Below, in pieces: positions 1 to 64,000 of a stretch of DNA of 64,000 bases (position 1 is the first letter of the stretch; every line of letters begins with the position of its first letter). Origin of the DNA: Fennellomyces sp. T-0311 (Eukaryota > Mucoromycota > Mucoromycetes > Mucorales > Lichtheimiaceae); contig JALLLT010000053.1 in assembly GCA_025266875.1 (NCBI GenBank), forward strand, positions 186,001 to 250,000, written 5' to 3'. Position numbers and translations under genes: made by a program. The notes under the pieces are model-generated. The model saw only the letters and a program-made list of their open reading frames with translations, did not search any database and was not told the origin of the DNA.

Positions 1-3000
1 CTCAATGGCGCCGGTTGCTCATCTTCTACTTCATCTTGTGCTTCACCATTGCTATCATCATGGTGACTACTCAAACTACTGACACGACGACGTCTTGGAG
101 GCATGGTTCTGTTGCGTCGTAACTGTGATACTTGCTCTGGTTGTTGCTGTTCACTGAACCACGGTGCAGAATTGCGTCGTCGCACTGGTACAGCCGGCTC
201 TTCCTTTTTGCTCTTGCGAGGTGGTTCTACTGGAAGTAGTTCAGGCATCGATGTATAGCGTCTGAGTAAAACTGGTGGAGCCCAGGGCCTGCTGATACGT
301 TGCTCTAGAGCGGAATGGCGTCTCGGAATAACAACTTGCACCGCCATGGAGTTCATGTCGTCGTCTTCGTTATCGCTGTAATACATTGAGGATCCAGCCA
401 TACTGGATTGGTCGTACTGTCGGATAATATCATCATCTGCCATAACCTTGGTCACCAAGGTCACTGTACGGCGAACACCATCGTCACTGCTTGTATCTGA
501 GGAAGAAGATCGGCTATTGATACTTCGACGATGCTCCTCCGCTGGCAAAGGATCGTTGTTACTTCTGTATCGCCACGCCATATCCATATGGTTGTTCGTC
601 ATCAACCCTTGCTGACTATGCTGATCATCATCATAGTACCGGTGGTGTGTGTCGAGTGCATCCCTTGAGCGATTCAGGGGTGTCGATTCATCGTCTGTGC
701 TGGAATCAGAATCTTCCAATGCTTCATTTTCGGCCACAGTACAGAACTTGATCGGATTTCCATCGTCCAACTCGATCATGGTCAGACGGCGACTGTCTCG
801 GTGATCGAACCCGTTATGTTGGTCTAGATCCATACGGTTACGCATCATCTCGATGCCTTCCTGCATACTACTCTCGGCGCGATGATACACTTGGGGCAGA
901 AGATGCTTGACGTCTTCATGGACCATCGGTGTCATCAGCTTTTTGTGTAGACCTGGATCCTGAAACTGCTTCGATAAATCGTCTTCCTTGTCAAGCTTTT
1001 CGTCCTTTTGTTCCTTCTTGGGTGGTGGTAGTATTGGTGCTGAACCAGTTGCAGTACCAATAATGAAGGATCCCAGCGTCTCCATGCGACGAGAGTAAAA
1101 GTAGCCGAATACAATCGTAAACACAGGCAAGGGGATCAGAACATAGGACTGTACATGACCTCCTTTCAAGTTCAAAACAATGATCATCAGGACTTGGAAC
1201 AAGACCGTGGACGCCATCATACAAACAAAGACGGTGGGCCACATGCGTCCTCCGGATTCGGTCTTGGTTACAAAGATATACATGAGCATGTATTTGTACA
1301 CCATTGTCGAGACAACAAAGAAGAGAAGCGCAAATGGGAGTACGAGTGGTGCAATTGCCGAATATAGCAACGCGATGGTGAAAAAGAACAATAGCATATT
1401 ATAGCAGAGCGGATAGTCGAACTCAGGTGGTTGAGCCACGTCTCGCAATTCACGGGGACTTGGTCGCGTAATCCATTTACGCAAGGTAATCAGGAGCAGT
1501 GGAACGACCTGTGCCATTTCCATGGTCAAACCAAGAGCCTTGATACACACGTAATTGATCCAGAACGTCGACACATCCGAAATGTTTTTCGCCAGCTGGG
1601 TGATATAATCCGAGATCGAAGTTTGGCTTTGGTCCAGAGAGCCAGACAGAATCAACGATCGGATCTGACCATAGATACCAATGAAAATCGACGCCAGCGT
1701 GAACACCAGGAGGTTGTTGATGATGAAGAACACAAACAGTTTGATGAACACCTTGCGATCAAGCGTGGTATGCGTCTGATATCCTTGCTGCTTGGACAGA
1801 AACCGGAGCAGATGTGGCAGGAGCAGAAAGAACAGCGCCATGACGATGGGTGTAAACCAAGCTTGGATGATACCCATCAAGAAAGAGTTGTTGTTGATGA
1901 ACTCTTCCGAGTTAGGGAACAGCCGGATCAGGTTGACGACGTTGGATGTGGCAGACAAGGCACCGATCGGGATCATCCACACAAAAATAAGGATCCAATA
2001 GATCAACCGTCCAATCCACCTGCGCGTCTTTCGAGCCTTTTCCTCCATCGGCAAATTGGCCCAAATCAGATCCTTGGGTGCGGGTGAGAGTCGGACGCCA
2101 AACTCCCGCTGTTGTTTCTTGTCGACCTTTTGGTTGAACGCTTGGTTGACGGTGTGAGCATGCTCAATTCTGTCAAAGGAGACCCATCCATAGTTGGAGA
2201 TTTTGCTGCTGCTATTCTTTCGCAGCTTTTTGATTTCTCCTTCGAGTTCCTTGACCTGCTCGGTATAATAGTCGATTTCATCCACCTTTTTGCCGCCGCA
2301 GAAAAGGAAGCCGCCCACTCGCATTGTCGGCCGTTTCTTTTTATCTACTGACTTTCCATCTATGGCATGTGTGAGTATGACCCGTCCCGAAATATCCAAG
2401 TCCGTGATCTAAATATTTTGGTTACCATTGAGATAAGTGGAGAGCGCGTCTTCGAGATGTCGCACAGCGGCCTCGTGTTCTTCCGTCAAACTGGTGAGCT
2501 TTGAACTGTGGAGTCCAATTATAGCTTGTTGTACAGTGTAGGGCAGTCTCATTGTATCCATCCACGACTTTAGCTTTTCATCTGTCCGATGGTCCTTGGG
2601 CACGTTGCTGATCAACAGCGAGCGCGCGGATAAGGCATTAGGAGGATGGCGGAAATACCGTTGACGCATTTCAATGTAGTCGCACGAGGCGCGGTAAGCG
2701 AAATACGCTATTAATATGGAAAATATCCATGTAGCAGCAGCGGGTGACCAGTACCAGCGCGTGTCTGCCGCTACGTCATCCTCGCTGGAGGAGATGTAGT
2801 TGATGCCAGAAATAGACAGCAAGTCCAAGCCTGCTGGCGGTGGCCAATCTCTATTGTGGTTATTAAAAAAGAATATGAGCTCAGGTCATAATAACCTCAG
2901 TGTAACACAAGCGGAATCAAAGGAAATGATGCCTTACCCAGTGTGGTAAGTTGCGACTATATTTACAGGGATCAGGGCACAGATGCCAATGATGCTCATG

Positions 3001-3391
3001 ACAATGAGTAGCCGCCTGATCAATCGGATAAATCTGAGTAACAGCACAGCATCGAAGCCAATACGATCCATCAGAAACTCATCGTCTGCCTGGAGGACGG
3101 GTTTGACCCACGAAAGCCATCCAGTGCCTATGGCTGGCGGGCGCTGGCTATACAACAGAAGGTATGGATCAGAGTTCGCCATCTTCCCGAGCTCAACGCG
3201 ACACTTTACTCTGGCTTGGAGAATTTGTACTTGGGAGCATATACCAAGGTATGGCGCGGACGCAGAAAGCTGAAGCCGGCCATGACGAGCAGCGAAATGC
3301 CCAGGTTGATGCCCAATTGGGTGCCCATGGCCTTGAGGGTCAAGGTCGCATCGGTCTTTTTCTGATCCTGGAAAGGAACATAGACATTCAT
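1..3391 (-). CDS. CSC1/OSCA-like osmosensitive cation channel (C-terminus truncated by window edge)
   Basis: Member of the CSC1/RSN1/OSCA (DUF221) family of multi-pass calcium-permeable, mechanically or osmotically gated channels. Exons read on the minus strand: 3391-3210, 3147-2938, 2850-2426, 2347 to beyond 1, with introns of 62, 87 and 78 nt; all junctions keep frame. At least 1054 residues. The N-terminal part has the early membrane segments and the family signature around SFLRPRHTLVYAPKYKF. The middle is a cytosolic PHM7-type domain with the RNP-like RSLLISNVP. The exon after 2347 carries the seven-helix channel core, including KTESGGRMWP after a hydrophobic run. The C-terminus is a long Ser/Arg/Asp-rich cytosolic tail, still open at position 1. 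Start chosen as the first ATG upstream of membrane segment 1. The family assignment is firm; ion selectivity is inference. Confidence 0.9.
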
Positions 3392-3615
3392 GTGGTTACG
3401 AGTGGAAGAAAGAGCGACACAAAAAAAAATGAAGGCAAAAATGAAAGCTGAACAAAAAGAGTGCTGAGTATGGAGGGACCCCTAAGTTCGTGTAACACAA
3501 TGGAGAAACGTGCGACAGCTTAAAATATCAGTCTGTTTGTGTTGGTTACACACGTAAAAGTAAAAAATTCTGCCACTCTCAGGTTCTCCGCGGGAGTTTC
3601 CATTTTTATTCCATT

Positions 3616-4986
3616 TTATGAAATGTACTTTTTGGCAGCGGTGCGTTTACTGGCTGCCGCCGACTTGGGTTTGTCGTAGATGTGGCACTAGACAGGAAGC
3701 GGATTAGCGTGGTGCAATATAAGCCAACTAATTGTAGCTTGCCTTGTGCGCGTGACGATACCATAACACACTCGTCTTTCTCTTTGCGTTGCAGATCGGC
3801 ACAAATTGACGACACTGATGACATAACCCCTCGACGACATCGTGGTCGCCGGCGCGCTGCTCCAAAGGCTCCATAAACCGCTTGCCAGAGACAGATGAAA
3901 TGCCGTGAAAGAACTGTTTGTGGTACCAATAAGCGCTGTTTTTCAATTGCAACCATTTCCCAGGTTTGCAGCTGTCGCAGTAGCCTTCTTTAAGCTGGCC
4001 CGTGTACCTCACCCACTTTGGCGTGTACTCGTCGCCTTCGTACCGCAGTTTCTGCCGCCGAGGTACTGCGCTGGGATTCTGTCGTGCAGTGTCCCAATCC
4101 ACATCGCTGATCTCTGGGAATGACGCGTCCACAGTGTCCGCCGGTGGTACTTCTGTGGTGGGGACAGGAAGCCAGTCTTTAAAGTCAACCGACTTGCTCC
4201 GTACATCTTTGGGTGTGACGATACGACGTTTCCGTTGTTGCCTTGGTGACGACACTGGACGCTTCTTGTCATTCCAGGATTGCATGGCCGGCATGTAGAC
4301 ATTTGGGAGTGATCCGCGGTGCTGGTATTGGAAGCTGTCAGGAACAGGTTGCGCAACCGCCAGCGGTCGCTCGGTGTGATCGAACGAATGCCTTCGATAT
4401 GGATCGTAATTGTCAACCACGGCTGTTTTGACGCTGCTGTTACTGCTGTGTGACCCGTCATCAGTGGCAGTGGTTTGGTACATATTGGATGATTGTTGTT
4501 GAAGTAGATGGAGTGTCAGGAGATCTGCCATTTTCTCGCTGATCAGCCTTTGGTTCTTCTCTTGCGCACATACGTATGTAGTAGCACTGTACCTTCATTA
4601 TTGTATTCAGAATTCAGGCAGTTGCTGGATTGGCCGGTGATGGTTGGCTCGGGTGAGCAAGCGCTGGTGGCCGTGGGTGGCCAGTAGTAGTACGAGTCGT
4701 TATTATGGCTGCTGTAGTATGGCTGGGTAGTGGTGATAGGCCGGTCTTGTTGCTGCTTTGGCTCGATCACTGACGGGTCTTCAAACTGTGTGGGTGATTG
4801 AGTCGATGGGAATACGAGTGCATCATCGTACGTCTGCTGAAAATTGAACATGTCACACACACCAGCGCTTGCTGGCCCATCTGCTATGGCAGCGTCGGCG
4901 GCACTGCTGCTGCTAGTACTGAGGGCAGTGGATGACAGTAACGAGAGCAAGTCGGGCTGTTGCGCTAAGGGCGTGAAATGATACAT
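3616..4986 (-). CDS. Rua1-type C-terminal zinc-binding domain protein, putative transcription regulator
   Basis: Three exons, 4986-4593, 4524-3743 and 3687-3616, about 415 residues. The first half is low-complexity Ser/Gln/Thr-rich sequence typical of fungal regulators. The second half contains the Rua1 C-terminal domain: WVRYTGQLKEGYCDSCKPGKW, then WYHKQFFHGIS, GLCHQCRQFVPIC and finally WYRHAHKCH, giving paired Cys plus His-Ala-His-Lys-Cys-His ligands characteristic of that family (named after Ustilago RUA1). The final HAHK|CHIYDKPK junction requires an intron with a GC donor (3688-3742). The protein ends in a basic Lys/Ala tail. Nuclear regulator is inferred from the family; targets are unknown. 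It lies 224 bp downstream of nothing antisense: the channel gene at 3391 follows it on the same strand. Confidence 0.85.
3688..3742 (-). other. GC-AG intron in the Rua1-type gene
   Basis: The donor reads AAG|GCAAGC and the acceptor TAG|TGCCAC on the minus strand. Splicing joins HAHK to CHIYDKPK and restores the conserved last zinc-ligand motif; reading through instead stops after four residues. No GT donor nearby keeps frame. This is an intron call from sequence only. Confidence 0.75.
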
Positions 4987-6367
4987 TGCAGAAAAGATAA
5001 AAGAGTAAGAGAAAGATGTACAAGAGAAAGAGAAAGGCGTAAAAAAAGGCTTCGTGTGCGGGGAGAATAAAAACCGAGTTCTGATATGTCTTCGGCTATA
5101 AGAGCGGGAAAAAAGAAAAAAGGAAGGAAAAGGGGGTGCGCACTTGCGCGATCCTCACACTCTTCTTTTGTGCTAGCTGATTGAACAAGAGCGAATATAT
5201 GTGTGTGTGTGTGTGTGTGTGACTCGGCGTCGTGTGTACATCTTCATTATATTCATATGTTTATCTCCCCTTTTGCCGCGCTCCCACTGCGTGAACCGGC
5301 AGCATGCATAGTACTGTTTGCGTTTGGTCAGGTATGTGCAGACCAGATCAGGTTGGTCGTTGCAGCTACCTTTTTTCTTTTACGGCTGTCAAAGTACCGA
5401 GTTGGAAAGTGTTTTTTTTGCACCCCCCGTGGCTCTGTAACAACACTCGGCGATCAAGCGGCCCGTTGCCAATTTCATCCACAACCACTCCCCTCTTTTT
5501 TTGTCACGACCTGTCGTACCGATCGTTGGGATATGTGCCAAGCGCAAAAAATAGGCACATCGATAGCCGGGAGTCGACTCAACCGGATCGTCATAAAGGG
5601 GGGTGGGGACGGAGACACCCGTTGCTTCTATTGGTTTTTTATTTGGTACTACAACCAACAAGCGACAAGAAACCGCCGTGTCGGGTGACTAGCCCAAAAG
5701 CGAGCATCTTTTTGATTCGCTGGTGCCCCCAAAAATAGTGCAGGTTTGTTCGTGTGTTCAGCGTGCAGACACACAGAGAGGACAAGTTGGTCGCGCCCCG
5801 CCCGTGAAACGCACGGACCCACATTTAAAATTTTCATAAGACGTGGGAGCCTGCGGTCGGATAAAGTCCCCTGTCATAAGCGAAAGGCTGCCGGCTCAAG
5901 TAATACCCATGAGCAGCTCCTTTTGCGGTCACCGAAGCTTCCTGGGCGCTTCCATGGCAGAGCTTGTCATTTCCCGTTTGTCGTATTTATTTATAGCCGT
6001 GATCGATCTGTTTGGCCGTGCAAAATGCTTAATTTGCTAAACTCACCCCAGCTTGCGTGGATCAATAAAGGGGATGGTGTCGCCGGATGGCACGGGGAAA
6101 TCAAGGTTAAAGTTCACTGACGGCGACCGGGTAACCTGCCTCGTTCGGGCGCTGTTTGGCGTTATCCATTTCAAGGACCCCTACATGGCAACGTGCAATG
6201 CAAGCGACAGACCGCAGCGACGGCGGGTGGAATGGCACGTGAAAGCAAGGCAGTTTACTAGAGGCCGGTATGGAATTACTATTACTACGGGTAAAGGAGA
6301 CAGGGAGAGGATTGCAATAGAGGATGCGATGAATGCAACAGATGAAATGCTTTTGTGAGAGAGACGT
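4987..6367. other. Intergenic region upstream of the Rua1-type gene
   Basis: Holds a (GT)n run at 5201-5221, several poly-pyrimidine tracts and the presumed promoter of the minus-strand regulator. Open frames across 5203-6358 have no recognisable domain, overlap one another in several frames and look like chance. Confidence 0.5.
5201..5221. repeat. (GT)n microsatellite
   Basis: About ten perfect GT units about 215 bp upstream of the Rua1-type gene start. Confidence 0.9.
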
Positions 6368-8116
6368 CTATACAAATATCCGGGTATCCAAGCCAGTTGA
6401 AAAGTCCATCACCATCACCCGATGATCCTGGCTTGCACTAAATAGGGCATGAGCACGTCGGCATGATCACGGCTTTCAGGACCACATTACCTGACTATTC
6501 TATTCTTGTCAAACCGTACGTCAAACACCCAGCTCGTGTGCGCATCTTGGAAGTTCAGCAGGCACTTGCCCGTCCTAGCCCAGTCATCGTCAGCTTATCG
6601 CTGCGCGGAAGACGGCAGAAATTCCACTCACCTCATGTCCCACACGCGTATGCTTTGGTCATAGCTAGCGCTGACAATGCGGTCGTTGCTAAAGTGCACC
6701 GTGCGCACCAGGTCTTGATGGCCTGTAGCGAGGTTAGCTGACAATGCTCGCATACAAGCTGATGCATTTCTGTTACCTTCACAGTTTACCAGACATTCGC
6801 CCGTCTACGAGGCAATGGACATTGGGTAAATATTGACACAACAACGTGCTAGAACGGTGCTTACCTCGGGATCCCAAACCTTGATCGTCCTGTCATTTGA
6901 TCCACTGACAATCCGCTTGCCATCGTACTGGACACACGCCAGTCCGCGTCCATGGCCTTCGAACTCCCGGAGGCACTCGCCCGTCCGCACGTCCCACATC
7001 TTGATCATAGCATCGCCAGACGCAGACACGATCTTGTCGCCCTTGAGCTGGACGGCATTCACTGGCCCGCGATGGGCGAATATCGTTCGAATGTGCTCGC
7101 CTGTCGATGTGTTCCATATTCGGATGGATTTATCCTTGGAGCACGAGACGATGAATCGGTCGTCAAATGAGACATCGAGTACGCCTCCTTCGTGGCCCTG
7201 ATAATGCAGATGTTATTCACAACAACGTAAAGATAATAGGGAAAAGAGACGTACAGCAAGTCGATAAAGCGGCTCAAACGTCACCATGCTCCAGACCACA
7301 ATGGTTTTATCGGACGAGCCCGAGACCATGAGGGAGTCGTTGTATTCTAGGGAGAGCACGCTGCCTTCATGTGCACACAAAGTCCGCACGCATTCGTAGG
7401 TCAACATGTCCCAGAACTTGATGGTGCAGTCGCGCCCGCCAGTAACGATGCGCTGGTCGTCGAACTGCAGGCAGTATACGCTGTCGTGGTGGCCGAGAAG
7501 GTAGTGCGTGGAGGCCTGGCCGAGCATCCACCGCCGTTCGAGTTGATAGCGCTGCTTGTACCAGTACTGCCAGTCTTCATCGTAGACACCTCGTGGCAGC
7601 CAGCGCATCTCCGACAGCCGCCAACGCCAAATGTCGTTATTTCGGGACAGAGTGTACCACGTTCGACATACCCCGGACATCGTTACCAGTGTGCTGAGAT
7701 CCACCGACGATGCGATCTGAAGCACAAGCTCGCAGGGCAGACTGGTTAGGAAGTCTAACGCAATGTGTGTGTGTCAGGAAACGGGGGGAATATCTCTCGC
7801 CTACGCTCTCTCCCCTTCATCAACCCAGACTCCCTGGATTTTATCTCGCTTTGGTATACGTCCTACCTATTTTCTTTTCATTGCCGCTGTGCGCCGTGAG
7901 CGCGTTTCTGGACGAGCTGCTGTGATGCATGGTGAGCGACAGAGTCAATCGCCGTCGCGATCCGATCGGGCGCTTCGTGCATTTTCGAGTGGAGGATCGC
8001 ACGGTGACAGATCGACTGGCCAATATTCCGCCTGTATGACATCGCTGGACATGGGCAGCCTCGGTCATTAAAATGTCGTACAGTTGCGCAGGATCTTGAT
8101 TCTCTGAGGTTGTCAT
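6368..8116 (-). CDS. F-box / WD40-repeat protein, SCF ubiquitin ligase substrate receptor
   Basis: Seven coding exons: 8116-7867, 7754-7255, 7197-6865, 6804-6777, 6722-6632, 6574-6491, 6437-6368; 451 residues, all junctions in frame. An 83-residue basic N-terminus precedes a clear F-box (DFLTSLPCELVLQIASSVDL, then GVCRTWYTLS). Seven WD40 repeats follow, each ending in a WD/WN/WS-type dipeptide (KFWD, VVWS, RIWN, KMWD, KVWD, RVWD, MVMD), predicting a complete seven-blade propeller. F-box binds Skp1 and the propeller binds phosphorylated substrates, as in Cdc4/Met30/beta-TrCP-type receptors; I cannot tell which orthologue this is. The 28-nt exon 6777-6804 lies inside blade 5-6. UBC12, which neddylates cullins of SCF ligases, is also in this window. 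Confidence 0.88.
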
Positions 8117-8556
8117 TAGAGCTAAAGATGTCGGGAACGAAGGAGTGGAAAAAGGTGAGAAAGAAAAAAAGAAGAAAAGAAAAAGGGTTGATATTCAGAC
8201 CATCCTTATGAAGCAGAGGTAGAAAAAAAAAGAGCTACTCGACCTCTCTCCTTCTCCATGCATGTTCCACTCTGCCTAGGTTTCATCTACAGTCCTCTGG
8301 CTTGCTCCTGGATCTGCCGCTTCCCCTCGCCCTCCCGCTGCTCGAGTCGCCCTGTTGTTTGCATGTTTCAGTTCACCATCGCTGCTCGTTTTGGGCAACG
8401 GCGCGTTCTTCCAACATTCTATGTGTCACCGTACAGCCAAGATTATTGCTAAAGCGCGCTGCATGGCGGGCTGATCCCGTCCATTCCAATGTAAACAAAC
8501 AAAGGGTTTTATGCAGTTGCATGGGTGTTTCCAGCAAGGGCGCGCCATCGCTCATC

Positions 8557-8595
<39 letters not shown>

Positions 8596-9457
8596 TGTCA
8601 TGATCAACTGTGCATCTGCCTCTGCATCCTCCACAATCTATATATATAATAGAGCATTATTAGATATACAAAATTCGGTCATGGGACCAAAAGTCGATTG
8701 GAACCATCATTTCGGTTCCTTGAAATGGGCTATTGTGCCTAGTGTTGCTCCCTCAAGCTATTCTTTTTGTGGGTCACCGCCGTTTCCACTCGATAAGTTT
8801 AGGCCCACCTGCTTCACCATAAAGCTGTCTGTGCTCCCCCTTTCTCCCTCGACTAAGTGCACTCATCCACTTGCTATTAACGTACATGATGGCTTGAACC
8901 CCATTTCCTCATGAAGCATTGATCGTCATCAGCTGGCTCAGTAGTGTCGGTAGCAGTGTGTCCCTTTTTTTTCTCACAAAGCTTATTGAATGATGATCGA
9001 TAAGATTGAACTCTCTTTATTGTTGCTGGGAATTACCCAAAAAGCAAAAGATTCGCTGATAGTGTGTGAAGTCAGAGTTTCGAGCCATCGGTTGTAGATA
9101 AGTTCAGTATCTACTGTTACCTCATTATACATTCCTATTCGAATGGTAGGACAATGTTGCCTAGGAAACCAATTAAAGTTCTCTGTTCTCGCTCGCCACT
9201 TCCTAGAAAGAAACCCGCCACAATGAGAATGGTTGGCTTGTCAGGAGTAAAAAAAAAAAAAATGAAAAGCTTGGTAGTCCAAGTTTCTGGCAAGTTGGAC
9301 AGCATGAACCTGTTTTACAATCATGGTGATATATGACTGGATCGGGGCACCTCGGTAACCATCTGCGCGGTTAGTGACAACAAAACTGACAACAATCGTC
9401 GGAAGCTGTTCTTACATATTTTTTTACTGTAAACTTTGGAAACTGTACATGTCAACC
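8117..9457. other. Divergent intergenic region between F-box gene and TRM44
   Basis: Contains the (GA)n run at 8559-8593 and two divergent promoters. Frames at 8258-8914 and 9154-9336 have no family signature or splice-consistent extension. Nothing else recognised. Confidence 0.5.
8559..8593. repeat. (GA)n microsatellite
   Basis: About 17 perfect GA units in the spacer between divergent genes. Confidence 0.95.
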
Positions 9458-11655
9458 ATGACGGACACTGGTAAATAAAGTGCCATGTGTAATGTTTAAG
9501 AGCTTGCTTTGAAACTCATTTCCATTCCAGTTGATCCTCAGGAATTGTTTATGCAATTCGCGCCTGATCTGTACTTTGATGCACCAAAGCGTGATCAATC
9601 GAGTGATTGGTACACCATGGTTGAACAGACAGTGCCAGCAGGCAAACAGCAATTCTGGACGACTATTGTAAATAATCAAATAAAAAAAAGAGAGAGAGAG
9701 AGAAATGGATGGTTTCGAAGGGATAAGATGGGTTGACCAGATGGATAGAAAACATGGACAGAACAACCTCACTTTGTGATCCCTCCTGTGGAGAAGGCTG
9801 AGATTCTGTCGACGGAGGGTAGTGCGATACGCCGTCAGCTAATACCCAAACGGAAATCCAAAGACGCGCCTTTGATTGAAACAGTGGAATACCAAGACTA
9901 TGAAGGTGCTTTTTTAGTTTCTGTTTTAGTGCGATTATTAACGTTTTATATAAGATTGTGCTCGCGTCATCTATCGGCCCGTCGTTTCACCAGAAGTCGC
10001 GCTCCCCTTCTACTATCCAAAGGTACATGATCTATCGCAAAACCAAAAGGTAAACGGTTATTCACCTCCCCGAATAAGGTAAAAGCATACAGCTTCGTGT
10101 ACAACGCCACTGCGGTGCCAAGAAGGTAAAAATTTAATAGTTACACAGCCGCGTGAGGCCTTGTGTTCATAACTTTTTTTTTATATGGCTCACACCCGAT
10201 TAAAAAAAAGGGATGGTGAAGAACAGGGTGTGCTTCGTTTGCAAGTAATTCCTATGAATGACGAGTCACCAGCCATCACAGATTCCAAAATGGTAAAAGG
10301 GAAAAGAACGTGCCAAATGTTATTAATAACTCACACTCGTAGCATTGCAGCAATATGCACTGAAAACGATCTTACACAAACTTTTCAAGTGGTGCATTCA
10401 GACCCGCCTGGGTTACAAGAAAAGAGCGCAACACGATACACTAGTCCCAAAGGAGACGTATGTGGATATGTACCAGCGTTTAAAAAACAAGTACGCAGCC
10501 GACTTGGTCAGGTATAATGAAAAAAGCATCCCACTTGGTGACAATGGCCCTTTTTTTTCTTATTGATTATTCGAAAAATACAGCAACTGGACTGAAAAAA
10601 CAGATCCTCAAAAGTTCGTCTTTGAAGATATTGGAATTGCGAGCTATCTCATATGCCTCTGGCAACAAGAAGATCGGTAAGTGCCTTTTGCTCGAGTAAC
10701 ACAAACAAAAGAGAAGGGGAACACTAAACAGATTCGTCATCGTATGACAACGGTCAATTAAAGGAAACCTACTTTTGTGGACCTGGGATGTGGAAATGGT
10801 TTGTTGACGTATCTCTTGACGTGTGAAGGATACCAAGGATATGGTATTGACGTTGCCGAAAGAAAAATCTGGGCAAAATTACGCAATGGACAGCATGATC
10901 GGTTAAGAGGTAAAGGATATGTCGTAGTGAAATTATATATATATGGGAAAGTGTGGTCTAATTATAATCCGGTTCTGCTTTTCCCTTATTCCCCTCAATT
11001 GAACACATACACACAGTGGAAGCACTATATCCAGCCAAAGCGGTTTATCCGGGTGCAGATTGGCTAATTGGGAACCACGCTGATGAGCTTGTGCCATGGT
11101 AAAACTTTAATCATTATTTTGTGTTGCGATTGTAGGAAAAATTGGAGTTAATAACGCCGGGACCCCTCCCTTTACTTTTTTTGCTATTTACTATTTGGCA
11201 GGATTCCTTTAATTGCCGCGAAATCAGGGGCGCAATGCAAGTAAGGGGATCAGGTTATTTTCTGATGCCTTGTTATCAACAGGAACAAACAATTTTTTTT
11301 TAGATTTATGGTGATCCCGTGCTGCTTTTACGGACTCGATGGCACAAAACAACTGGTGCTGCAGACCAAGGACGAAGCGGGCGGGAAATATAAGGCGTAC
11401 ACACGCTATGTGAAAGATCTTGCGACACGTTGCGGGTTTGAAGTTGAAGAAGATCATTTGCGGATACCCAGTACCAAGAATATCGCGGTGGTCGGGCGGC
11501 GAAGGCATGACGCAGAAATTGACTTGGCAACCATCAGTGCCATAGAAACAGCCGGATCTGCCTTTGTGCCTCGCAAAAATGATCGAGAGAAGGATCTTAT
11601 CCGGAGAGAGCGTAAAAGATCAAAAATAGAAAAAAGCACTTTGAGCTCTGAGTAA
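9458..11655 (+). CDS. TRM44: tRNA (uridine-44 2'-O) methyltransferase
   Basis: SAM-dependent methyltransferase making Um44 in tRNA-Ser. Twelve coding exons: 9458-9470, 9531-9667, 9749-9905, 9955-10022, 10079-10125, 10211-10292, 10351-10511, 10584-10676, 10764-10909, 11017-11098, 11202-11240, 11304-11655; 458 residues, every junction in frame. Family hallmarks in order: FEDIGIASYLICLW, the SAM-binding motif FVDLGCGNGLLTYLLT with GYGIDVAERKIWA (about residues 255-285), DWLIGNHADELVPWIPLIAA, and IPCCFYGLDG. The C-terminus is basic (Arg/Lys/Glu) after NIAVVGRRR. The first coding exon is only 13 nt, placed by an ATG in good context and an in-frame donor. Cytoplasmic tRNA modification is known for the family; the exon model is inferred. 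Confidence 0.93.
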
Positions 11656-11748
11656 AAAAAAAAAAGAAAAAGGGACCTTGCGAGTCCGCGCACTTTTCTT
11701 CCTTTTCCCCCCGGTCCCTTCTTTTACTTTTTCTTTTTATACTTCTAG

Positions 11749-12821
11749 ATGCGGATTTCAGCCTCCCTTCTACTGATAGCTTTACTTGTATTATTGCAAG
11801 CCGCATGGATTGTCGATTCGCAGGAGACGTCAGGTGGCGATCCAGCACCATCGACACCAGCACCAACAAGTGAACCACCACCAGCTTCTTCAGACCCCCC
11901 TCCGGCTTCTTCAGACCCCCCTCCGGCTACCTCAAACCCACCACCAGCATCATCCAACCCTCCTCCTGCCTCGAGTGACCCTGCACCCACGTCACAGCCT
12001 ACCTCTGCTAGACCTACAAGCGCAGACACTCCAGCTCCCACGAGTGGTGACAACCAACCTACCAGTACCCCTGACGAGACACCAACCGCGACTGATGACA
12101 ACGGAACTAGCACCACGCGTAGCAACCGGCCTACCAACACCAGTGATGATTCAGATGGTGGCAATGACAACACGGCTGCTATTGCCGGTGGTGTCGTCGG
12201 CGGAGTTGGTACGTATATATTTTTTTTCTGAAACTGTACCTGTAAAAGTAACCATGGTATATTACAACAGTTGGTCTTGCGTTAATTGGTGGTTTGTTGG
12301 CATGGATTAACCGTCGTGGTGGATGCACTTCGCGCAACAAGCAAAAGCGCCAGGCTGACTTTGAGGACTTTGGATTGGCCGAAACTGACTTCCCACACCA
12401 TCGTTCGCCTCCCATGGCTTCTGCAAACGTCGCTGCTGCTAATGTTGCTGCAGCAGGTGCAGCCAAGTCTGCAGTTTCGCCTACCATCCCTAGACTGAAT
12501 GACCAAGGCAACTTTTACAATGAAGCACCTGGTTCGAACCGTCATTATTACGAGCCCCAGCTCAGCCAAGAATACGGCGCTGGCGCCATGTCTCCTCCCC
12601 AGCAGCATCAACAAGGATATTATTATCCTGAACAGCAGGGTGGCGGCTACTATGATGAACAGGGTTACTATTACGATGGTAGCACTGCTGTCTCTAGCCA
12701 GCATTACGATCAGCAACATCAGCAAATGTATGACGGTGCTGGTGCGCCAATGCACGGTGCTGGTGGCAGTGATTATTACAAACCCGATACCGCCGATGGC
12801 AAACCTCACTTGCGATCGTAA
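11749..12821 (+). CDS. Single-pass Ser/Thr/Pro-rich cell-surface protein (wall sensor-like)
   Basis: Two exons, 11749-12208 and 12271-12821; 336 residues. Residues 1-24 form a signal peptide. Residues about 25-140 are an extracellular Pro/Ser/Thr-rich mucin-like region with five heptads of the form PPPASSD/PPPATSN (residues 43-77). Residues about 143-166 form a Gly-rich transmembrane helix split by the intron, followed by an INRR stop-transfer signal. The cytosolic tail is rich in Gln, Tyr and Gly (QQGYYYPEQQ-like) and ends LRS. The architecture resembles fungal Mid2/WSC-type wall-stress sensors, but no cysteine-rich WSC domain is present, so sensor function is inference. It starts 93 bp after the TRM44 stop, on the same strand. 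Confidence 0.8.
11875..11979 (+). repeat. Five tandem 21-bp coding repeats (PPPA[ST]S[DN])
   Basis: Five adjacent 7-codon units in the extracellular stalk of the surface protein; the first two differ only by synonymous changes, suggesting recent slippage. Confidence 0.85.
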
Positions 12822-14635
12822 AAAAAGACTTCACTCCTCTTCCGACCTTTCTATTCCGTGTACATTCGAACAAGCTATTTTAACGATCTCTTGACTTCCT
12901 TCTCTTTCTACCGTTACTATTTCCCTTTATAAAAAATATATATAATATTTTTCAGACACTGCGAAACTTTGGTAGTTTGTCAGGGTTGTGAATATAGAAA
13001 CCTTATTCGATTTATACGCTAGATTATATATTTTTTTCGTTAATATATACTTACTATTATTTGTTTACATGATCGACGGTCATTTGAAGCAGCTTGCACC
13101 GATGAAACGCTTGGTCACAGCCAGTAACACAGCGGAGCGGGAAAGGCATCCTATCTGGGCTAGCGAAATGAAGTATTGGTCATGTGCTGGCGGCCAAGCA
13201 TGATCTCATTACCATTTTCTGGCAACCTTTCGATTTCTTCGCACGCATCCATGCCAAACTTGCTAACGAATCGACAATCGTGGTAGTAGTACGTAGAATG
13301 AAAACAAACTGGTGTGGGCTCGTATAATACGCATTTATCATCATTGAATGATCGTATTCACACGCACATTCCTTGGAACTAGTATAAATAGCAAGTAATC
13401 ATGCTTTATGCAGAATTTTCCCCCAACAAATTGACTTATGCATCTAAGAGACAATCGAGAACAACTAACGATTTCTTTTGCTGTCCAAAAGCCTACATGT
13501 GCGATTGACTTACCATAATGCACGCACCAAGTAATGGAAATCGAATAAAACTGTCCTTCCCCATACGGATTTTCACGTTTTTTTAACCACAGAGAAGAGA
13601 GTACTGGGATTCGTCTTCAAGTTAACGGTAATGTCTACAAATAGCTGGGTTTTCTCGGCCACTCGGCCACAGGTCCATTTATGTCACCGCTCCAGGCATT
13701 TCTTGCCACTGCTAGTCCACCAATAGTAGTGTGTACATTTCAAGTCACCAGACTACGTATGTACTACTTTCCATGATAATTCATGCCAAGAGCCTTTTAA
13801 ATATGCCATTTCGATGGTTGATCCGTGCCAAAAATTATGCTCGAAGAGTATGAAGCAATTGCAAAGCACTTTAGTCTTACGAAAGAGTGGAGAATAAACC
13901 AGTATCCATGCATTCATTCGTAATAGTGTAAACTCAATTCGAATTTTGAGTATACAATCTTGTCTTCGTCCTGTTCCAAGTTTTTTAAAGAGAGGGATCA
14001 TTGTACCAGCTTGATTCGTGAATATGTACTACTGACAGCAATGGCACGCCACATATTTTGCTTCCAATGAGTAACATTGTTTTGAAAGTTTAACAGCCGT
14101 ATACGTATAAAGTGCCTTACAATTGCTTCTCGATTAAACCAGCAGAAAGTAGGTGTTTTTTAAGATTATGGGAACATCCACCTGGACAACTCTCTTCATA
14201 AACCCCTTTACAACTGATTCCTGGATACCCGGGGAATCTCAGTGTATATTGCATTATTTAAATGTTTATCACTATAAAAAGCCTTGATCTCAAAGTGCAC
14301 TGTTTAATTGCTCAGCCACGGATAGCTAAAATTACAATGAAAAACCAGTTGATACTACCCAGTGATCACTTCTTTTTTGTCAATGCGAAAAGGGGTTGCC
14401 CATACTTAAAATAGGTTCCACAACAGCAGCTTGCTCAGCACCCTGCCTTATCCATTATCTATGATGCAAAGTTCATTGTATAAGGAAAAAGCTGTCGATC
14501 TAGTGCCAAAAAGGTCGTCCGAAAAGCAGTGCAATTTTTTTTTGCACGGGAAGTCTGCTCTGGAACTATTTACATAGAAGATCCGCGTGCTAGTGGTAGA
14601 GCTCGACCAACCGTTTATATCATGTGTTTGCTACG
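12822..14635. other. AT-rich gene-poor spacer
   Basis: 3' region of the surface protein gene followed by AT-rich sequence. Frames at 12988-13203, 13341-13523 and 13753-14001 lack any domain. Nothing supported. Confidence 0.45.
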
Positions 14636-15240
14636 TTAGCTCTCTTTTTTTGACTCTGTCATCTGATATCTGTTCTGCAATTTTTGGTATCCGAGCCTTT
14701 GTTGCATCAACCATATAAATAGATATAAATAGAAGTACACTGCAAAAGAGAGGCGAAATACTATATTGCCTGCCATGTATGCAAGCCATGTCCCAGGCTT
14801 CACTGTCACTATTTCGTTTCCCTTTTTCTTTATCCCGGCAATATAGCCAAGAATAAGTATTCCTGCACTCGTCTGGCGGATTGTACGATGGTGACAACTA
14901 ATGCAAACGCCAGTTGACAAGTCAATGCCGATTGGTAGTTGGCACCTCTAGATAAATTATTGGATCCATCATACGGACATGACGGAGGTATCGTAGAGTT
15001 TTGAAGGCTTAAATTCGTAATGCAAGCTCTTCATCTTCGTTTTCTCTTGGTCGCTTTTTCAACCGAGGCTTTCGGAGGTTTCGTAGCTTTCCACAGTGTA
15101 TTGTACTCTTGGTGAATAGGGTTGGTAGATGGCAATCTTTTCCATTGTTCGTCCTTTGTTTTCCCCATCGAGCAAAATTGAGAGTAACACTATCCTAGCC
15201 ATGATTGATGTAGATAATTGATGCAGTCGCAGGGTAAACT
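14636..15240 (-). pseudogene. Decayed third copy of the single-pass membrane protein family
   Basis: The minus strand at 14636-14920 encodes a match to the last exon of the intact genes at 16135 and 17899: VTVKPGTWLAYMAGNIV against VTVKPGSWLARMADNVV, then a hydrophobic helix and LGYQKLQNRYQMTESKK against IGHKTLQSKWHMTVSEK, ending early at a stop. Around 15020-15240 the middle exon is recognisable (CDCINYLHQSWLG, then GKTKDEQWK against DCSDLVSRRWAGF and RKTGRVKTVEE) but carries an in-frame stop and frame shifts. No first exon with the proline-rich region was found. I read it as a relic of tandem duplication. Confidence 0.7.
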
Positions 15241-16134
15241 TGAGCTCCAGGACGCTTGTTCGATGGTAGATGGATGGTAAATCTATCAAAAGAATGGGCA
15301 CAGTAGTTGTCCTATGTGTCGATTTGTTACGATTCCGCGCCACCTGAATACACACACCTTGCGTTTGCTCTAGCTTGTCCATATGCTTCACCATGAGTGC
15401 TGCAATAAAAGTACGGTATTCAAGTACTGAGTGGACAAATGACCGATAAGTTTATAATGTTGGTCAAAGTCCAACTCCATACCGGTGGATGCCAAGCTGA
15501 GGAAGCAGGACCGTATTACCGGCTTCCTTGGAGATACGCTGATTTACGAGGTGATCGAGATCGATACCATGATATATAAACGGTAAACTAAGGTAATGAA
15601 AGCTAGGAACTTTGAACTTTGTTTATCGGCGTTCATATATCGTATACCTTGGGGGTCTCGAAAATTTATAGTAGACAATTAGATGTTACAGTAGAAATAA
15701 TGGCTACCATACCTACTACATAGCCGTTGATGCTATGATGATAGATAGGCTGGTTTCTATGATTACAAAGCATTTTCTATGTATACTATAAAGTTTTCTG
15801 TTGAAATACGTATTAAAGACACATAGTTTATATGAGTAGTCAACACGTCGGTGATCTTAATAAACGGTTGCAATGCTGATCGAGCTTTGTTACGTATTAA
15901 CCCCAAAAAACCCATTTGAACGACCACAACAACGCTCTGGAGCATATAGATACATAAGCCCACGATCCGGATTTTTCGAGGCATTTTGGGGTTACTTTTG
16001 TAAAAAAATAATCGTCCTTTTTCATTCAACAATTCGTTGCAGAAATCGCCTGTGAAACCTTTATTTATATATATGTCAAAAAGGTATTTCCCTTAGCCGT
16101 CCCTATGATGACTTTTGGTTACACTGTCGGCGTA
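15241..16134. other. Spacer with an unassigned coding-like fragment
   Basis: Around 15400-15600 both strands show short open stretches (minus: DLDHLVNQRISKEAGNTVLL; plus: LRKQDRITGFLGDTLIYEV) that look less random than the surroundings, but no family, start or splice chain could be established. The rest is AT-rich. Confidence 0.3.
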
Positions 16135-17234
16135 TTATTCTGTATCTTCTGTTCGTACAGGACGCCCAAGTGCAGCTGGAGGGATTTGGCCAATGATTTC
16201 TGCCATGTGTTGGTCGCACCAATCTTTTTCAGATACTGTCATATGCCATTTACTCTGCAACGTTTTGTGCCCGATCTTCCGTCGCCACAACAGCAGCATT
16301 GGCCATGTGAATATAAATAAAAGTGTAGAGTAGAAGAAAGCTCGAACTACAACGTTGTCTGCCATACGTGCGAGCCACGACCCAGGCTTTACCGTCACTT
16401 TGGTCTCCTTTTTCTCGATGGTTATATTTAGTGTGTTAGAATATCCATTGGCTCGTATGCCCGCGGTCAGTGCTTTTTTTGTACATTGATTAACGCTACT
16501 GATGTATATTTAAATAATAGAACTTACTTCGGATCAACAATTCTTCATCCCAGTCAATCACCTTGGTGAGTTGGAGTTCTTTCAACTTGTGCGTGTCTTT
16601 TACATAGTCTTCACACAATTCCTCCACTGTTTTGACTCGACCAGTTTTTCTGTCAGGTAATACATGGAATCCGGCCCACCTACGCGAAACCAGGTCGCTG
16701 CAATCAATCCGATAATTGAATTCTTCGATAGGATGAATAGGGCCTTCCTTGCTGATCTCTTGCTCTTCGGTCAAAATATTGCCATTCGAATCATACGTTC
16801 GACGATATTGTATACGCGGATTTCGCGTTCCTTGAATCAAATCAATTACTATCCAGATCAATCCACGGTATGGTTCTGTGAATACCTTTGAAATGAATCG
16901 CAATTCGGGGCGGCACTGCACTGCGTGCTCGCAGGAACGAGTACAGCTCTTGGCTGAATACATTCACTTGTTGATCGCGCGAGAGAATTCGATCGTCATG
17001 GGAATACGTTTCAAATGGCACATGGTACCGTGGAAGTGTCTCGACTAGACGTGGAGCCGTAGGTGGTTGATCGCTCGGGTCATTGTCAATGTCATTGCCA
17101 AGAAGCAAGGCTTGGTGATCAGGGGTGTCGTCGAGATCCGGTGCATAGTCTTGCATGGCAAGTGGCGTGCTGTCATTGTCGTGTGGCTTTAACTTTCCAC
17201 TGGAAAACTCTGAGTTTGGCGACCAAAAAGACAT
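16135..17234 (-). CDS. Uncharacterised single-pass membrane protein, paralogue 1
   Basis: Three exons: 17234-16886, 16830-16528, 16472-16135; 329 residues. The first ~75 residues are polar and disordered. Then comes a conserved block: LPRYHVPFETYSHDDRILSR, a short helix and FKG at the exon 1 end. The middle exon has FNYRIDCSDLVSRRWAGF, VLPDRKTGRVKTVEELCEDY and LKELQLTKVIDWDEELL. The last exon has VKPGSWLARMADNVVVRAF, one transmembrane helix of about 20 residues rich in Phe/Trp/Leu, then RRKIGHKTLQSKWHM and SEKDW. Both intron positions and phases match those in the gene at 17899. I do not recognise a named family or activity. The C-terminal membrane anchor suggests the domain faces the cytosol. 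Confidence 0.8.
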
Positions 17235-17898
17235 GGAGTCGAAAGAAAAAAGGAAAAGCTTTGATCAAAGGATGTCCTTTTAACATTGGTAGGTCACACA
17301 AGCTCAGCATTATGTCTTGTATATGGAACCGTTCAAAATGCCTATTACTCTTCAGCATACGTATCCACTCTTTTCATCTCCATTGATTTTACATAGTCTT
17401 ATCTTTCCACATATGTATTCTCTTTTGAGGGCAAGAGACAAAAGCCAATTATTTAAGCCAAGATTAGCATGTTTATGGGGCTCAATCGAGAGCCAGCGAA
17501 ACAAATGCCCCAATTAATTTCCATGGAAACGTCAATTGGTAGGCACCGTTACCATGCCTCGGCCTTGCGCTATTGATGGGTCATTCATGAAACAATAGCT
17601 TTTGTCAAAGTTGATGCAGACCAGATCTTTGTGTAACGATCGAAGGACACAACTGTGCATGGAAATTTCGGCACCTGACCCGATTCTTTGGCTTCCTCGA
17701 TGGAGCAGCGGCGAAATGAACAAAAACGATAGTCAAATCGGTCAAAACCAATCACTGTCCGAAAGTGGCGTTGGTGGTAAGAAAGAATTGTGGCTGTATC
17801 ATTTGCGGCATGTGAGAATGGCAAGAATAGAAAATTAAGTTTCTTGGCTTGCCAAGCTCTCGAATCGATCATCCGCGCCACTCTTTTTTTTTGTACGT
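17235..17898. promoter_or_regulatory. Shared spacer between head-to-head paralogues
   Basis: About 660 bp separates the divergent starts at 17234 (minus) and 17899 (plus), so it must hold both promoters. Open frames in it (17585-17977 minus, 17602-17838 plus) overlap the plus gene or lack signatures. No specific site identified. Confidence 0.45.
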
Positions 17899-19102
17899 AT
17901 GAGCAAAGACAACCACGCAAACTACTACTACACATACACCAGTCCTTCAGCCGCCCCTCCCTCAACTCCCAGTGCACCTCCCGCAGACGACATTGCCTCT
18001 AGTTCGTCAGGTGCACCTCCAGCTTACGATGATGCAGTCCAACAAGTGACCGATAGCGCCATTCAGAACAAAGTGGGTGACAGCAGCCCTTATGTTCGAG
18101 ACGACTCCTTTTCCAACTCAATTCCCGCTTACAACCCTGCCAACATACCCGATGCCGACGACACTGCCGATCCCCAGCAACCACTCATCGATGATCCTTT
18201 CCGTGGTCGACCACCGCCGCCAGGCTACTCAGTCTACCGAGCACCTTTTGAGACGTTAAAGGACGGCACGATCCTGTCGCGCGATACTCATTTGAATACG
18301 GATGGTGAAGCTCTGCTGCAGTTTTTGAAGCAAAAAAACACGGCGCCCCTGATGGCCGTACGCTTTCACGGTAGATAAATGTGCGGCAGTGGTGGGTAGT
18401 AGCGTGCTCATATGAAGAATAGGATACCATGAAGAGACGCATTGGCGAACGCGCAGCACACGCGACAATGATGGAAACCTCGTGGAAGAACGTGAACCTG
18501 TGACACGACGCATTGATGATTTCTGCTTTGAGATCGACTGCAGCGAGTATGTCTCGCCCAACTGCGAGGGCATGTATGTCCTTCCAGATCGCAAAACTGG
18601 TCTCACCAAGAGCGTGCGCGAACTCTGCGATGAGTACGTCCACGAGCAGAATCAACTCAAGGAATTGCGGCTGACCAAACTGGTCGAATGGGACTATGCC
18701 CAGTTGACACGAGGTAAAGTTGCTGGCGTGGGGAAGGAACATCTGCTCTGACTCTCCGTTGATCAAGCTTTCACGGCGGCGATCCGCTCGCATGGATACC
18801 ACCACTCGATCGAGATCTCGTTCGAGATGAAAGAGCACAAGATCATTGTCAAGACCGGCTCCAGAGTGTCACGGATGGTCGACAACTGGATGGTGCGTTG
18901 GTTCTTTTTCCTGACGTGTCTCTGGATCATCTCGTGGCCGGTGCTGTGGTTCTGCCGAAAGAAGTTCGGACACAACTCGCTGCAGAGCAAGTGGGGCATG
19001 ATGATATCCGAGCGCGACTGGTACAATCAAAAGGTGCAGGAGGTGCTGGGCCAAGTGCGGCACCAGGGCCAGGCGTTCGGAACAGTGCCATTCATTCTTT
19101 AA
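17899..19102 (+). CDS. Uncharacterised single-pass membrane protein, paralogue 2
   Basis: Exons 17899-18370, 18423-18713, 18768-19102; 365 residues, in frame. The N-terminal ~110 residues are Pro/Ser/Ala/Asp-rich and disordered, with a PPAYDD motif that could bind WW domains. The conserved core begins RGRPPPPGYSVYRAPFETL, ILSRDTHLNTDGEALLQFL, RFHG; it continues CFEIDCSEYVSPNCEGMYVL, PDRKTGLTKSVRELCDEY, LKELRLTKLVEWDYAQL. The end has RSHGYHHSIEISFEMKEHK, VKTGSRVSRMVDNWMVR, a Trp/Phe-rich transmembrane helix, KKFGHNSLQSKWGMM and SERDWYN. Same intron positions as paralogue 1. Function unknown. It converges on ARH1, with 63 bp between the stops. Confidence 0.82.
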
Positions 19103-19165
19103 GCAATAAATATGTGTATATCGTGTAAACCACGTCTATGTATTGTGAATCTGTACATGCGCTCT

Positions 19166-20658
19166 TCAAGAGCAGGAGACATCCAGCACAGCCAGCATGT
19201 CCTCCGGCGATCGGAACTTTTCTCTTGGCTTTCCAAGCTTTTCGCCCGCAGCAAACTCGGCTGCTTCTATCCGCTTCCACTCGCCATAGCTCACAGGACG
19301 AATGTTCCTGGACTTGAAGATCTCCGTCAAGCCTTCCGCGCCTTTCTTTCCCGATCCATCGAGCATCGGCCGCGATTCCTTGAGATCGTCCACGATGGTC
19401 TCAGCCGTCTCGTATGCGTCCGTCATGGTAGATACAATCACGCCTGTGGGACCGCGCTTCAACCAACCAGCAGTGTACATGCCAGGGACCTCATTTCCCT
19501 CAGCATCAAGAATCTTGCCGTAACTGTTGGGCACGCGGCCTTGTCGAGCATCAAATGGCACACCTTCCATAGGCAGACTCTTATACCCGATACTTCTTAG
19601 CACCAATCCACACTCCTGATCTGCAAATTGACCCGTGCCGACCGCCTTGGCACCCAATGGAGGGCCTTCGAGTCGGTTCAGTTCGTACCGGATACCCTGG
19701 ACTCTGGTTCTGTCTGCATCTGTCAGGATTTCCGATGGGCTTCTCAGGAATTCGAGACTCCATGAACGGTCCGTGGAGGTACTTTTGGATCCTTTCTCCA
19801 GAATGCCCATCATGCGCTTCAGCGGTCTGTTCTTGCTGAGCACAGGCTGGGCAGCTTCGATCTCGGACTTGATCCACTCCATGTCGGCCTTGAACGATAC
19901 GTCAGGCAAGTTCATTTGTTCACGCAGCTCCTTGGAAGTAAATGCTGCCTGCAATGGACCACGTCGACCAACAACGTGCACATGCTTGATTCTGCTTCGC
20001 GATAGTGCGTCCAGTGCATATTCCGTGATGTCAGTTTTGCGTAAAGTATCGATAGGACTCAGCAGAATGCGCGCCACGTCCAGCGCGACATTGCCCTGAC
20101 CAATCACCACGGCAGTATCGGTGTCGTCGAGAGGCAGTTTCAGTGTGTCAAAACCCGGTAAGCCATTGTACCACGCGACAAATGCGCGCGCAGATTCGAC
20201 ACCATACACGTCTTCGTTGGGAATACCTAGGTGTCGATCTTCGCTTGCACCATACGAGAATAAAATCGCGTCGTAGTTTTGCTTCAGTTCATCGACGGAA
20301 ACGGCATTGGTGCTGCTGCCAACAGTAACATTGCCCAGAAACCGGAATCGATCGTCCTCGGCAACCTTGTCAAACGTTGTCATGACATTCTATGTTTGGA
20401 AAATGAAAGGAGGTGAATGGCAGTTGCAGTGGGAATAAGGCTATTTACTTTGACTTCGGGGTGATCGGGTGCAACGCCGAAGCGCACAAGACCATGAGGA
20501 ACAGGAAGGCTGTCATAAACATCAATGTTGACGTTAGGAACGTCCTTCAGCAAGCGATGGGAGGTATAGAATCCGGCAGGCCCGCTGCCAACAACTGCAA
20601 GTCGGAATGGTGCGCTTGACGTGGCAGAAGAATAGGCTCGAATGCAACGTCGAAGCAT
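19166..20658 (-). CDS. ARH1: NADPH:adrenodoxin/ferredoxin oxidoreductase, mitochondrial
   Basis: FAD flavoprotein passing electrons from NADPH to mitochondrial ferredoxin for Fe-S cluster, haem A and related synthesis. Two exons, 20658-20449 and 20389-19166 (59-nt intron); 477 residues. The N-terminus MLRRCIRAYSSATSS is a mitochondrial presequence. Next is the FAD-binding LAVVGSGPAGFYTSHRLL and PHGLVRFGVAPDHPEVK. The NADPH-binding site is VVIGQGNVALDVARILL, followed by VHVVGRRGPLQAAF; the C-terminal active-site region is MYTAGWLKRGPTGVI. Length and motif order match animal FDXR and yeast Arh1. A clear single-copy housekeeping gene. Confidence 0.96.
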
Positions 20659-20949
20659 AATGGTGGCGGTGAGAAGAGGTTGAATATGAAACTCGCTTCA
20701 ACCGATCTTATATCGGGAAATCATCGGCCCGCCTTTCAGCTGCTTCCATTGTACTGAGTCCTGGAATGAGTCACCGCAATAGCATGGAGTGTAGCAAAAC
20801 GCAATAAGTAGTGTTACAAGCTGTGGTGGGGATGTCTTTAGTAGGGAATCTGCGAAAAGGAGCGAGGAGTGCGGACGAGAATGGTGATATGAATGTGAAT
20901 GATAGGTGGTGATGCATTATGTGTCGTATATATACAATGACTAGAAATA
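20659..20949. other. Promoter region of ARH1 and 3' end of the coiled-coil gene
   Basis: Short non-coding spacer; no specific element recognised. Confidence 0.4.
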
Positions 20950-22882
20950 CTATACAATCCGTTTCTCCAGGATATCCAGCCGCTCCATCGCTTTGCTAAA
21001 CACATCTTGCACAGCGCTTTGGGCCATCTTCTCGATAGAAAACCTCAGCGGAAACGTCAAACCGTCGTGCAATGTAGAAATGGTATCCAAATGGGATTTG
21101 TTGATCTCCTCTCCGTTCTTTGCAGCAACAGGGTCAACAAGTCGCCTTATAAACTCGCCATGATTGCTATCGAATGAATAAGAAAAAGGGGCTCGCATAA
21201 CATCAAAAAGAAACCTACTTCAGAACTTCGTACACCTCCGTGACAGCCCGCTCTGTTTGCATCGGGAAGCTTTCTGAGAGTACCGTGTGTTTTGCTTGAC
21301 CGATCATGTTTTCAAGCTGTTCCGCCTTCCTTTCAATGCTGCACAGTCGAGCCTTCTTGCGCGCATTCGACAACATAATCTGATCTTGCCGTAGTCGTTT
21401 GGCTTTCCTCAGCGCTTGCGTCACCTGCTTCTCAACCACGACCACCTCTGTTTGGATTCGATCGATAGTGTCTTTGTCACTCTGGCTTGCGACGGCATCC
21501 AATCTAGCTTTGGTCGCTTCCATGTCGAAATAAACATCGGCGATCAACTGAATCGGGGTGAGACGTTGATGCCACTCGGATACAATGCTTTGGAGGGTTT
21601 CTGTACGGTGTGTTTGAGTATACGTCGCAATATGTTGCAGAGTCGGACCATATCCCTGTGCACGTTTGGAGATGTAGCTCTGGAGGATATCGTTGCAGAG
21701 ACCATCCAAGACGTCCTTTTTGAGTCCATCGATACGTCGTGCTACATCTTTGCTGTTTCTGGTAGCCACGTATGCGCAAAGTCCACGTGCGTCTCCCATC
21801 TGCTTGTCTCGCTCTTCAACTACCCTTCGGTACTTTTTTTCAATCCAATGTCGACTGATCACAGTCTCTGCGTTTTCAAACTTGGCCTTGATAATCCTTT
21901 GTGCCTTATCGCCATCCATTAGGTCCTTTTCAGCCTTTTTCTTGATCTCGTCCAAAGATTGCATGCCACGTCGTCTTTTGTCGCTGAGATCGTCGTCGAG
22001 GCGTTGGCCGTCGACGTTAATTTTATCAAACAACCCATTCGTGTACGGAGACCATTGCTGTTGACATTCCTCTTTCAGATAGTTGTACATTAGCGTCTTT
22101 GCGTTCGTTTCAGTTTTCCTGACACTAAGGCGAAAGTCATTTTCACGTGTCAAAGTGGGTGTATTTCATGCACACACTCACATTGACATGTCGTTTTCAT
22201 ATTTAACCCGAAAATCGCGTATACGGTCCACTACACGTATCCACCCAACAGTAAGACGAGTGTCATTTGACAACAAACGAGTCAGTTACCTAGTATGCTG
22301 TTCTTGGGGTTCGATAGCTGCTGCCAAATGTCTCGATGGATATCGCACAGCTCGTCAAATCGCGGAACTATGGCCCGAGCGTCGCCTAACTTTCGAAACG
22401 CACAGTAGTATGCACTGCACGGGGAGTCAGTCAAGTCATTTTCCAATGCATTGTCTGCTATACTTGCTCGAGTGTGGAGCGGAGGTAAGGATCGATCGTT
22501 ATGCCACTGAGGCTCTTTGTTGAATTGGTAGCGCAAGACTCATGGGTTGGTTCAGATTGTTCAGGCGGATCGACTCGATCCATGATCACTGGTGTTAAAT
22601 TGTCAGGTGCTGCTCGACCATTGACTTTGGATTGAGCCGTCGACACTCGTGCGCGCAACATTTGGCCATTAGTTTCGAGTTGATAATCGCCACTATTCAG
22701 GACACGGATCGGTCGAAAGTTTAATTCCAACAAGTTTTTCAAGGAAGGGTAAGGAAAGACAACCTGCTGTGTGGAAGAGTTTCTGGCACGCGCTGTTGGC
22801 TACCATCTTTCTTGGACTGTTCCAATGCTCTTATGAGCGCCTGAATGTCGGGTTCTTTTACGATCCATGGCGTAGACGCCAT
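20950..22882 (-). CDS. Coiled-coil protein of unknown function
   Basis: Exons modelled on the minus strand: a short first exon from ATG 22882, then about 22763-22464, 22389-22290, 22230-22182, 22118-21219 and 21166-20950; about 530 residues. Every junction after the first keeps frame, including a 49-nt exon (VDRIRDFRVKYENDMS). The exon 1 junction is uncertain: ATC|GTAAAA to CAG|GTTGTC is the simplest in-frame choice, but exon 1 also stays open further (KEPDIQALIRALEQ). The N-terminal part has VVFPYPSLKNLLELNFRPIR; the remainder is charged and strongly helical (DEIKKKAEKDLMDG, KQVTQALRKAKRLRQDQ). No signal peptide or membrane helix. I do not recognise the family. It shares a ~156-bp promoter with divergent UBC12. 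Confidence 0.65.
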
Positions 22883-23038
22883 ACTTCTGAAATCGATACA
22901 GGCTTATTTGAGAATCACACCCAACGTTTTTCGACCTAAAATGGGCAGAAAGTGTTCGGACTTTGGTCTTTTTGGAGAGAGACTCTGCGCTTTTCATAGA
23001 CCACCCTTTACATTACTTACCTTTTAAATCCCTGCCAA
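22883..23038. promoter_or_regulatory. Compact bidirectional promoter (coiled-coil gene / UBC12)
   Basis: Only 156 bp separate the two predicted start codons of divergent genes, so the promoters must overlap. No TATA-like box is obvious. Confidence 0.5.
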
Positions 23039-23857
23039 ATGATCAAAATCTGGAGCATGAAGGCCAAAGAGGCCGCTGCGGAAAAGAAGAAGCCAAAGAC
23101 AAGTGCTGCCCAGATCCGTGTCCAGAAAGGTATGTTGTAGCTGCCGATAGCCTGTGCATCTTGGCGACAGTGGAGGACCGGGCCCGCAGCAAAAAGAATA
23201 GCCGCTAATTCATAACTTGATGGGTAGATTTGGCCGAACTGGAGATTCCTTCCACGATTAAGCTAGAGTTCCCTGATCCCGCCGATATTCTTAACTTTAA
23301 TGTCCTGATTACACCTGACGAAGGTAATGTAACCTATCGCTATGGCGTGTGCTGTACTCGTTTTGGGCTCACCTGTACCCGTGACTCCCTCACCCAGGTC
23401 TTTACAGAGGCGGCCGCTTTTCGTTCACCTTCAACATCAACAACAACTACCCCCACGAGCCACCAAAAGTCCATTGCATCCAAAAGGTAAGTGTGTATGC
23501 GTCACGTGCATACGGCTGGCGCTAACTCCCTTGCACAGATATATCATCCCAACATTGATCTTGACGGAAACATCTGCTTAAACATCTTGCGCGAGGATTG
23601 GAAACCAGTGTTGTCGCTGCACTCGGTGCTTGTTGGGTTGCAGTACTTGTTCCTGGAGCCCAACGCTGATGATCCACTGAATAAAGGTACGTGTGTGCGC
23701 TTGCTATGTCTGTTATCTGGAATACTAAAACGACCCATTTCATGCAGAGGCTGCCGAGGACCTGCGACAAAACCGGAAGGGATTCGAGCAGAATGTGAAG
23801 CGGTCGCTGGCTGGTGGTGCATTGAAGGGCGAGCAGTACGATAATGTTCTAGCATAA
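23039..23857 (+). CDS. UBC12: NEDD8-conjugating enzyme E2
   Basis: E2 that transfers NEDD8/Rub1 to cullins, activating SCF-type ligases. Five exons: 23039-23129, 23228-23323, 23398-23486, 23539-23686, 23748-23857; 177 residues. The N-terminal extension starts [19 protein letters not shown], the hydrophobic docking tail that binds the NEDD8 E1 and distinguishes Ubc12 from ubiquitin E2s. The UBC fold has [10 protein letters not shown], the HPN motif in [20 protein letters not shown] with catalytic Cys about residue 105, and [20 protein letters not shown]. Length matches human UBE2M. An AATAAA-type signal lies a few bases after the stop. Confidence 0.97.
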
Positions 23858-24760
23858 TTCAATAAAGTGAGAGAGAGATCGGTATTCAAACCAGTGTGTA
23901 ACGTGGCTCTATATGGGCGCAATGTGGGGTATGCTATCATCAGCAGTGGACAATGATGTATGGGACGGATCCATTGTCCGTGCCGTTTTCAAAGAATTGT
24001 CGTTTTGCTGGAATTACTATGTTTCCTTGTGTGAAAATCAACGTCGGTGGGTTCTGGTCGAAATCTTGAAAAACTCTTGGCTGCCTGAGGATATGATGAT
24101 CGCTTTGATACACGTAACCTGTGGAGTCTTGTCGAATAGGCTATTAAGCAAATGCAACGGTTGTCTTATCGGGACAATTGACTCGGTCTTTTATAGTGTT
24201 TGAAGGCTGAGTATATATGGATAGTTTTGGTACAGCGGAGCCCACGTCTTTCGCACTCTCCTCTTTTGCATACATTTAGCTTTTGCACTGCATTTTCTGA
24301 GATCTGTCTGTCTACGCAAAAAGTGAGTTTCCAATGTGCCGCTATGTCCTCTCGCTCATTCAAAGTACTAATATACAGGATCCTATTTTACAGAAAAGAG
24401 ATTTGGCAAACTGCATGATTTTATTATAAGCAAACATGAAGGAACATGCGCAGGTAGACGAAATGATCAACGCTTGCTATATTCTCTTTTTTTTTTGGGG
24501 AGGTAATGTAATGCTATCTGGATTCTCATCCTGTTCATGGGTTGAACAAAAGGTTCCTCTTGATAACCTTGTCGACTATACAGACCTTGTATGTATTTTA
24601 AACTACCATCGCTCGGCTAGGCGGCCGCTAAAAAGATATGATCGAAGAAATAATGACGGCAGCTGGTTCATCAAAGTAGCTCATTACAACGATTTATTTC
24701 TTGACTACAGTTTAAATAGTTATCTTTATTTACCACATTGAATAGCCTTATTTCATCGTC
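23858..24760. other. Spacer between UBC12 and the interrupted repeated-family gene
   Basis: Short overlapping frames (23913-24203, 24200-24418, 24436-24741) show no domain. Nothing supported beyond the UBC12 3' end. Confidence 0.4.
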
Positions 24761-24874
24761 AAGGATATTTGATCGAGTTTGCGTAGGCTGACGAAAGAAT
24801 CGTCGGGACCCACAGGCGTTTGGAGTGGCAGCTCAGACTTCAGGTAGATGATCTGCATACGTGTGTGCATCGGA

Positions 24875-24882
24875 ATGATCAA
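24875..24882. repeat. Target-site duplication, left copy (ATGATCAA)
   Basis: Identical to 25300-25307 and immediately outside the inverted repeat. Confidence 0.85.
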
Positions 24883-25299
24883 GGGCTTTACCTCGCGCAC
24901 ACCAGATTTCGACCTCTCGCACACCAAGTCGACCAGTCACTTTAGTAAAATATTTAATACAAAAAGGCACATGCATCCAAGTCATGGTGTTATAAGCACT
25001 TTTATTTCATGTAAGTACCGTATTCTTGTTCTTATATGAGTCCTTACCATTTGGGATAATTGTTTGGCTTTTATTACGGTGGCCTCGAGTTTTACCACTA
25101 TGGCCGCAAGTAAAATTCGTGGTCACCATGTTTTGAGTGTTCAAATTGCTGGAGTCAATTTTTACAGTATAGCCATCCTCTTCGGCCACTAGCGTAAGAT
25201 TGGCGTATCATAGATTTATTGGTGTGCGCGAGGTGATTTCTATACTCAGAACATTTTACTAAAGTAACTGGGCGACCTTGTGTGCGCGAGGTAAAATCT
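24883..25299. mobile_element. 417-bp TIR element with 8-bp target duplication (MULE-like or hAT-like, non-autonomous)
   Basis: Outer ends GGGCTTTACCTCGCGCACAC (24883-24902) and, in reverse complement from 25299, AGATTTTACCTCGCGCACAC: 17 of 20 bases pair. Inverted similarity continues inward, with gaps, over about 60 bp (CACTTTAGTAAAAT around 24938-24951 and its complement around 25254-25267). Perfect 8-bp direct repeats ATGATCAA flank it (24875-24882, 25300-25307). Extra copies of the CTCGCGCACACC motif occur inside both arms. The interior (about 25010-25189, minus) can encode a Cys/His-bearing stretch (TNFTCGHSGKTRGHRNKS) that might be a remnant of a transposase zinc-binding region. Superfamily is a guess; 8-bp duplications fit hAT or Mutator types. 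Confidence 0.8.
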
Positions 25300-25307
25300 A
25301 TGATCAA
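25300..25307. repeat. Target-site duplication, right copy (ATGATCAA)
   Basis: Identical to 24875-24882; lies within the NAID codons of the interrupted gene. Confidence 0.85.
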
Positions 25308-27431
25308 TTGCATTCTTGGATTGAGTACCAAGACGTACAGGATCTTTTGATATCGCAAACTTGTTGCCCGCCTCCTTTGCGCATCTAACTTCCACGAATC
25401 CCAGAGATCGTCCGAAGTACAAGCCATCTAGTTCAGTGGCCACGCTATCTGGTCGTTGCTTTGGAATAGCTCCACTGCCCTGACTAGATTTTGCTTCTTG
25501 GTTTGTGACGCTTGTCCTACCAAAAGTGTATTAACGCTTTATGAGAACGCTGTAAATTTTTACCGTTCGGCGCATACCATCGAAACCAAACATCATTGCT
25601 TGGGTCATCGAACAGGCCAGATAGAATTGGGTCATGATATCGTTGGCGAAGCTCGAACTCTTTGATCTCATCTTCCAATTCTTGCTTTGGGATCTTTTCG
25701 ATGCTGCAATAAAGTGAATTAAAATCACGTTATTTTCGACTACTTATAGATACTTACAGTTTAGCAATGCGCTTGATAACTCTGGCTTCGGTTGGGGAGG
25801 GGGGTATAGAGCGCGATCATACCCTGCATTCGGTTCATCACGTTTTTTTTTTACATCCTATATAGAACAATCGAAATTCCACTGTCAGAACTCCATCATA
25901 TCGCAGTCTATAGATCAAATACTCTAATCAAGTAGTCATATTGCACTTTACTTTAACGATGTCTGTGATACTGGCACTGATGGTCGCAGGGAAATGGTTT
26001 TCGATGAAAGCTCCAACTTTCAGCCTCTTCTGTTCATCGGTGAAAATCCTTAGTAAATGATCTTTGGTAAAGATACCGATCATGTCAGGATGCCGCCGGT
26101 TGTTCTGGGCACGGAGAACTGATGAAAGAGCGCTAATGTTATATAACTGATTAGTCTCTTCCTCATTTCTGTCTTCTCTTCGTCTCTTTTTCTTTAAACA
26201 CGTACAGGATATGATGCACATTGATTTCCATCTCCAGTTCGTTGAAATTGTTCAACGCAACCATCTGAAACGCATAAAATGCAACGGACATGTCTTTGCC
26301 TTCGACCAGATAACGGTCTGTCTCCGATGGAACGAAAATGCGGTGCTCGATCTTTCTGGAAGAGCTAGTGACGGTAGTACGATCGTTGGACACACTCCAG
26401 TTCATGTCTGTTTCACCTTCTTCATCGTGTACATCTCCGTCAGCGCATTCTTGAGTATTCTCGACTGTACTGTATTTACCAAAATGAATCAATTTAGAGT
26501 CCTATACGTATCTGATACATATAATGGTATACTTTTCTTACGTTAATTTTGATTCTTGATTTATGGCTCGCATAAGAGTGTTTTTTCTTATCGTGCACAT
26601 TCTTCGGAGGATCTTAAATGCTTGTAACGCATAAGAATCCTTTGTAATACGCTGTTTTACCTAGAAAATGACATTAGTTTACCTATACCTACAGTTTCAC
26701 TGAGTGCCATAACTCACAATCTCGGTAACCACAGCAAATATGCCGTCCCAAAGTTCCTTATCATGGGTGATACTGTGCATAAAAGTTAATAATGCTTATA
26801 TACCATATTGGATTGATTTGACAATCAAGGAGAAAGAATACCTGGCCCGTCTTCCTGTACGGTTTTCTCCCCGGCAAATTACAAACGTTCCTTCCACAAG
26901 CTGAACAACATAGTGGATGATGCAACTTTTGTCGTGGACGACCACACAGCAATATCATCTTTGTTGGTAATGATAAAGCTGGAGAAGTCCAGACTCTGTG
27001 TCACTACGGACGAAAGCTAGGAGCTCTTGGTGATCAGGATGTTGTATTCAACATGAACATGCCCTAGCAAGCTTTTTTGTCATCCATGCTGTTTGTCAGC
27101 GAATCAGAGCTTTCCATCCTTACCGCCACTTCCCACTTCCGACATCGGAACGTACAGCTTCTTGCTTACCAAATACTCAGCCAGTCAGGTTACCCACCAC
27201 ACGACCTTCCGGTCAACGTGTCTCTTCACGGATATGCTCTGTCAGCATTAATCCTATCGATCATCATGATACGCAACTGCTCAACGATAATAAGGTTGAC
27301 ATTGCACATCACTCATGGAAATACCGGCTTAAGGAAAACCCATCATAGATAAGCATTTCTTATAAGTAGAGAGAGCAAAGCATATGAAATAAAACACTTA
27401 CCTTTTGGGTCTCGTTGACATACGCGTCCAT

Positions 27432-29769
27432 CACTCTTCCTCTCTCTCTCTGATTTAACATAGGATATAAAGTTGACATCATAAAATGTAAGCTAACCAG
27501 GCGAAGAGCGTAAAAAATAGTATAAGAATGTGGAAGCGGTAGAAGTGCGTAAGAAAGTGAAGATGTGCGTAAAAATGTAAAAACGGTTGAGAGCGTAAAA
27601 AGCGGCTTGAAAGCGTAAAAATCAGTAAAGCGCGTGAGAAGCAAAGAAAAATGTGAAAACGAAAGAGCAGGGATGTAGAAATGTAAGATGGTTCTCTATT
27701 TAAAGCATTTCTTGTGTTGCACAATAGCTACATTCAACAGCTACAAAAGTCAACAAAACCATATTTATCAGCCTTCTTTAAAAAGCTTAAAACAACAAAG
27801 AATATCGCTCATAAGGGTCATATAAATACAAAGGCCCATTTGTCAGCCACATTCTAGGTGAAAAGAGCGAGAAAAACATCCTGCAGTAAAAGTATAGTTC
27901 TGCAGATTTTTTGTATGTATACCTATTTCACTAACTAATTTTCGTGCATGATCATCAAAAATTGTCGTTGACTTCCCAATGACAACAATGCGCACTTGTG
28001 TAACCAAAATAAAAAAAAAACCTGGACGGTCACATTCAAAAACAATGCACTGTTAGTTCTTAGCATACAATCAGCAAATCGAATATGTATCGTTTATAAG
28101 AGGACTTTTTGCGCTTCCTTATGTTGTTCAGCGCATGTTTCTACGCTTTCCCTATGCAAAGCTACTTTTGGCGTTTCTTGTTGCCGTTGTTTGTACGCGT
28201 CCAATTAAAAGGTAGTTAACTAGTCCCTTTGTTTGAGATACCACCCTGCATAATGTCAGCTGGGGGTTTTCACATGAAAAATACGTGACTCTTTCCGATT
28301 CCCAACACGATCTGGCCAAGGTCTAGAACGCACATCCCTCGCTCCTCCCAGATTCCAACACATGAGAGTCAGCTAGAGACTACGCCATCAACACTGCTCT
28401 CGTTTTTAATGATAACAAAATCGTTAAAGCATGTCTTAGTTTGAGTGAGGAGTTCAAAATACTCAAAATCTGTCACTCTGAACTCCCTTTCATGGGCCTC
28501 ACCCGACTTTGGGAAGGGTTGATTTAAAGCCTAAGCATGTATGGTCAAGCTCTCGACTGTGGAATCTATCGAAACGCCTGCTCTAGACTCTTTTTTGGGT
28601 TCTGGTTACGCCACACTAGACATCAGTCTGGTTGCAGGCGAGCAACCATACAGCTAAAATGACCTACGCTATCCCATGGCGTACGATCCGAGATATGGAG
28701 CAATCAAATCTTAAATGATGAAGATGTTATTTATATCTAAATATAACTGATAGACACGAATGCAATTAGAGTATATCGTACTATGGTGCGTCTGTTTCTG
28801 TATGGTAGATTCATTAAATAGATAGTAGCATTGTTATTACTATTACTGTGTTATCTGGTTGGATGTCGGTGATAATAGAAATATGAAGACAAATAGGAAT
28901 CCTTTGTGACACGAATTTATTCTGAATATCAGTCTCGCTTTACTATCCATTCAATAAGTTTATATACTATTATACTACTATTGTACTATGTGATATGGGC
29001 ACGTAGTACCATCCATAATTCTGAATGCTTATTCAGCTGAGTGCAATTCTTGGTATCGGAATTCTTATTTGGGCTTAACACCTTAACACCTTCTCGGTTT
29101 TAACTTCTTTACACTACAATTACGGTGTAACGAAACTTCTCGGCTCCTTTCCGTTTATGCTACCATTTCCCTTTTCAGCACGCGCTTGACCTTTGTGGTT
29201 GACCTCTATTCTATTATCTGTTGCACCTGCACCTCGTTTATCTTCTTCCGCACTCGGATTTGTTACTAGTCGTACTTCCTACTTATCCACATTTTCCCCC
29301 GGCAGAGCCCGTTTTATCCACAGTCAGCTTACTCACAGAAACATATAAATACCCCTGTTATATCAAACGAAATAAGCCAGTTAACTTGACCTCCATTACT
29401 TGATCATACCTCTCAAAAGCCTGAGACAGGAGCTTATATCTGTACTTGGTTAACTCACCCTTTCTATTCATTTATTTCAACCTACATTGTGGACCCTATT
29501 TCACACAGAATTTCTAATACATAAGCAATTTCCTTTTACTACAACATATCAATCACCAAATAGGTTGACATACTTGCCAATACGTTAGCCCATCAGAAAT
29601 ATTAGCTAGGAAAATATAGTACGAGACACCCCTTAGAAAAAGGAAACTCTGTAAATCTTTTATTATATATAAAATAAGCAAGAAAGAGAAAGGGTGAATG
29701 TAAAAACACGTATGCATTAAATAGTAAAAAGTGAATTGACGCCCTGGGCGGTGTGTATACAGGAAAAAG
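27432..29769. other. AT-rich gene-poor stretch
   Basis: No open frame over about 95 codons and none with a domain or splice-consistent extension. Likely promoter of the interrupted family gene near 27432-27700, otherwise decayed sequence. Confidence 0.45.
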
Positions 29770-32700
29770 CTAGACTGAAAAGTGCATCTTCAATGGCACT
29801 CGTCCGATCATTGACTTTAGCACGCGTACCCACTCTTCACTTTCCTGTACTTCGTCACAGACGCAATCCAGGTAAGTGTCAGGGAATGTGACACGGAAAA
29901 ATCCTCGTCCAGTCTGCTCCACAATGGTATTTGACTTGAACACACGGTTATCCGGTACATCAACCAGTGTTACAATAACTTGATCGGATGCAGCAACCAG
30001 GCGAAGGGCATCGGCAATGTCGTGCTGACCAAGTGGTTCGAAGGAAGAGGCAGCAGCCTCGGATGAATAGGCAAGCAATTGGCTACCGATAAGTCGACAG
30101 TAATAGCGCTCCCAGAACTAAAATTATATCAGTAAAGCTGATATTACTGAGGATATGAATAAATAGGGTACCTGAGAGTCCTCTTTTCGCATTGAAAGAT
30201 AGCCACTGTGCCAGCATGTTTGATGCCATTGACGAATCCGGAGTGACAAATCGCATTCCCGTAGACTTTTTGGTATTGGCTATAGATAAGGGTGGTCAAT
30301 TAAAGCCAATGTTTAAGAAGAAACGAAACTCACCAGGGATGGATCAGAGACAGGCAAATACAACATCTCAACACTTAAACTGCCAACAACCTTGAGCATA
30401 TCTTCTTCACCGCGTAATTGCCGCTGCCGTTCCTTGGATGATCGGGCAAACCATGAGTTGAAGCAATCGAAACTGGCTGCATACGTCTTTTGATTGCACG
30501 CTTGGATCATATGTCCCAAAGCAAAACGTGATTGTCCGATAGATCCATCCTCGGTATGTACGTAGCCATTGAGCGTTTGGCGTTGCTTGTGTGCTGGCGT
30601 GAGCCATTTGGTCAGACCTGTCTTCGGTCGAACATGGACATCTGGTCGCACATGCAGGGACACAGTGATAATCATGTCGGGCTGTGCATCCACAATACAC
30701 TCGTAGTCAAACGCCACCTTTTGTCCAAGTCCTTCGTATCGCGACATGTATTCATATTGGCCATCGCTCACCACGCAGCGCACGAACGTTGGGAGCTTGG
30801 GAAGTGGCAGTAAAAGATCATCTGCGTTGCTGACCCGGACATACAGTTTGCCAAAAGCGGATGTCGATTGACCTGGATTAGTATTGACAGCAGGCAACTC
30901 AAGTTTGACGCTCTGCGGTCGATCTATGAAGAATTGGTCATACTCTTTAGGCATTTGCTGCTCTTGTGGTAGTCGGTGGGCAATGTATCGTGAAGTTGAT
31001 CCAACAGATACGCTGCCATATGCTTCTGGATTTTGTGTCGACAGCCGCTGATGCTGAACTTGCTGTTCGTGATGGACTCGTTCGTGTTGATACTGCTGTT
31101 CTTGCTGATAGTCTTGCTCGCGTTGATACTCCTGGTCTTGGTGATAGCTTTGCTCGCGTTGGTACTCTTGGTGTTGCGGATGGTTCCGCTCCTGTTGTGC
31201 TGACGAGTTTTCGCCGACCACTGGCAGCTCATTTTGTGTTGTCTCCTTCGCGTTTTGACCGTTAAGCTCGTAGTGATCAATATCTTTGAGATCAAGATTG
31301 TCAATCGACGATCTGTTGAGACGGGGAGGCGAGGTAGGTGGTGGTGGCCAAGTATCAACACTTTCTGCGCCCAGTGATATCCGCTGCTTAGGGCTGAACG
31401 AAGCGGATGGTTCACGCGATTCGACAGATGTTTCATCAACAGAGCGTGCATCATCTGGTGTTTCGGAGACGGACGGTTTATCGTCAGATCGAGAAGCATC
31501 CTCCTCTTCTTTTTGATACGTCGATGGACCTACTGTGTCGTCGTCATCGCTGTCGTCAGTTTCCTGCTGTTGCAATAGCTCTTCATCGTTACGCATGATT
31601 TCCATCGCCAGCATAGACTTTCTGAGCGGTGATCTGTCTCCACTGCTGTTTCCATCGGCAGAGCGGCGTGGTTTGGGTTTCAGCGAGACACGAACACCTC
31701 CTTCTTCAGACCATTCTTCATAGCTGTCGAAAAACTCTTGTTCACTGTCCGCTTCACTGTGCAAACTCATCCGCAACTCTTTGCTTTCACGGCCAAGGGC
31801 ATTGTCCCACGAGTTCACGCCAGCAGACCAATGCGAGCGCTGACTGCCGCTCCATCGACGTGCATCTTCACCTTCGGCTTGTACTGATAGCTCGGATAGC
31901 CGCTTCTGGTCAATTATCTCGTCAATTTCCGTATGGTCCTTTCCGGATGGCGGGGTATCATTGTCTGCTTTCGGTTCAACCGTGTCTTTCTCGCGTGGGG
32001 CTGGTATCGGTTCAGTGGGAGAAGTAGGATCTTCCAACTTGGTAGGTGTTTCTGGTCTGGAATCAACGACAGGTGGTGACTCTGGTTCTACTTTGGCCGG
32101 TGGGGCCAAAGAGTCTTCTGACGGAGTAGCCGGTGATGGAGGTGACGCAGTTTCTATATTGGAGGGTGGTAATGAAGGAGAAACAGGAGGCACAGGGGAT
32201 GCAGCACGAGACGACGATGCTGAAGACGGCACGGGAGATGAGCCACGCGATGGTGGCTCGCCTTGCCGAAAGACACTGGAGGAGACGTAGGATTTGCTCT
32301 TCAGTGAGTTGATGACCTTGGAATTTCTGCGAGATTTGTTATCGTCGTCCACACCGGGCACCGAGAGCTTGTTTCCAGTCGGCAAGCTTTTTTGGCGTCG
32401 TTGTGTCTCCTGTTGCGATGACGACGGGGCCGTGGGCTGCTCGAACTTTTTGAACAGCGGATTGTTCTTGACTGCCGAACGTTTGGCCAACAATGACAAA
32501 TCCTGCTGACGCTTGTTCTGCAGACGCAAGTCTTCTTGGCTGTTTTGCCGCTTTCCACTGTCGCCAGACTGATCGGTGGCTATCGCACGCAACTGCTTGA
32601 ATCGTTCAGCTGAAGAATAACTCTGCAACGGTTTCTTCGTCACCGGGATTTTGCTGCGTTCATGCTTCTTTGCAGGTTGGGGTGAGGTGCCGCGCTGGTC

Positions 32701-33258
32701 GACATCTTTTGGTGCATACCCCAAGTCGTTGGTGATGGTCAAGGAGGCGCCGCGTTCGGTCAGTTGAGAGACAATTTGACGGTGGCCGAGAAAGGATGCC
32801 AAGTGCAGCGTGGTGTTGTTACACGATCCCCAGGATCGAGTGTTCAAGTCCTGCTCGTTTGCTTGCTGGAAAAAAGGAAAAAGTCAGCCGTGTTCCTGTA
32901 GGCGTATGCACGTAATATATGTTACTTTGATCAGATAGGTTAGTAATCGTGTCCGCTTCTGTTGAGCCACCGACAGTGGCAAAGCTGTTTCATCGTCGGT
33001 TTCGAGATGATCTAAAAGCATGTACGGAATGGCGGGCAAGTCGCCCAGTTCAGGGCCTAGCACCTCTAACCGCTCGAGTTGAGCGATCAGGTGTGCGTAC
33101 TCGGTGTCAATGCGAGCGCCATCTTTGTCAAGCGGGCTCCAAAGCAGGTCAGGGTGCGACTGGTGAAGTTGCTGGACGCGCTCAAGATCGACATTGACGA
33201 CAGCCCTGGTCCATTCCACCAGCATGAAAGAAGGATCGGTCAGGGTCGCGCCGTCCAT
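29770..33258 (-). CDS. Ankyrin - anillin-homology - PH domain protein, likely septation or polarity scaffold
   Basis: Four exons: 33258-32926, 32865-30334, 30279-30172, 30117-29770; 1106 residues, all in frame. The N-terminus has an ankyrin repeat region (NNTTLHLASFLGHRQIVSQL, ERGASLTITNDLGYAPKDV). Residues roughly 150-650 are disordered, Ser/Pro/Glu-rich, with a Gln/Tyr/Glu/His repeat tract (QREQSYHQDQEYQREQDYQQ). The C-terminal third carries an anillin-homology-type module (GKLYVRVSNADDLLLPLPKL ... FNSWFARSSKERQRQ ... GSLSVEMLYLPVSDPSL). The PH domain follows: LRIRQWHQTCWHSGYLSMRK, FWERYYCRLIGSQLLAYSSE, ending at the stop. Bud4, Mid2 and anillin proteins with this C-terminal pairing organise septins and the division site; that role is inferred here. 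Confidence 0.87.
30999..31190 (-). repeat. Gln/Glu/His/Tyr-rich coding repeat in the anillin-like protein
   Basis: Degenerate 5-6-residue units related to YQREQ/YQQEQ/YQHER, from repeated codons in the disordered linker before the anillin module. Boundaries are approximate. Confidence 0.6.
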
Positions 33259-34713
33259 AGCAGCGCACGGTATAAAGGAGTGGAGTGGATTAAATTAAAA
33301 TGTTTAAAGAAGGGAAAACAAGCAAAGATTCCATGTACAACGTCTAAGGCGCTCATAAGCAAGGTCAATAACTCGTTATAGAAACCGATCGTGCAAACGT
33401 GCTTCCATCGGAGTCTGGCAGTTGCCAGGTCGATCCAGGTAAAGTCAAAACACATGACACACATTCAGGCACTCGCGCATCCATTTCTGCAAGCTATTCT
33501 GCTTCACAGCTCATACATAGCCAATCTGTCTCTGAAAAACATGTACGAAATTCACCCTTTCCATCGCTCCACCGGCCGATTGACAGATTACTGAGCAGTC
33601 AGTCTCTACGTCGCACTCGGAACGCATTATATTTAAGCTTGCCGCCGATATACAGGCCTCAACTGCCGAAGTTCGAGGTCAATTTGCTGCCCATGTTTGT
33701 ACTGTCAGCGGATTATCCGCTTTGAACGCAATCCAACAAGAAGTGAAAGTATGGGGAGTTGACTTCTGGCGTGTAATTGTATGTGTTACCATCGTTGCGC
33801 TTCTTTTCCGGATGAACTGTCAACAGCTTTGACAAGGACGAGTTGCAATTCACGTACGCCAATCCACATGCCTCGCCTGATACGTGAAGATCTCTCAATG
33901 AATTTGATAATAAAGCTAGATATTGCTCGAGTGCTCATCACTATAATTACTGAACCAAAACTATCGAAAGGTGATACAGCATCATCCTCAGTTTATTAAA
34001 CTAACAAGAACGGAAAACACTGTTTGAGAATTAAATCCATAGACAATTTTGGAGAGAAAAAATGTCAATGGACACCAGTCTGTTCGTGTTGGGTCAAAAA
34101 CACAATCAAGAGCATCATGAACAACAGTCGCCATGCTTCACTCAGACAACTAGTAAACAAGCTTACACCCTGTGTCTGGTGAGAGAAACCTATAAAGTCC
34201 CAATATGGAAACGCAACGTTGCTCCAATCGCAGCTCCGAATGCGTGATTTCGAAGAAATCCACTGCCCTACACTATTGTCCAAGGCGCTTGATCAGTATA
34301 ATGGTTACTGAGAAAGAAGCTAACACATGAGCGCACTCGCCTACATGCATTTGAATGCCAAAGCTCCCACTATCATGCCCACCTTATCTCTTTTTAATCC
34401 CGCAGCGCAGCCATTATCCCATATTCGGCCAAGAAGGGTAGCAAAACCTCCAGTTATCTCGCACAACCTGTACAGCCACTAAACCTATTTAGTATCAAAG
34501 ACGTATTGTGCACGACCCATGTTATTACACTGAGCTTTATTACTGCCAATATTATACATGCGTGTTCAGACACCCTGCTTGCCTATATGTCCGATATCAC
34601 CCACTGGTTTCTTTTACTTGTTCTTGCCATTTTCTTTTTGGGAACTTTCGTGCTGCTGCCGTGCCTTCCGTTCGTAATATTTCCCTTTGCTTTATCCGTT
34701 TTCTTATTTTTCT
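33259..34713. other. Spacer upstream of the anillin-like gene
   Basis: Frames at 33399-33725, 33781-33999, 34062-34283 and 34506-34748 show no domain. The hydrophobic plus frame at 34506-34748 runs into sequence antisense to the HMG-box relic. No gene supported. Confidence 0.4.
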
Positions 34714-35080
34714 TCAAATCATGGGGAAATCTATTGGTGGTACCATGACCGGCACATCGTCTCCTTCGGAGCTCTCCAGTTGTTCATCGTCACCCTTGTT
34801 AATGGCGAGGATATGTTGCGACACGCGAGTACGCTTTCTTTCGTCTTCCCTAAACAAAGTGGATCATTCTTCTATCTCTGGATCAGGTGGGTTTCCTTGT
34901 CGGTACACTAAAGGCACATCCATTTCGCGTTTGTATCGTTCTGCATCCTACCCAGCCATGTCCTGGTGTTTCTTCTGAAAGAACAGTATAGTACGTATGA
35001 GCAGAGTACATACGACCGATAATGTTGCAAGTACCTTCTTTTTGGTATCAAAAGGTACTTCCGCCGCTGACCCAAGATAA
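34714..35080 (-). pseudogene. HMG-box protein relic
   Basis: The minus strand reads LGSAAEVPFDTKKK, an apparent intron, then KKHQDMAG-stop-DAERYKREMDVP, the third helix and C-terminal end of an HMG box. It continues as an acidic tail (REDERKRTRVSQHILAINKG, DDEQLESSEGDDVPVMVPP) to a stop at 34714. Two in-frame stops interrupt it (34948-34950 and 34864-34866). No N-terminal box helices were found upstream. Reads as a degraded retained fragment of an HMG-domain gene. Confidence 0.6.
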
Positions 35081-35911
35081 TAAGCATTCCACGATTACTA
35101 TTATTTCATTCCTTACGTCTGCAGCTGTAGTTGTCCTTGACATACGTCGACTGAAAACATGGTGCAAGAGTGAATATTAGGAAGCTGTACGGACATCTAG
35201 TTGACAAAATGGAGCTTAATAGATGTCAGGTTTCAAACAGCTTTTTGATTGCGAGCTGGTTGGCACCTCAATTCATGTGATCAAACCAGAACTTTTATCA
35301 CTTTGCAGTACTTGCTGAACATTAGCAACGGGAATGGCTGCATTATTGGCGAAGGCTACACTGTCTACAAGCGTAAATCTTCTGGACAGCGCAAATAACG
35401 GTGAATTTTATATAGTAAGCCATGATGCGGGAAAGATTACAGTGCCTCAATCTGTTTGCTGTCCTTATTACATGCGTTCAACAACAGTAGCGGACGGCCA
35501 CCTTTGAAATGTCGCAATCAGTCCGGGTTCTGTGGTTGATCTGCAGTTTACATATGCCACTTTCAGTTACAAAATTGCTATGTAAATTAAGTCCAGTTGT
35601 TGAAAGTTTTTAAACTCGAGCCATTAATCATATACACTAGGATAATGATCTATAGGGCTTTGGTGACAAAGTTTTACTATTAAAAATATTTGATGCGCTG
35701 TAGTCTCAAGCTTCGTTGTGGTCGTTGGTGTAAATGAATATACACGCACCCTTCTGAACTGTATCCATAAGCTGAACATGAGCATGGATGAGCCTACGTT
35801 AAAGTCGAACGTGCTGCTATGCGAAGGGAAAAACGCCACTTTGGTTGATCGCAGCCAATTTCTTTAATCACCGTCCCAAGCTTACTACTTGTCCTCTTCC
35901 TCCAGCAAAAT
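35081..35911. other. Spacer upstream of the NELF-C/D homologue
   Basis: Presumed promoter of the plus-strand gene; otherwise AT-rich. No other feature supported. Confidence 0.4.
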
Positions 35912-38317
35912 ATGGTAATACCCAACTAACTTTATTATGCAAGTACCATAATAACGCATTTCAATAGGATTCGTCCGATCACAACCCCCATAACTATGCA
36001 TTACGTCTCACACAGCAAGGTAAACCCTAATTGACAACGCGATCGACAGCAACTGACACCAAAAAAAAGACGCCATTCTTCAACCTAACATTTACAAAGA
36101 GGCATTCAAGCCTTTCATTGCTAATGGTGGCGCACCCATGGATGCCGTTTCGGCATTGTCAGAATCGTACGTTGGTTATCCGTCCATGATCAAGACAACG
36201 GCAAACATTGCAACAACAATGGGGATCGATGTTGAGGCGATCCTTCGAAAAACTGTCAAAAAGCAAATAATGAACAAGTTCAATCCAAAGGCGATTGACG
36301 AAGCGTTAATGAACACACCGGTATGTAACTTGATCCGAGAATTCGAAACAGCGTATTGAACGAGTGAGTAGACGCCCACGTCCTTGGATTGGCTGGACGG
36401 TCTGGTGCACGATACCGAGTGGCGTCACATGATATACGAGCTTCTTGACAAGTATCCGCGATGCGAGTTTCTGAACTTTGCCATTATGGTGAGTGATTGT
36501 TGGGCGCGGTGATGGGCGCGGTGATTGCTGATTGGATCCGAAGAGAATGGCGGAAGGCGGGTACCAGCATGAAGTTGCGCAACTGCGCACGGGATCCAGC
36601 TATGTTGAGGTGTATAACTACATCCTCAACGACGCGTTCACAAAGTTGATGGCAAAGGACGATATTGAATTTGAAGAGAACCTCCCGGCGTTCCTGGTAA
36701 CTAGGATGTGTGGGGTATATTGTTTTTATCGTTAATCATTGTGTATAGCGCGTGTGCTCAGATCAAGAACACAGTTACTTGTATGCGCAAGTCCTCATTC
36801 ACCGGTTATACCAAGAGTTCAACGATCTTTCATTTCTCCGCCTCGCTAAGGAGCTGGAGAAAACGGCCATTGCCCGTGGACAGTACGTGATTATTAGGCA
36901 TACGTCAGGGGAAAGTCCTGACTTGTTTTCTAGACACGAACTTGTATATATTATCAAGTCATGCGCCGTCGGTATGCCTCAAGATCTGGCAAATGCACTA
37001 AAAGCAATCCGATCGTCTGGCCAGCCAACTCCTGGCGACATAATGACCGTATGGATCCATCTCTCTTTTCAGTGCCGGTAGACTAACAGTGTTCCCAGGT
37101 ATACAATATCTACACCGCAACCGAAGCCCCGAGCGTATACTTCATCCGGGATTATGAGCTCATCGGTAACTTTCTATGACCAAAATACCCCAAGGACTGC
37201 CTGCTTATGTGTTTCGTAGAACTGATGCTCAAGGCCTTGTATGTCCCCGATGCCGTTCCGAATATGAAGCCTGATCTCGTCGATAAACTAATCTGCCTAC
37301 TTGCATTTGCCACGGCGTATAACGAATCAAAGCCAAGAGAGGTATGTCTTATACCCGCCTGTCTACTGTTGCTCTTAACAAGTTATGATCTCGATAGGAT
37401 CAAGAAGAGACTCTGCGGCGAGTTTGCAAGACACTGCGACGCCTTTACCAGGCACTGCAAGCACAATCCGGCGCATACTTCTCTGGCGCAATGACCGAAA
37501 TTCTGGAAAGCATGAGGTAGGTCGAACGTTGAATAGCAAAGAAGGGATTGTAGCTCAAGTCCATTGCGTTAGTATACCCGCGGCATCACTAGGCATCTTA
37601 CTTTGGATCGAGTACATTTCCACGCGAACTCCATATTACGAGACATATTACCGCTCGTCTGAAATTCCTTTACCACACTTGCTCCTGGATGAAATTGCAT
37701 CAGTACATCCACTACAGCAGCCAATGGTATTGGAAGTTATTAAGCGCTGCTTCCTCCATCCCTACCAAAACTTTGCGCCTGAGATATTGGTACGTAGCCC
37801 ATGTGGTGTAAATTGCCGATACCATGCTGACGGACATCTTTAGGCTGCCCTACAAAAAAGATGGATCGAGCGCTTAGTAAACCTTGTTGAACTACACTAT
37901 ACGCTCCCGGTACTAAAGTTTATCAAAAGTGTGGTTCGCGAAATTGATTATAGTTTAACGGTTCATTTTGTAACCAAAGTATGTTCTGGCTTGTCCGTCT
38001 TGATGTCAACCACTGATCATTTAGAGTAGGTTCTGGAACTTGCTGAGCCACCATATAGTACCGAATTTGTAGAACATATTGTGGACACGCTGGTGCCAAT
38101 CGCAGACACCATCGTCATCGTCAAGGGCTTCGAGCCAATATTGCATGAATTCATTGGTAAGCTTGATATTTATTGCTCTCCAGCACAATCTGACTGTAAC
38201 TACTTAGCCAAAGTACATGAACCCAATGCTGTTGATCAGCCATTGAGCGAGGAACTACAAGCAAAATTAGCTGTATTGGCAGCCAAGCAAAAGCCACACA
38301 GAAAATCTTTGTACTAG
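35912..38317 (+). CDS. NELFCD: NELF-C/D (TH1) homologue, negative elongation factor subunit
   Basis: Fourteen coding exons: 35912-35914, 35968-36019, 36070-36320, 36372-36488, 36544-36696, 36749-36882, 36934-37048, 37099-37165, 37220-37341, 37398-37516, 37573-37789, 37844-37978, 38030-38156, 38208-38317; 573 residues, all in frame, close to the ~590 of human NELFCD. Collinear TH1 landmarks: DWLDGLVHDTEWRHMIYELL, FLNFAIMRMAEGGYQHEV, a CSDQEHSYLYAQVL block, then LLLDEIASVHPLQQPMVLEV, KRWIERLVNLVELHYTLPVL and VTKVLELAEPPYSTEFVEHI. All-helical, nuclear. In animals NELF-C/D with NELF-A, -B and -E holds RNA polymerase II in promoter-proximal pause. Pausing in this fungus is inference; other subunits are not in the window. 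Confidence 0.9.
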
Positions 38318-39791
38318 CAACATAATCATGCCCATAAAAAAATGCACCTCTACTTCTTACGTCATGAACTGGTTTGAAATGAAGATATGGCGGCTTTTAT
38401 TGATCATCTTTCATAAAAGTATATCATGACAACTCAGTTTTGGTTTCCATTTCGGATGGAAAAACAGCACGAACATTGGTAATGCGCTCACGTATGTGCT
38501 TACATCAAAGAAAGATATATGTTTGTTCTCGGTATAATGATCATGAGACCCGTACCCCCTATTTTCGTCGTGACAGTAAGAGACCCTGATGATCCAGATG
38601 AAACAAAGAATAATTTATATAGGCGAAAAACTATTTTAGGTTAATAACGCACATAGCCCTTGACACAAACCTTTTGCGATATGATCAGTAAACTAGCTCT
38701 ATATTCGTCATGTTACACAAGCTATGATTGTTTATACTCTTTTATGAGATACGTGCTGCATTAAAACGTTGCTGTAAAATATTTACATAACAATAAACAA
38801 AATAGGAAAAGGCTGTCATAAATGTTGAATGTGCCATTTCCAAGGTAAGCCATTCGTTGGACCAAGACTAACACACCATTTTCTTTGTCAAAAAGCCTAT
38901 CTATACACTCTAGCAAATATTTTTTTACTAGTAAGCACAAGCGTAACAATTTTTTGGTTGAATCTCGTTCAATTACACGTATAATTCTTCGCGATAGAAA
39001 ACGGCATATTAATGGATTACGTGGCAAAAGGATAGCAACAACATAACTATTGAAGCGGCCACAAGTGCATTTATCTATCCCTTACAAGTGTCGCATCTCC
39101 TTAATTACAGTCTTGACTCTAGCCCAAATTTTCCAGATTTCCGATTGTCTCACCCCTTTACATTTATCAAGTGCTAAGGGGATCATCGTAGGGATGAGAC
39201 TTTGGCGATCCACAACCACCAATAGGATTAGCCTCTGATGATGTCGCTACCTTCAATCCAAATGAGGGGCTATCGCCAGGAAAAGCTTTTATGTAACCAT
39301 AGCTACTTTAAGTCCTTAGTATATAAAACATGTGGCGTTCTCGACTTTCAGATGCACCAGAATAATATGATATCATCCGTATATGCTCAGCCTGGCTTGT
39401 TATATCTATAGACCGTGACTTCGGTAGACATGCTGGACAACCGTATGTTCTAAAAGAATGGTATTGTGAAACAAATAAATTGATGACTATTTTTCCGTGC
39501 CATGTTCTCTGACATGCACCTGCACCAGGTCTGTGATGAAGTGCACAAAAGTGAGGAGTTCTGCGTGAGTTCATGTCGAGATAATCGGATGGCTGCCGTT
39601 CGAGATACCATTTTCAGTTTAGCTCCCCTTGTAAAATACATCACCACGGGCGTCACTTCACTTTATACTATTTAATGTATATATGTTTTTATACTCGCTC
39701 TCTCTCTCCTTCTTTTACCCTATATATATAGAGTAGAAAGATCTCTACCCCCACTTTCTGGGCTTTTTCGCTTCTCTATTGATTATCAGCA
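38318..39791. other. Spacer between NELF-C/D homologue and glycosyltransferase
   Basis: AT-rich; frames at 38761-39027 and 39308-39656 have no domain. The promoter of the plus-strand glycosyltransferase, with a TATATATA run near 39721-39730, lies at its right end. Confidence 0.45.
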
Positions 39792-41851
39792 ATGATAGCT
39801 ACTGCACACAGACGAATGAACCAAGGTTTACTTGGTTTATTGGTCTGCTCTCTTGTGGTCGTTATGATTTACGTATCTGCAAACGTATCGACAACAACAT
39901 TTTACACACGACGACACCCAGTCTCGGCAGAACCATCTGCAGATTACAATGATGGCCGTCAACAGCAACAGCTTCCTGACGGTGATCCTTACCATAGTCA
40001 AAGCTATTACACAGACAAAGCATTCGTTACCACGGTCTTCGAGTCGAGTTTGGTAATTCAAACGTAAAAGGAGGAGCTTGATCTTGCATTTTCTTATTTT
40101 CAAGCAGATAGATGCAGCCATTGTATCGGTCTATTCGCTACAAGCTGTATCCACCCGGGCCAACATCGTGGTTGTCTTGGCAAATAATGAAACAAACAAA
40201 ATAGCTGCATCTAATCGTTTTAATGACATGAACATTCATATATTGCATGTACGTTTGTGCAGAAAATGGCCAAATTGGTTATTGACTAATAGTATGGCAA
40301 TATTTAAGACCTCTACTGGTGATGACCCCATAACGCAAGCTCTGTACCATTATCGGAAGGTTGTGTACTTTTCAAGCGAAATCTTGTTTAAAAAGGTAAA
40401 GTTTTTGTCACGTTACACCCAAGATGATGCTCGACTATTTCAATTGCATTTATATTAAATTATTACTGTAAAATAGAACGTAGATCATTACTTTGGCTAT
40501 CCAGTCAATACAATTCTGGAAGAAAACGATGAAGTTGGTCTGCGTGTATACGAACGTTCAAAAGAACCACCACCTTTACTGGCGTCGGTGAATTTTCCAT
40601 TATCTAACCAGGTATGGCTTCTACTTTTAGAACAATGCAGAAAAAAAAACTAAAAACCTTTGGCGGAATTGCAGGAAGTTTTATGGTTTAACGGACCGAT
40701 GAAACCATGGGATTTCCATCAATACCATGACACCGACTGGCGCAAACTCTATGACCCCGCCTCCTTCTACCAGTGGCGCAGTCTCCACGACAAAATAGCA
40801 GTATCACCAGGTAATGTCTACTAAACCATAGTTGAAATCGTTCGTTTGCTGAGCCCACTTGTTTTCCACAAGACAGTACTTGGGCTAACCAAGATCGACG
40901 CAAGACGATATGTGCAGTGCAAAGCCCGGGCCATCCAGAGGATCTTGTCCGAGACCGATTTTCCGTCCTACTCAGCACCTATAAGCCCGAACGCATTCAG
41001 CACCTGACATTGCTTATCCGTCACCTGCTTCAATCCTCTTTGGTACATGAGATCTTTATCACTTGGCATAATCCAAGTCTAGAAGCGCCACAGCTCCCGG
41101 CTGAATGGGACCGCGTCAAAGTGCTCCTACAATCGTTCAATTCGCTCAACAATCGATTCAATCCGGTGGATGCAATCCAGACTGAGGCTGTATATATCCT
41201 CGACGATGACGTGTTTGTCGATATCAGTGACCTCGAGTTTACGTTTCAGGTGTGGCAATCGAACCACAAAGACAGCATTGTGGGTCACTTTCCACGCATC
41301 CATAAGTACAACCCGGAGGCCAACGAAGCCGAATATAAGGTCTCCAACAAGGACACATACTCGATGGTGCTGACAAAGAGTATGTTTGTTCATACTGATT
41401 ATTTGTACGCGTACACATGGTGAGCAACTGCATGCTGTGTCGTCCATTACGTAATTCTTACCTGCTTCTTCTTTTTTCGTCCAACAGCCTTATGGACACA
41501 TCTATACACCGTATCATAGACGAATGGACCAATTGCGAAGACATTGCATTCAATATGATGGTATCCGGCCTAAGTGGTGCACCAGCCGTAGCAGTGAGAC
41601 CAGAAAAGCCACTTATCGACTTTGGCCTGGACCAGGGCATCAGTACCAACTTGCAACATATGGGGGGACGAGGCGAGTGCGTGAGCCATTTCATTACCAA
41701 CTATTGGAGCGCGAAAGACCCGCTGTACGTATCACATACATCAGTGGTACCGTACATTCGACCGCAGATTCGACGTGGCAAGTGGGACCATATGGACGCA
41801 ATCCTTCAACGCTACCACTTTGATATTACGGACACAGACTCTCCCTCATAA
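39792..41851 (+). CDS. Type II membrane glycosyltransferase: GT8-like domain fused to exostosin-type GT64 domain
   Basis: Exons 39792-40052, 40108-40395, 40477-40611, 40675-40810, 40873-41419, 41488-41851; 576 residues. A signal anchor near residues 12-32 (LLGLLVCSLVVVMIYVSANV) predicts a Golgi type II protein. The first domain resembles GT8 (glycogenin-like): TDKAFVTTVFESSL, ITQALYHYRKVVYFSSEILF, NVDHYFGYPVNTIL, FNGPMKPWDFHQYHD. The usual DxD in VVYLDAD is replaced by SSE. The second is a full EXT C-terminal/EXTL2-type GT64 domain: FSVLLSTYKPERIQHL, YILDDDVFVDI (metal-binding DDD), VGHFPRIHKY, NCEDIAFNMMVS, and GISTNLQHMGGRGECV. GT64 enzymes transfer GlcNAc or GalNAc; substrate here is unknown. 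Confidence 0.85.
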
Positions 41852-42043
41852 TCATTATCATACACACCCATGCATAGTTCTCTGTATCATATATATAAAA
41901 GTCATCTGCATACCACAGTTACTGTATAAATGATCAATATGCTTCACTGAGACTGTGAGGCAAAACCGTTTTCCCGACATGACTTGCTTTCGCGTTGCGC
42001 TCTTTTCTAACCACAGCAGCCTTTCAAAAACCTTGCACGCATA

Positions 42044-44058
<2,015 letters not shown>

Positions 44059-44106
44059 AATATTTTCTTATTTCTGAATACACTTTCTAGCAAAACAAAA
44101 AAAGAA

Positions 44107-45117
44107 TCACCACAGGAATGTTGCGAAAAGCCCCAGAGCTGTTGCTAAGACTACCGACGCCCTGGACGCTGCACATCCACTCTTGTCTTTTGTTGCGACT
44201 TTCATTCCGTTATCTCGTGAGGCTGCTACTGATGCTGTAGACGACGATGACTCGGGCACAGACGATGATGACGATTGTTCTGCGGTTGCTGATGGGGTAG
44301 ACGAAGGTGCGGGGCCCGATGACGTGCGGTCCGCTGCGGCTTTCATGACCAATTTACCTATACCCCATGGGATCTTTTCACCTAGAAGGTTTAATGCACG
44401 CGTATCAGCAACTGAAGGCTGAGATTCGCCCATACACCACCCATCGTATATAATCCACAATACTAACCACTAGGCTGTATATGGTTGTCAGGGAACTCTT
44501 GGTTGCCATCCTCTCCGACAATCGCAAAACGAGTGGTCCACGCATTCTCTCCTTTGTCTGTGAAAAGCACATGAGAGAATTTCAATAACATATCTTACTC
44601 TAGCATTTGAAACGAACCGTTGGTGAACATGAAAAAGTAGATCGGTGAATAAGGCGCCACATCGGGTACCTTCCACCGGAATGATTGGGCACCATCTGCA
44701 GACAAGTTCTATGTACTTGAGCATTAGCTGCTGCTTTCTTTATAGAATACATTGATAGCTTACACTTGCAACGTTAGTCAGGAATATTTGGTCCATGTTG
44801 TCGCCTGTCATTAGATCTAACCAAAAGATACTGATGAATATCAAGTGCAAACCATAAACTATGCAACCAACCAATCTTGAAGTTTTTCCATCCGACAGCC
44901 ATGGATGGCTTTGTGCCATCTTCCTCTGTATAATCTTCAAGTTAAAATACGTCGTTATCGATACATATCGCAGGATTCAGTTACCCCATTTAATCTCATA
45001 GTCTTTGCCCACGGTCCACACAGTACCCGGTTCGGGATACGACGGAGCTAGAGAAGCGCTCGCCAAATGTGATAGGATGAGACTCAGTCCAAATGCAATT
45101 AAGAAACAAAAGGCCAT
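44107..45117 (-). CDS. KRE9/KNH1-like Ser/Thr-rich GPI-anchored cell-wall protein
   Basis: Six exons: 45117-44985, 44925-44872, 44816-44764, 44708-44618, 44557-44468, 44381-44107; 231 residues, in frame. Signal peptide MAFCFLIAFGLSLILSHLAS. One Kre9/KNH1-type beta-sandwich domain: SYPEPGTVWTVGKDYEIKWE, MTGDNMDQIFLTNVA, FRWKVPDVAPYSPIYFFMF and ENAWTTRFAIVGEDGN. A Ser/Thr/Pro/Ala linker follows, and a hydrophobic C-terminus (VVLATALGLFATFLW) preceded by small residues, i.e. a GPI attachment signal. Family members act in beta-1,6-glucan or wall assembly, or are simply wall-resident; the specific role is unknown. It converges on RVB2, with 48 bp between stops. Confidence 0.85.
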
Positions 45118-45676
45118 GAGTCCGGCAAAACGAAAAGGAAGGTGGAAGAGCAGCTAACGTTCCTCTCTCTCTTATGAAATGATAGTAACCCCTGTACTTT
45201 TATTTCCAATACGGCGAGGCTGGTAAGACAACGACATACCAACGGTGGAATAGAAGGCGAAAAGGAAAAAAACTTCGACTTTTCCTTGGATGGAAATTAT
45301 AAGTTTTTGTCTGTTTTCAGCAAAATGTTTGACATGGTGTAACTCATGTCCTATCTTGACTACACATATGAAATATACCTTCTCTACGCGCATTAAAATC
45401 ACCTTTATTTCATCTGCTCGCTCTACCTTTCGGTTCGGTGCGCCGTCCACCACGCATAACCCCTCTTGTCGTTGATTAAAAAAAGATAATGATATCATAA
45501 CCTTTGTCGGAGAAGAACCCGATCCTTTGGCCGGCCTATAATATGGCATGTTTAGGTACGATCCAGCGATAGCTGTTATTAGGCTTACTCCGAAACGAAA
45601 CATTTTGATCCGCAACGATAGTGCGTAGCCAGAGATATCCAAAGTATATATATATAAGCTTTGCAGAATTTGTACA
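45118..45676. other. Spacer with a possible small minus-strand gene
   Basis: A 197-codon minus frame (45765-45172) crosses this spacer, with its best-looking part from MFRFGVSLITAIAG at about 45603. It contains several GT...AG pairs that could be introns, so a short multi-exon gene is possible, but no family or unique splice chain emerges. Also the KRE9-like promoter. Confidence 0.3.
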
Positions 45677-45721
45677 ATGTCAATTATCTCAAATACACTC
45701 GAACTCTTTTCTATATTCATC

Positions 45722-45931
45722 ATGATCCCTGCTCGTGCTTCCATTGTTCTTGTTCCTGTTACCACTGCTGCCGGCTATGCCACCTATGTGCGTGCCACAG
45801 CCCAGCCTGCCCAGGCTCACTCGCATATCATGACCCTTCGTGGCTCGGACTCTCAAGGCCGTGATCAATGGCGCAAAATGAACAACGGTATTGGCCTCGT
45901 CGATGTCGCCCGTAGTGGCGGCGGCCTCTAA
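45722..45931 (+). CDS. Small conserved-looking protein, one predicted membrane helix
   Basis: A single-exon frame; the ATG at 45722 (MIPARASIVLVPVTTAAGYA) is preferred over the in-frame ATG at 45677 because it begins a compact hydrophobic N-terminal helix. 69 residues. After the helix comes QAHSHIMTLRGSDSQGRDQW and RKMNNGIGLVDVARSGGGL at the C-terminus. The Gly-rich, ordered-looking end and a TATATATA box at 45646-45655 argue for a real gene. It could be a small mitochondrial or ER membrane protein; I do not recognise a named family. Confidence 0.6.
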   Translation: MIPARASIVLVPVTTAAGYATYVRATAQPAQAHSHIMTLRGSDSQGRDQWRKMNNGIGLVDVARSGGGL

Positions 45932-48900
45932 ATCACTCCAACATAACCTGTCAAACAAGAGTACAACCATCCACCATCAAATTTATCCGCAAGCCATGTT
46001 TCTCCTCTACAATCCAAGCCAAATACCCTCTTTTTGCTTTTTTTCCTCGTTTTTCTATGCTCGACAATATCGCTGGTAGAATTGTCACCTGTATCAATAG
46101 TCAATAAAAAGCCTTTTATGCGCAAACCTTCGTTATTCTTTGGGAAATCCAGATGTAACAGACAACATACCTGTGTTTCTATTCGTCAGCATAGATTTTT
46201 GCTGCTGCTCTTAAGGCAGTCCGATAAGCCTTTTGCTCATTTTCTGCAGAACTGGATCATCACCCAAACTAATTATAAAATGAATCGCTCTACCAATAGC
46301 AGCCAGATCCATCAAAAAAAAAAGTTCGCGTCCTTGGGCTAGAAAGCGGGTAAACTACCTTCAAGAATGACATTACTGCGGTTTATTTGTACTATTTGAA
46401 AATCGGTAAAAAAAGGGGTTTTTTTCTCCAGTATCCGAAACGTTCGCAGCATCATGGGCATGAGCGTTACCAAGGACGCATATAACTTTTCCTGCGTTTT
46501 AAGCAGAAGCAACTTTTGAAATCCTTCCCAAGCTGTATTAAAGGACAAAATTTTCGGAGACCCAAACAGCCTTTGCTTCGAAACCACTCGCTTTAACGTA
46601 AAGAAGTGCATTCTGTTGGCTCCGGATGACCCGCATAGTAAGTGAAATTTGAGCATAACGTTTAAAATGGCACAAAAGTGCAATAAGTATCAGTCACATT
46701 GCGTGTATTTCACGGTTACGATGTAGAAATGCGCACAATATGCATTGCCGCACGGTACTGAGCAGACAACAGTGTATGGTACCTGGTTTGACTGGCTTCT
46801 TGTTATGCGTGTATATGGAGGTTGATGGACCAGTAACCATGGATTTGCCTCTATGAAACACATCAATAACTTATAACCAGGGAGGTCAGCAATCTCCCAT
46901 AAACTTATCCTGGAGGTCGGTTAAAGAAGCGTCGCACGTATAGTCACTCGGGATGCTTAATCTGCAAAGGGAGAACGTCAAGAAACGTGACAAGTGTGCA
47001 GAATGAGCAAAAATCACTGATTGCAATAACGGCAAACCGATCCAGCAACGAGCTTGTTCAGCTTGGGAGAGTGATGATGAAGAATGAACCGGAGGGAATT
47101 TCCATTTCGGGAATGAGGTATGTTGCACAGATCGAGTTGCTGGGACAACAATGGGCAGTGGTATAAAAGAAGGCGAGCTCTCTCTTTCGACACTTTTACG
47201 CTTTCAATGGCTTTCAGCGCAAACGACAGGTTGCTTCTTTCATTCTTTCTCTTTACCCGCTTCCCTCTCTTTGAAACACCCCCGGACCATCCACTGAGGG
47301 TAGATCTTAAATGATCAGCGTGACCTGGACAGCTTGCAGGACCGTAAGCGCCACCAAATGATTTAATAAAACGGGCCAGGGCTATAGCAAGAGTACCCAG
47401 CGTACGTTCTCCTCTCTGACCGCCTGCCCTATGAACAAATCCCCTTTTTCCCCTCTCTTCAGCAAAGTTTCCCGTACTAACCAATCTAGCTTGGGGCGCC
47501 CCCGATTGCCCCGGATGGTCCATGAAAGAAGCTTCCTGCGCAACAGTCTTGTTGTCGTGGCGTGCTTTGAGCCAAAGATAAACCTCTGGCATAGAGCTTA
47601 TTGCTGGTGTCGTTCCTCCCGACCCCGCAATTGGTGTTGTCAGAAACAGATCTCTACATGTCATTCACAATTGTGAAATGTACTTTAATGAAACGAAATG
47701 CTTCTTTTTCCAAAATGCTACTTGAAGTGTGTTGCATCGTGTTTAATCTACCTTGCTACTGTGTTGACATGCCTCTTTAATACGTACAGTGCTCGTGAAA
47801 TGACCTGCACGTACTGCGACATGCTGTCATGTGCACTTAACTGTCAAACAGCTACGCAAGAAATCCATGTTCATCTGCCCGTAACATACATTTATTGATT
47901 TTATGTACAGTAATGACTAGGATGCCATGAAACTTTATGTGCGACTCTCCATGGTGCGTCCTTCATCTCCATCTTCGCCGCAGTCAGCGTCACCCCTAGC
48001 GCACTCCATCATCAATCGTTATCTTGTCGGGCAGATGAAAGAGTAGCTTCGTAACCCACTGTCTTCCTTGTGATGTATATTCACGATAGCGAATTGACAT
48101 GGGTGAGAAAAACTTGTTTATTCTCATTAGAAAAACACATGAAAACGACATCGGTCTTGCTTGGGAAAAGATCCACTATTTAATTAGTTTTTTTCTAGTT
48201 TTCTTGTCAACTTCAACCTACTTTTTCGCTAAAACAGTGAAGCAAAATAATGTTTGTGTAAAAGAATTCTATCTGAAACAGGGTTCACAACGTAGGCAGA
48301 AATAGAAAGGGTGAGTTAACTAAACACAGATGTAAACTCCCGACTTGGGCTTATGACACGGTATGATCAAGATAATTGAGGTCATCTGGGCTCTGGAAAT
48401 TAGACTGCGATAATAGCAAGCCCTGTCGAAGGCACATTGTAAATATGAAACGGTGTTTCGAAATGATCCGAGTGTACGATGAAGATGTGCAAAACGTACA
48501 AGTATAATAGAATAGAAGGTATTGACAGCGGTGATCCGAAGATCGAGATATACAAAATACACCAAACAGTGGAGAAGACAGTAGACGCAGTGAGCACGTG
48601 CTTGCTGGATATTGTATAGGGTGATACTATTTGAGACTTTTACCTTCGCCTCCAACCATTCACTCGCTGTGTTCTTTTTACATAACACGTTTCACTTCAA
48701 ACACTTATTTACTTTTAACTTTTCCATTTCCTATGTTTTTCAAATTTGCCGTTTTCAGGTCGTGCCTTTTGTTTAACTCCTTCCAAAGACGAACTACTTT
48801 TTGCCGTATCTTGGTCCCAAATTATGCTAGCAACGCAAACTAAACTGTTTTTTATTGCGCCCAGTTATTACTGTACATTACAAAAAATAAAATGTTCCCT

Positions 48901-51900
48901 CACCTGGGACAAAATTTCTATATCTAGCAAAAGGGAAGGTCATAAATATCTATGTCGAAGTTTTCCACGCCGCTGTTTTGACTATCGCATAGCACCACTG
49001 AATTCATCGTTAAATTCTCTACAAAAAATGCCAAGTTATCAATGAAATCTGATCACGAAATCAGTTTCTAATCAACGAAAACAGCATTCAAGGCTAAAGT
49101 ACTAACTTTGGTTTTTCGACTTCTCTATTTTCGAATCGTTTTCATTTCATACGTTATCATTGCTCTGACATTTTAATACGTATACTTTATATCTCTGAAT
49201 TTTCCCATTTCAAACGCTTATGGCCATTTTCGATTAGTACGGGTTTATACGTTTCCGGCCTTAACTTGGTTCTAAATAATGCTATAGACACAAACTCAAC
49301 GGTTCCGTAACGCATACGCTATGGTGTGTCAATTACAAAAGTTAAATAAATTCAGAAAATTTTCATCTAAATCTCGGTTGAAAGCCAAAGATACACTTAT
49401 AACTTTTTTCCTCTGTCGCTATTTTTTAATGCCGTTACCATCACAGTATGCGCCGAAAACTTTTCTGTAAATCACACCTTATGTATTAAGGAGATTCAAT
49501 CGTAGGTCAAGTCAGTAACGTGTTCAAAGGTACTTGATGGACTCCACTGCCAGCTCAAAACAACTAAAGTAAAAATACTATACCTTCATCCCGATCCAAC
49601 TCTACATGACTCTTTGGAGGTTAATTTACGTATAAAGTGTGCTTGGTAGCTTGGATATACTTCTGAATGCTGCCATAGACTAGAAAAGCGCACAGACTTT
49701 CACACTTCGGCTTTAATTTCGCTGATTTTCGCTGGTTATACCTGGATGGCCCTTGGATTGACTTGTATTTTGCATACGCCTCTGCTTCTACTACTTTTTT
49801 TATAAGTAGTAAAGTCATTTCAAAAGCTTTATGGATGAGAAATGCGCTCACAGTCAGTTTTGCATCTTTTTTGTCGCAGCAAATGCCGGGCAATCAGCAC
49901 TATGAGGCACTACATCGACGATGTGATGGTTTATATTATACTTGATGGACATGTGCCAAACAGGCTCATTGATAAGATTGATGTTATAACAAGTTGTCTT
50001 CACCGGTAGCATAATACTATGAGAAATACTTATAAATATGATATATGGATATTCGATTTTTTTTGGCGACTTACTGAGTATTTTATGCATCGTTCTACAT
50101 AGCATGATTCATCAGGTTCATACCTGCGATGGGTACATTCTTGATTGGCGAACCATACCATTGCATATACGCTCCACCGGAAAAGACCAAGTCAAGGAGG
50201 ATGCCCATAGCCAACCAGTTTTTTGGACTAAATTTTCGGTTGCGCTCTATCACTGTCAAAAACAGACAAACAATTATGGTACTTTATTTCCTCTAACACA
50301 GGCAAGAACCTCACCTATTTGATGAACTTTCTCTGTGGGTAATAAGTTCTTCTGCTATACTTTATAGGATATCCACTTTTCATTTTCTCTCATCGTGCAT
50401 CATACAGTATATATACGTAATATGTAAAAAGCAGAGGTGTAAAATATTTGTTTGGGCCATAGTTTTATATTACCCGCAATGTGGAGCACGATTCTTACGT
50501 AAGATTTAAAAGGAAAGACGGGATGGCTGCCGTAAATTTAGAAAGTAGCGCTTTGCTGATTAAGCGGGTACACCGAGAGTGCTATTTTTAATTGAATTGT
50601 CTAGCCTGTCGACCGATATCGTATGAGAAACAATGTGTAGCATTTCTGAGCTTTCTTTCACTTCATAGAACATGATCAATCACAGTGGTACGCAGTATAC
50701 TTCAGCAATACGTGTTTGAAAGTCCAATGCTTATGCGCTCACATCAATTACAGCTGACGCTGGCTTTTAATATCAAACTACTTGTATCTCATGCTGTCAT
50801 AATTCCTTACGATAATTCAGTACAATAGAGAGACTATAAGGAGCGATCGCCTTAGATATAATTGCGACGAAGCTATCCTAAACGAGTAAGTTTGCAGCTC
50901 CGTCTCAAGCACAAGGTTGATCTGCTAAAGTGACGGTCTGACGATCAACTTTAACTTGAGACATGCAGGTTGGCCTCACAAAAAGCAATTGTTGTTTAAT
51001 ATCTGCAACTTGTTAATTGATTAATTAAAGAGCAAGTATTGTTGCGGTATGTTGAGCTATTAATACATTCTTCAAACTTGGATTGCTAATATTCTTACCT
51101 AAGTGATTCTCTACTGCCGGCGCATTGTATTATATTTATTACTACAACGGTAATAATGAGAGATGCTGCGCCATAACTAGTTGCCACATTACTAAAACAG
51201 AAAACGATGGTTTAGAATACTCTTATCATAATTTATCGTTTCAGAAGAAAGCAAATAATCCATGATTGGCAGCCATTCTAGTAAAGAATCAGCATTTCTG
51301 TATCAAAGTCACCATTAATAAATACCCGATTATCTTTTTTCCTAAGCCGCGTGTTATGAAAAGTACGTAACACGTGCATGGTGTAGCTGTCTTTTCTAAA
51401 AAAAAAAACTGATTCCATCGCCAACGCCACAGCACTAGCGGTTGAATAGGGCATGACCACGTTGCCATAGACAATGTTTAGCCTCCCTTATTATTGATGT
51501 CAATAATGAGTGAAGTAATTACTGTGGTCATGTGGTTGGGTAAGCAGATATACTATTTTCGCACCGAGCTTTATTCGAGAAGGTTACGCATCGTGATACG
51601 GATATTGAAGATCAGGGACTCCAGCATCGCACATTCACACATGCAAGCACTTTGCCAAGAGGGAAAAGGCGGGGCGATCGGCCAACAACGTTGTTGTAGT
51701 TGTACCACATTATTCGGCACAACGCGTTGTCAAGCACGGTATTATATGAAATGTGCAACCGGCCTGACTCTATTTCTCGTATACCACAGCATGAGCGATA
51801 AATTTTATATAGCAAGGCTTACTTGGTGTCCTTGTCAACACATAATGTGTGATACGTAGCACAGCTCGTAATTTTAGCAAGCGTACACTGTGGATATCGT

Positions 51901-53042
51901 GATTGCAAGTTAAATTAAATAGACAACGAACAACATATGTCATTCACTACATCTAGATGGTTCGGTGTTCCACCTTAAAAGTTCCCTTTGTTTTGTCAAA
52001 AACAAAAGCAGACAAAAAAAGATCATGTGATGTATTATTGGCCCATTCACGTTCGAGGTACTACAAGAAGGGAGAAACAGTGGAGGTCCCAGTATTTAGC
52101 GCGCGACGGTACCCAAAGCCCGCTGATTTTCGCTTGTATGGGCTCGGGCCGGTGAAAAACGAAAACACAGCAGAGCTTGGATCTCTAGCCAAACAGTATC
52201 GTACGACCTAACAATGGAACTTGTGCAACGGGGCATCCGGGTGGTGGAGTTTGAAAATTTCCTAGCTGGTCACCGCGCAGCCGAAAAAAGCGATCCATGC
52301 TTCATTCTCACCTCCCTTAATGACAGTCAGGAGAGGACAGGGACCAAGTCCGCTGTTGACAAAATAGTAAAAATGGTAAATGACGAGAAGAGGAGTCAAT
52401 GCAACGACGTAATGTTGGTTGCGGATATGAAAAGCAAAGAACAAAAGGTAACTCCCGAGCCCCCATGGCTAGCTGGGATTTGCAAACGAAGATCATCCCA
52501 TGTGTTATTCTATATTCCGCCCAAGCACAATCCCAACAACATAGAAAGAGTGATAATTTTTTCCAGGTGATCGGGTTGCCCGAGCAAGTGTGATTTTCCC
52601 TGGAGCGTTGCGTTTGGACCGTCCTATCAGAGTGGGGGACGGTTATTTCAAGAAGACAGTGCAACGTTAGCGAATTACTGAAACGGGGTAAGCGTCGCAC
52701 CCAACAGCGATGCGTTTTTTCGATGCCCGCCACTGCCTGTGCCTGTTTTCATATTACCCACTACCTTTTGTATCTCCTTTACTAGGACTCCTATGGAAAC
52801 AGAAAATACTTCCCGCTCTGCCGGCTCCAAATAAACTTTTTTTCTCTCTCAGTGTGTTCTGCGTTTCGCAAGATAATGCTTCTTTCTTCTCTTTTCCATC
52901 ACTAAACGGTCAATCCTTTCTTGTTCTTCTCCCCCCCCCTTCTCTACCCCCTCCACATTGACGCATACATATATATACACATATACGTTACTATATATAT
53001 ATAACTTCAACCTAATAATTTATACTCCAGCAACCCACTTTC
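45932..53042. other. Seven-kilobase gene-poor region
   Basis: Mostly AT-rich with scattered short frames. The least random items are a 216-codon minus frame at 47014-47664, a minus frame at 49621-49893 (LLLIKKVVEAEAYAKYKS), and two adjacent plus frames at 51957-52211 and 52214-52570 in different phases. None has a recognisable domain, and no splice chain links them. The promoter of the RhoGEF gene (TATATATATA near 52993-53002) is at the right end. Confidence 0.4.
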
Positions 53043-54791
53043 ATGCTGAAAAAGACCAGATCGGCCAGCACAACCTCCACACGAGCCACCATTCGGACAA
53101 CCACGTCTTCCGAGTTGTCGTTCAATAGTAGTTGCAGCGGTAGTCGACTTGGGGGAGCAGGATCATCCGTCAGCGACGCAAGCACTTCGATGAGTACTTA
53201 CAGCATGGAAGACCAAATATCATCTTTCCGCATATCTCTCAGTTCGTCTGCATGTCAACCCGCTCTACACGACGATGTCGACGTTATTGATGAATTATAC
53301 GAGTTTTTTGGAAACGAGCTGGATTCTCGTAGCATGGGTTCGTACTATTGCACCTTACACAAATATACGAACCATCTCGCTAAAAAAGAAACCCGTCATA
53401 TATATAGATCTGGTGGTAGAAGCTGATCTTCAAAATCGCGAACGCGTCCTACGAGAATTATTCGATACAGAGGGACGCTTCATCGCAAAGATTCAGGCAG
53501 CGCTTGAATACTACAAAAAGCCCATGATGAGTAGCTTTCGTTCATCATCAAATACGTCGGGCCCGTCATCATCTTCGTTGCCTCGCAATTTTCTCTCGTC
53601 CAACAAATCCGCAGGGATGGTACGAGGAAACGATGTCGAGCTGGTATTTAGCAATTTAGAAGATATTCTCAGTATCAGCCGTCGGTTCTTCAATGGCCTC
53701 AAAGAACGGTAAGGCACGAGCGCGGATGGTTTGACAAGTAAAATTAACGAATGGCTCCTAGATTCCGTATATGGGGACCCACACAGCTGCTATCCGATAT
53801 TTTTCGTACACTGGTAAGGCACACTCCTGCCTTTGCGATCCTCCATCCCATAGTTCTAACTTTATGTTCGTAGGTGCTTGACGCATCATCCTACTACACA
53901 TATTATGAAAACTACGGCATTGCCATGAGTGTGTTGGAGCGACTTGCTCGTACACCAGCCACCAAGAAACATGTAGAGGTAAAATGGATAATACTGGTTT
54001 AATGGGGACACAAACATGCTCACACGGATGCGGCTTGTTTTTTAGGCGATGATCGACTCGACTGGTTCTGGTCAAATATCGTTGTTTGCATTACTTTCCC
54101 TGCCTTTGCAATCCATCACTCGATACGCACAGCTCATGAATGAACTTGTACGATACACCGACCCACACCACCCGGATGCTCAGCAGCTAAGTCAGTGCGC
54201 AAAACGAATGGCCCGTCTTGAAGCCAACATGCGTCACCTGTAAGTTATTGTTTTTGGTGATGGTCGAGCCACATATACTAACATTTTTCTAATTAAAGGC
54301 TACAAAACTGCCAAAATGTCAGTCGACTCGTCGACATGATCTGTTTAATCCGAAATTGCCCAGTTCTACTCGACGAACCTCGACAGTTCATCATGCGTGG
54401 CCAGCTTACTAGTGTCAGTACCGGAAGCTACAATCACCGTGACGACCGCCGAATGTACTTTTTGCTTAGCGACTGTCTCATCTTTGCTCGACCACGAGAC
54501 GATATAACCCCGTCTGCTCTCTATTTTAAGGGGAAAATCGATCTTCGTGACGCTGTCATCAAGGAGTTACCAAAAAAAAAACTTAACCATCCACACGCAT
54601 TCGAAATTTCCATTAATTCAAGTGACCCGAATTACAAATACGCGGACGATATCGATGCACTACTTGCCGCGGCTGGCGGTTCTACTATCCAAATGTTCTA
54701 TTTCAAGGCTGATTCTAAAGAGGCACTCAACATGTGGATCGGGGAAATCCAGCAAGTAATCGACCAGCTTAATCCACAGCGAAGGCGATAA
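53043..54791 (+). CDS. Compact Rho guanine-nucleotide exchange factor (DH-PH)
   Basis: Six exons: 53043-53337, 53408-53708, 53762-53813, 53874-53978, 54046-54239, 54299-54791; 479 residues. The first ~75 residues are Ser/Thr-rich and disordered. The DH (Dbl-homology) domain has RVLRELFDTEGRFIAKIQAA (CR1), FSNLEDILSISRRFF, SIFALL-like LFALLSLPLQSITRYAQLMN (CR3) and DAQQLSQCAKRMARLE. The PH domain has FIMRGQLTSVSTGSY, MYFLLSDCLIFARPR, HAFEISINSSD and MFYFKADSKEALNMWIGEIQ. It activates a Rho-family GTPase in polarity or wall signalling by analogy. No other domain is fused, which makes it small for a fungal RhoGEF. Confidence 0.92.
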
Positions 54792-56835
54792 AGGTGCTTC
54801 CTCGGCAACACCATAAAAAACCCACTCCTTTCAAAAATCACTCCCCTTCCCTTATTCCTTTACCCTCTCCGCTTTCCCGCAAACACTGTATACCAAGAGG
54901 GCTGTTGCTGTTCGTAATTCGTTATTCTTTTTTTAACTTCCTTTGCACAATTTCCTCACTCGCTCATTACCTCTCATTACCTATTATATATATATTCTTC
55001 TGTGTATGCATCATCGTAATATATGAAAGTTTGTGTCGTTATGTGGCATTTCCTAAAAGGATGCGCGTATATAAAAGACCGGCGTTCTAGAACGCTTATT
55101 TGACTTTAGTTGAACATTTTCGGAATAGCATTCATTAGTAACCATCGTCAGCACGTGTTTGCTACTCAGCGAGCACGGACTGTGTTGCACTCGGTAAGAA
55201 CCGCGACACCGTGCCAACCGTTGGTCCCCCGCAACTCGGTTGCGTGCCGATGAGCAAAGGAAGCATCCACAACTCTAAGCACAGCACAATAGGAACTTGA
55301 ACCTTAAACGGTGTCAACCAACAGACATCGCCTAGATACACAAGGCTGGTGTCAAAAAGTGTTCTTTCTCTTTCTTCCATTACTCACTCACTCTCTCATT
55401 TGCTGCGAAATTTGCATTGCCGTCTATACAATAAAAGAAACCAATTCTCTCGAAGTTGTATTACAACTATGCCAGAGAAGACATAGAAATGCCTCGCTTT
55501 AAGGACATCCCAGGACATTTACTTGAATCAGTTTTCACGACCGGTCCTTGAATGCAGAGAAAGTAGAAGCCACCCAACGCACTCTACACGCGTTCCAGCT
55601 GCTTAAACCCCTGCAAATCTCAAGCTTGTAACAACTCTTGCGATAGAGCATATTGATAAACAGCTTTGTCGAGACTTTGTATTAATATCGCCTTGTGTTC
55701 AGGCAGCTGAATCCACGACTACGGCACCCCGATTGTCGTAAGACGGGAATGCAACATTTAATGATCACGGGCAGGATAGTCAGCATGACTTTGGCAGCAC
55801 AAGCAAAGGGGACTGGTTACCAATACTTTTACCAGAGCATTGGTTCGTTTTAGTCAAGACGTCAGCAGATCAATTTTTTTACAAAGGCTGATGTGGAATT
55901 TACACTGAAGCGAAACGCCCAAGGTTATTACACTATTCAGAAGACCTTTTCATTATACAAATGCAACGCCACAGCAACCTTAAAATATTCGGAAATGATT
56001 ACGTATCTCGGTAGGGGGCCTCGAAGCATCGGTTGACCTTCTTACCGGAGCAAGCTTTTTGGAAGGCCCAGACAGCATACAAAGTAGCGGATGGTAATTA
56101 CTGCTCGAAGATGTATCTCCTGCATAACCAAGTCAAATCAAAAGATGGTGACTCTATACGCGACGGCTATCAGAAATGGACTCATCAATCTTTGATCACA
56201 CCATAAAGAGAATACTGCCCTTTGTATGCGCAGCTTGTCAATAAGTACTATCATATATCGATTGAATGGGATCGCTATCCATTGATAAAGAAGAGCATTG
56301 ATTTAACGTGTGAATGTAAAAGCAACGGGTCGAGAACATGCATGGCGAGATGCGGAGTCCGGGAGTGATGAGTGGTGGAAGGGGAAATAACGCCGATCCT
56401 ACGTATAGTTCAAGTAGTGAAGTAATTGATTCCGATATCCCTTATTTCGCTGGTCCGTCTTGCTAATATCCACTTTTATGAGTGGAAGTCTTCATTCTAC
56501 TTTGGACGGAACGGCTCAATGTCGATATGTATGGCACACTTACGTTCAGATAGCTCGAATTGGGAATTGTGGCCCATTTTCAGGCCAATGGCTCACCTGC
56601 GTTTTGAATGATCAAATTTAACTTCCCAGGCTGGTACGTTTACAATACACCCCTACTGCATGCTGGGTTTGTTTTGACAGCCTTACATTTTCATAACGTT
56701 GACGCCCCATTCCAAATGTTGTTGCTCGCCCGCGGTATAAATACTCACACTATCTTACGCACAGATAAACCACACGTAACACTTTTTCCCTTCTCTTCTT
56801 ACTTTAGCTTACTTTTTCTCAAGAGGTGGCAGAAA
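54792..56835. other. Gene-poor spacer
   Basis: 3' region of the RhoGEF gene, then AT-rich sequence without supported genes. Frames at 54794-55090, 55162-55380 and 56426-56611 carry no signature. The end is the promoter of the small zinc-finger gene. Confidence 0.4.
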
Positions 56836-57128
56836 ATGATGTGTGATACGAATTGGTGCACCTACTGTGATGTCGCTATCAGCCCGCACTCGGTACAGTA
56901 GCGCTCTTTTTTTTTATATATATTTAGCACACAAAGGATCGGTGCTTTTTGACAGCTAACATCTTTTTTCAGAATTCACTGTATTGCTCAAAGGAGTGCC
57001 TCAAAAAAGATACTATCTACCACTGTATCTCGCGTGTAAGCTTTCCTCGGTGCCGCAAAGGCGTTATTTTTCGGGCCAATAGCCGGCGTTTAGGAATGAT
57101 GACTCGCCAACAGAATCTCTCGAACTGA
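56836..57128 (+). CDS. Ecl1-type small zinc-finger protein (life-span regulatory factor family)
   Basis: Two exons, 56836-56892 and 56973-57128; 70 residues. The N-terminus MMCDTNWCTYCDVAISPHS followed by NSLYCSKECLKKDTIYHC gives the C-x2-C ... C-x3-C pattern of the Ecl1 family, whose fission yeast members extend chronological life span when overexpressed. The rest is short and basic. Other in-frame ATGs lie upstream, from 56608, but that stretch is unlike the family and hydrophobic, so the ATG next to the zinc site was chosen. The second exon may be followed by further exons if its end is spliced at ISR|GTAAGC; I could not trace them. Confidence 0.65.
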
Positions 57129-58336
57129 TGACTCACGAGGGACACGGATACGTACCGTGATATACCCTGTAGCATGAAACGTAAAAAACATATCCAAACG
57201 TATGGATCCAAATACCCCCAACATTTCATCTGTATAATAAAACAATCACCAATTCATTCATCATATGTATCATCTCGAAAACCTCTTTTGTTTCAGCCCC
57301 TTTAAAAGTACTCGGCCCCCGCAGTATGGATTCTGACTGGTGCCCTCGCGCCGCACCGGGCCATAAAATTTGGAGCAGCTGAAAAGAAAATACTAGTATC
57401 ATCGAATCCACCAGAAAATCATTGTTATACAGGAAAACATGCTAAGTCGTAATTGGTTATGCACTAGTCCCGTTAAAATTCCAATTCCAGATACAAGACC
57501 ACCTATATGATAACCTAAGCTTTCCCTATGCAGCATCATTGTTGATTATTACTTTTCCATTCTGTGCTTTTTTTAACTTTCTTAGATGACGACAGGATAT
57601 ACAAGATTTACACTTATGCGCGCTATAGATGTCTGTGTGCAAGTGCTTATTGATATTGGTCTCACTACTATCGGATCAATGGAACCGATTGTCCTGCTTC
57701 CCATCAGCTCAACTGCTGCCTTTTAATGGAAGTAAACCGTCGTCGCAAATGCATCTTCCGCGGGTAAAAGGCACCCGCCATAATCATTACTATGATACGT
57801 ATATCCGTATGCCGGGTAAAAGGATTGCTAGAGCGGTTCAAATTTAATGCAATAAATGTACACTGCATTAACCTGACTTCCGTTACCCCTCACGTTTCAT
57901 GCATTTTGTTGCCTTTTCCTTTTCATACTTTCATTACTGACGTATATACGCAATAATAACTCGAACCAGTAATCCCTTATCTGTCAATCCAATATTTAAT
58001 ACAAATATTCTGATCTTGCGGTGTTAAAGAAACATCTTGCCATTTTAAGAATAAAAACCGATAAATAGGCACTTGCATTAAATTTCATGCCAAGCAAAGT
58101 AAAGATGCTCAGCAGCGTTACTGACGGCAAAATGAAGCCGCTTACACATTTTATGGCCTCGTGTGTCACAAGTTAAAGAGATATCTTACTGTTACATTGT
58201 TACACAATGATGTAAAGAAGCAAGCCTTTGTCTGTAGGTCATTTCCCGTTTTACCCAACCTCAACATATATAAAAAGGGGTGTAATTTGTTGGGATCCTG
58301 CCCTATCTATTATTTTTTTTTATTTTACGATACAAA
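57129..58336. other. Spacer with the promoter of C2 paralogue A
   Basis: Frames at 57226-57411, 57629-57847 and 58161-58406 show no signature. The last ~150 bp resemble the region upstream of paralogue B. Confidence 0.45.
58191..58278 (+). promoter_or_regulatory. Promoter of C2 paralogue A, duplicated at paralogue B
   Basis: Shared with 60189-60269: CAATGATGTAAA, then CTGYAGGTCATTTCCYGTTT and a TATA box (ATATATAAAA at about 58266). The conserved blocks and their spacing suggest the promoter was copied with the gene. Confidence 0.7.
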
Positions 58337-59070
58337 ATGGTTTTCGGTCGATCTTATCCCGCTGGTGTTCTCACTGTTGATGTTTGTATGTATTCACTGT
58401 CATTAATAACCTCAATTTCCGGATTTTGGATCACTAAACATTTGATATCTCTTCCAAAATATAGTCGAGGGTAAGGAATTGAAGAACCAGGATTTTCTCG
58501 GCAAGGTTAGCTTTCAAATTAATGAATTGCACTGATCAAAGCTGATATATATATTATTCACAGAACGACCCCTTTATGTGAGTTAACGTGATCCTAATCC
58601 TGTGCTTTGATGGGTTCTAATCGGAGGACACGTGTCCTATTAGTGAGTTGTGGCTCGACGATGATTACAAGCAGCGCACAAGCGAACTTTCCAACGTACG
58701 TATAGTCTCCACTATATTCTCTTTTGGCCATATCGGAACAACAGTTTAAACGTACATTCATTTAGACCAACAATCCAGTCTGGAATGAGACTTTCACTTT
58801 CAACATTGCCGAAGGCTCTTCTGACAGCAAGCTTTACATAAAGGTTATTGACCAAGATTTGATTGGCACTGACAAGATTGGTGATGCCAAGGTTGATCTC
58901 AAGGATGTCTACGATGGAGAAGTGTTTGATGACTGGTAAAATTTGTATGAAAAGACACGATAGACTCGATATTAACTGTCAGATTCTGTAACAGGGTTAA
59001 GCTCCCTGCCAAGCTCGGCCTCAACAGCCATGGAGAGATCCATTTGCGTATTGAATTTGCTCCCAACTAA
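58337..59070 (+). CDS. Single C2-domain protein, paralogue A
   Basis: Six exons: 58337-58385, 58465-58505, 58564-58577, 58644-58695, 58766-58935, 58995-59070; 133 residues, almost exactly one C2 domain and nothing else. Reads MVFGRSYPAGVLTVDV, EGKELKNQDFLGKNDPFIEL, DDDYKQRTSELSN, TNNPVWNETFTFNI, VIDQDLIGTDKIGDAKVDLK and SHGEIHLRIEFAPN. The Asp-rich loops (KNDPF, DQDLIGTDKIGD) look able to bind Ca2+. No signal or membrane anchor, so it probably shuttles between cytosol and membrane lipids. Exon 3 is a 14-nt microexon. Similar to plant and fungal stand-alone C2 proteins. Confidence 0.88.
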
Positions 59071-60327
59071 GCATATTCAACAGAAGCGCATATATAGCTA
59101 TACCTATCCCTACTTCCCCATTTTTTCTGTATTGCAATAAACACGTTACAAACATGTTTGTATATACTAAGATAAACAGCTGGACCTTTTGATTGTGGAG
59201 GTCAGGCCTTTTCTAGTGAAAAAACGAGCAGACACAGCAGCTGAACCCTAATATGTAGCAGACTTGTGGGTACTTTTACAGACGAAACACCAAGGGCAAA
59301 GTGTCGTTTCACAACTTAACCTCAAACTTTTTATGTGCGAAACTTCATATGCTCGTTTGTCTGTCTATTTTGCATAGCGATGCATTAGCTGCCAAATAAG
59401 TATGTAGTAGTCAATCTGCTTGAGAGTTTTGTTTTTCCAGTATACAAATGGTCCAGAATATGGATATTCTACAATTCTAAAGGACATCATCGTGTGTCAT
59501 TATGTATATAAAAATTTAATTAGGTTTTTTTGGCTATGTCAGCGGACGCCAACGTCCTCGTAATTTACCTTAACAGTAATTCATGTAATCCCTCTGCAGC
59601 TTTACGTACGCATTCTATGCGACGTAAATTACTAAAACTTTGAGGATACTCAGTATATTACAGAGATCTACCTGCTGATAAATGGTATGTCTAGCGACTT
59701 ATATAATTGTCAATCGGCTATTTGCACGAACAAAGTCATCGAATATAAGGATTCAATCGGAAACGTTAGCTCAAGGTGTCGATCGATGGAGCTGTCCTTC
59801 ACATGCGACAATCCGATAAAGGTGACTTTTTATGGAAATCTAAGTTGGTAATTTACTTTTTCAACGACTCGAAATACACTTGTATGCAACAGCCGCTTTT
59901 AATTGTGGCGTAATGATGTTCAAAAATAGTCGAATTACATCTGCGTTAAAGTGCGCCACCATTGACTGAAGGTTTGAACAAAGCATAGTCGGATGTATCA
60001 GCACCGCATGCAATCGCTTATGGTATACTGTCATCATTACAGTCCACACCGCAGGAAAAAGAAATTAGTGTTTTACTTGATCGAAATAATCACGATGAAC
60101 GCGAAAAGTCGGTCTGTTTTGTTCGCGCCCCTTTACGAGAGAACCAATCATAAGTTACATTCATGCAGAATTCTTTGGAAGCTGCATAGTTACCCAATGA
60201 TGTAAAAGTATGCAAACCTTTACCTGCAGGTCATTTCCTGTTTTATCCTGCCTGCATCATATATAAATAGCCTATCATTCGCCGGGGGGACCAACCTCAT
60301 TAACTTCCTCTTTTTTCTTTCAACACG
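59071..60327. other. Spacer between tandem C2 paralogues
   Basis: Contains the paralogue A terminator region (CAATAAACACG followed by ACATGTTTGTATATAC, echoed after paralogue B) and the paralogue B promoter. No other gene supported. Confidence 0.5.
60189..60269 (+). promoter_or_regulatory. Promoter of C2 paralogue B
   Basis: Duplicate of the paralogue A promoter: CAATGATGTAAAA, CTGCAGGTCATTTCCTGTTT and TATA box ATATATAAAT at about 60259. Start codon about 60 bp downstream. Confidence 0.7.
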
Positions 60328-60978
60328 ATGATGGGTTTTGGACGATCTCACCCTGCTGGCACACTTACTGTCAACGTTTGTAAGTCACAAGTAATCCAGT
60401 ATTTTTTTTCTCCCTGTATTGACACGCGTACACAGATGAAGCGAAGGATTTGAAAGATCAAGACTTGATTGGCAAGGTACTATTCTGAGCATTCCTTCGA
60501 AACTATACTGAAGAAGAATAACAATTGGTTTTACTCTTTCATGTAGAACGATCCTCATATGTGAGTTGATAAGATCTTGTATACTTTGAAGGGTCCTAAT
60601 ATGAGGATGCGTTTGTGACCAGTGAGCTGTACCTTGACAAGGAATACAAGCAGCGCACAAGTGTGATGAAGAACACTAACAATCCTGTTTGGAACGAGAC
60701 TTTTACCTTCAACATTGAAGCAGGCTCTTCCCACCACAAGCTCTACCTTCAAGTCCTTGACAAGGATAAGATTGGTACCGACAAGATTGGTGATACCAAG
60801 GTTGACATTAAGGATGTCTATGAAGGAAGAGTGTTCGACGATTGGTAAGTATTGTCAAACAGATATAAGTGGATCGTCATTAACTGTCAGATAATGTAAT
60901 AGGGTCACTCTTCCTGCTAAGCTTGGCCTCACAAGCCATGGCGAAGTCCACTTGCGCATTGAGTTCGTTCCTTACTGA
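60328..60978 (+). CDS. Single C2-domain protein, paralogue B
   Basis: Five exons: 60328-60379, 60436-60476, 60547-60560, 60623-60844, 60903-60978; 134 residues. Reads MMGFGRSHPAGTLTVNV, EAKDLKDQDLIGKNDPHIEL, DKEYKQRTSVMKNTNNPVWN, VLDKDKIGTDKIGDTKVDIK and SHGEVHLRIEFVPY. Same intron sites as paralogue A, including the 14-nt exon, except that the intron at SN|TNNPVW in A (58696-58765) is absent here. Ca2+-binding Asp residues are conserved. The copies are about 2 kb apart in the same direction, a tandem duplication. Confidence 0.9.
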
Positions 60979-63042
60979 GAAAATCTCGCAGACGCAGATA
61001 AATAGTTTTACATCCCATTCTTTTACTCCTCTTTTTACTTTTTTTTGGAAAATCAACAATAAATGCTTGACTACATGTTTGTGTATATACAAACGAGTTT
61101 GTTCTCACACTCGGAGCTATATTCCGATTGAAGAGTACTGAATAGGTATATAGCAAATCTCTGATTCCTTTACACAAGCATGCCGTGAGCTATGTAAGAT
61201 GAATTGTGTTTCACCAGCCCGTCACAAAACTTACTCGGGTTAATGATACCTATAACCTACTGCATGCATCATCCCGTGTCTGTGATGCATACAATTTCCG
61301 TTCTGCATGCTGTTGATCAGCTGTCAAACAAAGAGAAGTTGGTCCACTTACCTCTTGAAAGTTATTTTCGTTGGCCTTGCTGTAGGCGGTGATACATTTG
61401 CGTATAGTAGAAGCTTATACCTTTTAATGTACATATGGTCTTTGCCAAAGCCATATAAGACTCTTTTCAACACACTAGTAAAGAGACCACGTGATGGACA
61501 TTGATAAATGCAGGGTTACGGTGTGTTGCATAAAAAAGCTTAACCTTGGGAAGCTATCGACAATGGAAAAATAAGCAGACATTGCTTCCAAGAATTCACA
61601 TCAGCTAAGCCGGGTATACTGAAGATTGATTACATAGAGGGGACAGAAGTATGCGTATGACGACTTGAATCAAACGGGATATAAGTGAAATTATGGTACA
61701 TAGAGAGCTGTCACTTTTACGTAATAAGCGGATGACCAGCATATAAACATGACAAACAGCTAAAAGAGATGGCATATCCTATTATCCGGTAGTGTGTTCT
61801 TCCTTGCACCATGTGCCATGAACTACAGATTCTATATTGCATAAACCTACTTCATTTTTTCCTGGACAAGCATATAGTTAAGCCATTATTCTCACTACAA
61901 CGTAGAATTTTGCATTATGGGAACATGACTTCATGCTGTTGTTCTTGACACAAACCTGCTGTTACCACGCCATTCCGCTAAAGGACCCTGTATACCAACA
62001 GCAGCCAAGTACCGTGCCTATTTGTAGAATTAAACATGAGCTTTCAATGACAAACTTAGCAAACTATTGGCTTGCTTAAGAAAAAAGATATATCAGGCAT
62101 ATGAAATTTAGTTAGATCTCTGCTTTTGGCTGGATAATGACATCAGGCCTTCGATTTCATTCATGGTGAATACTGAAATATCGTATGAGAAAAAAAGCGT
62201 GGGGTGCAACAGAACAACGACATTTCCGGAAGCACAAATTATGAGACTTCCAAACTATTGGCAAAGCTACATATTAAGCCAGTCATCAGCCCTTTTTTAA
62301 CCATGCTAAATATTTGATCATATCAGCAGCCTAAGATAGCAATTTACAAAAAATCGTACTGCTTTAAACTGCTGTTTGGCTTACCGAGAATAATCCGGAG
62401 AGATAAATGATCCTCTAACTCATGCGTGTGGACGATCGTAGTAGGAGCATGACGTCGATTTAATTAGTATGCTATGCACAGCTAATCATATGTTCTATAC
62501 GATGTTGCACCTATGGCAAGCCACGTGATATCCGTATCTGAGGAAGTCTGCTCCTTCTACAGATTAATTTGAGCGTTCATACAATGCCCAAGGGCCAAGT
62601 AAAGGTAACTTTATGTACCGGTCGTTTTTGTAGTGAAGAACGATCCCATAGGTTTCAGAACTATTAATCTAAACTTACTCGAGGTACAGTATACCTGACG
62701 ACCTTTTGGATCCCCAACGATATGCGACCGTTAACTCTCAGATGCAAAATTCGCCAGACCACAATCCAGTCCCGACTTTGCGCTGCTATGCAGACAAACC
62801 CCAACCTTTTCACTTTTAGGGAAGATCCTTGTATCGCTTTATGCAGCTCAGCCGCCACATCAGTGTACAATGTTAGTTGTATGTACATATTGTCGGGTAG
62901 AATAAACATATCTCATGTATGTAGATAATGCAGTCATTCATGCATTTGGGCTTGCAGCAGTCAATGTAATAAGAATGCTTCTTTATAGTAAATGCGAATA
63001 ATTTTTGTTAGCCCCAAATTTCTAACGACCTCAGGGGATACT
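60979..63042. other. Gene-poor spacer between C2 paralogue B and MAM33
   Basis: Short frames (61204-61392, 61307-61504, 62664-62909) without domains. The 3' region of paralogue B (AACAATAAATGC near 61057) and of MAM33 lie at the ends. Nothing else supported. Confidence 0.45.
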
Positions 63043-64000
63043 TTATGCAGAGATGAAGGTCTTCATGCTATCAAGCCAGTGGACGTATTCCTTTTGCTCC
63101 TTGTACTCGACATAGTCGGGCAGGAAAGCGGCCAAACCGGCGTTGACACCGCGCTCTTCGAGGTAGCGGGCAAACAAGGCCTGGAGGTTCTCATCCAACT
63201 CAGCAAACTGTGGGCCAATGTAGAGACCGCGGCGTTGCCAGTCAGCCTCAGCAGACTGTTCACCAGCAAGCTTGTTGTCCTTGTAGTACATGACGCTCTC
63301 AATGGCCATGTCACCGTCTTGGGCAACTGTATCAATCGTCACGGCACCCTTGCCATCCTATGTTTTTCATAAGTTTAGCGATACAAGAACATCTTCAACG
63401 CAGCTAGACTCATACCTTTTCAACAGTGATGGAGGCGCGCACAGGGAAGGAGGGTGCAACATCATCCTCAGCCTCCTCGCCCTCAGCCAAAAATTCCTCA
63501 CCAGGACCAGCATTGTTGATGTCGGCAATCGAGAACAGAATGCGGATCCTACAGCGCCGTAAGTTCACTGGTTGACTAAAACAGCACACTCGCTCACTTA
63601 CTTTTCATTGCCAAAGGTGCGGGTCAACGATACTTCATCATGGCCCACCTTATCCTCAATCTTTGTTTTGGCAAGTGTTTTAGTTTGACTGAATATGTGC
63701 CGACGGCATCATTTTTCTTTTTACCTGGAAAGAGTTGGCCTGCAAGAACTCCTTGACAAACTCGGGCTGGGCAGCCTCTTCATTGGACTTCTCGTACTGA
63801 AGTTCTTCCTCGAGCTTGTGAACGAGATCGGAATCAACTAAGCGTGGTATTTAGATCGGTTGGTCGGTGACAACATGTATTGTTTACCAGTGCCGCTGCT
63901 GTAGAAACGGGCAGCAATGGGGCGCATGGGCATGAATCGAGTGGCATTGACGGAGACGCTGGGGGCTGCAACAGCCTTGCGCAAGGCGGGACGGCTGAGA
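63043..64000 (-). CDS. MAM33: Mitochondrial acidic matrix protein, MAM33/p32 (C1QBP) family; 5' end outside the window
   Basis: Exons on the minus strand: beyond 64000-63888, 63837-63725, 63660-63602, 63548-63416, 63357-63043. The visible start is Ala/Arg-rich (RPALRKAVAAPSV ... RPIAARFYSSGT), a mitochondrial presequence. Then LVHKLEEELQYEKSNEEA, a beta-rich middle (EVSLTRTFGNEKIRILFSIA), an acidic loop EFLAEGEEAEDDVA, and the C-terminal coiled helices EELDENLQ-like FAELDENLQALFARYLEERG and VHWLDSMKTF. These match the doughnut-shaped trimeric MAM33/p32 family, a matrix chaperone for mitoribosome and respiratory function. Introns of 50-64 nt; all joins in frame. Confidence 0.93.

What the first reader, a model, noticed from the sequence alone, without database searches (positions are those of the whole stretch)
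35912..38317. NELF-C/D (TH1) homologue in a fungus
A full-length, 14-exon gene is collinear with animal NELF-C/D. The NELF pausing complex is generally described as metazoan-centred and missing from budding yeast, plants and nematodes. An intact, intron-rich copy here implies that early fungi kept at least part of NELF and possibly promoter-proximal pausing, or use this subunit for something else.
Basis: partly seen in the sequence, partly recalled or inferred. Interest (0 to 1): 0.82.

Follow-up and report, generated by a model that had tools for sequence, protein, structure and literature searches.

The report
Fungal copy of NELF-C/D pausing subunit
A mould of the order Mucorales carries an intact gene for NELF-C/D, a part of the animal machinery that halts RNA polymerase just after it starts; the gene is real, but it is already annotated and the presence of such genes in fungi is already in print.

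Summary
Window 35912-38317 (+) holds a 14-exon gene with 13 GT-AG introns of 50-56 nt, coding 573 residues. The protein is identical to the NCBI record 'TH1 protein [Fennellomyces sp. T-0311]', a Mucorales fungus. Pfam TH1 matches at 287 bits, E 3.6e-85; solved human NELF-C/D chains match at E 5.5e-63; all 11 fold matches at E <= 0.001 are NELF-C/D chains. The same genome carries full-length NELF-B and Spt5. NELF-A, a NELF-E tail, HEXIM and 7SK were not found; these negatives are weak.

NELFB and NELFC orthologues in Fungi, without A and E, are stated in PMC10591015 (2023). PMC11482795 (2024) places this core in the eukaryotic ancestor, lost in yeasts, C. elegans and land plants. So this is a known kind with an existing database record. 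Open is what a NELF-B/C pair does in a fungus; slowing early Pol II is my best guess, untested here.

The parts
35912..35914 (+). NELF-C/D exon 1 (coding part: ATG only)
   Evidence: protein identical to NCBI record P0001
35968..36019 (+). NELF-C/D exon 2
36070..36320 (+). NELF-C/D exon 3 (inside the first TH1 match, 36057-36488)
36372..36488 (+). NELF-C/D exon 4 (inside the first TH1 match)
36544..36696 (+). NELF-C/D exon 5
36749..36882 (+). NELF-C/D exon 6
36934..37048 (+). NELF-C/D exon 7
37099..37165 (+). NELF-C/D exon 8
37220..37341 (+). NELF-C/D exon 9
37398..37516 (+). NELF-C/D exon 10
37573..37789 (+). NELF-C/D exon 11 (inside the second TH1 match, 37559-38083)
37844..37978 (+). NELF-C/D exon 12 (inside the second TH1 match)
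38030..38156 (+). NELF-C/D exon 13 (first part inside the second TH1 match)
38208..38317 (+). NELF-C/D exon 14 with stop codon

Best explanation
The gene is the single-copy orthologue of NELF-C/D in the Mucorales fungus Fennellomyces sp. T-0311. Shown here: the spliced protein is full length, has the TH1 domain and the NELF-C fold, and the same genome encodes full-length NELF-B and Spt5. Inferred: it was inherited from the eukaryotic ancestor rather than acquired; NELF-C/D pairs with NELF-B through the same surfaces as in animals, giving a two-subunit core; that core docks on Pol II carrying DSIF just after initiation and slows it without the long, focused metazoan pause, because the animal Pol II-binding tail of NELF-A, NELF-E, HEXIM and 7SK are missing or unrecognisable. 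I put about 0.97 on the identity, about 0.85 on the B/C pairing and about 0.5 on the action on early Pol II.
For: Identity. NELF-B in the same genome: COBRA1 131.6 bits, E 4.4e-38; solved NELF-B chains, best E 9.3e-37; NCBI record 'cofactor of BRCA1-domain-containing protein [Fennellomyces sp. T-0311]'; fold match to NELF-B in 7 of 7 PDB hits at E <= 0.001, best TM 0.70 by query and 0.72 by target. DSIF: Spt5-NGN match at 49.5 bits. By my count of names, 14 genera appear in both homologue lists (18 named genera for NELF-C/D, 23 for NELF-B). In human NELF, NELF-C crosslinks mainly to the N-terminal part of NELF-B, and that part of the fungal NELF-B (residues 5-326) is what sequence alone aligns to human. 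[quoted passage not shown]
Against: No expression, binding or nascent-transcription data. NELF-A was not found, and in animals it carries a Pol II-binding part. The basic residues that PMC4940160 links to nucleic-acid binding are not specially kept: at 9 human positions the mean K/R share in 22 fungi is 0.21, against 0.34 at the other 38 human K/R positions, and 3234 of 20000 random sets of 9 are as low. So RNA binding as in human is unsupported. PMC10591015 argues for a cytoplasmic, pausing-independent role of NELFB that could be evolutionarily more conserved. Jimgerdemannia and Basidiobolus appear in the NELF-C/D list but not in the NELF-B list, though both searches were limited by shared words.
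Confidence: 0.6

Rival explanations
1. The fungal NELF-B/C pair does not act on promoter-proximal Pol II at all. It serves an older role, for example a cytoplasmic signalling or scaffold role as claimed for mammalian NELFB, and was later recruited to pausing in animals.
For: PMC10591015 reports a cytoplasmic pro-survival role of NELFB and argues from the distribution of orthologues that B and C have functions independent of A and E. No NELF-A or NELF-E was detected here.
Against: NELF-C/D, the direct partner of NELF-B in the nuclear complex, is kept alongside it in 14 genera named in both lists. Species with only the B/C core have raised pausing indexes (PMC11482795).
Confidence: 0.25
2. A complete NELF exists: the fungus also has a NELF-A, and perhaps a NELF-E equivalent, too diverged or too split by introns for these searches.
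For: NELF-A and NELF-C homologues were both reported in Dictyostelium and Chlorella (PMC4940160). The exon-wise search is insensitive: NELF-B scored only 29.3 bits on its best stretch, although the spliced protein scores 131.6.
Against: No match to NELF-A_N at E <= 1 or to human NELF-A residues 1-308 at E <= 10. NELF-E RRM hits (11 at E <= 1) end before the NELF-E tail, and the top three look like TIA-1/Nam8-type multi-RRM proteins (the type is my reading, from no call). PMC10591015 reports no NELFA or NELFE orthologues in such organisms, Fungi included.
Confidence: 0.25
3. The gene is contamination or a recent transfer from an animal.
For: None found.
Against: 13 introns of only 50-56 nt, the NCBI record under the fungus, 33-79% identity to 21 other fungal proteins against 25.6% to human, and the same pattern of fungal relatives for NELF-B.
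Confidence: 0.01

Closest known systems
NELF-C/D (TH1; human NELFCD), solved in paused Pol II-DSIF-NELF complexes such as 6gml, 8uha and in NELF-AC 5l3x
   Same: Collinear over nearly its whole length (query 15-538 on human chain 51-580), TH1 profile, NELF-C fold as best structural match.
   Different: 25.6% identity over 516 aligned positions; the human protein has about 36 more residues at the N-terminus (from the offsets); the 367-379 hairpin region is shorter, with K374 in a gap in 21 of 22 fungi; nucleic-acid patch residues not specially conserved.
TH1 / NELF-C/D proteins of other Mucoromycota and Basidiobolus
   Same: Same family, 511-603 residues long, 33-79% identity; three from Apophysomyces are already named 'Negative elongation factor C/D'.
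   Different: I saw nothing that separates the window gene from them.
Core NELF (B + C/D) of unicellular eukaryotes as described in PMC11482795
   Same: Both core subunits and Spt5 present, ancillary subunits not detected.
   Different: No PRO-seq from a fungus with core NELF is described in the passages I read; the fungi with data named there are S. pombe and S. cerevisiae, which lack NELF.

Membership tests
NELF-C/D (TH1, PF04858) | Significant match to the TH1 profile over most of its length | tested here: met
   287.3 bits, E 3.6e-85, profile 42-547 of 579
NELF-C/D (TH1, PF04858) | NELF-C fold, closer than to other helical-repeat families | tested here: met
   AlphaFold2 model, mean pLDDT 80.4, pTM 0.59; 11 of 11 PDB hits at E <= 0.001 are NELF-C/D chains; TM by query 0.47-0.53 in ten of them and 0.16 for the 146-residue 8jj6_C; by target up to 0.68
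NELF-C/D (TH1, PF04858) | Binds NELF-A | not testable with these tools
   No NELF-A found to test; the NELF-C contact residues are marked in a figure, not listed in the text I read
NELF complex | NELF-B partner encoded in the same genome | tested here: met
   G000:C128:330544-332607, 7 exons in my model, COBRA1 E 4.4e-38, NELF-B fold
NELF complex | NELF-A subunit | tested here: inconclusive
   No match with PF23553 at E <= 1 or with human NELF-A 1-308 at E <= 10, but the search is stretch by stretch and has no positive control
NELF complex | NELF-E subunit (RRM plus its own tail) | tested here: inconclusive
   11 RRM matches at E <= 1, none reaching beyond query residue 85 of 122; I looked at the frames of the top three only and read them as multi-RRM proteins of another type
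NELF complex | Nucleic-acid-binding basic patches of NELF-C (R291, K315, K371, K372, K374, K384, K388, R419, R506) | tested here: inconclusive
   K/R kept in 0 of 22 fungi at four of nine positions and in 4-13 of 22 at the other five; not different from random human K/R positions, 3234 of 20000 sets as low
Promoter-proximal pausing | Pol II accumulation downstream of start sites that depends on NELF | not testable with these tools
   Needs PRO-seq or similar in the fungus
Promoter-proximal pausing | HEXIM and 7SK RNA controlling P-TEFb | tested here: inconclusive
   No match to PF15313 at E <= 0.1 or to RF00100 at E <= 0.001; none of the 14 control genomes rang

The most novel reading that the evidence does not exclude
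Mucorales run a minimal two-subunit NELF (B + C/D with DSIF) that slows Pol II near promoters without NELF-A, NELF-E, HEXIM or 7SK. That would make them a genetically tractable living example of the pausing machinery before animals, and NELF would have been lost within the fungi after the early branches.
Probability: 0.35. Interest if true: 0.6.

Novelty: already known. Interest (0 to 1): 0.25.

Why it matters
If the fungal B/C pair does slow Pol II, a fungus with both core subunits allows a direct test of what the NELF core does without the animal-specific subunits, a step that PMC11482795 argues from comparing species and from depletion in mouse cells (passages read). As a gene finding it adds little: the protein is already in NCBI under the name TH1, and the presence of NELF-B and NELF-C in fungi is in print.

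Tried and rejected
NELF-A: PF23553 against the genome, human NELF-A residues 1-308 against the genome, and a protein-database search with residues 1-190. The last gave 361 matches at E <= 1, of which only the best 120 are listed; the listed rows that bear a name are vertebrates, so it says nothing about fungi.

NELF-E: RRM plus tail found RRM stretches only; of the 11, I looked at the frames of three. HEXIM, 7SK and INTS13 (PF10221) gave no match. In some searches none of the 14 control genomes rang, and one search had no control, so these negatives are weak. INTS2 (PF14750) was asked four times and never answered.

Loss of nucleic-acid-binding patches as a positive finding: rejected, because the control shows the drop is within chance. 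Absence from Dikarya cannot be read or 25: candidates must share short exact words with the query, one search scored only the 7996 candidates sharing most words, and neither list holds an animal protein although human chains match. Using mutants MT183/MT194 of PMC10591015 to test the B-C interface was dropped, because the residue numbering could not be matched with certainty. PMC12716044 (passages read) reports NELF missing in Paramecium; it does not bear on fungi with NELF.

Rows dropped: alignment A2 used 27 of the 32 NELF-B hits (P0045, P0049, P0052, P0053 and P0054 left out as short or partial); alignment A1 used all 22. For NELF-B, one search gave 143 stop-free splice chains; I took one of 576 aa by splice-site score, intron length and fit to human NELF-B. 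It was fourth by the script's score. It differs from NCBI record P0023 (569 aa) only by 7 residues at the fifth intron's acceptor (the many 'insert' entries are alignment gaps, because the script read the gapped row).

Full report
What is there. The window lies at G000:C132:186001-250000 of a 45.6 Mb assembly in 182 contigs. Between 35912 and 38317 on the + strand I assembled 14 exons separated by 13 GT...AG introns of 50-56 nt. They give a 1722-nt coding sequence and a 573-residue protein without internal stops. The first coding exon holds only the ATG. The protein is identical to P0001, named in NCBI 'TH1 protein [Fennellomyces sp. T-0311]', a member of Mucorales, Lichtheimiaceae. The NELF-B record from the same organism sits on a contig of 1,514,096 bases, exactly the length of G000 contig C128, so the genome is that of Fennellomyces sp. 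T-0311. The gene is therefore already annotated.

What it is. Pfam gives one family, TH1, at 287.3 bits. Phmmer against the PDB finds 8 distinct sequences, all named NELF-C/D, the best at E 5.5e-63. An AlphaFold2 model from 22 fungal sequences (mean pLDDT 80.4, pTM 0.59) matches NELF-C/D chains in 11 of 11 Foldseek hits at E <= 0.001. The next hits, beta-catenin armadillo repeats, start at E 3.4e-3. TM-scores by query length are only 0.47-0.53 in ten of the eleven (0.16 for the short chain 8jj6_C), so the arrangement of the two halves is not well modelled. Identity to human is 25.6% over 516 aligned positions, and 33-79% to the 21 other fungal proteins. These come from Mucorales genera (order recalled, not looked up, except Fennellomyces), from Jimgerdemannia (Endogonales) and from Basidiobolus (Basidiobolomycota). 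The pattern fits vertical descent; no tree with animals or protists was made.

The rest of the machinery. The COBRA1 profile found NELF-B on contig C128. In my model the gene spans C128:330544-332607 with 7 exons. The protein scores 131.6 bits on COBRA1 and matches only NELF-B in the PDB (6 of 6 distinct sequences). The model of the NCBI version (pLDDT 87.9, pTM 0.80) matches NELF-B in 7 of 7 hits at E <= 0.001. Sequence alone aligns residues 5-326 with human NELF-B; the fold comparison extends over 558-582 columns in the five best hits. Spt5 is present. NELF-A_N, human NELF-A residues 1-308, HEXIM, 7SK and INTS13 gave no match. The NELF-E query found 11 RRM matches at E <= 1, none covering the NELF-E tail. 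These negatives are weak: the genome is searched in six frames without regard to introns, no control rang or none was run, and even NELF-B reached only 29.3 bits on its best stretch.

How it probably works. In human NELF, NELF-C crosslinks mainly to the N-terminal part of NELF-B (PMC4940160, section read). That part is the one recognisable by sequence in the fungal NELF-B, so I infer that the pair forms. [quoted passage not shown] The best reading is a mild, DSIF-dependent slowing of early Pol II. The rival is a pausing-independent role, argued for mammalian NELFB in PMC10591015 (passages read). I also tested nine NELF-C residues that PMC4940160 places in positively charged patches proposed to bind nucleic acid. 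Arg or Lys is kept in 0 of 22 fungi at four of them and in 4-13 of 22 at the other five. A control with random sets of human K/R positions shows this is not unusual (3234 of 20000 as low), so it neither supports nor excludes RNA binding.

What is known. [quoted passage not shown] PMC11482795 places the core in the last eukaryotic ancestor and lists losses in S. cerevisiae, S. pombe, C. elegans and land plants. Searches of the held library for NELF with Mucoromycota, NELF with early-diverging fungi, 'negative elongation factor' with Mucor and NELF with Rhizopus found one review in three of them and nothing. That review (one passage read) only expands the abbreviation NELF in its section on gliotoxin. 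So I found no study of NELF in these fungi, within that library. The finding is true but ordinary as a gene identification; its value is as a test system.

Noticed in passing
window 40836-41848 (+): A glycosyltransferase family 64 (PF09258; exostosin-like is my reading) gene in at least two exons, 129.7 and 43.5 bits, about 2.5 kb downstream of the NELF-C/D gene.
   Followed up: no
G000:C128:330544-332607 (in L005): NELF-B gene of the same genome; the NCBI model P0023 and mine differ by 7 residues at the acceptor of the fifth intron.
   Followed up: yes
window 16135-17264 (-) and 17839-19102 (+), perhaps also 14636-14947 (-): Neighbouring genes on opposite strands whose translated pieces look alike by eye (VPFETYSHDDRILSRD / APFETLKDGTILSRD; KPGSWLARMADN / KTGSRVSRMVDN), apparently paralogues; the one piece scanned, 18416-18748, has no Pfam match.
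   Followed up: partly
window 30313-32880 (-): An 855-residue open frame without any Pfam match at E <= 0.001; by eye its middle is of low complexity.
   Followed up: no
window 2412-2885 (-), 3731-4594 (-), 7216-7773 (-), 54297-54788 (+): PHM7_cyt domain, Rua1_C transcription regulator, F-box/WD40 protein, and a PH domain (next to what I read as a Rho-GEF), which look like ordinary fungal genes.
   Followed up: no
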